DNA of 36,785 bases, from contig CALVCO010000013.1 in assembly GCA_944326095.1 (NCBI GenBank), positions 1-36,785 on the forward strand, in the 5' to 3' direction. The notes beneath the pieces are model-generated. The model was given only the letters and a program-made list of their open reading frames with translations. It was not told the DNA's origin and did no database searches. A program made the translations under genes and the position numbers. This DNA comes from an uncultured Erysipelotrichaceae bacterium (GTDB taxonomy: Bacteria > Bacillota_I > Bacilli_A > Erysipelotrichales > Erysipelotrichaceae). Shown here piece by piece: positions 1-36,785 of this stretch; positions within the stretch are counted from its first letter, which is position 1, and every line of letters begins with the position of its first letter.

Positions 1-339
1 AATGTAAGTGATCAAATAAAAAATATATTAAATAAGATGGTAAAATGCACATTAGTTGATTCAATTGATGAAGAAAAGACTATCCGTCCTATTTATAATG
101 GTTTTATTAGTGTAGCAAGCAATACTTTATGCAATGTAGAGGAAGAATTAGCTAAGTTTAATAAAGAAAAAATTAAACTTGAAGCTGAGATTAAACGTAG
201 TACTAATATGTTATCTAATGAAAAATTCTTAGCAAAAGCACCAGCTGAAAAAGTTGCTGAAGAACAAAGAAAATTAGTTAATTATCAAAACCAATATAAT
301 TTGGTATGTAATCGTCTAAAAGAATTAGAAAATAAATAA
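1..339 (+). CDS. valS: Valyl-tRNA synthetase, C-terminal fragment
   Basis: This is the 3' end of a gene whose start lies before the window; the frame is open from base 1. ValS charges tRNA-Val with valine in the cytoplasm. The visible 112 residues cover the end of the anticodon-binding region and the C-terminal arm. That arm is a heptad-rich coiled coil with the family's typical closing pattern, LSNEKFLAKAPAEKV followed by an EEQRKL-type helix and a final KELENK. In ValRS this arm contacts the tRNA elbow. The gene ends at TAA and is followed at once by a strong hairpin terminator, so it closes its operon. The call rests on the characteristic C-terminal arm alone; the catalytic domain is not in view. 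Confidence 0.9.
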   Translation, partial: NVSDQIKNILNKMVKCTLVDSIDEEKTIRPIYNGFISVASNTLCNVEEELAKFNKEKIKLEAEIKRSTNMLSNEKFLAKAPAEKVAEEQRKLVNYQNQYNLVCNRLKELENK

Positions 340-341
340 TT

Positions 342-394
342 AAAAAAGCAAACCATGATGCTAAATAAATTAGTGAATATGGTTTGTTTTTTTT
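342..394 (+). terminator. Intrinsic terminator after valS
   Basis: Arms CAAACCAT (349-356) and ATGGTTTG (379-386) form a stem with a 22-nt loop, flanked by an A-run upstream and eight T's downstream. It closes the valS transcript. Confidence 0.85.
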
Positions 395-417
395 ATGTAA
401 ATAATAAATTAATTATT

Positions 418-431
418 TGAAAACGATTACA
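418..431 (+). promoter_or_regulatory. cre box (CcpA operator) upstream of ppdK
   Basis: TGAAAACGATTACA matches the Gram-positive catabolite-responsive element consensus TGWAANCGNTNWCA at every position. It ends 7 nt before the proposed -35 of ppdK. In Bacillus, cre boxes upstream of the -35 (as at ackA and pta) usually activate, whereas those inside or after the promoter repress. CcpA-dependent activation of ppdK by sugar is therefore the inference. Confidence 0.75.
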
Positions 432-438
432 TTTTTAG

Positions 439-467
439 TTTACCAACGCCAAAGATAATGTTATAAT
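439..467 (+). promoter_or_regulatory. Promoter of ppdK
   Basis: TTTACC (439-444) and TATAAT (462-467) are separated by 17 nt, a SigA-type arrangement. Transcription would start near 474, about 22 nt before the chosen ATG and just ahead of an AGGGAGG ribosome site. Confidence 0.75.
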
Positions 468-495
468 CAAACTAGTGAAATATAGGGAGGAAAAT

Positions 496-3135
496 ATGAG
501 CAATAAAAAATTTGTTTATAATTTTACTGAAGGAAATGGTAAGATGCGTGAACTTCTTGGAGGTAAAGGCGCAAATCTTGCTGAAATGACATCATTAGGT
601 ATGCCTGTTCCTAATGGCTTTACAGTTACTACTGAGGCATGTAACCAATATTACGAAGACAACCAGACTATTAATGATGAAATTAAAAAGGAAATTCTAG
701 AACATGTTGCTTATTTGGAAGAAACAACAGGAAAGAAATTAGGTAGTAAAGAAAATCCTTTATTAGTTTCAGTTAGAAGTGGTGCTCGTGCTAGTATGCC
801 TGGTATGATGGATACTATTTTAAATCTAGGTATTAATGATGATGTAGTAGAAGTTATAGCTTCTAAGACTAATAATCCTCGATTTGCATATGATAGTTAT
901 CGTCGTTTTATTCAAATGTTTGCTGATGTAGTAATGGGATTACCAAAAAGCCGTTTTGAAGAAATTATAGATGAGATAAAAGCTAAGAAAAATGTTAAAT
1001 TAGATACTGAATTAGATGCTGATGATCTTAAAGAAATGGTAGAATTATTTAAAAAATTCTATCGTGAAAATTTAAATGAAGATTTCCCAACTGATCCAAT
1101 GGTTCAATTAGAAAAAGCTATTGAAGCAGTATTTAGATCTTGGAATAATCCTAGAGCGATTTTCTATCGTAAAATGAATGATATTCCTAGTAGTTGGGGT
1201 ACAGCAGTTAATGTACAAATGATGGTATTTGGTAACATGGGTGATACTTGTGGTACTGGTGTTGCATTTACTAGAAATCCAGCTACAGGTGAAAAGAAAC
1301 TATTTGGTGAATTCTTAATGAATGCTCAAGGTGAAGACGTAGTTGCTGGTATTCGTACACCAAGCCCAATAAGTAAATTACAAGAAATTATGCCAAGTGC
1401 ATATAATCAATTTGTTGATATTTGTGATCGCTTAGAAAAACATTATCGTGATATGCAAGATATGGAATTTACTATTGAAAATGAAAAATTATATATGTTG
1501 CAAACACGTAATGGTAAACGTACAGCAGCAGCTGCTTTAAAAATTGCTTGTGATTTAGTTGATGAAGGTTTAATTAATGAAAAAGATGCTTTAATGATGG
1601 TTGAACCAAAACAATTAGATTCTTTATTACATCCGCAATTTGATGCTAGTGAACTTGCAAAAGCTAAAGTATTAACTACAGGTTTAGCTGCTAGTCCAGG
1701 TGCTGCTTGTGGTCAAATAGTATTTAATGCTGAAGATGCAATTAAAGCAGCTGAAAGTGGACGTAAAGTCGTATTAGTTAGATTAGAAACTTCACCAGAA
1801 GATATCGAGGGTATGCATGTATCTCAAGGTATTTTAACTGTAAGAGGTGGTATGACTAGTCATGCTGCAGTAGTTGCTCGTGGTATGGGTACTTGTTGTG
1901 TATCAGGATGTGGTGATGTAACTATTGATGAAACTGCAAAGACTTTCAAAGTAGGTAATCAAACATTTAAAGAAGGTGATTATATTTCTTTAGATGGTTC
2001 TACTGGTAATGTTTATGGTACAGCTGTTAAGACTGTTCCAGCTAAAATTAGTGGTCATTTTGAAAGATTTATGTCTTGGGCAGATGCAACAAGAAAATTA
2101 CAAGTTAGAACTAATGCTGATACACCTAAAGATGCAGCTCAAGCTGTTGAATTTGGAGCACAAGGTATTGGTTTAATTAGAACTGAACATATGTTCTTTG
2201 AAGCTAATCGTATTAAAGCAGTTAGAGAAATGATTGTTTCTAAGACTACTGAACAAAGAAAGAAAGCTTTAGATAAGATTTTACCTATGCAACAAGGTGA
2301 TTTTGAAGCTATATATGAGGTTATGAAAGGATTACCTGTTACAATTCGTTACTTAGATCCACCTCTACATGAATTTTTACCAACATCTTCTGCAGATATT
2401 GCGCAATTAGCTGAAGAAATGAATATTGAATTAACCGAATTGAAAAATGTAGTAGCTTCATTACATGAATTCAATCCAATGATGGGTCATCGTGGATGCC
2501 GTTTAGCAGTTACTTATCCAGAAATTGCTGAAATGCAAACGGAAGCTGTTATTCAAGCTGCAATTAATGTAAATAAAAAACATCCAGAATATAATATTCA
2601 TCCAGAAATCATGATTCCATTAGTTGGTGATAAAAATGAATTAAAATATGTTAAAGATATAGTAGTTAAAAAAGCTGAAGAAGTAATGAAAGCAAATGGT
2701 GTTGAACTTGAATATAAAGTTGGTACAATGATTGAAATTCCTCGTGCTGCTTTATTAGCTGATGAAATTGCTGAAGAAGCAGAATTCTTCTCATTTGGTA
2801 CAAACGATTTAACACAAATGACTTTTGGTTTCTCACGTGATGATGCTGGAAACTTCTTAAATGATTACTATGATAAGAAAATTTATGAACAAGATCCATT
2901 TGCTAAATTAGATCAACATGGAGTTGGTAAATTAGTTAAAATGGCTGCTGAGTTAGGTCGTAAGACTCGTCCTGATATTAAATTAGGTATCTGTGGTGAA
3001 CATGGTGGAGATCCTTCAACAATTGAATTCTGTCATCGTGTAGGTTTGAATTATGTTTCTTGTAGTCCATTCCGTGTACCAATTGCTCGTCTAGCTGCTG
3101 CTCAAGCTGCTATTAAAGAAGAGCGTGAAAAATAA
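496..3135 (+). CDS. ppdK: Pyruvate, phosphate dikinase
   Basis: PPDK interconverts pyruvate + ATP + phosphate and PEP + AMP + pyrophosphate. In fermenters it often runs toward ATP or supplies PEP, linking lower glycolysis to PPi. At 879 residues it has the normal family length. In order it shows an N-terminal nucleotide-binding domain (RSGARASMPGMMDT), the swivelling phosphohistidine domain (GGMTSHAAVVARGMG, with the catalytic His), and a C-terminal PEP/pyruvate barrel (GLIRTEHMFF, MMGHRGCRLA, FGTNDLTQMT, GICGEHGGDP with the active Cys). An upstream in-frame ATG at 475 exists, but the start at 496 follows AGGGAGG by 6 nt and matches the usual MSNKKFVYNF beginning. It is monocistronic between its own promoter with cre box and a terminator. 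The regulatory protein PPDK-RP is not adjacent. Confidence 0.97.
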   Translation: MSNKKFVYNFTEGNGKMRELLGGKGANLAEMTSLGMPVPNGFTVTTEACNQYYEDNQTINDEIKKEILEHVAYLEETTGKKLGSKENPLLVSVRSGARASMPGMMDTILNLGINDDVVEVIASKTNNPRFAYDSYRRFIQMFADVVMGLPKSRFEEIIDEIKAKKNVKLDTELDADDLKEMVELFKKFYRENLNEDFPTDPMVQLEKAIEAVFRSWNNPRAIFYRKMNDIPSSWGTAVNVQMMVFGNMGDTCGTGVAFTRNPATGEKKLFGEFLMNAQGEDVVAGIRTPSPISKLQEIMPSAYNQFVDICDRLEKHYRDMQDMEFTIENEKLYMLQTRNGKRTAAAALKIACDLVDEGLINEKDALMMVEPKQLDSLLHPQFDASELAKAKVLTTGLAASPGAACGQIVFNAEDAIKAAESGRKVVLVRLETSPEDIEGMHVSQGILTVRGGMTSHAAVVARGMGTCCVSGCGDVTIDETAKTFKVGNQTFKEGDYISLDGSTGNVYGTAVKTVPAKISGHFERFMSWADATRKLQVRTNADTPKDAAQAVEFGAQGIGLIRTEHMFFEANRIKAVREMIVSKTTEQRKKALDKILPMQQGDFEAIYEVMKGLPVTIRYLDPPLHEFLPTSSADIAQLAEEMNIELTELKNVVASLHEFNPMMGHRGCRLAVTYPEIAEMQTEAVIQAAINVNKKHPEYNIHPEIMIPLVGDKNELKYVKDIVVKKAEEVMKANGVELEYKVGTMIEIPRAALLADEIAEEAEFFSFGTNDLTQMTFGFSRDDAGNFLNDYYDKKIYEQDPFAKLDQHGVGKLVKMAAELGRKTRPDIKLGICGEHGGDPSTIEFCHRVGLNYVSCSPFRVPIARLAAAQAAIKEEREK

Positions 3136-3168
3136 TAACTATATATAAAGTTTTTAAAATTTAAATTT

Positions 3169-3206
3169 AAGCGAGCAAATATGATTTCTAATGCTCGCTT
3201 TTTTAA
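3169..3206 (+). terminator. Intrinsic terminator after ppdK
   Basis: AAGCGAGCA (3169-3177) pairs with TGCTCGCTT (3192-3200), followed by a T-tract. The 9-bp stem is unusually GC-rich for this DNA. Confidence 0.85.
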
Positions 3207-3230
3207 TCAATAATAAATAGAGAGGTAAGT

Positions 3231-3632
3231 ATGAAAGTTTTAGCAATTCCTTATGATAATAATAAAGTATTTTAACATTTTGGACATACGGAAAAATTTA
3301 AAATTGTTGAAATTGATGATAATAATCAATTATTAAATCATAAAATTATAGATACTGAATGAAATAGTCATGAGTCTTTAGCAAGTTTTTTAAAACAAAA
3401 TAATGTTGATATATTAATATGTGGTGGTATTGGACAAGGTGCAATAAATACTTTGAAAATGAATAATATTGAAATATATGCCAGAATTGTTGAAGATATT
3501 GACCAAGTTTTAAATAATTTTGTTAATAATAGATTAGTATCTAATGAAAATGCTAGTTGTTCATCACATCATAATGACCATGATTGTTTTGATCATCATA
3601 AGAAACATCATGAATGTTCATGTCATCATTAA
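3231..3632 (+). pseudogene. NifX/NifB-like (dinitrogenase cofactor family) protein, broken by two stops
   Basis: Reading straight from the ATG at 3231 (good GAGAGG ribosome site) gives 133 codons with two in-frame stops and no frameshift. TAA at 3273 falls where relatives have Gln (VFQHFGHTE), a one-base change from CAA. TGA at 3360 falls where relatives usually have Gly (DTxGSGH), a one-base change from GGA. The rest is well preserved: MKVLAIPYDN, HFGHTEKFKI, LICGGIGQGAIN, and a C-terminal tail rich in His and Cys. The family (NifX / FeMo-cofactor-like) is common in anaerobes without nitrogenase; the tail suggests metal binding. Recent inactivation or sequence error are the simplest readings. 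Codon reassignment is contradicted by TAA and TGA ending other genes here. Confidence 0.85.
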
Positions 3633-3898
3633 AATATATTTATTAATTAAAAATAGTGCTATAACTTATTTTTATAGTTATTGTATGCAAAATGGTAATT
3701 TTGAATTAAAAAAAGTCATGAAAAAGGAAGTTATTGCTTTAGTTAGAGCAAAATAGAAAATATATTATCTTTTTTGATTAGACAATTAAATTATGAAAAT
3801 AAGAAATAAAAACAATCATGATTGTTATTCTTGAGCAATTTAGTAGAAAATATATTAATTTTTTTATAAAATATTAACAAATTTTAGAAGAGGTTACT
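3633..3898 (+). other. AT-rich gap with candidate operator before the ZIP gene
   Basis: No convincing gene lies here. A perfect 16-bp palindrome, AACAATCATGATTGTT, lies at 3811-3826, followed at 3831 by TTGAGC (possible -35), a TATTAA hexamer at 3853 and TATAAA at 3865. A 14-nt direct repeat, TAGAAAATATATTA, occurs at 3754-3767 and 3844-3857. A 23-codon open stretch from an ATG at 3687 (MQNGNFELKKVMKKEV...) ends at the TAG at 3754-3756 and could be a gene remnant; I cannot assign it. The palindrome next to a metal transporter suggests a metalloregulator site, but no specific regulator is recognisable. Confidence 0.45.
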
Positions 3899-4678
3899 AT
3901 GAATTCTATATTTGTATTATTTATTCCATTTTTAGGTACTTCTTTAGGAAGCGCCTTAGTTTTTTTATTAAAAGATAAATTTGATGGTCGTTTGCAAAAG
4001 CTTATGTTAGGTTTTGCCGCTGGAGTTATGGTAGCAGCTAGTTGTTGGTCGTTAATAATTCCTGCATTAGAAATGAGTGATAATTTAGGTAAACTTGCTT
4101 TTATTCCTTCAGCAATTGGCTTAGGTTTAGGATTTTTATTTCTATTATTACTTGATAGTTTAGTTCCTCATTTACATTTAAATAGTGATAAGCCAGAGGG
4201 AATAACAAATAAAAAAATTTCTAAAACTATGATGTTATTATTGGCAGTTACAATGCATAATATTCCAGAAGGAATGGCAATTGGGGTTATATTTGCAAGT
4301 TTTATTAGTGGCAATGAGTTAATTAGTTTTGCATCTGTTTTAGCTTTATGCATTGGTATAGCTATACAGAATATTCCTGAAGGAGCTATTATATCTTTGC
4401 CTTTAAAAAATGCTGGCAATAATAAATTTAAATCATTTTTATATGGATGCTTAAGTGGAATAGTAGAACCAATTTTTGCATTAATAACTCTATTGATGAT
4501 TAACTTTGTAGAACCATTATTACCATACTTTTTATCATTTGCAGCAGGAGCAATGTTATATGTTGTGGTTGAAGAATTAATACCTGAAGCTAATACAGAT
4601 GAACATTCTAATATTGGTACGATTGGATTTGCTATTGGTTTTATTATTATGATGATTTTAGATGTAGCTTTAGGTTAA
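3899..4678 (+). CDS. ZIP-family divalent metal transporter
   Basis: This integral membrane protein of 259 residues with about eight hydrophobic segments should import Zn2+ or a related divalent cation. The ZIP signatures are clear: HNIPEGMAIG in the fourth membrane helix and NIPEGAIISLPL in the fifth, which together form the metal site, plus SGIVEP in the next helix. The loop before helix 4 holds a short His cluster (PHLHL), as in other ZIPs. In helix 5 the residue before NIPEG is Gln rather than His, a variation seen in some relatives. The start follows AGAAGAGG by 6 nt. It sits alone between the broken NifX-like gene and the thrS T-box, with no visible terminator of its own, so some read-through into the T-box leader is possible. 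Substrate choice among Zn, Fe and Mn cannot be read from sequence. Confidence 0.9.
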   Translation: MNSIFVLFIPFLGTSLGSALVFLLKDKFDGRLQKLMLGFAAGVMVAASCWSLIIPALEMSDNLGKLAFIPSAIGLGLGFLFLLLLDSLVPHLHLNSDKPEGITNKKISKTMMLLLAVTMHNIPEGMAIGVIFASFISGNELISFASVLALCIGIAIQNIPEGAIISLPLKNAGNNKFKSFLYGCLSGIVEPIFALITLLMINFVEPLLPYFLSFAAGAMLYVVVEELIPEANTDEHSNIGTIGFAIGFIIMMILDVALG

Positions 4679-4683
4679 ATTAA

Positions 4684-4712
4684 TTGACAATAGAAATATT
4701 TTGTTGTATAAA
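4684..4712 (+). promoter_or_regulatory. Promoter of the thrS T-box transcript
   Basis: A consensus TTGACA (4684-4689) and TATAAA (4707-4712) are separated by 17 nt. The expected start near 4719 leaves a leader of about 235 nt, which fits the T-box that follows. Confidence 0.85.
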
Positions 4713-4718
4713 ATAGTT

Positions 4719-4935
4719 AATGTGATGAAAAGGACACGATTTTTAAGTTGTTACATATAGAGAGCTAGTCGGTTGGTGTAAGACTAGATGTAAGCTTAAT
4801 AATTACTACCTTGGAGCAGCTTCTTAATCGAATGCCGTATAGATATGCGTTAAATATCAAAAGAGTCATCGTATTTATACGATGGAAGTAAGGTGGTACC
4901 GCGTTAATTACGTCCTTTATTAAGGACGTTTTTAT
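4719..4935 (+). promoter_or_regulatory. T-box leader, threonine-specific
   Basis: This is a tRNA-sensing riboswitch. Stem I is visible as an AGAGAG motif followed by CTAGTC (4765-4770) pairing with GACTAG (4782-4787) around a GGTTGGTG loop. The specifier region reads ACTACC (4805-4810), both threonine codons in register; ACC at 4808 is the likely specifier. The conserved T-box AAGGTGGTACCGCG lies at 4890-4903, its TGGT pairing with the tRNA acceptor end. The terminator follows. Uncharged tRNA-Thr should favour the antiterminator and switch on thrS and probably the overlapping lipoprotein gene. Confidence 0.95.
4908..4935 (+). terminator. T-box regulated terminator
   Basis: ACGTCCTT (4910-4917) and AAGGACGT (4922-4929) form an 8-bp stem with a 4-nt loop and a following T-run. 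The sequence before it can instead join the T-box antiterminator. Confidence 0.9.
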
Positions 4936-4955
4936 TTTAGAAAGGGAAGAAAATT

Positions 4956-6701
4956 ATGATTAATATTAAAGAAAATGAACAACTACATGTTTTAAATCAT
5001 AGTTGTGCACATTTATTAGCACAAGCTGTAAAACATTTATATCCAAATGCAAAATTTTGGGTAGGACCTGTAATTAATGAAGGTTTTTATTATGATATTG
5101 ATTTAGATGGTGAAGTTATTAAAGAAGAAGATTTACCAAAAATCGAAAAAGAGATGAAAAAGATTGCTAAAGATGGTAAACGTATTGTTAGACATGAAAT
5201 TTCTAAAGATGAAGCTTTAGAAATGTTTAAAGATGATCCATATAAAATTGATTTAATTAATAATATGGATGAAGCTGATACAGTAATTTCTTGTTATACA
5301 CAAGGTGATTTTACTGATTTATGTAGAGGTCCTCATGTTGAGTCAGTAAAATTACTTAAAAATTTTAAATTATTAAAAGTTAGTGGAGCTTATTGGAAGG
5401 GCGATGCTAACAATAAGATGCTTCAAAGAATTTATGGTATTTGTTTTAATACTCCTGAAGAATTAGAAGAACATTTATATCTTTTAGAAGAAGCTAAAAA
5501 ACGTGATCATAAGAAGTTAGGTAAAGAATTAGAATTATTTATGATGAGTGAATATGGACCTGGTTTCCCATTCTTTTTACCTAATGGAATGATTATTAGA
5601 AATGAATTAGAGAATTTCTGGTATCAAGAACATGCTAAAGAAGGATATCAATTTATTAAAACTCCAATAATGATGAGTAAAGAATTATGGGAATTAAGTG
5701 GACATTGGGCTAATTATAGTGAGAATATGTACACTAGTGAAATTGATGATCGTACATTCTGTATTAAACCTATGAATTGTCCTGGTGGTATGTTGGTATA
5801 TAAAAATGGTCTACATTCATATAAAGATTTACCTTTAAGAATTGGTGAATTAGGACAAGTTCATCGTCATGAAGCTAGTGGAGCTTTAAATGGTTTGTTT
5901 AGAGTTAGAACTTTTACTCAAGATGATGCTCATATCTTTATGCGTGAAGATCAAATTGAAGAAGAAGTAATTCGTTTGATTAAATTTATTGATAGAATTT
6001 ATGCTGTATTTGGATTGAAATATACAATTGAATTATCTACACGTCCTGAAAAGAAATATATTGGTGATATTGCAATATGGGATAAGAGTGAAAAAGCATT
6101 GGAACATGCATGTCATGCTGCTGGCAAAGATTGCAAAATTAATCCTGGAGATGGAGCATTCTATGGTCCTAAACTTGATTTCCATTTAATTGATTCTTTA
6201 GGTCGTGAATGGCAATGTGGCACTATTCAATTAGATATGAATCTACCTGAAAGATTTGATTTAACTTATGTTGATAGTGATGGTACAAAGAAAAGACCAA
6301 TCATGTTACATCGCGTTATATATGGATCAATTGAACGTTTTATCGGTATTTTGATTGAACACTTTGCTGGAGCTTTCCCATTGTGGTTAGCACCTAAGCA
6401 AGTAGTAATTATTCCTGTACATCATGAAAATCATTTAGCATATGCAAATAAAGTAAAAGAAGCTTTAGAAGCATATAATATTAGAGTAAGTGTTGATGAT
6501 CGTAATGAAAAATTAGGATATCGTATTAGAGAAGCTCAAATTCATAAGATTCCTGTTGAAGTAGTTGTAGGTGATAGCGATCAAAATGAAGGTATAGTTA
6601 CAGTTCGTCGTTATGGTAAAAAGGAAGAAATTAAAATGCCTTTAAATGATTTTGTAGAAAGCATTGTTGAAGAAATTAAAGAAAAGAGGTTAGCTGACTA
6701 A
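4956..6701 (+). CDS. thrS: Threonyl-tRNA synthetase lacking the TGS domain
   Basis: ThrRS charges tRNA-Thr. The protein has 581 residues against about 640 for most bacterial enzymes. It begins directly in the editing domain (HSCAH at 15-19, the HxxxH motif, and CRGPH near 123) and lacks the roughly 60-residue N-terminal TGS domain. The catalytic core is complete: motif 2 (QVHRHEASGALNGLFRVR), zinc ligands Cys275 in MNCPGG, His326 in DDAHIF and the His in LHRVIYGSIERF. It ends with an anticodon-binding domain. The usual His in the NCPGH motif is Gly here. The start is fixed by AAAGGGA 8 nt upstream, and no in-frame coding sequence lies between the T-box terminator and the ATG, so the short N-terminus is genuine. 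Controlled by the T-box. Confidence 0.96.
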   Translation: MINIKENEQLHVLNHSCAHLLAQAVKHLYPNAKFWVGPVINEGFYYDIDLDGEVIKEEDLPKIEKEMKKIAKDGKRIVRHEISKDEALEMFKDDPYKIDLINNMDEADTVISCYTQGDFTDLCRGPHVESVKLLKNFKLLKVSGAYWKGDANNKMLQRIYGICFNTPEELEEHLYLLEEAKKRDHKKLGKELELFMMSEYGPGFPFFLPNGMIIRNELENFWYQEHAKEGYQFIKTPIMMSKELWELSGHWANYSENMYTSEIDDRTFCIKPMNCPGGMLVYKNGLHSYKDLPLRIGELGQVHRHEASGALNGLFRVRTFTQDDAHIFMREDQIEEEVIRLIKFIDRIYAVFGLKYTIELSTRPEKKYIGDIAIWDKSEKALEHACHAAGKDCKINPGDGAFYGPKLDFHLIDSLGREWQCGTIQLDMNLPERFDLTYVDSDGTKKRPIMLHRVIYGSIERFIGILIEHFAGAFPLWLAPKQVVIIPVHHENHLAYANKVKEALEAYNIRVSVDDRNEKLGYRIREAQIHKIPVEVVVGDSDQNEGIVTVRRYGKKEEIKMPLNDFVESIVEEIKEKRLAD

Positions 6702-7648
6702 TGAAAAAATTATTAATTATATTATTGAGTTTAACTATTTTATGTGGTTGTTCACAAAATAATACGGAAACAATTGAAGCAACAGTTACTCCTAGTGCTA
6801 CAACAGAAAGTTTTGAACCTTTAAATGTTTTAGCACCAAAAGGTGCAACTGCTTTACCTTTAGCTAATATTATTAATGAAGGTGTTCATAATGTAGTAAC
6901 TGTTGATGGTAGTGAAGTTTTACAAGCTTCATTAGTTAATCCATCACCTGAATATGATATTATCATTGCTCCTACTAATTTAGGTGTTAAATTAGCGGCA
7001 AATGGTAAGACTTCTTATAAATTAATTGATGTACTAACATGGGGTAATTTGTATTTAGTAGGTAGTGAAAATGGAATGGAAACAGCACAAGAAATTGCTT
7101 TATTTGGAGAAAATGCTGTTGTTGGTTTAGTTTTTGAAGATTTATTTAGTGATTTAGCTATGAATAAAACATATTATCCAAGTGTTGCAGAAGCTCAAGC
7201 AGCCTTATTAAGTAATAATGCTGATATTGCATTATTAGCAGAACCTGCTGCTACAGCTACAATAGCTAAAGCTAAAGAAAATGGTGTCGAATTACAAATA
7301 TTAAATGATTTGCAACAATTATGGGAAGACAAATATGGTGGTAAATATCCACAAGCTGGAATCTTTGTTTTAGAAGAAAGCTATAATGAAAATCCAGAAA
7401 GAATAAATAGTTTTATTAATGAAGTAAAAACTTTTGTTGATGAAGCAAATCAAGATAATAGTATTGTTGTAGATGTTGTAGATAGTGTTGGAGCTGATAT
7501 TTTAGGAGTTCCTAATGGTAATATTGCTAGTACAACATGGAATCGTTTAAATTTAAATGTAGTAAACGCAAATGATGTTAAAGATGAATTAACTAATTTC
7601 TTAAATTTGTTTGGTATTAGTGATATAGAACAAACTTTGATTAAATAA
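6701..7648 (+). CDS. ABC transporter substrate-binding lipoprotein (NitT/TauT or NMT1-like)
   Basis: The 315-residue product has a lipoprotein signal peptide (hydrophobic stretch, then LCGC with Cys16 as lipidation site) and a Thr/Ser/Glu-rich linker. The periplasmic-binding-protein fold resembles NitT/TauT/ThiY-type proteins: LNVLAPKGATALPLA at the mature start, a DIIIAPTN segment, then repeated Ala-rich helices and KYPQAGIFVLEE. It should sit outside the membrane and deliver an organic solute to a permease such as the one at 7728. The ATG overlaps the thrS stop by one base (TAATG), so translation is coupled and expression probably follows the threonine T-box. The ligand is unknown. No ATPase gene is present in the window. 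Family call by pattern, not by search. Confidence 0.8.
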   Translation: MKKLLIILLSLTILCGCSQNNTETIEATVTPSATTESFEPLNVLAPKGATALPLANIINEGVHNVVTVDGSEVLQASLVNPSPEYDIIIAPTNLGVKLAANGKTSYKLIDVLTWGNLYLVGSENGMETAQEIALFGENAVVGLVFEDLFSDLAMNKTYYPSVAEAQAALLSNNADIALLAEPAATATIAKAKENGVELQILNDLQQLWEDKYGGKYPQAGIFVLEESYNENPERINSFINEVKTFVDEANQDNSIVVDVVDSVGADILGVPNGNIASTTWNRLNLNVVNANDVKDELTNFLNLFGISDIEQTLIK

Positions 7649-7653
7649 CTTTT

Positions 7654-7684
7654 AGACCTAGTTTAAAAAAACTAGGTTTTTTTA
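7654..7684 (+). terminator. Intrinsic terminator after the lipoprotein gene
   Basis: ACCTAGTTT (7656-7664) pairs with AAACTAGGT (7669-7677) with a T-run, separating the thrS-lipoprotein unit from the permease. Confidence 0.85.
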
Positions 7685-7698
7685 AGCTTTTATAGAAA

Positions 7699-7721
7699 TG
7701 AAAGCGGTTATATAGTATAAT
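7699..7721 (+). promoter_or_regulatory. Promoter with near-consensus cre box before the permease and hydrogenase operon
   Basis: TGAAAGCGGTTATA (7699-7712) matches the cre consensus at 13 of 14 positions (the final C is T). It is followed immediately by TATAAT (7716-7721). No good -35 is visible at 17 nt. A cre box at this place would block RNA polymerase, so repression by CcpA is inferred. TATAAT ends 6 nt before the ATG at 7728, so the transcript would have almost no leader. Confidence 0.5.
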
Positions 7722-7727
7722 TTACAT

Positions 7728-8471
7728 ATGAAAAAACATGTAAAAAAAGAATACATTATAACAACAATGTTAATTATAGCTTTTTGGTATATATTGGCTA
7801 ACCTTGTAAATAATGATGTATTAATTCCTTATCCTTTTATTACTTTAAAAAAAGTTTTATTAATATTGTTTGATTTATCATTCTATGATTCGTTGATTGC
7901 TACATTATTACATGTTTTATCTGCTTGTTTTTATAGTTTAATTATTGCTTTAGTATTAGGTATTAGTGGATATGAATTTAAAACTATTCGTTACTTTTTT
8001 GAACCATTAAATATGATAATTAAAACAATACCTAATATTAGTTATATTATTATTATTCTTATATGGTTTGGTTCTACTAAAAGCGTTAGTATTATTTGTT
8101 TTTTGATATTATTTCCAATGATTTACTCAAATATATTATATTCATTAGATAATATAAATAAACAATATCATGATGTAGAATTGATATATCATGAGAATTT
8201 TCTTGATAGCTTGCGTTATCATTTAATTCCTTATTTATTACCATTGATTTTAAATAATTTAAAAACATCTTTTTCCTTAGGTTTTAAAGTTGGAGTTATG
8301 GCAGAGATTTTAGGACAAGCTCCTAAAGGTATAGGAAGATTATTACAGATTGCTAAATTAAATTTAAATATGACTGATATATTTGCATATACGATTATCA
8401 TTATTATGATTTGCTTATTAATTGACATTATATTTAATAATTTAATTCATTTTTATGAGAAGAGGAGGTAA
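7728..8471 (+). CDS. ABC transporter permease (NitT/TauT/SsuC type)
   Basis: A 247-residue membrane protein with about six hydrophobic helices and the binding-protein-dependent permease layout. It has an N-terminal helix, a PNISYIIIILIWFG segment, and the cytoplasmic EAA-type loop (VELIYHENFLDSLRYHLIPYLLPLI) that would dock an ATPase. The end of the family pattern, GVMAEILGQAPKGIGRLL, is clear. It probably pairs with the binding lipoprotein at 6701, although a terminator and a new promoter lie between them. The ATPase must be encoded elsewhere or shared. No ribosome site precedes the ATG, which lies 6 nt after TATAAT, so leaderless translation is possible. Its last codons contain the AGAGGAGG ribosome site of hydC, so it is probably co-transcribed with the hydrogenase genes. 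Confidence 0.88.
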   Translation: MKKHVKKEYIITTMLIIAFWYILANLVNNDVLIPYPFITLKKVLLILFDLSFYDSLIATLLHVLSACFYSLIIALVLGISGYEFKTIRYFFEPLNMIIKTIPNISYIIIILIWFGSTKSVSIICFLILFPMIYSNILYSLDNINKQYHDVELIYHENFLDSLRYHLIPYLLPLILNNLKTSFSLGFKVGVMAEILGQAPKGIGRLLQIAKLNLNMTDIFAYTIIIIMICLLIDIIFNNLIHFYEKRR

Positions 8472-8477
8472 GTAAAA

Positions 8478-8969
8478 ATGGAAAAATTAAATATCGAGTC
8501 GCGGCGTAAGATTGATGAAATTGTCTTGAAACACAAAGGCAAAATGGGTCCTGTTAAGCTTATGTTGCATGATGTTCAAAGTGAGTTAGGCTATATTCCG
8601 TTTGAAGCTATGGAAAAAATTGCTGAAGCTTGTAATGTCAGTGTAGCTGAAGTGTATGGGGTTGTTACTTTTTATACGCAATTTACGACTGAACCAAAAG
8701 GAAAATGTGTTATTAATGTATGCATGGGTACCGCATGCTATGTTAAAGGCGCACAAGAATTAATTAATCATATTATGGACCTTACGCATGCACCAATTAA
8801 TGGTACAAGTGATGATGGTTTATTTTCGTTGGATGCTACAAGGTGTCTTGGAGCTTGTGGCTTAGCTCCTGTAGTTATTATTGATGACAAGGTATATGGA
8901 AATGCTAATGAATCTAATGTCGTAGAGGATATCATAACTAAAATTATTCAGGCAGAAAGAAGACATTAA
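8478..8969 (+). CDS. hydC: [FeFe]-hydrogenase subunit HydC (NuoE-like [2Fe-2S] protein)
   Basis: This 163-residue thioredoxin-fold protein matches the 24-kDa NuoE/HndA family. It carries one [2Fe-2S] cluster on Cys82, Cys87 (CMGTAC), Cys123 and Cys127 (CLGAC). In trimeric electron-bifurcating hydrogenases it sits beside the HydB flavoprotein and passes electrons in the NADH branch. The N-terminal helical region (GPVKLMLHDVQSELGYIP, AEVYGVVTFY) is typical. It starts 7 nt after the permease stop, with its AGAGGAGG site inside the permease gene. hydB and hydA follow only after seven accessory genes, an arrangement that separates the small subunit from its partners. HndA is an equivalent name. 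Confidence 0.93.
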   Translation: MEKLNIESRRKIDEIVLKHKGKMGPVKLMLHDVQSELGYIPFEAMEKIAEACNVSVAEVYGVVTFYTQFTTEPKGKCVINVCMGTACYVKGAQELINHIMDLTHAPINGTSDDGLFSLDATRCLGACGLAPVVIIDDKVYGNANESNVVEDIITKIIQAERRH

Positions 8970-8971
8970 AA

Positions 8972-9337
8972 ATGCTTGCTAAAGATATCATTAACTTTCT
9001 AGATGCAAAACCTATTTTCATAGGTTCACCACAATTATTAGATAAAGAATATAATAATTGTTTTGCTTCTGATTTAATGAGCGATGCTTTAGCTATGATA
9101 TCAAATGAAGATAATTCAACAGTATTATTAACTGGTTGTTGTAATGTACAATCTCTAAGGACTGCAGAAATGTTAGATTTAGATCTAATTATTTATGTAA
9201 GAGGTAAAATATTGGACAGTGATACTTTAGAAATGGCTAAAGATTTAAGATGCAATGTTTATACGACGCAATTTACATTATTTGATGCTTGTGGAATTTT
9301 ATATTCCCAAGGCTTAAAAGGTATAAATGCTAAATAA
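8972..9337 (+). CDS. DRTGG-domain protein (first of two in the hydrogenase operon)
   Basis: A small cytoplasmic protein of 121 residues that fits the DRTGG-domain fold: an N-terminal strand-helix segment, a central alternation (STVLLTGCCNVQSLRTAEMLDLDLIIYVRG), and a closing NVYTTQFTLFDACGIL, the place where DRTGG proteins have VTPYDTF-like sequence. DRTGG domains elsewhere occur between CBS domains in pyrophosphatases and in phosphotransacetylase fusions and are suspected of ligand binding; no function is established for the stand-alone form. It starts 2 nt after hydC and its end overlaps the next gene by 11 nt. The pairing with a GHKL ATPase and an H-cluster protein suggests a sensory role. 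The cysteines in TGCCN are not part of a known cluster motif. Confidence 0.75.
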   Translation: MLAKDIINFLDAKPIFIGSPQLLDKEYNNCFASDLMSDALAMISNEDNSTVLLTGCCNVQSLRTAEMLDLDLIIYVRGKILDSDTLEMAKDLRCNVYTTQFTLFDACGILYSQGLKGINAK

Positions 9338-9740
9338 AGATTTTGAAGTGGTCAATCAAGATTATCAAAATATGGGTAAAGTTAGTAGTCAAATCAAAAA
9401 AATGCTTTTAGAAATAGGCTTTGATCCTAAAATTTTAAGAAGAATAGCAGTTGCTAGTTATGAAGCAGAAATTAATATGGTTATACATGCTTATGGAGGA
9501 AATATTCATATGGATGTAGATGATGATGGCTTAATTACTTTGATATTTCATGATTTAGGACCAGGAATTCCTGACTTAACAAAAGCTATGACTCCTGGAT
9601 GGTCTACAGCGAATGAAAAAGCTAGGAATTTAGGTTTTGGAGCTGGTATGGGCTTAGTAAATATTAAAAGAGTATCTGATACATTTGATATTAAAACTAG
9701 TCCAGAAGGAACAATTTTGACCATTTCTTTTAAGGGTTAA
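9327..9740 (+). CDS. GHKL ATPase, anti-sigma-factor (RsbW/SpoIIAB) type
   Basis: A 137-residue stand-alone ATP-binding domain. The N-box (EAEINMVIHA), G1 box (DLGPGIPD) and G2 box (GFGAGMGLVNI) of GHKL ATPases are all present, so it should bind ATP. Its size and the TKAMTPGWSTANEKARN segment place it with RsbW-like serine kinases. Classical members phosphorylate an anti-anti-sigma protein and bind a sigma factor, but neither is encoded nearby. In this operon type, possible targets are the DRTGG proteins or the H-cluster sensor; that is inference. The start at 9327 overlaps the previous gene by 11 nt with only AAAGG before it, suggesting coupling. A later ATG at 9372 would remove conserved N-terminal sequence. 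Confidence 0.85.
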   Translation: MLNKDFEVVNQDYQNMGKVSSQIKKMLLEIGFDPKILRRIAVASYEAEINMVIHAYGGNIHMDVDDDGLITLIFHDLGPGIPDLTKAMTPGWSTANEKARNLGFGAGMGLVNIKRVSDTFDIKTSPEGTILTISFKG

Positions 9741-9744
9741 TAAT

Positions 9745-10899
9745 ATGAGTGTTATTACTTATACTTTAAGTAAATGTTCAAAATGTATGCGTTGTGTTCA
9801 AGCTTGTCCAACTAAAGCAATTCGTATGCAAAATAATCGTATTGTTATTGATAAGAAAAATTGTATAAATTGCTTTAAATGTATTAATGCTTGTCATCAT
9901 AAAGGAATGACTGCTCAAGGTAGTACTTTAGATGATATTAATAGTTATAATTATACTGTTTGTCTTGTTCCTAGTGCTTTATCTTGTCATTTAGAATCGA
10001 AACAAAAAGTTAATGCATTATTTAATGCTTTAAAAAAATTAGGCTTTGATGAAATAATAGATTTAAGTCCTGTTGAAGCAGCTGTTTTTGAAAAAGCTAA
10101 AAATTATTCTAATAAAGAAATGTATATTAGTTCATTTTGTCCATTGGTAAATAATTTAATCAAAGTTAAATTTCCGGTACTTCAAGAAAAAGTTTTACCA
10201 ATAAATTATCCAAGTGAAATTATGGCAAAAATTATAAGGGATAAATATAAAAATGAACAAATAGGAATTTTTAATTTATGTGAATGTGCAGCTAAATTAG
10301 CATTAGCTAAATATCCATATCAAAATCTTAAATATGAAGTCGATCATGCGCTAAGTATTGTAGATATTTTTCCAAAGATTAAATCTATGATGGTTGATAG
10401 TAATGAAGAAGTTAAGTTAAGCCAAAAAGGTTTATCGGTTACATCACCATTTACAATTGAAAAAAATCCAAATATTTTAGTGACAGATGGTTTTGATAGT
10501 ATTTTAAATATCTTAGAATTGGCGGAATTTGGATTATTGGAAGAGTATAATCTTATTAGATTATATCCTTGTTATGGTGGATGTATTGGCGGACATTTAA
10601 TGTGGGGTAATGCTTATACAGCTATTAAAAATATTGATAAAATTGCTTCAACTCAAGATATAATGCAAATTGATGAACATTATTTTATTAAAGATAATGA
10701 TGAAGATATAGATGTAGATCAAAGATCTATTAAAGAAAAAATTAAATATTTTAATGCGGTAAATTTACAGTTAGAAAATTTACCTGGTTATGATTGTACG
10801 GCTTGCGGTTTACCAACATGTCGTATTATGGCTGAAGAAATTGTAAATGGTCATAAAACTTTAAATGATTGTCAAATACTTAAAACAAAGGAAAAATAA
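9745..10899 (+). CDS. HsfB-like H-cluster-domain iron-sulfur protein, putative H2/redox sensor
   Basis: This 384-residue protein has two N-terminal [4Fe-4S] motifs (Cys11/14/17/21 and Cys40/43/46/50). A reduced [FeFe]-hydrogenase large-subunit domain follows. Its three loops are altered but keep cysteines: SSFCP (Cys132) in place of TSCCP, NLCECAAK (Cys179, Cys181) in place of MPCTAKK, and CYGGCIGG (Cys276, Cys280) in place of CPGGCIGGGG. A C-terminal FeS domain has Cys351/354/359/376 (DCTACGLPTC). The proton-relay Cys position is Phe, as expected of a non-catalytic or sensory H-cluster protein of the HsfB/HydS kind. Relatives usually carry a C-terminal PAS domain; this one stops right after the FeS domain. 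It lies between a GHKL ATPase and a DRTGG protein, which supports a sensing role. Confidence 0.85.
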   Translation: MSVITYTLSKCSKCMRCVQACPTKAIRMQNNRIVIDKKNCINCFKCINACHHKGMTAQGSTLDDINSYNYTVCLVPSALSCHLESKQKVNALFNALKKLGFDEIIDLSPVEAAVFEKAKNYSNKEMYISSFCPLVNNLIKVKFPVLQEKVLPINYPSEIMAKIIRDKYKNEQIGIFNLCECAAKLALAKYPYQNLKYEVDHALSIVDIFPKIKSMMVDSNEEVKLSQKGLSVTSPFTIEKNPNILVTDGFDSILNILELAEFGLLEEYNLIRLYPCYGGCIGGHLMWGNAYTAIKNIDKIASTQDIMQIDEHYFIKDNDEDIDVDQRSIKEKIKYFNAVNLQLENLPGYDCTACGLPTCRIMAEEIVNGHKTLNDCQILKTKEK

Positions 10900-10900
10900 A

Positions 10901-11230
10901 ATGAAAATTAAAGATTTAAAGAATATATCCCAATTTAACTTTAAAAATATTGCAAATGAAGATATAGAAATTAGCGGAGTATTCATTGGTGACTTATTGA
11001 GTTGGGTTATGGCAAATGGAAAAGAAAAACAAATTTGGATAACAGTTCAAGCACACTTAAATGTCATTGCAGTAAGCTTGTTAAAAGAGTTTAGCTGTAT
11101 CATATTATGTGATAATACATCATGTGATGAGGAATTTATTAATAAATGTAAAGAGGAACAGGTTAATCTTATTTTAACTTCATGTAGTGCATATGAATGT
11201 GCTAAAGAATTAATTAATTTAGATCTATGA
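10901..11230 (+). CDS. DRTGG-domain protein (second of two)
   Basis: A 109-residue protein with the same fold pattern as the one at 8972. It has an ISGVFIGDLLSWVMANG start, an IWITVQAHLNVIAVSLL segment, then IILCDNTSCDEEFINKCKEE and a closing LILTSCSAYECAKELI. The frame is open to an earlier ATG at 10865, but the ATG at 10901 is preceded by AAAGGAAA and follows the upstream stop by one base, so it is preferred. It overlaps the next gene by four bases (ATGA). Two DRTGG proteins in one operon, each near a GHKL ATPase or the H-cluster protein, could form a heterodimer or bind different signals. No experimental function is known to me. Confidence 0.75.
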   Translation: MKIKDLKNISQFNFKNIANEDIEISGVFIGDLLSWVMANGKEKQIWITVQAHLNVIAVSLLKEFSCIILCDNTSCDEEFINKCKEEQVNLILTSCSAYECAKELINLDL

Positions 11231-11895
11231 TTTATTATGATTTTCATATACACACATGTTTATCACCATGTGCAGATGATGATATGACACCAAATAATAT
11301 TATTAATATGGCAATGATAAAAGGCTTAGACATGATTGCTATATGTGATCATAATTCTTCTTTACAATTGAGTGCATTTAGTAAATTAAAAACAAATATT
11401 AAAATAATATTTGGAATTGAAGTAGAAACGATAGAAGAAGTCCATGTTTTAGGATTATTTAAATCACTTGAAGATAATATATCATTTGATAAGTGGTTAG
11501 ATAATTATAAGCTTAAAACTATTAATGATATACATTTTTTTGGTAATCAATTAATAATGGATGAAAATGATAATGTTATAAAGCAACATCCATATTTATT
11601 AATTACAAGTACAAAAGTTAACTTAAATGATTGTATAAAAATGATACACCAATATCATGGTATTGCAGTTTTAGCTCATGTATTTGATCGTAAAAATAGT
11701 ATTATAAATCAATTAGGTTTTATACCTAATGATATTCAAGCAGATGCAATTGAAGTAAAAAATGAAGAACAAATTAAATTAATTAAACAAATGTATCCTT
11801 TTTTACAAAATAAAATATTCATGATTAATTCAGATGCTCATCGCTTGATAGATATAAATGAAAGAATTAATGCTTTACAAGAAGATATATTTTAA
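11227..11895 (+). CDS. PHP-domain metal-dependent phosphoesterase-like protein
   Basis: A 222-residue protein of the PHP superfamily. Metal-ligand motifs are clear: HIHTCLSPC near residue 7, ICDHNS near 40, and INSDAH near the C-terminus, with GIEVETIEEVHVLGLF between. PHP domains hydrolyse phosphate esters or, in DNA polymerase III, proofread. In this hydrogenase operon the natural substrate is unknown; a phosphatase opposing the two GHKL ATPases is one inference, nucleotide or phosphate-ester turnover another. It overlaps the DRTGG gene by ATGA, which forces coupled translation, and is followed 18 nt later by the second ATPase gene with an AGGAG ribosome site. Confidence 0.88.
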   Translation: MIYYDFHIHTCLSPCADDDMTPNNIINMAMIKGLDMIAICDHNSSLQLSAFSKLKTNIKIIFGIEVETIEEVHVLGLFKSLEDNISFDKWLDNYKLKTINDIHFFGNQLIMDENDNVIKQHPYLLITSTKVNLNDCIKMIHQYHGIAVLAHVFDRKNSIINQLGFIPNDIQADAIEVKNEEQIKLIKQMYPFLQNKIFMINSDAHRLIDINERINALQEDIF

Positions 11896-11913
11896 AAAGT
11901 TATAGGAGTAATT

Positions 11914-12456
11914 ATGGAAGATTTAGCTATGTATATCATTGAAATACTAATGAATAGTATTCATGCTTCTAGCCATAATATCATATGTAATATTGAAATT
12001 GATACTCATGAAGATCTTTTAACTATAATTGTTGAAGATGATGGAAAAGGTATGGAGGAACAATTTTTAAATAATATTACTAATCCGTTTGTTACTACAA
12101 GAAAAACAAGAAAAATTGGATTAGGTGTATCTTTTTTGCAAAGTTTATGTGATCAATGCAATGGAAAATTAGTCATTAAAAGTAGACCAAATATCGGTAC
12201 AATAACTATTGCAACTTTACCATATTCTCATTGGGATATTCCACCTTTAGGAAATATTGGAGAAATGATGATGTTATGTATACAAGCTAATCCTGATATA
12301 GAATTTATGTTATATTTTAAAAAAGATAATATTAATTTTCTATTTGATACTAAAGAAATAAAAAAAATACTTGATGGAGTTAAAATCAATGAACCTGATA
12401 TATTATTATGGCTTAAAGACTATATTAATCAAGGAATAAAAGGAGAGAATCAATGA
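11914..12456 (+). CDS. GHKL ATPase of histidine-kinase type
   Basis: A 180-residue protein made mostly of one HATPase_c domain: N-box (EILMNSIHASSHN), G1 (DDGKGM), a TNPFVTTRKTRKIGLGVSF lid and G2 region, and a GTITIATLP closing strand. It has no dimerisation domain, no phospho-acceptor His region and no sensor domain, so it is not a normal two-component kinase. The extra C-terminal 75 residues (from HWDIPPLGN) are typical of this hydrogenase-linked family but have no known function. It overlaps the ferredoxin gene by ATGA. It differs in type from the RsbW-like ATPase at 9327, so the operon carries two distinct GHKL proteins. Confidence 0.88.
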   Translation: MEDLAMYIIEILMNSIHASSHNIICNIEIDTHEDLLTIIVEDDGKGMEEQFLNNITNPFVTTRKTRKIGLGVSFLQSLCDQCNGKLVIKSRPNIGTITIATLPYSHWDIPPLGNIGEMMMLCIQANPDIEFMLYFKKDNINFLFDTKEIKKILDGVKINEPDILLWLKDYINQGIKGENQ

Positions 12457-12821
12457 AAAGTTTAGAAGATTTAAAAAAGATGCGTGAAAAAGCATTAAAA
12501 AAGGTAGAAATGCGTGATGTAGATAAAAAATATCGCGTAGTGGTAGGTATGGCTACTTGTGGTATTGCGGCAGGAGCAAGACCGGTATTAAATGCTCTTA
12601 TTGAAGAAATAAGTAGAAATGAATATCCTTGTGTAGTTACACAAACTGGATGTATCGGATTATGTGCATATGAACCAATTGTTGAAGTATTTAATCAAGA
12701 AGATCATACTAAAACGACTTATGTTCATGTTACTCCAGAAAAAGCAATTTCTATTTTACAAAATCATATATTAAAAGATCGCATCATAACTGAATTAACG
12801 ATTGATAATTATCAAAAGTAG
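12453..12821 (+). CDS. Thioredoxin-like [2Fe-2S] ferredoxin
   Basis: A 122-residue protein with a charged N-terminal helix followed by a thioredoxin-like [2Fe-2S] fold. Cluster ligands are visible as the Cys in MATCGIAAGARP and the pair in QTGCIGLCAYEP; the fourth ligand is not obvious from the usual spacing. The domain resembles the N-terminal domain of the next gene product (HydB), so it may be an extra electron carrier or docking subunit of the hydrogenase. Such genes regularly stand directly before hydB in clostridial hydrogenase operons. It overlaps the ATPase gene by four bases and is followed 9 nt later by hydB. Confidence 0.88.
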   Translation: MKSLEDLKKMREKALKKVEMRDVDKKYRVVVGMATCGIAAGARPVLNALIEEISRNEYPCVVTQTGCIGLCAYEPIVEVFNQEDHTKTTYVHVTPEKAISILQNHILKDRIITELTIDNYQK

Positions 12822-12830
12822 GAGAAATTT

Positions 12831-14627
12831 ATGGAAAGAATAAATGTATTGATTTGTGCAGGTACAGGCTGTACTAGTAGTAATTCTGGTTTGCTTGTAC
12901 AAAAATTTAATGAATTATTACCTCAATATGGCTTAGAAGATGAAGTAAAGGTAATTAAGACTGGTTGTTTTGGTTTATGTCAAAAAGGTCCTATCGTAGC
13001 TATATATCCTGATAAAGTCTTTTATAATCATGTAAAAGTAGAAGATGTTGAAGTTATTATTTCAGAACATTTATATAAAGGTAGAGTTGTTAAACGTTTA
13101 GAATTAAGTGAAATTGATGAGCTTACTAAAGAAAAAATTTTAGATATTGATAAAATTAAATTCTATGCTAAACAAAAAAGAATTGCTTTAAGAAATTGTG
13201 GAGTAATTAATCCTGAAGATATCTTAGAGTATATTGCTAAAGATGGTTATATGGCCTTAGGTAAAGCTATTACTGAAATGACTCCTCAAGAAGTAATTGA
13301 TGAAATAAAAGCATCGGGTTTACGTGGAAGAGGAGGCGGAGGTTTCCCTACTGGAGTTAAGTGGCAATTTGCAGCTAATCAACCTAAAGGGCAAAAATAT
13401 GTAATATGTAATGCAGATGAGGGAGATCCTGGAGCATTTATGGATCGTTCAATCCTAGAAGGAGATCCACATAGTGTTATAGAAGCTATGGCTATTGCAG
13501 GTTATGCAATTGGGGCAAATCATGGATATATTTATATTCGTGCTGAATATCCTATTGCTGTTCAACGTTTAAAAATTGCGATTAAACAAGCTGAAGAATA
13601 TGGTTTATTAGGTTCAAATATTTTAGGTACGGATTTTGATTTTTCATTGGAAATTCGTCTGGGGGCTGGAGCCTTTGTATGTGGTGAAGAAACAGCATTA
13701 ATTATGTCTATTGAAGGTAAAAGAGGTATGCCAGTTCCTAAACCACCTTTCCCTGCTGTAAGTGGTGTATGGGGTAAACCTACAATCATTAATAATGTTG
13801 AAACATTTGCTAATGTTGCACAAATTATTCTAAAAGGATCTAGTTGGTTTGCTAGTATTGGTACAGAAAAGTCTAAAGGTACCAAAGTATTTGCTTTAGG
13901 AGGTAAAATTTCTAATACGGGTTTGGTAGAAATTCCTATGGGTACTACTTTAAGAGAAATTATCTATGAAATTGGTGGAGGATGCCCAAATAATAAAAAC
14001 TTTAAAGCGGTTCAAACAGGAGGACCAAGTGGTGGATGTTTAACTGAGGATCAATTAGACACACCAATTGATTTTGATAACTTAGTTGAATTGGGAAGTA
14101 TGATGGGTTCAGGTGGTATGATTGTCTTAGATGAAGATAATTGTATGGTCGATGTAGCACGTTTCTATTTAGATTTTATCGTAGAAGAAAGCTGTGGAAA
14201 ATGTACACCTTGCCGTGTAGGTACTAAACGCTTACTAGAAATGTTAATTAAAATTACTAAAGGTGAAGGTGGCTTAGAAATATTGGATGAAATGGAAAAG
14301 CTTTGTTATGAAATTAAACAAACAGCATTATGTGGTTTAGGCCAAACTGCTCCAAATCCAATTATTTCTACTTTGAAACAATTCAGAAGTGAATATGAAG
14401 CTCATGTTGTTGATAAACGTTGTCCAGCAGGAGTATGTAAGGCATTATTAACTTATCAAGTTAAAACTGATCTATGCCGTAAATGTTCATTATGTGCTAA
14501 AAATTGTCCAGTTGGGGCAATTAGCGGTGTCCCTGGTAAGGAACCATATCATATCGATACTAGCAAATGTATAAAATGTGGTGCTTGTTATAGTGCATGT
14601 CGATTCCATGCAATCGAAAGGAGATAA
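12831..14627 (+). CDS. hydB: [FeFe]-hydrogenase subunit HydB (NuoF-like flavoprotein)
   Basis: HydB oxidises or reduces NAD(P) and, in bifurcating enzymes, splits electrons between ferredoxin and NADH. The 598 residues contain an N-terminal thioredoxin-like [2Fe-2S] domain (Cys9, Cys14, Cys46, Cys50) and the NuoF core with FMN/NADH motifs (LRGRGGGGFPTG near 165; GAGAFVCGEETAL). The [4Fe-4S] site follows (SCGKCTPCRVG plus CGLGQTAPNP), and then two C-terminal [4Fe-4S] motifs (CRKCSLCAKNCPVG and CIKCGACYSACRF). This full domain set is that of trimeric HydABC or HndABCD enzymes. The start follows AGGAGAAATTT. The stop at 14625 precedes hydA by 2 nt, and the hydA ribosome site AAAGGAG lies in the last codons. 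Confidence 0.96.
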   Translation: MERINVLICAGTGCTSSNSGLLVQKFNELLPQYGLEDEVKVIKTGCFGLCQKGPIVAIYPDKVFYNHVKVEDVEVIISEHLYKGRVVKRLELSEIDELTKEKILDIDKIKFYAKQKRIALRNCGVINPEDILEYIAKDGYMALGKAITEMTPQEVIDEIKASGLRGRGGGGFPTGVKWQFAANQPKGQKYVICNADEGDPGAFMDRSILEGDPHSVIEAMAIAGYAIGANHGYIYIRAEYPIAVQRLKIAIKQAEEYGLLGSNILGTDFDFSLEIRLGAGAFVCGEETALIMSIEGKRGMPVPKPPFPAVSGVWGKPTIINNVETFANVAQIILKGSSWFASIGTEKSKGTKVFALGGKISNTGLVEIPMGTTLREIIYEIGGGCPNNKNFKAVQTGGPSGGCLTEDQLDTPIDFDNLVELGSMMGSGGMIVLDEDNCMVDVARFYLDFIVEESCGKCTPCRVGTKRLLEMLIKITKGEGGLEILDEMEKLCYEIKQTALCGLGQTAPNPIISTLKQFRSEYEAHVVDKRCPAGVCKALLTYQVKTDLCRKCSLCAKNCPVGAISGVPGKEPYHIDTSKCIKCGACYSACRFHAIERR

Positions 14628-14629
14628 AC

Positions 14630-16378
14630 ATGAGCGTAAATATTAAAATTAATAATATAAATGTTCGTTGTGATGAAAATGATACTATCTTAACTGCTGC
14701 TAAAAAAGCTGGCATAAATATTCCAACTTTATGTTATTTAAAAGATGTTAATAAAAGTGGAAATTGTCGTGTTTGTTTAGTAGAAGTTAAAAATGCTAAA
14801 AATTTAGCTGCAGCTTGTGTTTATCCGGTTTCTGAAGGTTTAGAAGTATATACTCATAGTAATAGAGCTATAGAAGCACGAAAAAATAGTGTAGAGCTAA
14901 TCTTATCTAACCATTCTAAAAATTGTTTAAGCTGTGTTAGAAATCAAAATTGTGAATTACAACGCTTAACTGAAGAACTTGGTATTAGAGAAGATAAATT
15001 TAATGGTGAGCATACTCCAGTTAGTTTTGATGATTTTAGTTATGGTATTGTTAGAGATTCTAGTAAATGTATTTTATGTGGAAGATGTGTTGAAACATGT
15101 AAAAAGGTACAAGGTTTAGGTATTCTTGGCTTCCAAAACCGGGGCTTTAATACTAAAGTAGCTCCAGTTATGGATAAAAGTTTTGCAGATGTTAATTGTA
15201 TGCAATGTGGACAATGTGTTATAGCATGTCCAGTAGGTGCCTTAAGTGAAAAAGAAGATATTCATCGTGTTGTACAAGCTTTAAATGATAATACTAAACA
15301 TGTTATTGTACAAACAGCTCCAGCAGTAAGAGCGTCTTTAGGTGAAGAATTTAATATGCCAATAGGTACTAGGGTAACTGGTAAAATGGTAGCTGGCTTA
15401 AGACGTATAGGCTTTAATAGAGTATATGATACTAATTTTGGTGCAGATTTAACTATAATGGAAGAGGGTACAGAATTTATCGAAAGATTACAAAATAATG
15501 GAGTTTTACCAATGATAACTTCTTGTAGTCCAGGATGGATTAGATATGCTGAATATGAATATCCTGAAATTTTAGATAATCTAAGTAGTTGTAAATCTCC
15601 ACATATGATGTTAGGAGCAATGTTAAAATCTTATTATGCTAAAGTTAAAGGTATTGATCCTAAAGATATTTTTGTAGTTTCTATTATGCCATGCACTGCC
15701 AAAAAATCAGAAATTCAACGTAATGAATGTATAACTAATGAATATCCTGATGTAGATGCTGTACTTACTACTAGAGAATGCGGAAGATTATTAAAGATGT
15801 ATGGTATTGATTTAAATAATTTACCAGATGAAGAATTTGATGATGATATGTTTGGTGAGTATTCTGGAGCAGCGGTTATTTTTGGAGCAACAGGTGGAGT
15901 TATGGAAGCTGCTTTAAGAACTGTCAAAGAAATTTTAGAACATAAAGAATTAGCTAAAATTGATTTTGAAGAGGTAAGAGGTTTACAAGGAGTTAAACAT
16001 GCTACAATTAAAATTAATGATATAGATGTTAAAGTAGCAGTAGCTTCTGGTATGACTAATGCTAAACCATTATTAGAAGATGTTAAGAATCATTGCAGTC
16101 CATATCATTTTATTGAAATTATGGGTTGCCCTGGTGGATGTATCAATGGTGGTGGTCAATCTATTGTTTCTAGTAGAGTTAAAAATAATGATGTAGATTA
16201 TAAAGCCCTAAGAGCTAAAGCTTTATATGATGAGGATAAACTTTGTGAGGTTAGAAAGTCGCATGAAAATACCCAAATTCAAGCTTTATATGAAAACTAT
16301 CTAGAAAAACCAGGATCACATTTAGCTCATAAATTACTACATACTACATATTCCCAAAAGATAAAGTTTAAAATATAA
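14630..16378 (+). CDS. hydA: [FeFe]-hydrogenase catalytic subunit HydA (trimeric, group A3-like)
   Basis: HydA makes or consumes H2. The 582 residues hold an N-terminal [2Fe-2S] (Cys35/46/49/63), the His-ligated [4Fe-4S] (His95, Cys99, Cys102, Cys108) and two [4Fe-4S] motifs (Cys147-157 and Cys190-200). The H-cluster domain has L1 TSCSPGW (297-303), L2 MPCTAKK (Cys355) and L3 MGCPGGCINGGGQ (Cys500, Cys504). L1 has Ser300 where monomeric enzymes have the second Cys of TSCCP. I chose ATG 14630 because it follows AAAGGAGATAAAC; an upstream in-frame ATG (14597) lies inside hydB without such a site. The stop overlaps the TetR gene by one base. Maturation genes hydE, hydF and hydG are not in the window. 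Confidence 0.97.
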   Translation: MSVNIKINNINVRCDENDTILTAAKKAGINIPTLCYLKDVNKSGNCRVCLVEVKNAKNLAAACVYPVSEGLEVYTHSNRAIEARKNSVELILSNHSKNCLSCVRNQNCELQRLTEELGIREDKFNGEHTPVSFDDFSYGIVRDSSKCILCGRCVETCKKVQGLGILGFQNRGFNTKVAPVMDKSFADVNCMQCGQCVIACPVGALSEKEDIHRVVQALNDNTKHVIVQTAPAVRASLGEEFNMPIGTRVTGKMVAGLRRIGFNRVYDTNFGADLTIMEEGTEFIERLQNNGVLPMITSCSPGWIRYAEYEYPEILDNLSSCKSPHMMLGAMLKSYYAKVKGIDPKDIFVVSIMPCTAKKSEIQRNECITNEYPDVDAVLTTRECGRLLKMYGIDLNNLPDEEFDDDMFGEYSGAAVIFGATGGVMEAALRTVKEILEHKELAKIDFEEVRGLQGVKHATIKINDIDVKVAVASGMTNAKPLLEDVKNHCSPYHFIEIMGCPGGCINGGGQSIVSSRVKNNDVDYKALRAKALYDEDKLCEVRKSHENTQIQALYENYLEKPGSHLAHKLLHTTYSQKIKFKI

Positions 16379-16929
16379 TGAATGACAATAATGATAAAAC
16401 AAAATATTGGTTAGCTAATTCATTTATTGAATTAATGAATACCCATCATATTAATAAAATTACTGTAAAAGATATTGTAGATAATTGTGGTATGACTAGG
16501 CAAACATTTTATCGTTATTTTAAAGATAAATTTGATCTAGTAAATTGGTATTTTGAAAAAATAGCCGATAATTCTTTCAAAAAAATGGGAAATGGTTTAA
16601 CTCTTGAAGAAGGATTAATAAAAAAATTTCAATATATTCGCAAAGAACAAAACTTCTTTCGTCAAGCATTTTTAATTGAAGACTGTAATTCCTTAATAAA
16701 TTATGATTTTAAATGCATTTATAGCTTTTATTTAAGTGTTATATTAAAAAAATTAAAAGTAGATAATATTGATGAAGATTTAGATTTTGCTTTACGTTTA
16801 TATTGTTATGGCTGTATTTATATGACCATAGATTGGCTAAAAAATGGTTTATATCCTAATGAAGAGGCAATTGCAAGAAATCTTATTAATGCAATGCCTA
16901 ATCAATTAGCAAATATAATCTTACATTAA
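16378..16929 (+). CDS. TetR-family transcriptional regulator (DhaS-like)
   Basis: A 183-residue regulator with an N-terminal helix-turn-helix (ITVKDIVDNCGMTRQTFYRYFKDKFDLV, about residues 24-53) and an all-helical C-terminal ligand domain of the kind found in DhaS-like TetR proteins. Its ATG overlaps the hydA TAA by one base, so it is the last gene of the hydrogenase operon and translationally coupled to it. Targets are unknown. The nearest candidate operator is the perfect 14-bp palindrome over the fucO promoter 60 bp downstream; autoregulation of the hydrogenase operon from 7700 is an alternative, but that promoter lacks the same palindrome. A strong terminator follows. Ligand cannot be deduced. 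Confidence 0.9.
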   Translation: MNDNNDKTKYWLANSFIELMNTHHINKITVKDIVDNCGMTRQTFYRYFKDKFDLVNWYFEKIADNSFKKMGNGLTLEEGLIKKFQYIRKEQNFFRQAFLIEDCNSLINYDFKCIYSFYLSVILKKLKVDNIDEDLDFALRLYCYGCIYMTIDWLKNGLYPNEEAIARNLINAMPNQLANIILH

Positions 16930-16931
16930 GT

Positions 16932-16962
16932 AAAAAGTGAACTTTATGTTCACTTTTTATGT
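16932..16962 (+). terminator. Intrinsic terminator after the hydrogenase operon
   Basis: AAAAAGTGAAC (16932-16942) pairs perfectly with GTTCACTTTTT (16948-16958) around a 5-nt loop. The symmetrical A and T flanks would work in both directions. Confidence 0.9.
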
Positions 16963-16977
16963 TACAGATTGCTAAAA

Positions 16978-17006
16978 ATGTTAAAAAGTATTACATGTAA
17001 TATAAT
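16978..17006 (+). promoter_or_regulatory. fucO promoter overlapped by a 14-bp palindrome
   Basis: TATAAT (17001-17006) is preceded at 17 nt by a weak -35, ATGTTA (16978-16983). The perfect palindrome TATTACATGTAATA (16989-17002) covers the spacer end and the first -10 bases, a typical repressor position. TGCTAAAA occurs three times around it (16970, 17017, 17033). TetR-type repression by the adjacent upstream regulator is inferred. Confidence 0.5.
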
Positions 17007-17067
17007 TTGTATATTGTGCTAAAACTATAACATGCTAAAATAATAACAAATAGAAGGAGAAAATAAA

Positions 17068-18213
17068 ATGGCTAATAGATTTGTATTAAACGAAGTAAGC
17101 TACCATGGCAAAGGTGCCATCAAAGAAATTGTTACTGAAGCTAAAGCAAGAGGTTTTAAAAAAGCTTTAGTTTGTTCAGACCCTGATCTAATTAAATTTA
17201 ATGTTACTAAGAAAGTAACTGATTTATTAGATGAAGCTGGATTAGCATATGAATTATATTCAGATATTAAACCTAATCCAACAATTGAAAATGTACAAGC
17301 AGGTGTAAAAGCATTACATGATGCTAATGCAGATTATATCATCGCTATTGGTGGTGGTAGTTCAATGGATACTGCAAAGGCAGTTGGTATTATTGATAAG
17401 AACCCTGAATTTGCAGATGTTCGTAGTTTGGAAGGTGTAGCTCCAACTAAAAATAAATGTACACCAATATTTGCTGTTCCAACAACTGCTGGTACAGCTG
17501 CTGAAGTTACAATTAACTATGTAATTACTGATGCACAAAAGAATAGAAAAATGGTTTGTGTTGATACTCATGATATTCCTTGTGTTGCATTTGTTGATCC
17601 TGATATGATGAGCACAATGCCTAAAGGTTTAACAGCAGCTACAGGTATGGATGCTTTAACTCATGCTATTGAAGGTTATATTACAGCTGGTGCTTGGGAA
17701 ATGAGTGATATGTTTCACTTAAAAGCTATTGAAATTATTTCTAAGAGCCTTAGAGGAGCAGTTGATAATACTCCAGAAGGTAGAGAAGGTATGGCTTTAG
17801 GTCAATATATTGCAGGTATGGGATTCTCAAATGTTGGCTTAGGTATCGTTCACTCAATGGCTCATCCTTTAGGAGCTTTATATGATACACCTCATGGAAT
17901 TGCCAATGCTATTATCTTACCAACTGTTATGGAATATAATGCTTGTGTAACAGGAGATAAATATAAATATATTGCTGAAGCAATGGGTGTTGATACTACA
18001 GGTATGGATCAAGAAACTTATCGTAAAGCAGCTATTGACGCTGTTAAACAATTATCTAGTGATGTTGGAATTCCAACTACTTTAAAAGGTATTGTTAAAG
18101 AAGAAGATCTTGATTTCTTAAGTGAAAGTGCCTATGCTGATGCTTGTCGACCAGGTAATCCTCGAGAAACTAGTGTAGCTGAAATCAAAGAATTATATAA
18201 ATCATTATTATAA
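17068..18213 (+). CDS. fucO: Lactaldehyde reductase / 1,2-propanediol oxidoreductase
   Basis: An iron-dependent group III alcohol dehydrogenase of 381 residues. FucO reduces lactaldehyde to 1,2-propanediol with NADH in fucose or rhamnose fermentation. The match to Escherichia coli FucO as I recall it is close along the whole length: MANR start, NPEFADVRSLEG, TTAGTAAEVTINYVITD, DALTHAIEGYIT, LGQYIAGMGFSNVGLG, and the NPRE ending. NAD-binding GGGS lies at 95-98. Iron ligands are Asp195, His199, His262 and His276, one residue offset from E. coli. It starts after AGAAGGAG and stands alone between its own promoter and terminator. No fucose or rhamnose genes are in the window, so a general aldehyde-reducing role in redox balance is also possible. 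Confidence 0.93.
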   Translation: MANRFVLNEVSYHGKGAIKEIVTEAKARGFKKALVCSDPDLIKFNVTKKVTDLLDEAGLAYELYSDIKPNPTIENVQAGVKALHDANADYIIAIGGGSSMDTAKAVGIIDKNPEFADVRSLEGVAPTKNKCTPIFAVPTTAGTAAEVTINYVITDAQKNRKMVCVDTHDIPCVAFVDPDMMSTMPKGLTAATGMDALTHAIEGYITAGAWEMSDMFHLKAIEIISKSLRGAVDNTPEGREGMALGQYIAGMGFSNVGLGIVHSMAHPLGALYDTPHGIANAIILPTVMEYNACVTGDKYKYIAEAMGVDTTGMDQETYRKAAIDAVKQLSSDVGIPTTLKGIVKEEDLDFLSESAYADACRPGNPRETSVAEIKELYKSLL

Positions 18214-18220
18214 GATTAAT

Positions 18221-18270
18221 AGGCTGTAACTTAAAAATATTAATTATTAGAGGTTACAGCCTCTTTTTTT
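18221..18270 (+). terminator. Intrinsic terminator after fucO
   Basis: AGGCTGTAAC (18221-18230) pairs with GTTACAGCCT (18253-18262), followed by CTTTTTTT. Confidence 0.88.
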
Positions 18271-18316
18271 ATGTGCAAACAACTTAAATTATAAATAATT
18301 GAAAGAAGTAATAATT

Positions 18317-19135
18317 ATGAAAGAAATAGAACTGAAAACACAAGAAATATGTGATCTACTAGGTATAACTCCTCAAGCAATTAGATTATATGAAAAACAT
18401 CATGCAATTCATTCATTTAGACTAGAACAAAATCGTTATCGTTATTATTATTTTGAAAATGTTGGACCTGCTATTCATGTTAGAATTCTACGTAGCTTAG
18501 GATTTTCATTAAAAAAAGCAGCTGATTTAATACAAGGTTCAGATATTAACAAATATATAAATACGATGACTCAACAAAAACAAATAATACAAAAGAATAT
18601 TGAATATCAAAAAAAATTATTAAAATATTGTGATTTTTTGGAGAATATAGTTCCTTATTGTCAAAATAATTTACATAATTATACTAAATGTTTACGTCCA
18701 GCTATGTATTATTTATCATGTGAAGATGAAGATGGTTTTGTTAAAGCGAAAGAAAAACGTAAACTGATTCGTAAATGGAGTAAAAACTATCCTTTTGTAC
18801 ATTTTTGTCCTGTAGATAAAAACGAAAATTTAAATGAAAATTGTGTAGCTAATATTGGTCTATGTATTTTTGAAAGTGAAAAAGACTTCGTAAATGATCT
18901 AGACAATAAACTAATAAAATATTTACCAGAAACACAATGTATTGGCGGTATTACTTGTGTTTCGGAAACTACTACAGATTATTATAGTGTTATAGAAAAA
19001 GGTTTAAATGCAGTAAAAGAAAGTGGATATCAAATAGTTGGCGATGTTTATTCCCTATTATTAGCTTCAGGAATAAAACGAAATGGAATTAATGTAGATT
19101 ATTATTATATTTGGTATGAATATAAAGAAATATAA
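18317..19135 (+). CDS. MerR-family transcriptional activator
   Basis: A 272-residue protein. The N-terminal winged helix-turn-helix is clear (TQEICDLLGITPQAIRLYEKH, residues about 8-28, then RYYYFENVGPAIHVRILRSLGFSLKKAADLI), followed by a coiled-coil dimerisation helix (TQQKQIIQKNIEYQKKLL). The C-terminal part of about 150 residues has the layout of GyrI-like effector-binding domains (MYYLSCEDEDG, IGGITCVSETT, YYYIWYEY). I chose ATG 18317 with AAAGAAG 8 nt upstream over an in-frame TTG at 18299 that has none. It lies directly before the flavoprotein gene, whose promoter has a 19-bp spacer with an inverted repeat, so it is very likely that gene's activator. The inducer is unknown. Confidence 0.9.
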   Translation: MKEIELKTQEICDLLGITPQAIRLYEKHHAIHSFRLEQNRYRYYYFENVGPAIHVRILRSLGFSLKKAADLIQGSDINKYINTMTQQKQIIQKNIEYQKKLLKYCDFLENIVPYCQNNLHNYTKCLRPAMYYLSCEDEDGFVKAKEKRKLIRKWSKNYPFVHFCPVDKNENLNENCVANIGLCIFESEKDFVNDLDNKLIKYLPETQCIGGITCVSETTTDYYSVIEKGLNAVKESGYQIVGDVYSLLLASGIKRNGINVDYYYIWYEYKEI

Positions 19136-19147
19136 ATTAAAATATTA

Positions 19148-19178
19148 TTGACTCTAAACTTTGTTTCGACTTTATACT
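19148..19178 (+). promoter_or_regulatory. MerR-type promoter with 19-bp spacer
   Basis: TTGACT (19148-19153) and TATACT (19173-19178) are separated by 19 nt, too long for SigA alone but standard for MerR-activated promoters. The spacer holds an imperfect inverted repeat, TCTAAAC-TTT-GTTTCGA (19153-19169, 6 of 7 pairs matching), near its centre. Confidence 0.8.
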
Positions 19179-19206
19179 TTTATAGTGTGTAAAGGAGATA
19201 GAGGAT

Positions 19207-21093
19207 ATGAATTTAAAAAGAATTATTTCATTAGTTCTATGTTGTTTATTAGTTGTATCTTTGAGTGCTTGTAGTAACGATAGTGCTACAAATTCTTATA
19301 CAGCTGGAACTTATACAGGGACTAGTGCAAATGGAAGAAATGGGGAAGTTGTTGTTGAAGTAACAGTTAGTGATTCAACTATTGAATCTGTAAATGTTAT
19401 TAAACATCAAGAAACAGAAGGGATTGCTGATCCTGCAATTGAACGTATACCTACTGATATAGTTGAAAAACAATCTTTAGCCATTGATACAGTTGTGGGG
19501 GCTACTATAACTTCTGAAGCATTATTAGAAGCTTGTGAAGATGCATTAAAACAAGCTGGCGCTGATATTGAAGCGCTTAAAATAGCATCTAATGAAGAAA
19601 GTGAAAAAGAAGTTGTTGAGCTAGATACTCAAGTTGTCATTGTTGGAGGAGGTGCAGCTGGAGTTGCTGCTGCTGTTTCTTCTGCTCAAAATGGAGCTCA
19701 AGATATCATTCTTTTAGAAAAAACAGCTGCATTAGGTGGTAACGCCATTGTAAGTGGAGGTTTTTTAGAATATATTAGTGCTCCAGATGAATTAAGACCA
19801 GAAATGACAGATGGTTATAAACAAATTATTGAAGGTTATATTAATGCCCAACCTACTAGTGAAAGCCATGCTCAATTTCAACAAACTTTAAAGGAAGAAT
19901 ATAATGGGTATTTGGCTTCAGGTTCTACAAAAGTATTTGATTCTAAAACTTTATTAAGTTTAGATTATTTAGCATTAGAACCATATTCTACACCTGAAGC
20001 AATGATGGCTTTTGCAACTTTATTAGATGATACAACAAATTGGTTTACAGAAATGGGAATGGAATGGAAACCATTAACAGGAATAGTAGGATATACATGG
20101 CCTCGTTGGACATCTCCAAAAGGAAGTTTCCAAGGTAAAGGATATTTTGATTTATTTGAAAATGTAATTGCTGAAAACAATTATCCAATTAATATTATGT
20201 TAGAAACAGCTGGTACGGAATTGATTGTTGAAAATGATAAAGTAGTAGGAGTTATTGCTGAAGATAATGATACAGAATATCATATTAAAGCTAGTGAAGG
20301 TGTTGTTTTAGCAACCGGTGGATTTGCTGCAAATATTGATATGGTAATGAAATATAATGAAATTTGGGATAATTTAGATCCTAATATTAAAACAACAAAT
20401 ATTTCTTCTATTACCGGTGATGGTATTATTATGGCTGAAAAAGTAGGTGCTATACTAGAAAATATGGGAGATATTATGCTATTTCCTAATGCTGATCCTC
20501 TAACAAGTAGTACAGAAAATATTGTTGGTAGTGATGGAGATGCATTATATATTAATAAAGAAGGAGTTCGTTTTGTTGATGAAACATTGGATCGTTATTC
20601 TATTTCAGGTGCATTATTAGAACAAACAGATCAAATTTTATATATTATTTCTGATTCCGAAAATAGTCGTATTAAAGATGGAAAAACATTTAATGGTTTT
20701 GATGTAGAAGAAATGATTGAAAATGGACAATTATATCGTGCAGATACTTTAGAAGAATTAGCACAAATGTTAGGAATAGATCCTGAAATTTTAACTTCTA
20801 CAGTTGATACCTATAATACATATGCTGCAAATTATTATGATGAAGAATTTGGTCGTTTATCATTCTCAACTGAAAGTGCAGTAGATGTTGGACCATTCTA
20901 TGCATGTCCACGTACTGTTGCTACTCATATTACTGGTGGTGGCTTACTAGTGGATGAGAATTATAGGGTATTAAATACTGAATATCAACCAATTGAAGGA
21001 TTATATTCTGGTGGTGAAATTAACGCATATATGTCAGGTATATCTTCTTTTGGTGATGGTATGTATATAGGTCAAATCTTATTTGGACAATAA
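19207..21093 (+). CDS. Extracellular lipoprotein flavoprotein reductase (FMN-binding plus FAD fumarate-reductase-like)
   Basis: 628 residues. A lipoprotein signal peptide ends at SLSAC (Cys22). Residues about 30-118 form an FMN-binding domain with the flavinylation motif DTVVGATITS (94-103); Thr100 is the expected covalent FMN site made by an ApbE transferase. From about 142 an FAD-binding_2 domain follows (VVIVGGGAAGVAAA, LLEKTAALGGNA), with HITGGGLLVDE and a closing LYSGGE. The family includes fumarate, urocanate and related extracellular reductases that take electrons through membrane flavins. The substrate is not readable here. The C-terminus stops at ILFGQ, a few residues earlier than in relatives with FGRIAGENA. 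Expression probably depends on the adjacent MerR protein. Confidence 0.9.
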   Translation: MNLKRIISLVLCCLLVVSLSACSNDSATNSYTAGTYTGTSANGRNGEVVVEVTVSDSTIESVNVIKHQETEGIADPAIERIPTDIVEKQSLAIDTVVGATITSEALLEACEDALKQAGADIEALKIASNEESEKEVVELDTQVVIVGGGAAGVAAAVSSAQNGAQDIILLEKTAALGGNAIVSGGFLEYISAPDELRPEMTDGYKQIIEGYINAQPTSESHAQFQQTLKEEYNGYLASGSTKVFDSKTLLSLDYLALEPYSTPEAMMAFATLLDDTTNWFTEMGMEWKPLTGIVGYTWPRWTSPKGSFQGKGYFDLFENVIAENNYPINIMLETAGTELIVENDKVVGVIAEDNDTEYHIKASEGVVLATGGFAANIDMVMKYNEIWDNLDPNIKTTNISSITGDGIIMAEKVGAILENMGDIMLFPNADPLTSSTENIVGSDGDALYINKEGVRFVDETLDRYSISGALLEQTDQILYIISDSENSRIKDGKTFNGFDVEEMIENGQLYRADTLEELAQMLGIDPEILTSTVDTYNTYAANYYDEEFGRLSFSTESAVDVGPFYACPRTVATHITGGGLLVDENYRVLNTEYQPIEGLYSGGEINAYMSGISSFGDGMYIGQILFGQ

Positions 21094-21118
21094 TAATTAA
21101 TTTTTTATAAAAATAATT

Positions 21119-21157
21119 AAAATGGGATTAATTAATTTTGATTAATCCCATTTTTTA
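21119..21157 (+). terminator. Intrinsic terminator after the flavoprotein gene
   Basis: AATGGGATTAAT (21121-21132) pairs with ATTAATCCCATT (21141-21152), then a T-run. The symmetrical flanks may also serve read-through from proS on the other strand. Confidence 0.9.
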
Positions 21158-21182
21158 AGCATAAAGATATTTGATATTTTAA

Positions 21183-21224
21183 TATAAAAATAATAGCCAA
21201 ACAGTAAAATAATTACGTTTGGCT
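21183..21224 (-). terminator. Intrinsic terminator of proS
   Basis: On the minus strand, AGCCAAAC (21224-21217) pairs with GTTTGGCT (21202-21195), followed by ATTATTTTTAT. The stem begins 8 nt after the proS stop. Confidence 0.75.
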
Positions 21225-21231
21225 TAATTTG

Positions 21232-22926
21232 TTATTTATTAAATAGAATAGATTCTAATTTAGTTATTACTTCATCATAAGTTAAATCTTGTTTATCAGT
21301 TTCTGTTCTTGCTTTAAATTCAACAATATTATTTATAGCATTTTTACCTACAGTTATACGATATGGAATACCAATTAAATCCATATCTTTAAATTTAACT
21401 CCTGGTCTTTCATCTCTATCGTCTAATAGAACATCAATACCTTTTGAAGTAAAGTAGTCATAAATCTTATTTGCTAAGTTATTTTGAGCTTCATCTTTTG
21501 CAGAAATAACAACAATAGATAATTTATATGGTGCAATGCTTAAAGGCCAAATCAAGCCATTTTCATCATTATATTGTTCAGCTATAGCTGCCATACAACG
21601 TCCTAAACCAATTCCATAACTACCCATCCATACAGGATTTAATTTGTTATTAGCATCCAAATATTCCAAATTTAAAGCTTTTGAATATTTAGTACCTAAT
21701 TTAAAAGTATTTCCAACTTCGATGCCATGTTTAAAATGAATTTTACCTCCACAAATAGGGCAGATATCATTTTCTTGAATCTGGCGTATATCCGCAACAT
21801 ATTCAGCTTTAAAATCAGAAGTATTTACATTAATATAATGATAATCGGTTTTATTAGCACCGACAATAAAATTAGACATAAAGCTAACTTCTTCATCCAT
21901 GATGATAGGGCATTTAATATTTATAGGTCCAGCAAATCCTACTTGAGCATTGGTTACTTCTTCAACAATTGAAGCAGGAGCTAATTCAATATTATTTCCT
22001 TGTAATAATTTTCTAACTTTTGTTTCATTAACTTCACGATTACCTCTAACCATAATAGCATAAGGTTTATCATCAATTAGATAGATTAATGTTTTTACAA
22101 AACGATCTTTATCTAGATTTAAGAAATTAGCAACTTCTTCTATAGTTTTAGCATTTGGTGTTTCCATCATTTCCATTTGTTTTGGTTCTTCTTTTGTCAT
22201 TTTAGTATTAATACATTTTGATACTTCAAGATTAGAAGCATAATCACATGAATCACATAAGACTAAAACATCTTCACCAATTGCACTAACTGCTTGGAAT
22301 TCTTCACTTAATAGTCCACCCATTACACCAGTATCAGCTTTTACTATACGATAGTCTAATTTTAGACGATTAAAAATATTAACATAAGCATCAAATTGTT
22401 TCTTATATGCAATATCTAATCCTTCTTCATTTGTATCAAAAGTATAGGCGTCTTTCATCATAAATTCTCTTACACGAATCAAGCCATAACGAGGACGAGG
22501 TTCATCACGGAATTTAGTTTGAATTTGATATAAAGAAAAAGGCATATCTTTATAAGAACGAATTTTCATAGCTGCAGCTAAGGCAAATAATTCTTCATGG
22601 GTTGGGCCTAATACAAATGGTTTATTAAAGCGATCTTTTAAACTAAACATCGAATTACCAAAATTAGCTCTTCTGCCACTTTGTATATAAACATCTTCAC
22701 TAATTAATGCTGGCATTTGAAGTTGTTGTGCTCCTGTTTTATCCATTTCCTCTTTGATAATTTTTTCGATATTTTCGATTACTTTATATCCAAGAGGTAA
22801 TAACATATATACACCTGCAGAAGATTTTTTAATCATTCCTGCTCTAACTAATAAATTGGAGCTAATAGAATCTTCATCTTTCACATTTTCTCTTAAAGTA
22901 TAAAAAAAACTATTTTTTAGTTTCAT
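21232..22926 (-). CDS. proS: Prolyl-tRNA synthetase, bacterial (editing) type
   Basis: ProRS charges tRNA-Pro. The 564-residue length is that of the bacterial type with an inserted editing domain. Class II motifs are visible: motif 1 region with GVYMLLPLGYKVIENIEKII, motif 2 FRDEPRPRYGLIRVREFMMKDAY, and motif 3 GSYGIGLGRCMAAIAEQ. The insertion carries the YbaK-type editing fold (residues about 225-400, including KTLIYLIDDKPYAIMVRGNREVNETK), and the anticodon-binding domain closes the protein (DDRDERPGVKFKDMDLIGIP). I chose the ATG at 22926 because CGGAGGAA precedes it by 8 nt; an earlier in-frame ATG at 22956 adds ten residues without a ribosome site. It is transcribed away from guaB. No T-box is visible in the short 96-nt gap upstream. 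Confidence 0.96.
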   Translation of the reverse strand: MKLKNSFFYTLRENVKDEDSISSNLLVRAGMIKKSSAGVYMLLPLGYKVIENIEKIIKEEMDKTGAQQLQMPALISEDVYIQSGRRANFGNSMFSLKDRFNKPFVLGPTHEELFALAAAMKIRSYKDMPFSLYQIQTKFRDEPRPRYGLIRVREFMMKDAYTFDTNEEGLDIAYKKQFDAYVNIFNRLKLDYRIVKADTGVMGGLLSEEFQAVSAIGEDVLVLCDSCDYASNLEVSKCINTKMTKEEPKQMEMMETPNAKTIEEVANFLNLDKDRFVKTLIYLIDDKPYAIMVRGNREVNETKVRKLLQGNNIELAPASIVEEVTNAQVGFAGPINIKCPIIMDEEVSFMSNFIVGANKTDYHYINVNTSDFKAEYVADIRQIQENDICPICGGKIHFKHGIEVGNTFKLGTKYSKALNLEYLDANNKLNPVWMGSYGIGLGRCMAAIAEQYNDENGLIWPLSIAPYKLSIVVISAKDEAQNNLANKIYDYFTSKGIDVLLDDRDERPGVKFKDMDLIGIPYRITVGKNAINNIVEFKARTETDKQDLTYDEVITKLESILFNK

Positions 22927-22964
22927 ATGTAATTCCTCCGGTAAATATAGTATCACGAAAAAAC

Positions 22965-22993
22965 TTTACTTTAAAGTGATTTTGCAATATAAT
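22965..22993 (+). promoter_or_regulatory. Promoter of guaB
   Basis: TTTACT (22965-22970) and TATAAT (22988-22993) have 17-nt spacing. A 10-bp palindrome ACTTTAAAGT (22968-22977) overlaps the -35 in the divergent gap shared with proS. The guaB ribosome site TTGGAGG follows. Confidence 0.65.
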
Positions 22994-23022
22994 CTAATAA
23001 ATTAAATTGGAGGTAGATATAC

Positions 23023-24528
23023 ATGGCTTATTATTTTGAACATGCTAGTCACACATTTAGTGAATATCTTTTAGTTCCTGGATATAGTGATGCAAGTTGT
23101 GTTCCATCTAAAGTTTCTTTAAAAACGCCATTGGTTAAATTTAAAAAAGGGGAAGAACCAGCTATTTCTTTAAATATTCCAATGGTAAGTGCAATTATGC
23201 AATCAGTTAGTGGTGAAAAAATGGGAGTAGCTCTAGCTAAAGAAGGTGGAGTTGCTTTTATTTATGGTTCTCAATCAATTGAATCGCAAGCCAAAATGGT
23301 TAACCGTGTTAAATCTTATAAAGCAGGATTTGTTGTAAGTGATTCAAACTTGACTCCTGAAAATACTTTACAAGATGTTTTAGATTTACTTGCTAAAACT
23401 GGACATTCTACAATGCCTGTAACTGTAGATGGTAAAGCAAATTCTAAATTTTTAGGTTTAGTAACTAGTCGAGATTATCGTGTTTCTCGCATGGATTCTA
23501 GTACTAAAGTAAAAGATTTCATGACACCATTTGATAAAATTATATATGCTAAAGATACTGATTCTTTAAGTGTATGCAATGATTTAATTTGGGACCATAA
23601 ATTAAATACATTGCCAGTTGTAGATAAAGATCAAAATCTATGTTATTTAGTATTTAGAAAAGATTACGATTCTCATAAAGACAATCCAAATGAATTATTA
23701 GATAGTAATAAGCGATATATTGTTGGTGCTGGTATCAATACTAGAGATTATGCCCAACGTGTTCCTGCATTAGTAGAAGCTGGTGCTGATGTATTATGTA
23801 TAGATTCATCTGAAGGTTTTACCCAATTCCAAAAAGATACTCTAGCTTGGATTAGAGAACATTATGGTGATAGTGTAAAAGTTGGAGCTGGTAATGTTGT
23901 TGATAGAGAAGGTTTTAGATTCTTAGCTGAAGCTGGTGCTGATTTTATTAAAATTGGTATTGGCGGAGGTTCAATTTGTATTACTCGTGAAACAAAAGGA
24001 ATTGGTAGAGGCCAAGCTACAGCTGTAATTGATGTAGCAAAAGCTCGTGATGAATACTTTGAAGAAACAGGTATATATATTCCAATTTGTTCTGATGGTG
24101 GCATTGTTTATGATTATCATATTACTTTAGCCTTAGCAATGGGTGCTGATTTTGTTATGTTAGGTCGTTATTTTTCACGATTTGAAGAATCACCAACAAA
24201 TAAATTAATGATTAATGGTACTATCGTAAAAGAATATTGGGGTGAAGGTAGCAATCGTGCTCGTAACTGGCAAAGATATGATTTAGGTGGTGCAGCTAAA
24301 CTAAGCTTTGAAGAAGGGGTAGATTCATATGTACCTTATGCTGGTTATTTAAAAGAAAATGTTCAAACTACTATAGCTAAAATAAAATCAGCAATGTGTA
24401 ATTGCGGTAGTTTATCAATAAAAGAATTACAACAAAAAGCGCGTTTAACATTAGTTAGTGCTACTTCAATAGTTGAAGGTGGAGCACATGATGTCATCGT
24501 AAAAGAAAAGACCAAAGAAGGTCAATAA
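23023..24528 (+). CDS. guaB: IMP dehydrogenase, Tritrichomonas foetus-like type
   Basis: IMPDH oxidises IMP to XMP with NAD, the committed step to GMP. The 501 residues comprise the barrel with an inserted CBS pair (about 105-220). The catalytic loop is [12 protein letters not shown] with Cys319; the flap holds RARNWQRYD with Arg418 and Tyr419. These positions and the sequence [16 protein letters not shown] are those I recall for the enzyme of the protist T. foetus (Cys319, Arg418, Tyr419, 503 residues), not the GSICTTR-(I/V)-VAGVGVPQ form of usual bacterial GuaB. Likewise [15 protein letters not shown]-like and CNCGxL...[13 protein letters not shown] segments match. It is monocistronic and its terminator lies inside the opposing gene. 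guaA is not adjacent. Confidence 0.95.
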
Positions 24529-25055
24529 GAAATTTTATTATTTCTTAAGTAGGAGAAGGTTTCATCTTCTCCTTTTTCTTTGATCATTAATAAAATTGTT
24601 TTTAATAAATTGGCAGTTTCAGGATGCATATATAAGCGGTCTGTACCCTTCATAAAATATTCGTATGCACTAGCTTGGGTATAATTATTTTTTTGATATA
24701 TTTTACATGCAGCGATACGATCGCAACACATTTCTAAAACATAATTATAAGGAATCTTATAGCTAAAGATACCTTGAGCATTTTTATCAGTCCAATATTC
24801 CCAATGATGCTTATTGCGTCCTTTATGATGAAGCCAACCTAAAGAATAACCTTTATCAGCTTTTTCAGCATCTATTGGTGAACGATAACCTTGATAATAT
24901 TTTACTCCTGCACTAAATTCTACCCATGAATATTTGCTTAAATCATGCAATATACCTTGTTTATATAATTTTAGTTTAAAACAAAGTTTTGTAACTAGTA
25001 ATTTATGTTTTGTTATAGTCAAAAAATGACGATATAATTTCTCATATGTTTTCAT
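24522..25055 (-). CDS. DUF5662-like protein
   Basis: A 177-residue protein without signal peptide or membrane segment. It fits the DUF5662 family pattern: [28 protein letters not shown] near residues 17-44 and [15 protein letters not shown] near 74-88, with an [13 protein letters not shown] helix later. The HD in ILHDLSK and the His-rich loop recall HD-type metal sites, but function is unknown. The only possible ATG (25055) has no ribosome site; an in-frame TAG lies 12 bases upstream, so no earlier start exists. The 3' end overlaps the guaB 3' end by 7 nt tail to tail, and bases 24551-24573 also encode the guaB terminator hairpin on the other strand. It is divergent from nusB. Confidence 0.75.
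24551..24580 (+). terminator. guaB terminator embedded in the opposing gene
   Basis: AGGAGAAG (24551-24558) pairs with CTTCTCCT (24566-24573) and is followed by TTTTCTT. It lies within the C-terminal codons of the minus-strand DUF5662-like gene. Confidence 0.75.
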
Positions 25056-25097
25056 ATTATAATGCTAGCGCTTAATTGGGCTTTTTACAATGAAAAC

Positions 25098-25126
25098 TTT
25101 ATATTTATATACAATTATGATAAAAT
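25098..25126 (+). promoter_or_regulatory. Possible promoter of the nusB operon
   Basis: TTTATA (25098-25103) and TAAAAT (25121-25126) at 17-nt spacing precede the AAAAGGAG site of nusB. Both boxes are weak and AT-rich DNA makes such matches common. Confidence 0.4.
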
Positions 25127-25148
25127 ATTAAACAGAAAAGGAGCTTAT

Positions 25149-25526
25149 ATGAACCGTCATAACGAAAGAGAAAAAGCAATGATATGTGTCTACCAAAACC
25201 TATTAACAAATAAAAATGTTAAAGAAAGTTTGGAAGACATTTTTTTAGTCAAAGAAAATGAAATTAGTGATTTCGCTAAATCTTTAGTATACAATTCTAT
25301 AGAAAATAAAGAACGTTATGCTAGTTATATTAATGAAGTATTAAAAGGATGGACATTTGATCGTTTAGGTTATTTAGAGCAAGCAATATTATTAATTGGT
25401 TGTACAGAATTTGACTTAAAATTAAATCAAATGGCTATTATTATTGATGAAGCTGTAATATTAGCTAAAAAATATTGCGATGAAGATGCATACAAATTAA
25501 TAAATGGTGTATTAGAAAAATTATGA
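25149..25526 (+). CDS. nusB: Transcription antitermination factor NusB
   Basis: A 125-residue all-helical RNA-binding protein that acts with NusE (S10) on boxA in rRNA antitermination. The family pattern is visible: MNRHNEREKAMICVYQ, then a variable middle, LGYLEQAILLIGCTEFDL, and IIDEAVILAKKYCDEDAYKLINGVLEKL at the end. The start at 25149 follows AAAAGGAG closely; the frame is open upstream to 25062, but that extension (FIFIYNYDKILNR...) is promoter DNA and not part of NusB. The stop overlaps the xseA start (ATGA). It heads the ten-gene operon, as in many Bacillota where nusB precedes xseA, xseB, ispA and dxs. Confidence 0.93.
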   Translation: MNRHNEREKAMICVYQNLLTNKNVKESLEDIFLVKENEISDFAKSLVYNSIENKERYASYINEVLKGWTFDRLGYLEQAILLIGCTEFDLKLNQMAIIIDEAVILAKKYCDEDAYKLINGVLEKL

Positions 25527-26863
25527 TTAAAAGTATTAGGGTACATGTTTTAGCAAATTATTTAAAAGGAAAACTAGAAAATGACCAATATTTGCAAAAT
25601 ATTATTGTCCAAGGAGAAATAAGTAATTTTACTAATCATAAAAGTGGACATTGGTATTTTAGCATTAAAGATGAACAGGCACGTTTAAGTTGTGTTATGT
25701 TTTCTAACTATGTAAATAAGACGAATTTTGTGCCTAAAGATGGTGATAAAGTTTTAATAAGATGCAATGTATCTCTATTTGGTGCAAGTGGTCAATTACA
25801 ACTTTATGTAAATGCTATAAAACTTGATGGTATTGGTGATTTATATATACAATTTGAACGCTTAAAAAAGAAATTAGCTGATGAAGGATTATTTGCTAAA
25901 GAGCATAAAAAACCTTTAATTAAGTATCCTAATAATATTTGTGTTATAACTGGTAATAAAACGGCAGCTTTAAAAGATGTTTTAACTACCATTAATAAAA
26001 GATGGCCTGTATGTAATGTATCTTTGTACTATGTATTAGTACAAGGAGATGGTGCTTCTAAACAGATAAATGATGCTTTAAAATATTGTGATAAGTTAAA
26101 TTTTGATGTTATTCTACTAGTAAGAGGTGGAGGATCAATTGAAGATTTATGGGCATTTAATGATGAACAATTAGCTTATACAATCTATAATATGCAAACA
26201 CCAATCATAACTGGAGTTGGACATGAAACTGACTTTACTATTGTAGATTATGTTGCAGATGTTAGAGGTGCGACTCCAACTGCTGCTGCAACATTAGCTA
26301 CCCCTGATATTAATGATGTGCAAGCAAATATTAATGCATATAAAAATAGAATTAATTCTATTATTATAAAATACTATCATAATCAACTTTTATTATTAGA
26401 TTATCAAAGACAAAGATTATCAAAAATTCAAAATTTAATTCAAAAACAACGTCAACAACTAATACTTTTAAAACAAGAATTATTATTAAAAGTTAATGAA
26501 TTAATAAATCAAAATAAAACTTTGATAATTACCAATAAACAAAAAATTAACTATTATATGTCAATGCAAATATTTACTAATAAGCAAAATATTAGTAAAT
26601 ATAAGCAATTACTTTTAAATAATATAAATTTTAATATGTCACAAATGAAATTAAAATTAGGGCATAATATTCAATTGTTAGATGCATATTCTCCTTTAAA
26701 AATTATGCAAAGAGGATATAATCTAGCATATAAAAATGATATTTTAGTAAAAGATTTATTCCAAGTAAATAAAGGTGATAACTTATTATTAAAGACCTAT
26801 TCAGGTAATATATATACCCAAGTAGAAAAGGTGGAAAAAAATGGAAACAAAACCAACATTTGA
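25523..26863 (+). CDS. xseA: Exodeoxyribonuclease VII large subunit
   Basis: XseA with XseB forms exonuclease VII, which degrades single-stranded DNA to oligonucleotides. The 446 residues show the N-terminal OB fold (IIVQGEISNFTNHKSGHWYFSIKD), the catalytic domain (VITGNKTAALKDVLTTINKRWP, ILLVRGGGSIEDLWAFNDE, ITGVGHETDFTIVDYVADVRGATPTAAA), a long Gln/Lys-rich coiled coil (about 270-390) and the closing LKIMQRGYNLA. In the usual Gly-Ala (T)GxxAAA-like turn the sequence is GNKTAA. It overlaps nusB by four bases and xseB by 23 bases. The coiled coil, which binds several XseB copies, is full length. Confidence 0.95.
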   Translation: MIKSIRVHVLANYLKGKLENDQYLQNIIVQGEISNFTNHKSGHWYFSIKDEQARLSCVMFSNYVNKTNFVPKDGDKVLIRCNVSLFGASGQLQLYVNAIKLDGIGDLYIQFERLKKKLADEGLFAKEHKKPLIKYPNNICVITGNKTAALKDVLTTINKRWPVCNVSLYYVLVQGDGASKQINDALKYCDKLNFDVILLVRGGGSIEDLWAFNDEQLAYTIYNMQTPIITGVGHETDFTIVDYVADVRGATPTAAATLATPDINDVQANINAYKNRINSIIIKYYHNQLLLLDYQRQRLSKIQNLIQKQRQQLILLKQELLLKVNELINQNKTLIITNKQKINYYMSMQIFTNKQNISKYKQLLLNNINFNMSQMKLKLGHNIQLLDAYSPLKIMQRGYNLAYKNDILVKDLFQVNKGDNLLLKTYSGNIYTQVEKVEKNGNKTNI

Positions 26864-27050
26864 AGAAGCAATGAAAAGATTAGATCAAATAGTTAATCAA
26901 TTAGAAAAAAATGAATTATCTTTAGATGAAACTTTAGCAGTTTTTGAAGAGGGTCTTCATTTAGCTTCTAATTGTGAAAAACAACTAAAAGATTTTGAAC
27001 TTAAAGTAAATGAATTAACCAATAAGGAGGAAAAAAATAATGAAGTTTGA
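26841..27050 (+). CDS. xseB: Exodeoxyribonuclease VII small subunit
   Basis: A 69-residue helical hairpin protein that binds the XseA coiled coil. The family signature is clear: TFEEAMKRLDQIVNQLEKNELSLDETLAVFEEG, then a second helix LHLASNCEKQLKDFELKV. The start, after AAAAGGTGG, lies 23 nt inside the xseA end in another frame, and its own end overlaps ispA by 11 nt, so the three are translationally coupled. Confidence 0.95.
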   Translation: METKPTFEEAMKRLDQIVNQLEKNELSLDETLAVFEEGLHLASNCEKQLKDFELKVNELTNKEEKNNEV

Positions 27051-27876
27051 TGATCTATTGATACAAAACTTATCCAATCTTCCAACCTCAACAGTCAAAG
27101 AAGCAATGATATATGCTTTAAATGGTAAAGGTAAAAGAATTAGACCAAAATTACTATATGCTGTAGTAAAAGGTTATGGTGTAGATCCAACTATTGCGAA
27201 TAAACTGGCAGCTGCTATTGAAATGGTACATACTTATTCTCTTATTCATGATGATCTTCCTGCTATGGATAATGATGATTTAAGAAGAGGAAGAGCCACT
27301 TGTCATATCGCATATGATGAAGCAACAGCAATTTTAGCTGGTGATGCTTTATTAACTCAAGCATTTTACTTGACTGCTAGTGCAACTGACAGTTATAAAA
27401 TTAATGGGTATTGTACTAGAGCATTATCACAATATAGTGGAGCTGCTGGAATGATATATGGTCAAGAATTAGATATTAAAGCTGAAAATATGGATTTAGA
27501 TTTAAATCTTATTAAAAATATTCACTATAACAAAACAGGTTGTCTATTAGCTTGTTCTTTGATATTAGGTTGCTATGCGGCGGAAAAATTTGATGATGCT
27601 AAAAACTGGCATGAAATTGGTTTATTATTAGGTTTAGCATTTCAAATTCAAGATGATATTTTAGATGTCACTAGTGATGCTCAAACACTTGGAAAAAGTA
27701 ATAGTGATGCTAAAAATAATAAACAAAATATTTGTCGTTTAATGAGTGTAGAAGAAGCTACACAAATGATGAATAGATTATATGATAATGTTAAGAAAAA
27801 AATAGAAAATATCGATGAATTTAATAGTGAGGACATATATGCAATCATTGATAAATTAAAGATAAGAAGTAAGTAG
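27040..27876 (+). CDS. ispA: Farnesyl (geranyl) diphosphate synthase
   Basis: A trans-prenyltransferase of 278 residues that condenses IPP with DMAPP and GPP to give FPP, the precursor of undecaprenyl phosphate and quinones. The first aspartate-rich motif is DDLPAMDNDD with the RRGRAT arginines after it, and the second is QIQDDILD; KGKRIRPKL gives the IPP-binding site. It starts inside xseB after a strong AAGGAGG. Placement just before dxs links both isoprenoid steps in one transcript. Length and motifs suit an FPP synthase, but exact product length cannot be fixed by eye. Confidence 0.93.
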   Translation: MKFDDLLIQNLSNLPTSTVKEAMIYALNGKGKRIRPKLLYAVVKGYGVDPTIANKLAAAIEMVHTYSLIHDDLPAMDNDDLRRGRATCHIAYDEATAILAGDALLTQAFYLTASATDSYKINGYCTRALSQYSGAAGMIYGQELDIKAENMDLDLNLIKNIHYNKTGCLLACSLILGCYAAEKFDDAKNWHEIGLLLGLAFQIQDDILDVTSDAQTLGKSNSDAKNNKQNICRLMSVEEATQMMNRLYDNVKKKIENIDEFNSEDIYAIIDKLKIRSK

Positions 27877-27887
27877 GAGGCGCAATT

Positions 27888-29750
27888 ATGAACGTAAAAG
27901 ATATTAAAGATCCTACGTTCCTAAAAGATTTAAATTATAAACAATTAAATGATTTATCTTTAGATATTCGCAATTTTTTAATTGATGCAATAAGTAAGAC
28001 AGGAGGTCATTTAGCTAGTAATTTAGGAGTTGTAGAATTAACTATTGCTTTGCATAGAGTTTTCGATTCTCCTAAAGATAAAATCTTCTTTGATGTTGGT
28101 CATCAAAGTTATGTTCATAAAATTTTAACTGGTCGTGCTAATCAATTTGATAAATTACGTCAATATCATGGTTTAAGTGGCTTTCAAAAAAGAGAAGAAA
28201 GTATTCATGATGTATGGGAAGCAGGACATAGTTCTACAGCACTAAGTGCTGCATTAGGAATGTGTATTGCCCGCGATTTAGATAATAAAGATTTTTGCGT
28301 TGTTCCTGTTGTTGGGGATGGCGCTTTAAGTAGTGGGATGAGTTTAGAAGCCTTAAATGAAATTGGTGAGGAAAAACGCCGTTGTGTGATTATATTTAAT
28401 GACAACAATATGTCTATTAGTAAAAATGTAGGAGCACTATCTCATAGTTTTACTCGCCTTAGAAGTGATAGAAACTATAATTTGATTAAGACAAATATGA
28501 AAAGATCTTTATCAAAAAATAATATGGGGAAAGCTATATTATCTAGTTTAACTAATATTAAAGATCATTTTAAAGAATCAGTTATCGATTTTGGTATATT
28601 CAAAGAATTTGGCTTAGAATATTTAGGACCTATAAATGGTCATAATTTTAAAGAATTAATACCTGCATTAGAAACAGCAAAATGTCATGATGGACCTATT
28701 GTTGTACATGTAATAACCAAAAAAGGAAAAGGATATTTACCTTGTGAAGATGATATTAATGGTGTTTGGCATGGAATAGGACCATTTAATCCAGTAACTG
28801 GAAGATTATTAAATGAGACTCCTAAAAATTGTAAATCATGGTCATCAATTATCGCAGATGATTTATTAAAATTAGCAGATGAAAATGAAAATATTTTATG
28901 TTTAACTCCTGCAATGATAGCTGGTAGTAAATTAGAAAAGTTTTTTGCTAAATATCCTTTTAGAAGTTTTGATTGTGGTATTGCTGAAGAACATGCTGCA
29001 ACATTTGCTGCTAGTTTATCCTTAAGTGGAAAAAGACCTTTTTTAGCAATTTATTCAAGTTTTTTACAGCGCTGTTATGATCAAATAAATCATGATATAT
29101 GCCGAATGGATTTACCAGTAGTTATAGGCATAGATAGGGCAGGTTTAGTAGGAAATGATGGTGATACCCATCATGGAGTCTTTGATATTGGTATATTGCG
29201 CCCATTGCCAAATATCATCCTATCTCAACCTAAAGATGCTAAAGAAGCTGGAGATTTATTATATACAGCTTTTAATACAAATCATCCATTTGCCATAAGA
29301 TATCCTAAAGGAACTATAAATTATACTGAAACAACATTTGAAAATATTGAAATTGGATCTTGGACTAAACATGGCAATATTAATGATTATAAATTAATTG
29401 TTATGACTTATGGTGAAGATGTAGATAAAATAGCATCTAAAATAGAAATAAATAATTTACCAGTAATGGTTATTAATTGTCGTTTCTTTAAACCTTTAGA
29501 TAATAATATGATTGAATCTATTGCAAAAGAAAAAAAGAAAGTTATCATATATGAAACAGATATGTTAATAGGTGGTTTAAGTAGTGCTATTTTAGAATAT
29601 ATAAATGATCATAAATTAAATATGGACATTGAAAGAATTGGTATAAAAGACAATTATGTTACATTTGGTGCCAATAATTTATTACGTAAAGAACAAAGTA
29701 TTGATATAAATTATTTGTTTGATAAAATTAATGATTTATTGATGAGGTGA
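27888..29750 (+). CDS. dxs: 1-deoxy-D-xylulose-5-phosphate synthase
   Basis: DXS condenses pyruvate and glyceraldehyde 3-phosphate, the first step of the MEP isoprenoid pathway, using thiamine diphosphate. The 620 residues show GHLASNLGVVELTIALH near the start, DVGHQSYVHKILTGR, the TPP motif GDGALSSGMSLEALNEIG with NDNNMSIS, the transketolase pyrimidine domain (DCGIAEEHAATFAASL, with the catalytic Glu; DRAGLVGNDGDTHHGVFD) and a C-terminal domain. It starts 11 nt after ispA behind TAGGAGG and ends with TGA, 4 nt before recN. The genome evidently uses the MEP pathway. Confidence 0.96.
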   Translation: MNVKDIKDPTFLKDLNYKQLNDLSLDIRNFLIDAISKTGGHLASNLGVVELTIALHRVFDSPKDKIFFDVGHQSYVHKILTGRANQFDKLRQYHGLSGFQKREESIHDVWEAGHSSTALSAALGMCIARDLDNKDFCVVPVVGDGALSSGMSLEALNEIGEEKRRCVIIFNDNNMSISKNVGALSHSFTRLRSDRNYNLIKTNMKRSLSKNNMGKAILSSLTNIKDHFKESVIDFGIFKEFGLEYLGPINGHNFKELIPALETAKCHDGPIVVHVITKKGKGYLPCEDDINGVWHGIGPFNPVTGRLLNETPKNCKSWSSIIADDLLKLADENENILCLTPAMIAGSKLEKFFAKYPFRSFDCGIAEEHAATFAASLSLSGKRPFLAIYSSFLQRCYDQINHDICRMDLPVVIGIDRAGLVGNDGDTHHGVFDIGILRPLPNIILSQPKDAKEAGDLLYTAFNTNHPFAIRYPKGTINYTETTFENIEIGSWTKHGNINDYKLIVMTYGEDVDKIASKIEINNLPVMVINCRFFKPLDNNMIESIAKEKKKVIIYETDMLIGGLSSAILEYINDHKLNMDIERIGIKDNYVTFGANNLLRKEQSIDINYLFDKINDLLMR

Positions 29751-29754
29751 ATTT

Positions 29755-31374
29755 ATGCTTAGAAATCTATATATCAAAAATTTTATATTGATAGATGAGC
29801 TTTCTATTGATTTTGATGAAGGTTTTACAGTTTTAACTGGAGAAACTGGAGCGGGAAAATCAATAATTATTGATGCGATAAGTTTGCTTTCAAGAAAAAA
29901 AGCAAGTAGCTCATTAATTCAAAAAGGAAAAGATCGTGCTATCATACAAGGTATATTTGATATTGATTATAAAATGGGTAAGATTCTAGAAGAAGCTGGT
30001 TTAGATTATGATGAAACAATAATGATTACCAGAGAAATCAAAAGTGATGGAAAAAGTATTTATCGCTTAAATAATCGTGTTGTAAATGGCTTATTGATTA
30101 ATGAATGTTTGCAAGATTCTATTGATATTCATTCTCAACATGATAATCAATACCTTTTAAATAAAAATAAACATATTGAATTATTAGATAAGTATATTGA
30201 TGATAAATTGATTAATGAAGTTAAAAAAAATTATCAAGACTATTATCAATTAAATAAATCATTACAAGAAGATTTAGAAAAAAAATATAATGAACAAGAT
30301 ATAGATTATTATCAATTTATGATTGATGAAATTAATTCAGCACATTTAGATCCTCAAGAAGAATATGAACTAAAAAAACAAGAAGAAGGTTATAAGGTAA
30401 TAAAAAATAATTTAAATAAATATATAAATATTAAAAATATTTATGATCAAAGTATATATCCAAATTTATATGAAATACAAAAATTATTTAAAAGCTTTAA
30501 TTTAGAACAATTAGAACAAACATTAAATAGTTCAATTTATAATATTGAAGATGTAATGGAAGAATTAGATAAATATATTAATGCTTTTAATATTGATGAA
30601 AATACTATTAATGAAGTAGAAGAACGTTTATTTTTAATTAATAAGCTAAAACATAAATATAATCGTAGTGTTGAAGATATATTAATTTATAAAGATCAAC
30701 TGGAAGAAAAAATTGAAATAATAAATAATCGTCAGGAATATTTAGCTAAATTTCAAAAAGCAGTAGATGAAGCATATCAAAAGTTTTTGCATAGTGCTAC
30801 AAAATTACATGATTTACGCATAGAAAAAGCTAAAGATTTAGAAAATAAAGTAGTAAGTAATCTTAAAGACTTAATGCTAAATAATGCAAATTTTAAAATT
30901 GTTATTGAAGAATGTGCACCATCATCAAAAGGTATAGATAATGTTGAATTCTATATTTCTTTAAATGCTGGTGAAGATTTAAAACCTTTGCATAAAACAG
31001 CTAGTGGGGGAGAACTTTCTCGATTAATGTTAGGTCTAAAAGTAATATTCGCTAATCTAACAAATGTAGAAACAATTATCTTTGATGAGATTGATACTGG
31101 TGTAAGTGGACAAGTAGCAAAAGCTATTGCGCAAAAAATGAAATATTTAAGTAAGTCTATTCAAGTATTTGCTATTACACATTTACCAATTGTAGCAAGT
31201 TATGCTAATCATCAATATAAAGTCATTAAATCTATTAAAAATGATTCTACATATACAGATGTAATTGAATTAAATAATGAACAAAGAATTAATGAAATAT
31301 GTTTAATGGCAAATGGTAAAATTGATGAGGCAGGTTTATTAGCGGCTAAAGCTTTATTAGAAAGTAATCAATAA
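29755..31374 (+). CDS. recN: DNA repair protein RecN
   Basis: An SMC-like ATPase of double-strand break repair, 539 residues, slightly shorter than the usual 550-570. Walker A is GETGAGKS near residue 30, then a long coiled coil rich in Glu, Lys, Asn and Tyr (about 150-350), the ABC signature ASGGELSRLMLGLK, Walker B with TIIFDEIDTGVSG, and the closing AITHLPIVASYA His switch. The N-terminal LYIKNFILIDELSIDF matches the family. GAGGTGAAT provides the ribosome site inside the dxs stop. In Bacillus an rRNA methylase (tlyA) and argR lie between dxs and recN; both are absent here. Its stop overlaps dinB by one base. Confidence 0.95.
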   Translation: MLRNLYIKNFILIDELSIDFDEGFTVLTGETGAGKSIIIDAISLLSRKKASSSLIQKGKDRAIIQGIFDIDYKMGKILEEAGLDYDETIMITREIKSDGKSIYRLNNRVVNGLLINECLQDSIDIHSQHDNQYLLNKNKHIELLDKYIDDKLINEVKKNYQDYYQLNKSLQEDLEKKYNEQDIDYYQFMIDEINSAHLDPQEEYELKKQEEGYKVIKNNLNKYINIKNIYDQSIYPNLYEIQKLFKSFNLEQLEQTLNSSIYNIEDVMEELDKYINAFNIDENTINEVEERLFLINKLKHKYNRSVEDILIYKDQLEEKIEIINNRQEYLAKFQKAVDEAYQKFLHSATKLHDLRIEKAKDLENKVVSNLKDLMLNNANFKIVIEECAPSSKGIDNVEFYISLNAGEDLKPLHKTASGGELSRLMLGLKVIFANLTNVETIIFDEIDTGVSGQVAKAIAQKMKYLSKSIQVFAITHLPIVASYANHQYKVIKSIKNDSTYTDVIELNNEQRINEICLMANGKIDEAGLLAAKALLESNQ

Positions 31375-32555
31375 TGGGAAGAGTAATTTTTCATATTGAT
31401 TTAAATGCCTTTTTTGCTAATGCTGAAATATTATTAAATCCATCTTTAGCAAATAAACCAATTGCCGTTGCTGGATCTACTAGACGCAGCGTAGTAAGCA
31501 CCTGCTCTTATGAAGCAAGAGCTTATGGTATTCATAGTGCCATGAGTATTCAAGAAGCAAAAAAAAGATGTAAGGATTTAATTATTGTTCAATCACATCA
31601 TGAATATTATGAAGAACTATCTAATAAATTTATATCATATATTAAAAAATTTACTGATAATGTTGAACAAGTCTCAATCGATGAATGCTATGCCAATATG
31701 AGTGAAGCTATTAAAAAATATAAATATCCTTTAGATTTAGCATGGCAAATTCAAAAAGAATTATTACAACTATATGGCTTAAAATGTTCTATTGGTGTTG
31801 CCCCTAACAAATTTTTAGCTAAAATGGCTTCGGATATGAAAAAACCAATGGGTATAACCGTACTACGCATTAGTGAAGTACCAACAAAATTATGGCCTTT
31901 AGACATCAAAGAAATGCGCGGTATTGGACAAAAAACTTTGCCATATGTAAAAGCTTTAGGAATAAATACCATTGGTGATTTAGCAAATTATCAAGATATT
32001 AATCAATTAAAAATGATTTTTGGTAAAAATACAGAAATATTGTTAGCTAAAGCTCATGGTAAAGATAATGATGAAATCATTAATAATGCTGTAGCAAAAT
32101 CTATGGGACATTCTGTCACATTATTAGAAGATATTAACGATTATCAAGAAATAAAAGGCATTTTTAATTCTTTATCACGCAGCTTAGCAAATAAATTACA
32201 TGAAGCAAAAATGGCAGGAAATATCATATCTATAACTGTTAAATATTATGATTTTAAATCTATTGTACGTTCAAAGAAGATTGATCGCTATATTTATAAA
32301 CAAAGTGATATCTTTGAACATGCTATAGAATTATTTGATTCAGTATATAATGATATTCCAATTCGATTATTGGGAGTAAGTGTACAAGATATCAAAAATA
32401 TAGATAGTTTAAATATTCAACTAAATATTTTTGAGGAAAATGATTATCAAAATGATATAAAAATGGTGGTTAAACAATTGAATGACCAATTAAAATTAGG
32501 TGGTAAACTAGTTTTAGCTAAAGATTTTAAAAAGGTGCAAAAAAATGAAAATTAA
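31374..32555 (+). CDS. dinB: DNA polymerase IV (Y-family translesion polymerase)
   Basis: A 393-residue error-prone polymerase for lesion bypass. The catalytic acidic residues are in HIDLNAFFANAE near the start and in VEQVSIDECYANM near residue 104. The steric-gate region (NAFFANAE), PIAVAGSTRRSVVSTCSYEARAYGI and the little-finger domain are recognisable, and SIGVAPNKFLAKMASDMKKPMGI marks the palm-finger part. The family's usual SYEARKFGVRSGM reads SYEARAYGIHSAM. A canonical C-terminal beta-clamp peptide is not obvious; LNIQLNIFEEN (QLNIF) is a good candidate. It overlaps recN by one base and xerD by 11, so it is made with the repair genes rather than from an SOS promoter. Confidence 0.94.
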   Translation: MGRVIFHIDLNAFFANAEILLNPSLANKPIAVAGSTRRSVVSTCSYEARAYGIHSAMSIQEAKKRCKDLIIVQSHHEYYEELSNKFISYIKKFTDNVEQVSIDECYANMSEAIKKYKYPLDLAWQIQKELLQLYGLKCSIGVAPNKFLAKMASDMKKPMGITVLRISEVPTKLWPLDIKEMRGIGQKTLPYVKALGINTIGDLANYQDINQLKMIFGKNTEILLAKAHGKDNDEIINNAVAKSMGHSVTLLEDINDYQEIKGIFNSLSRSLANKLHEAKMAGNIISITVKYYDFKSIVRSKKIDRYIYKQSDIFEHAIELFDSVYNDIPIRLLGVSVQDIKNIDSLNIQLNIFEENDYQNDIKMVVKQLNDQLKLGGKLVLAKDFKKVQKNEN

Positions 32556-33444
32556 TGATGCATTAGAAGCATATCTTATTCAAATAACTATAAACGAACC
32601 AAAATCTCAAAATACTATTGAAGCATATACTCGTGATATTAAAGATTATCTAGCTTATTTAAAAGATAATAATATAAATGATATTGAAAATGTTAATTAC
32701 GATATTATTAATAACTATATCACATTAATAAAAGATCAATATGCAACATCAACTCTTGCTAGAAAAGCAAATGCTATTAGAACATTTCATCAATTTATAT
32801 CATTTAAATATGATATGCATGACCCTTCAAGTAATATAGAAGTACATAAAAGTGAAAAACAATTACCAATATTTTGCACTTTACAAGAAATTGAACAAAT
32901 AATGAATTATTTTGATGATAGTCCTAAAGGTATTTTAAATCATGCTTTATTAGAAATTATATATGGCTGTGGCTTAAGAGTAAGTGAAGTATGTGATCTT
33001 ACATTATCACAAGTAGATTTAGAAACAAAAATATTAAGAGTTTTAGGTAAAGGTCAAAAGGAAAGAATTGTACCAATTCCTGAAGTTACTGCAGCTATAT
33101 TAAAAAAATATTTAGTTGTTGTTAGACCTATTTATTCTAAAAATAAAGTTAATTATTTTTTTATTAATCCAAAAGGAAATCATATTAGAACTGAATATAT
33201 TGAAAGTATGTTAAAATATGTCTTGTCACAAGTGGATATTAATAAAAAAATAACTCCACATAAATTACGTCATACATATGCAACTCATCTTTTAGAAAAT
33301 GGATGTGATTTAAGGAGCATTCAGGAGCTTTTAGGACATGCAGATATATCGACAACTCAAATATATACTCATGTTGAAAAAAAGCGTTTATTCGAAAATT
33401 ATGACCGTTTTCATCCAAAAGAAATGAAAGGAAATAAAAAATGA
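32545..33444 (+). CDS. xerD: Site-specific tyrosine recombinase XerD
   Basis: A 299-residue tyrosine recombinase that resolves chromosome dimers at dif. The N-terminal SAM-like DNA-binding domain ([19 protein letters not shown]) is followed by the catalytic domain with Arg in [15 protein letters not shown], the Lys turn [26 protein letters not shown], and [14 protein letters not shown] with the nucleophile Tyr. Length and position before deoB (as Bacillus xerD/ripX-drm) favour XerD over XerC or an integron or phage enzyme. It overlaps dinB by 11 nt and deoB by four (ATGA). No dif site was identified in the window. Confidence 0.92.
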
Positions 33445-34622
33445 AATTTAAAAGAATATTTACAATTGTAATTGATTCCGTTGGAGCTGGTAGTGCTTAT
33501 GATTCGTATAAATATGATGATGATAAAGCTGATACTTTAGGAAATTTAGCAAATGCTACAAATGGAATTAGCCTTCCAACTTTAGAAAAGCTTGGCTTAG
33601 GAAATCTTCATAATATTAAGGGAGTAAATAAAGTAGATAATCCCTTAGGATATTATACAAAAATGCAAGAAATATCTTTAGGAAAAGATACAATGACTGG
33701 CCATTGGGAAATGATGGGACTATATATTGATGAACCATTTATTACCTTTACTGAAACAGGATTCCCAGAAGAATTAATCCATGAATTAGAAGAAAAAACT
33801 GGTTATAAAGTAATTGGAAATAAGGCAGCAAGTGGAACAGAAATTTTAGATGAATTAGGCGAAAGACATATGCAAACTAAAGAGATTATTGTATATACTA
33901 GCGCTGATAGTGTTTTACAAATAGCAGCTCATGAAGAAGTATTTGGATTAGAAGAATTATATCGTTGTTGTGAAATTGCTCGTGAAATTACTATGAAACC
34001 AGAATGGAAAGTAGGAAGGGTAATTGCCCGTCCATTTATTGGTAATAAAAAAGGTTCATTTATTCGTACAGCAAATCGTCATGACTTAGCTTTAAAACCA
34101 TTTGGTTATACTATTTTAAATAGTTTAAAAGATCATAATTTTGATGTAATAAGTGTAGGTAAAATTAATGATATTTTCGTAGGAGAAGGAATTACAGAAA
34201 CTTATAAATCAAAATCTAGTGTCCATGGTATGGAACAAACAATAGATATAGCTGATAAAGATTATACAGGACTATGCTTTGTAAATTTAGTTGATTTTGA
34301 TGCTAAATGGGGACATCGTCGTAATCCGCAAGGATATAAAGAAGAATTACAAAATTTTGATAAATTATTAAATAATTTTATTGAAAAGATGCATGATAAT
34401 GATTTACTATTCATATGTGCGGATCACGGAAATGATCCAACCTGGAAGGGAAGTGATCATACCAGAGAATTAGTACCATTGATCATATATAGTCCTTCAT
34501 TTAATGGAGGTGGTCTATTGCCTACATGTGATTCATTTGCTTGCTTAGGACAGACCATAGCTGAAAACTTTGAAGTTCCAGCTACCAATTATGGCTATTC
34601 GTTATTAGCCAATTTAAAATAA
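33441..34622 (+). CDS. deoB: Phosphopentomutase
   Basis: DeoB interconverts (deoxy)ribose 1- and 5-phosphates in nucleoside salvage using two Mn2+ ions. The 393 residues belong to the alkaline-phosphatase superfamily: an N-terminal [17 protein letters not shown] metal Asp, the [10 protein letters not shown] stretch with the phosphorylated Thr, [25 protein letters not shown], and [17 protein letters not shown] metal residues near the C-terminus. It begins in the xerD stop codon (ATGA). In Bacillus drm is followed by pupG; here a lipoprotein gene follows 11 nt later instead. Confidence 0.96.
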
Positions 34623-34633
34623 AAGAGGAATTT

Positions 34634-35200
34634 ATGAAAAAAATATTTATTTTAGCTTTATCATTGTTATTATTGGCTGGTTGTTCCACCAATGATAAAA
34701 CACCAACTACTACTCAAACACCAACCCCAGAAACAACTACGCCAGCAACTGATGATGCAGTAATTGACCGAAATACTACGGATGATGGCATCGTTATTGT
34801 TAATGGCGATAAGGTTGATGAACAATTAGAGCTTATTGCCAAAGAATTGTATGCAGCATTACCTGAACAGATGAATTATGTATTCTATATCTTAGATGAA
34901 GCTTCATTTGAAAGCTATGCTTTTGTACCATATCAAGAAGGTATCGAAGGAGTAAGTGCTGATCCAATGATTACATCAATACCTCATTCATTAGTATTAT
35001 TAAAAATTACTGATAGCGATATCGATGGCAAAGAACTAGCTAAACAAATTGAAGAAAATGCTGATCTTAATAAATGGATTTGTGTCAGTGCAGATGCTAA
35101 AAAAGCTATATATAAAGATGGTTATATCATGTTTGTAATGAGCGATAAAGATACTGTTGATACTTTTACCAAGACCTTTGAAAGCATGGATCTACAATAA
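34634..35200 (+). CDS. Small lipoprotein of unknown function
   Basis: A 188-residue secreted lipoprotein. The signal peptide ends in LLLLAGC with Cys17 as lipidation site; a Thr/Pro-rich linker of about 25 residues follows (TPTTTQTPTPETTTP). The mature domain of about 140 residues has an alpha/beta pattern (ELIAKELYAALPEQMNYVFYILD, SLVLLKITDSDIDGKELAKQIEEN, GYIMFVMSDKDTVDTFTKTFES). It loosely recalls DUF4358 lipoproteins, but I do not claim the family. It lies 11 nt after deoB with AAAGAGGAA, and closes the operon before a strong terminator. No function can be given. Confidence 0.8.
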   Translation: MKKIFILALSLLLLAGCSTNDKTPTTTQTPTPETTTPATDDAVIDRNTTDDGIVIVNGDKVDEQLELIAKELYAALPEQMNYVFYILDEASFESYAFVPYQEGIEGVSADPMITSIPHSLVLLKITDSDIDGKELAKQIEENADLNKWICVSADAKKAIYKDGYIMFVMSDKDTVDTFTKTFESMDLQ

Positions 35201-35222
35201 AAAGACCTTAAAGGTCTTTTTT
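35199..35222 (+). terminator. Intrinsic terminator of the nusB-deoB operon
   Basis: AAAGACCTT (35201-35209) pairs with AAGGTCTTT (35211-35219) as a tight 9-bp stem, followed by T's. Confidence 0.88.
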
Positions 35223-35380
35223 GTGTTTATAAGTCGTTTTAAAAGCATTTTGATATATAATGATGATATATCATGATAAAAAGCCATATAACGCTTTAAA
35301 ATAGGGGATGTTGCTGATTTAATCATTGCTATTAATAATACAAGATGTTATTCTATTAAAAAGAGTATAAAGGTATTTTT
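35223..35380 (+). other. Gap with two dyads before the small-gene cluster
   Basis: No gene is seen in 158 nt. TGATATAT (35251-35258) and ATATATCA (35266-35273) form an 8-bp inverted repeat. Around it, TTTTAAAAGC near 35237 and GCTTTAAAAT near 35294 are nearly complementary, so a longer two-part hairpin is possible. A TATAAA before the AAAGG site near 35370 may be the -10 for the next gene. Confidence 0.35.
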
Positions 35381-35803
35381 ATGAAAGCTGAATATATAAT
35401 ATTAATTTTTGTTATTATAGGATCTATTATATATCTTCTTTATATTAATGGATATTTGATCATTAATATAAAATCTGCATTATTTTATGTTGGAACACCA
35501 CGGATTGGAAAAAATAAAAATTGTCTTGGTGCAAGATTTAATAGATGTAATGGATATATAAAGAGGATGATTCGATTAAAACCAGATTCGACTTATAAAT
35601 TTACTTATGTTTCAAATATAGAAAAGGGTAAGTTATCTATTAATATATATGATAAACATAAAAAAATACTAGCTATATTCGATGATCAGCATAGTTATCA
35701 AAAAATATCAACAAAAGATCAAAAACTATTTCTATTTATCACAAATTTTATTCATGCCGATGGTGATTATTCATTAACTTGGAAAGAAATAAATGAATCA
35801 TAG
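35381..35803 (+). CDS. Membrane-anchored protein of unknown function
   Basis: A 140-residue protein with an N-terminal membrane helix (about residues 5-30, YIILIFVIIGSIIYLLYIN) and a hydrophilic part of about 110 residues that is probably outside and strand-rich: GARFNRCNGYIKRMIRL, STYKFTYVSN, GKLSINIYD, and GDYSLTWKEI. This pattern suggests an immunoglobulin- or jelly-roll-like domain, but no family is recognised. The start follows AAAGG by 7 nt. It overlaps the next ORF by 11 nt, so both are probably one transcript. Confidence 0.65.
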   Translation: MKAEYIILIFVIIGSIIYLLYINGYLIINIKSALFYVGTPRIGKNKNCLGARFNRCNGYIKRMIRLKPDSTYKFTYVSNIEKGKLSINIYDKHKKILAIFDDQHSYQKISTKDQKLFLFITNFIHADGDYSLTWKEINES

Positions 35804-36209
35804 GATGAAAAGGATGTACTTATCATCCAATACATCAATGATATGGGAAAATTCTGCAAATCATATATCCATATTTTTAACATGGATCATTAATAATGAT
35901 CTCCTTAGTAAAATTCATGATGAAAATAAAGAGGATATTTTAAAAGTAAAAGCAAGAAAGATGATCGGATATGAATTCCTTGCCAAAAACTATGACATGG
36001 TATTGTCTAGAGAAGATTTGTCTAAAAAAATCGTTAAATTTGTTGATCATTTTTATGAAGATTATATCGATATGTATTGTAATTTCATTGAGAATAATTC
36101 ACATAAAAAAGTTCTTGGTATTAGTTTTTCATGGTATGATTATGATGAAATATCGTCAAATATCATTGAACCAAATTATAAAACTTATATAAATAATAAA
36201 TCTAAATGA
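35793..36209 (+). CDS. DUF7832-like protein
   Basis: 138 residues, cytoplasmic. The stretch ANHISIFLTWIINNDLLSKIH, followed by KVKARKMIGYEFL and a C-terminal YEDYIDMY segment, resembles DUF7832-type proteins, which are often found near toxin/immunity-like loci; their function is unknown to me. Compared with that pattern the N-terminus (MNHRMKRMYLSSN) looks shortened or degenerate. Three ATGs crowd the start (35793, 35805, 35814); the first has GGAAAG 6 nt upstream and overlaps the previous gene. The last codons contain no strong terminator and the glycine-zipper gene follows 38 nt later. Confidence 0.55.
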   Translation: MNHRMKRMYLSSNTSMIWENSANHISIFLTWIINNDLLSKIHDENKEDILKVKARKMIGYEFLAKNYDMVLSREDLSKKIVKFVDHFYEDYIDMYCNFIENNSHKKVLGISFSWYDYDEISSNIIEPNYKTYINNKSK

Positions 36210-36247
36210 CATTATCAATAAAATATTTAACTATTTGGAGGCGAAAA

Positions 36248-36442
36248 ATGAAAATGAACAATAATCATAACAACAATAATGGATTAGCAATTGGCCTAAG
36301 TTTGGGAGTTGCTATTGGTACATCTTTGGGTGTTGTATTTGATAATATTTCCATAGGAGTATCAATGGGTTTATGCTTAGGAATTTTATTAGGTACTATA
36401 TATGATTCAAAAAACAATAAAAATGATGAAAACGATAAATAA
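36248..36442 (+). CDS. Small glycine-zipper membrane protein
   Basis: A 64-residue protein. An Asn-rich, charged N-terminus (MKMNNNHNNNNG) precedes two hydrophobic helices with glycines every four residues (GLSLGVAIGTSLG and GVSMGLCLGILLG), and a charged Asn/Lys/Asp tail. Such glycine zippers pack in the membrane as helical pairs; small proteins of this kind occur widely in Bacillota without known role. ATG 36248 is chosen because GGAGG ends 6 nt before it; an upstream in-frame ATG at 36206 has no site and overlaps the previous stop. Confidence 0.75.
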   Translation: MKMNNNHNNNNGLAIGLSLGVAIGTSLGVVFDNISIGVSMGLCLGILLGTIYDSKNNKNDENDK

Positions 36443-36513
36443 ATGCAATTACTTTGATTTCATAAATATCTACACTTAATTAAATACATATGTGATCGTT
36501 ATAAATTATTAAA

Positions 36514-36545
36514 GAAGGGCTTTACTATAGTAAATGTCCCTTTTT
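36514..36545 (+). terminator. Probable terminator after the small-gene cluster
   Basis: An inner perfect palindrome TTTACTATAGTAAA (36521-36534) is extended by AAGGG / CCCTT (36515-36519 with 36538-36542) with a small internal bulge, then T's. Confidence 0.65.
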
Positions 36546-36685
36546 ATCTAGGCTTGAAAATCCATATAAACAAAATTCGATGTAAAATTTGGTAATTATA
36601 TCATCATTTACATATAAAAATCGTTTTACTTTTGCATATAGTCAATTAACCATGACGATACTTTTTATAAAAAGTAATCTATTAT

Positions 36686-36714
36686 TTGTTATAATTTTAT
36701 TTTTTCATTATAAT
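36686..36714 (+). promoter_or_regulatory. Promoter of the gene leaving the window
   Basis: TTGTTA (36686-36691) and TATAAT (36709-36714) with 17-nt spacing, about 43 nt before the ATG at 36757. Confidence 0.6.
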
Positions 36715-36756
36715 ATAAGTACAATATGATGATATTTAAATACGGAGGTGTTTATA

Positions 36757-36785
36757 ATGAATAAAAAGCTTTTTAATAAAATATT
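36757..36785 (+). CDS. Start of a gene cut by the window edge
   Basis: ATG at 36757 follows CGGAGGTG (36743-36750), an excellent ribosome site, and a promoter. Only MNKKLFNKI is visible, a basic, signal-peptide-like start. Nothing more can be said. Confidence 0.6.

Follow-up and report, generated by a model that had tools for sequence, protein, structure and literature searches.

Layout of the hydrogenase operon

The window, a stretch of 36,785 nucleotides from an uncultured Erysipelotrichaceae bacterium (assembly GCA_944326095.1, contig CALVCO010000013.1), carries a run of ten genes at positions 8478–16378, in the order hydC, DRTGG, RsbW-like ATPase, H-cluster-type protein, DRTGG, PHP, GHKL ATPase, [2Fe-2S]-fold protein, hydB and hydA (Table 1). 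The ORFs confirm the order of the genes between hydC and hydB/hydA as first described in an earlier note on this DNA, and their coordinates bear out that neighboring genes overlap or lie less than 20 nt apart throughout (overlaps of 11 nt for DRTGGa/RsbW-like and of 4 nt each for DRTGGb/PHP and HATPase/HydD-like; a gap of 18 nt from PHP to HATPase). The DRTGGb ORF was listed from position 10865; the ATG at 10901 fits the lengths seen in relatives.

Table 1. Genes of the hydrogenase operon and the adjoining TetR-family gene in the window
Feature	Position	Strand	Description
hydC	8478..8969	+	NuoE-like thioredoxin-fold [2Fe-2S] subunit of trimeric hydrogenase; Pfam 2Fe-2S_thioredx, E 3.9e-44
DRTGGa	8972..9337	+	Stand-alone DRTGG-fold protein; accompanies RsbW-like gene
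RsbW/SpoIIAB-like GHKL ATPase (putative kinase)	9327..9740	+	HATPase_c_2, E 3.8e-12
HsfB-like protein, group D (M2e) features	9745..10899	+	Fe_hyd_lg_C, E 1.4e-17; FeS, E 5.5e-12
DRTGGb	10901..11230	+	Second DRTGG protein; DRTGG 21.6 bits, below cut-off 25.2
PHP-family phosphoesterase	11227..11895	+	PHP, E 1.3e-8
GHKL ATPase (HATPase)	11914..12456	+	HATPase_c, E 2.6e-14; 180 aa
HydD-like subunit	12453..12821	+	2Fe-2S_thioredx 21.7 bits, below cut-off 24.8
hydB	12831..14627	+	NuoF-like flavin subunit; Complex1_51K, E 7e-49
hydA	14597..16378	+	Catalytic subunit, trimeric NADH-linked hydrogenase; likely start 14633
TetR-family regulator	16378..16929	+	TetR_C_8, E 3.2e-15; genus-specific addition outside conserved set

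This arrangement recurs in other genomes. The 80 named loci selected for HsfB, the top 80 among 341 confirmed HsfB matches, all fit the window's gene order as far as their DNA extends: 54 contain the complete ordered run of ten, in 24 an end of the available DNA interrupts the run, and two have one gene whose match is split into two parts (HsfB in L126, PHP in L133). As these loci were chosen by having HsfB, they are evidence for the constancy of the order and none for its prevalence; some of them share genomes with the other locus sets of the analysis.

The window's HydA scored 880.9 bits with NCBIfam model NF040763 (cut-off 765), and its closest solved chain is Acetobacterium woodii HydA1 (7q4v, 718.6 bits). 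The small gene directly 5' of hydB, previously read as a [2Fe-2S] ferredoxin, does encode a thioredoxin-like [2Fe-2S] fold, placed as in tetrameric bifurcating hydrogenases, but retains three of the four cluster cysteines: in a 24-row alignment C36, C67 and C71 are nearly invariant, and we read no Cys at the first ligand position in any row. The protein likely corresponds to HydD, an enzyme subunit, and the earlier count of seven accessory genes is not supported for that reason. HydD of Caldanaerobacter subterraneus is described as co-purifying with HydABC (PMC4694547).

The ten genes include no sigma factor, anti-anti-sigma protein or response regulator, in line with the earlier note, which nevertheless left a TetR-family gene within its own range of 8478–16929 uncounted; a reading in which no regulator at all is encoded overlooks this gene. 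The TetR gene overlaps the hydA stop codon by one base; among the HydA loci compared, none outside the genus of the window has it 3' of hydA.

Conserved features of the encoded proteins

Both ATPases are predicted to bind ATP, as had been proposed, with motifs intact in all aligned members. In the RsbW-like protein, N-box E46/N50, D76xGPGI81 and GFGAGxG are invariant in 20/20 sequences; in HATPase, N14, D42xGxG and G69xG71 are invariant in 23/23. One decayed HATPase (L213) stands outside the latter alignment. HATPase, earlier termed a histidine-kinase-type ATPase, is a GHKL ATPase, but its profile match starts at residue 4 of 180 and a DHp domain with a phospho-acceptor histidine is absent. 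The closest structures to its AlphaFold model (pLDDT 91) by VIA-align are the ATPase domains of MutL and topoisomerase VI, with GyrB also among the closest (Z about 12–13), and Foldseek ranks histidine kinases (WalK, CckA) about equal. By position and ATPase type, HATPase is the equivalent of A. woodii HydE and Tte0891.

The RsbW-like protein matches the curated SpoIIAB equivalog model at 43.9 bits, under the cut-off of 135, and could be an anti-sigma kinase; alternatively, HATPase could be a two-component kinase, the output in either case being a promoter and, in this genus, the TetR protein. The position of the TetR gene, an AraC-type regulator described as flanking TamHydS (PMC8163306), four sigma-70 region 2 matches and one SpoIIE phosphatase at another locus of the window's genome, and a STAS match in nine of 17 module carriers of the relatives set would all suit such a transcriptional switch. 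We nonetheless regard it as improbable, given the restriction of TetR to one genus, the missing DHp domain, and the results of profile searches, which can miss diverged STAS proteins: these found no STAS protein in the window's genome, and neither a STAS nor a SpoIIE match in three further genomes that carry the module (G001, 89% complete; G010; G012). A classical sigma-factor switch is thus not required.

Neither of the two DRTGG proteins reaches the Pfam cut-off, and DRTGGa gave no Pfam DRTGG match at all; however, the AlphaFold model of DRTGGa (pLDDT 94) has the DRTGG fold, its closest solved fold being 2ioj (DRTGG, AF1212; Z 16.3, rmsd 2.0, 116 aligned). Residues D34, S37, D38, T54, G55, T64, R77 and K79 of DRTGGa are invariant in 20/20 sequences; in DRTGGb, D31 and L33 are invariant and S34 is kept in 21/22. 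Separate models for the two types found one a-type and one b-type copy in all 33 full or sensor-less loci tested, while the single DRTGG protein of three loci with only DRTGG and HATPase (L222, L223, L272) is b-type in each case. DRTGGb is therefore the copy retained alongside HATPase in reduced loci.

In the PHP protein, H7, H9, D41, H42, E65, H151, D203 and H205 are invariant in 20/20 sequences and H73 nearly so; we take this His/Asp/Glu set to be the metal ligands, and its retention is consistent with the phosphatase-like protein described earlier. Its best-scoring models are those for nucleases, TrlF, RNase RNM and nucleoside bisphosphate or small-molecule phosphatases; known protein phosphatases are not among them, which counts against the control module suggested below. 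These scores would fit control by a small nucleotide as ligand of the DRTGG proteins or of HydD, with PHP as the degrading enzyme and the ATPases as readers of adenylate charge, as would the occurrence of DRTGG alongside CBS domains in the regulatory region of a pyrophosphatase (3l31, 3l2b). We consider this very improbable, as no nucleotide synthase was recognised in the gene set and nucleotide binding by DRTGG itself is supposition.

The sequence of the H-cluster protein has features of group D (M2e) putative sensory [FeFe] hydrogenases. It aligns to the L1–L3 regions of HydA (hhalign, probability 98.8), with C181, C276 and C280 opposite cysteines of HydA and C132 opposite Ser299 (Cys300 in CpI); these four residues are invariant in 15/15 sequences, as are C11, C14, C17, C21, C40, C43, C46 and C50, which match two N-terminal [4Fe-4S] sites. 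In a 104-row alignment that includes copies of identical genomes, a C-terminal Cx2Cx4Cx16C motif is present in 103 rows; the remaining row (L256) is without every motif and is probably another protein. The proton-shuttle cysteine (C299 of CpI) is replaced by F131 in the window, and the [ST]xCP pattern around it occurs in 98/104 rows, never with Cys at x (81 SFCP; six rows unmatched). No Pfam PAS match was found in the 384 residues of the window's protein. The M353-to-Ser/Thr exchange, called well conserved for group D though not part of its definition, was not encountered in the window, where the equivalent is Cys179 (CEC); CxC occurs in 84/104 rows, and among the other rows read, L165–L169 have Ser and L171 has Ala. 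A 559-aa relative is encoded beside a SpoIIE phosphatase gene at G000:C19 (L035) in the window's genome.

Co-occurrence with HydA and nested gene sets

Trimeric HydA (E <= 1e-100) was detected in 144 of 392 genomes. The sensor-type gene (at least 238 bits) occurs in 19 and DRTGGa (E <= 1e-37) in 34 of the 392, and all 19 and all 34 carriers are among the 144 HydA genomes; the corresponding chance probabilities of 2e-9 and 1e-16 assume independent genomes, which these are not. When the tables were compared by hand, a listed HydA was found on the same strand no more than 8 kb away from 31 of the 34 DRTGGa matches; two of the others adjoin a HydA (L303, L304), and the third (L311) meets the contig end after HydD. 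The accessory genes are hence not scattered at random relative to hydA in this survey, which agrees with the earlier view of a module devoted to the hydrogenase.

Among 97 HydA loci, 60 had none of the accompanying genes, eight HydD only, one HydD and HATPase, three HydD, HATPase and DRTGG, seven everything except the sensor and 17 the full set, while one (L170) is cut by a contig end. The order of nesting is HydD, the GHKL ATPase, DRTGGb, then RsbW, DRTGGa and PHP, and finally the sensor, and no combination outside this series was found among the 97. Eight further loci, fetched for having DRTGGa, also keep all except the sensor. The sensor, absent from 16 of the 34 DRTGGa genomes, is optional; the H-cluster protein is thus not the indispensable sensor it had been taken for, and H2 sensing is weakened as a general purpose of the module.

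On a 91-row tree of HydA loci, the window and the eight additional loci, from which loci failing length or contig checks were left out, 17 state changes are needed, indicating that the nested order survived repeated gains or losses. Operon position, through contiguous deletions, and shared ancestry may account for part of the nesting.

The tree set also bears on a role in assembly, repair or protection, which we hold to be rather unlikely. Here, the two GHKL ATPases would be chaperones that insert clusters into HydABCD, assemble the complex or repair it once oxidised, and the H-cluster protein would be a HydA-related scaffold. MutL/GyrB-type ATPases, which HATPase resembles in its model, are not kinases and work by conformational change, HATPase has no histidine phospho-acceptor domain, and an assembly role was also named by the authors of PMC3315566. 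However, 46 of the 91 loci carry HydA and HydB but lack HydD and every module gene. Furthermore, Thermotoga maritima HydABC produced in Escherichia coli is reported to bifurcate with full activity, with accessory proteins unmentioned in the available part of the account (PMC9499530), and Tte0891 is not among the subunits of the purified Ca. subterraneus enzyme named in the excerpted report (PMC4694547).

A possible control module and its relation to known systems

Bifurcating [FeFe] hydrogenases set the balance of H2, NADH and ferredoxin in many anaerobes, and our literature search found no worked-out mechanism for their control. We suggest that in many gut anaerobes a conserved, ATP-using, switch-like gene set, joined by an optional H2-sensor-like protein, probably regulates this enzyme. 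More specifically, and with a probability of roughly 45%, the set would be a dedicated ATP-driven control module for the trimeric or tetrameric electron-bifurcating hydrogenase HydABC(D). At its working core, each of the two GHKL ATPases would be paired with a DRTGG protein of its own, HATPase with DRTGGb beside the enzyme genes and the RsbW-like protein with DRTGGa upstream; the nested reduced loci suggest that the two pairs act directly on the enzyme, for which HydD is the most likely point of contact. In analogy to STAS proteins and RsbW, the ATPases would have the DRTGG proteins as partners or substrates, and the PHP phosphoesterase might be the phosphatase that resets both pairs. The output would be an altered activity or assembly state of the enzyme rather than transcription. 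In the fullest version, the group D-type protein would pass the H2 or redox state to the RsbW pair, and in other versions it would be dispensable. We infer regulation rather than maturation and the direction of the signal; the phospho-signalling circuit envisaged earlier for the hydrogenase is likewise putative. As HATPase lies outside the complex in published purifications, its link to HydD is drawn from gene order and nesting. In a bolder version, which we consider doubtful, the GHKL-DRTGG pairs would be a new type of partner switch acting directly on a metabolic enzyme, two of them in series relaying redox or H2 state to HydD and resetting the hydrogenase; the group D-type protein would then be an optional outer sensor and the RsbW-DRTGGa pair its missing partner.

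If the DRTGG-ATPase pairing is true, stand-alone DRTGG proteins gain a role. Group D proteins have been proposed as H2 sensors, and finding their interaction partners was called critical for clarifying the signalling mechanism (PMC13104023); in the available parts of the reports, these partners are not yet known (PMC8163306, PMC13104023). The survey supplies named partner candidates, a dependency order and a natural deletion series, which make the signalling question directly testable.

In RsbW/SpoIIAB partner switching, the small partner is a STAS protein. The window resembles it in having a SpoIIAB-like ATPase with ATP motifs that stands one-to-one with a small protein, but that protein is DRTGG rather than STAS, and the set holds neither a sigma factor nor a PP2C phosphatase.

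A further comparison is with TamHydS, whose host we take to be Thermoanaerobacter mathranii. Its descriptions agree with the window's protein in the lack of PAS, the lost proton-shuttle cysteine and the C-terminal Cx2Cx4Cx16C motif, and its gene likewise accompanies those of a trimeric bifurcating hydrogenase and of a histidine-kinase-like ATPase (PMC8163306, PMC13104023). The two differ at the M353 equivalent, Cys in the window and Ser/Thr in group D; the window's protein is compared with TamHydS by published description. As TamHydS has been purified and studied (PMC8163306, PMC13104023), this protein type is not wholly uncharacterised, although its signalling route is still unexplained.

The operons reported for A. 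woodii (hydC-hydE-hydD-hydB-hydA) and Ca. subterraneus (hydC-tte0891-hydD-hydB-hydA) have HATPase and HydD between HydC and HydB, as in the window (PMC3315566, PMC4694547). Ca. subterraneus shares the order HATPase-HydD-HydB-HydA, which for A. woodii is deduced from locus numbers. The excerpted accounts mention no DRTGG, RsbW, PHP or H-cluster protein (PMC3315566, PMC4694547); locus numbers, with TTE0887 near TTE0892–0894, leave room for some of these genes (PMC3561251). Finally, HfsABCD/HydS, like the window, joins a hydrogenase operon with a sensory-type H-cluster protein, there described with a PAS-type sensor and a serine phosphatase (PMC11837493, PMC10055695). The window's ten genes encode neither PAS nor a SpoIIE phosphatase and have, instead, two GHKL ATPases, two DRTGG proteins and a PHP protein.

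Gene order and surroundings of the hydrogenase operon

ORF calling and family matches delineate a head-to-tail run of ten genes in the order hydC, DRTGGa, RsbW-like ATPase, HsfB-like H-cluster protein, DRTGGb, PHP phosphoesterase, GHKL ATPase (HATPase), HydD-like protein, hydB and hydA, in which DRTGGa and DRTGGb are stand-alone DRTGG-fold proteins and the accessory genes between hydC and hydB constitute the module. With 880.9 bits against a cut-off of 765, the hydA product qualifies under the curated model of NADH-dependent trimeric enzymes; among solved chains, A. woodii HydA1 is the nearest (7q4v; 718.6 bits). The L1 motif of the window's HydA reads TSCSP, as in A. woodii HydA1, versus TSCCP in the reference [FeFe] hydrogenase CpI.

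Gene order was checked in 80 named loci found through their H-cluster protein, the best 80 of 341 confirmed. The complete ten-gene order was present in 54 of these 80, while in 24 the run was cut by the sequence end and in two one gene matched as two pieces. Loci of relatives in families f1, f2 and f12 share the order of the window; in family f19, hydC adjoins HydD.

Coordinates of the operon, its individually located genes and its neighbors in the window
Feature	Position	Strand	Basis or remark
Lipoprotein-like protein and ABC permease (BPD_transp_1)	6701-8471		ends 6 nt upstream of hydC
Ten-gene run, head to tail	8478-16378	+	ORF calling and family matches
H-cluster protein (HsfB-like)	9745-10899		
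PHP phosphoesterase	11227-11895		
HATPase	11914-12456		
HydD-like protein	12453-12821		
hydA	14597-16378		
TetR-family gene	16378-16929		after hydA; one base in common with the hydA stop codon

Among the loci compared, a TetR-family regulator downstream of hydA is restricted to the window's genus. The upstream lipoprotein-like protein had no match in Pfam or NCBIfam. In 8 of 97 HydA loci a relative of it lies no more than three genes before the operon, and in 13 of the 97 no more than two genes after hydA, whether or not the module is present: an unexplained link between transporter and hydrogenase.

Nested occurrence of the module beside trimeric HydA

We took a sample of 392 genomes from within the window's phylum, those listed all belonging to its class, as a single draw for counting HydA, the H-cluster protein and DRTGGa. 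Trimeric-type HydA (E <= 1e-100) occurs in 144 genomes, and 116 of these pass the curated model as well. The module-type H-cluster protein (at least 238 bits) was detected in 19 genomes and DRTGGa (E <= 1e-37) in 34, every one of them among the 144 with HydA; the corresponding chances, 2e-9 and 1e-16, assume independent genomes, which these are not, and ignore kinship. The 19/19 and 34/34 co-occurrences rule out a random association of the module with hydA, the outcome on which the earlier note would have abandoned its circuit. In a hand comparison of the two tables, 31 of the 34 genomes have a listed HydA on the same strand as DRTGGa and no more than 8 kb away; of the other three, two (L303 and L304) proved to lie beside HydA once fetched and one (L311) reaches the contig end after HydD. 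The DRTGGa model also matches a 35th genome, G280, weakly (1e-16), but stop codons interrupt the matched stretch there. HydA, in turn, does not need the module, which the majority of the 144 genomes lack. In family f9 (L303-L307), a sensor-less module stands beside one HydA, and the other HydA loci of the same genomes are without it. Locus numbers in PMC3561251 suggest that the module may also occur in Clostridium thermocellum, Caldicellulosiruptor, Thermoanaerobacter and Ca. subterraneus.

We then read the genes upstream of hydB in loci that we selected from the HydA list, in most cases a single locus from each genus; omitting L291, which is without HydA, left 97 of 98 sample loci. Sixty loci have no accessory gene, eight HydD only, one HydD and HATPase, three HydD, HATPase and one DRTGG gene, seven all but the H-cluster protein, 17 the complete set, and one is cut by a contig end. 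The 60 include two loci cut by contig ends (L210 and L287), seven in which our script did not join HydB, and L215, where a short ORF looks by eye like a decayed HydD. Combinations other than nested ones were not found among the 97 loci; the apparent exception, L170, is truncated where its contig ends. With separate models for each type, all 33 full or sensor-less loci carry exactly one a-type and one b-type DRTGG gene, and all three DRTGG-HATPase loci, L272 among them, the b-type alone.

For a tree of HydB and HydA, these loci were combined with the window and eight extra loci picked for having DRTGGa (L303-L310), omitting contig-cut loci, L210 and L287 included, and under-length ones. The resulting 91-row tree requires 17 state changes, as did an earlier 85-row tree; taken singly, the states require seven changes (full), five (minus sensor), six (HydD only), three (DRTGG and HATPase), one (HATPase) and seven (none). 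The order HydD > HATPase > DRTGGb > RsbW-like ATPase, DRTGGa and PHP > sensor has thus held through repeated changes. Among 27 possible removals of one contiguous stretch with at least one gene remaining, only 3 yield an observed partial state, which suggests that operon position alone explains little, in a comparison framed after seeing the data, ignoring phylogeny and serving as illustration, not as a test.

HydD and every module gene are missing from 46 of the 91 tree loci, and PMC9499530 describes T. maritima HydABC, when produced in E. coli, as a fully active bifurcating enzyme; the module is therefore not required for the basic enzyme. We also considered a sigma-factor output. A profile search for STAS had no match in the window's genome, and neither STAS nor SpoIIE was matched in three other module carriers (G001, G010 and G012), while 9 of 17 module carriers in the set of relatives have a STAS match. 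Since module genomes without STAS and SpoIIE matches exist, such an output is rejected as a general rule.

Conserved features of the ATPases, PHP, DRTGG proteins and HydD

The RsbW-like ATPase retains N-box E46 and N50, D76xGPGI and GFGAGxG in 20/20 sequences, the HATPase N14, D42xGxG and G69xG71 in 23/23, and PHP residues H7, H9, D41, H42, E65, H151, D203 and H205 in 20/20. Outside the HATPase alignment, the lone HydD-HATPase locus (L213, 6223-11064) has lost the three cysteines of HydD as well as the second Gly in the DxGxG motif of the HATPase. Fifteen residues are invariant in DRTGGa, including D34, M36, S37 and D38; DRTGGb shares D-L-L-S, with the Ser in 21/22. By analogy to STAS proteins, the conserved Ser may be a phospho-acceptor. 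The predicted DRTGGa model (pLDDT 94) best matches the DRTGG protein AF1212 (2ioj; Z 16.3, rmsd 2.0, 116 aligned), followed by the pyrophosphatase DRTGG domain 3l2b (Z 13.1, rmsd 2.4, 108 aligned); HPr kinase is weaker (Z about 8), below pseudomurein ligase at 10.4.

The predicted HATPase model (pLDDT 91, residues 51-70 less certain) gave diverging results: VIA-align placed ATPase domains of MutL, topoisomerase VI, PMS2 and GyrB on top (best row Z 13.2, rmsd 3.6, 137 aligned over residues 1-166), Foldseek ranked histidine kinases such as WalK about equally high, and with many rows tied the two disagree on whether MutL-type or kinase ATPases are nearer. An ordinary histidine kinase is ruled out by the lack of a DHp domain. 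A chaperone-like function of the two GHKL ATPases is a strong alternative to regulation of the enzyme by ATPase-DRTGG pairs.

The gene at 12453, annotated as a ferredoxin in the earlier note, is better described as HydD-like: three of four cluster cysteines are kept, by eye in 22 of 24 aligned rows including the window. In published work, HydD was purified together with HydABC from Ca. subterraneus (PMC4694547), A. woodii HydD is an enzyme subunit without predicted cofactor (PMC6288185), and its neighbor HydE resembles a histidine-kinase ATP-binding domain and is not in the enzyme (PMC3315566). Because HydD is in the enzyme of relatives and its neighbor HydE is not, we place HydD at the likely contact point.

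We suggest, with a probability of about 0.45, that the module regulates the enzyme post-translationally. DRTGGa with the RsbW-like ATPase and DRTGGb with the HATPase would form two pairs acting on the enzyme after translation; PHP would reset these pairs, their effect on the hydrogenase would pass through HydD, and the group D-type H-cluster protein would be an optional H2/redox input. A description of this circuit was not found in searches of one open-access library, PMC10102598, PMC3990059, PMC5626996 and PMC10407848 included, and a term search within PMC8924675 gave none.

The H-cluster protein and putative sensory hydrogenases

The H-cluster protein was rejected as the core of the module, as the remaining genes persist without it; it is absent from 16 of the 34 DRTGGa genomes. 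It displays the group D (M2e) features printed in PMC8163306: it has no PAS domain, the proton-shuttle Cys has been lost, its gene is linked to those of a trimeric group A hydrogenase, and the C terminus carries Cx2Cx4Cx16C, a motif present in 103 of 104 rows. In excerpts of PMC3561251, group D genes are classed as sensory on account of nearby kinases and bifurcating hydrogenases. For TamHydS, the group D enzyme of Thermoanaerobacter mathranii, PMC13104023 reports that it incorporates an H-cluster, that reaction with H2 alters its secondary structure although H2 does not reduce its C-terminal cluster, and that its partners are unknown.

At a second locus in the window's genome (L035, contig C19, 1791-6369), the gene of a SpoIIE phosphatase lies next to that of a 559-aa relative of the H-cluster protein, accompanied by genes for a hydrogenase-like protein of 486 aa and a small protein of 83 aa; this locus resembles hfs/hydS systems. 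At the position of CpI M353, beside the H-cluster site, the window protein has a Cys (residue 179), as do 84 of 104 rows, whereas TamHydS has a Ser; L165-L169 have Ser like TamHydS, and L171 has Ala. Judged from these residues, Cys, Ser and Ala may mark active-site subtypes, with the window protein differing from TamHydS.
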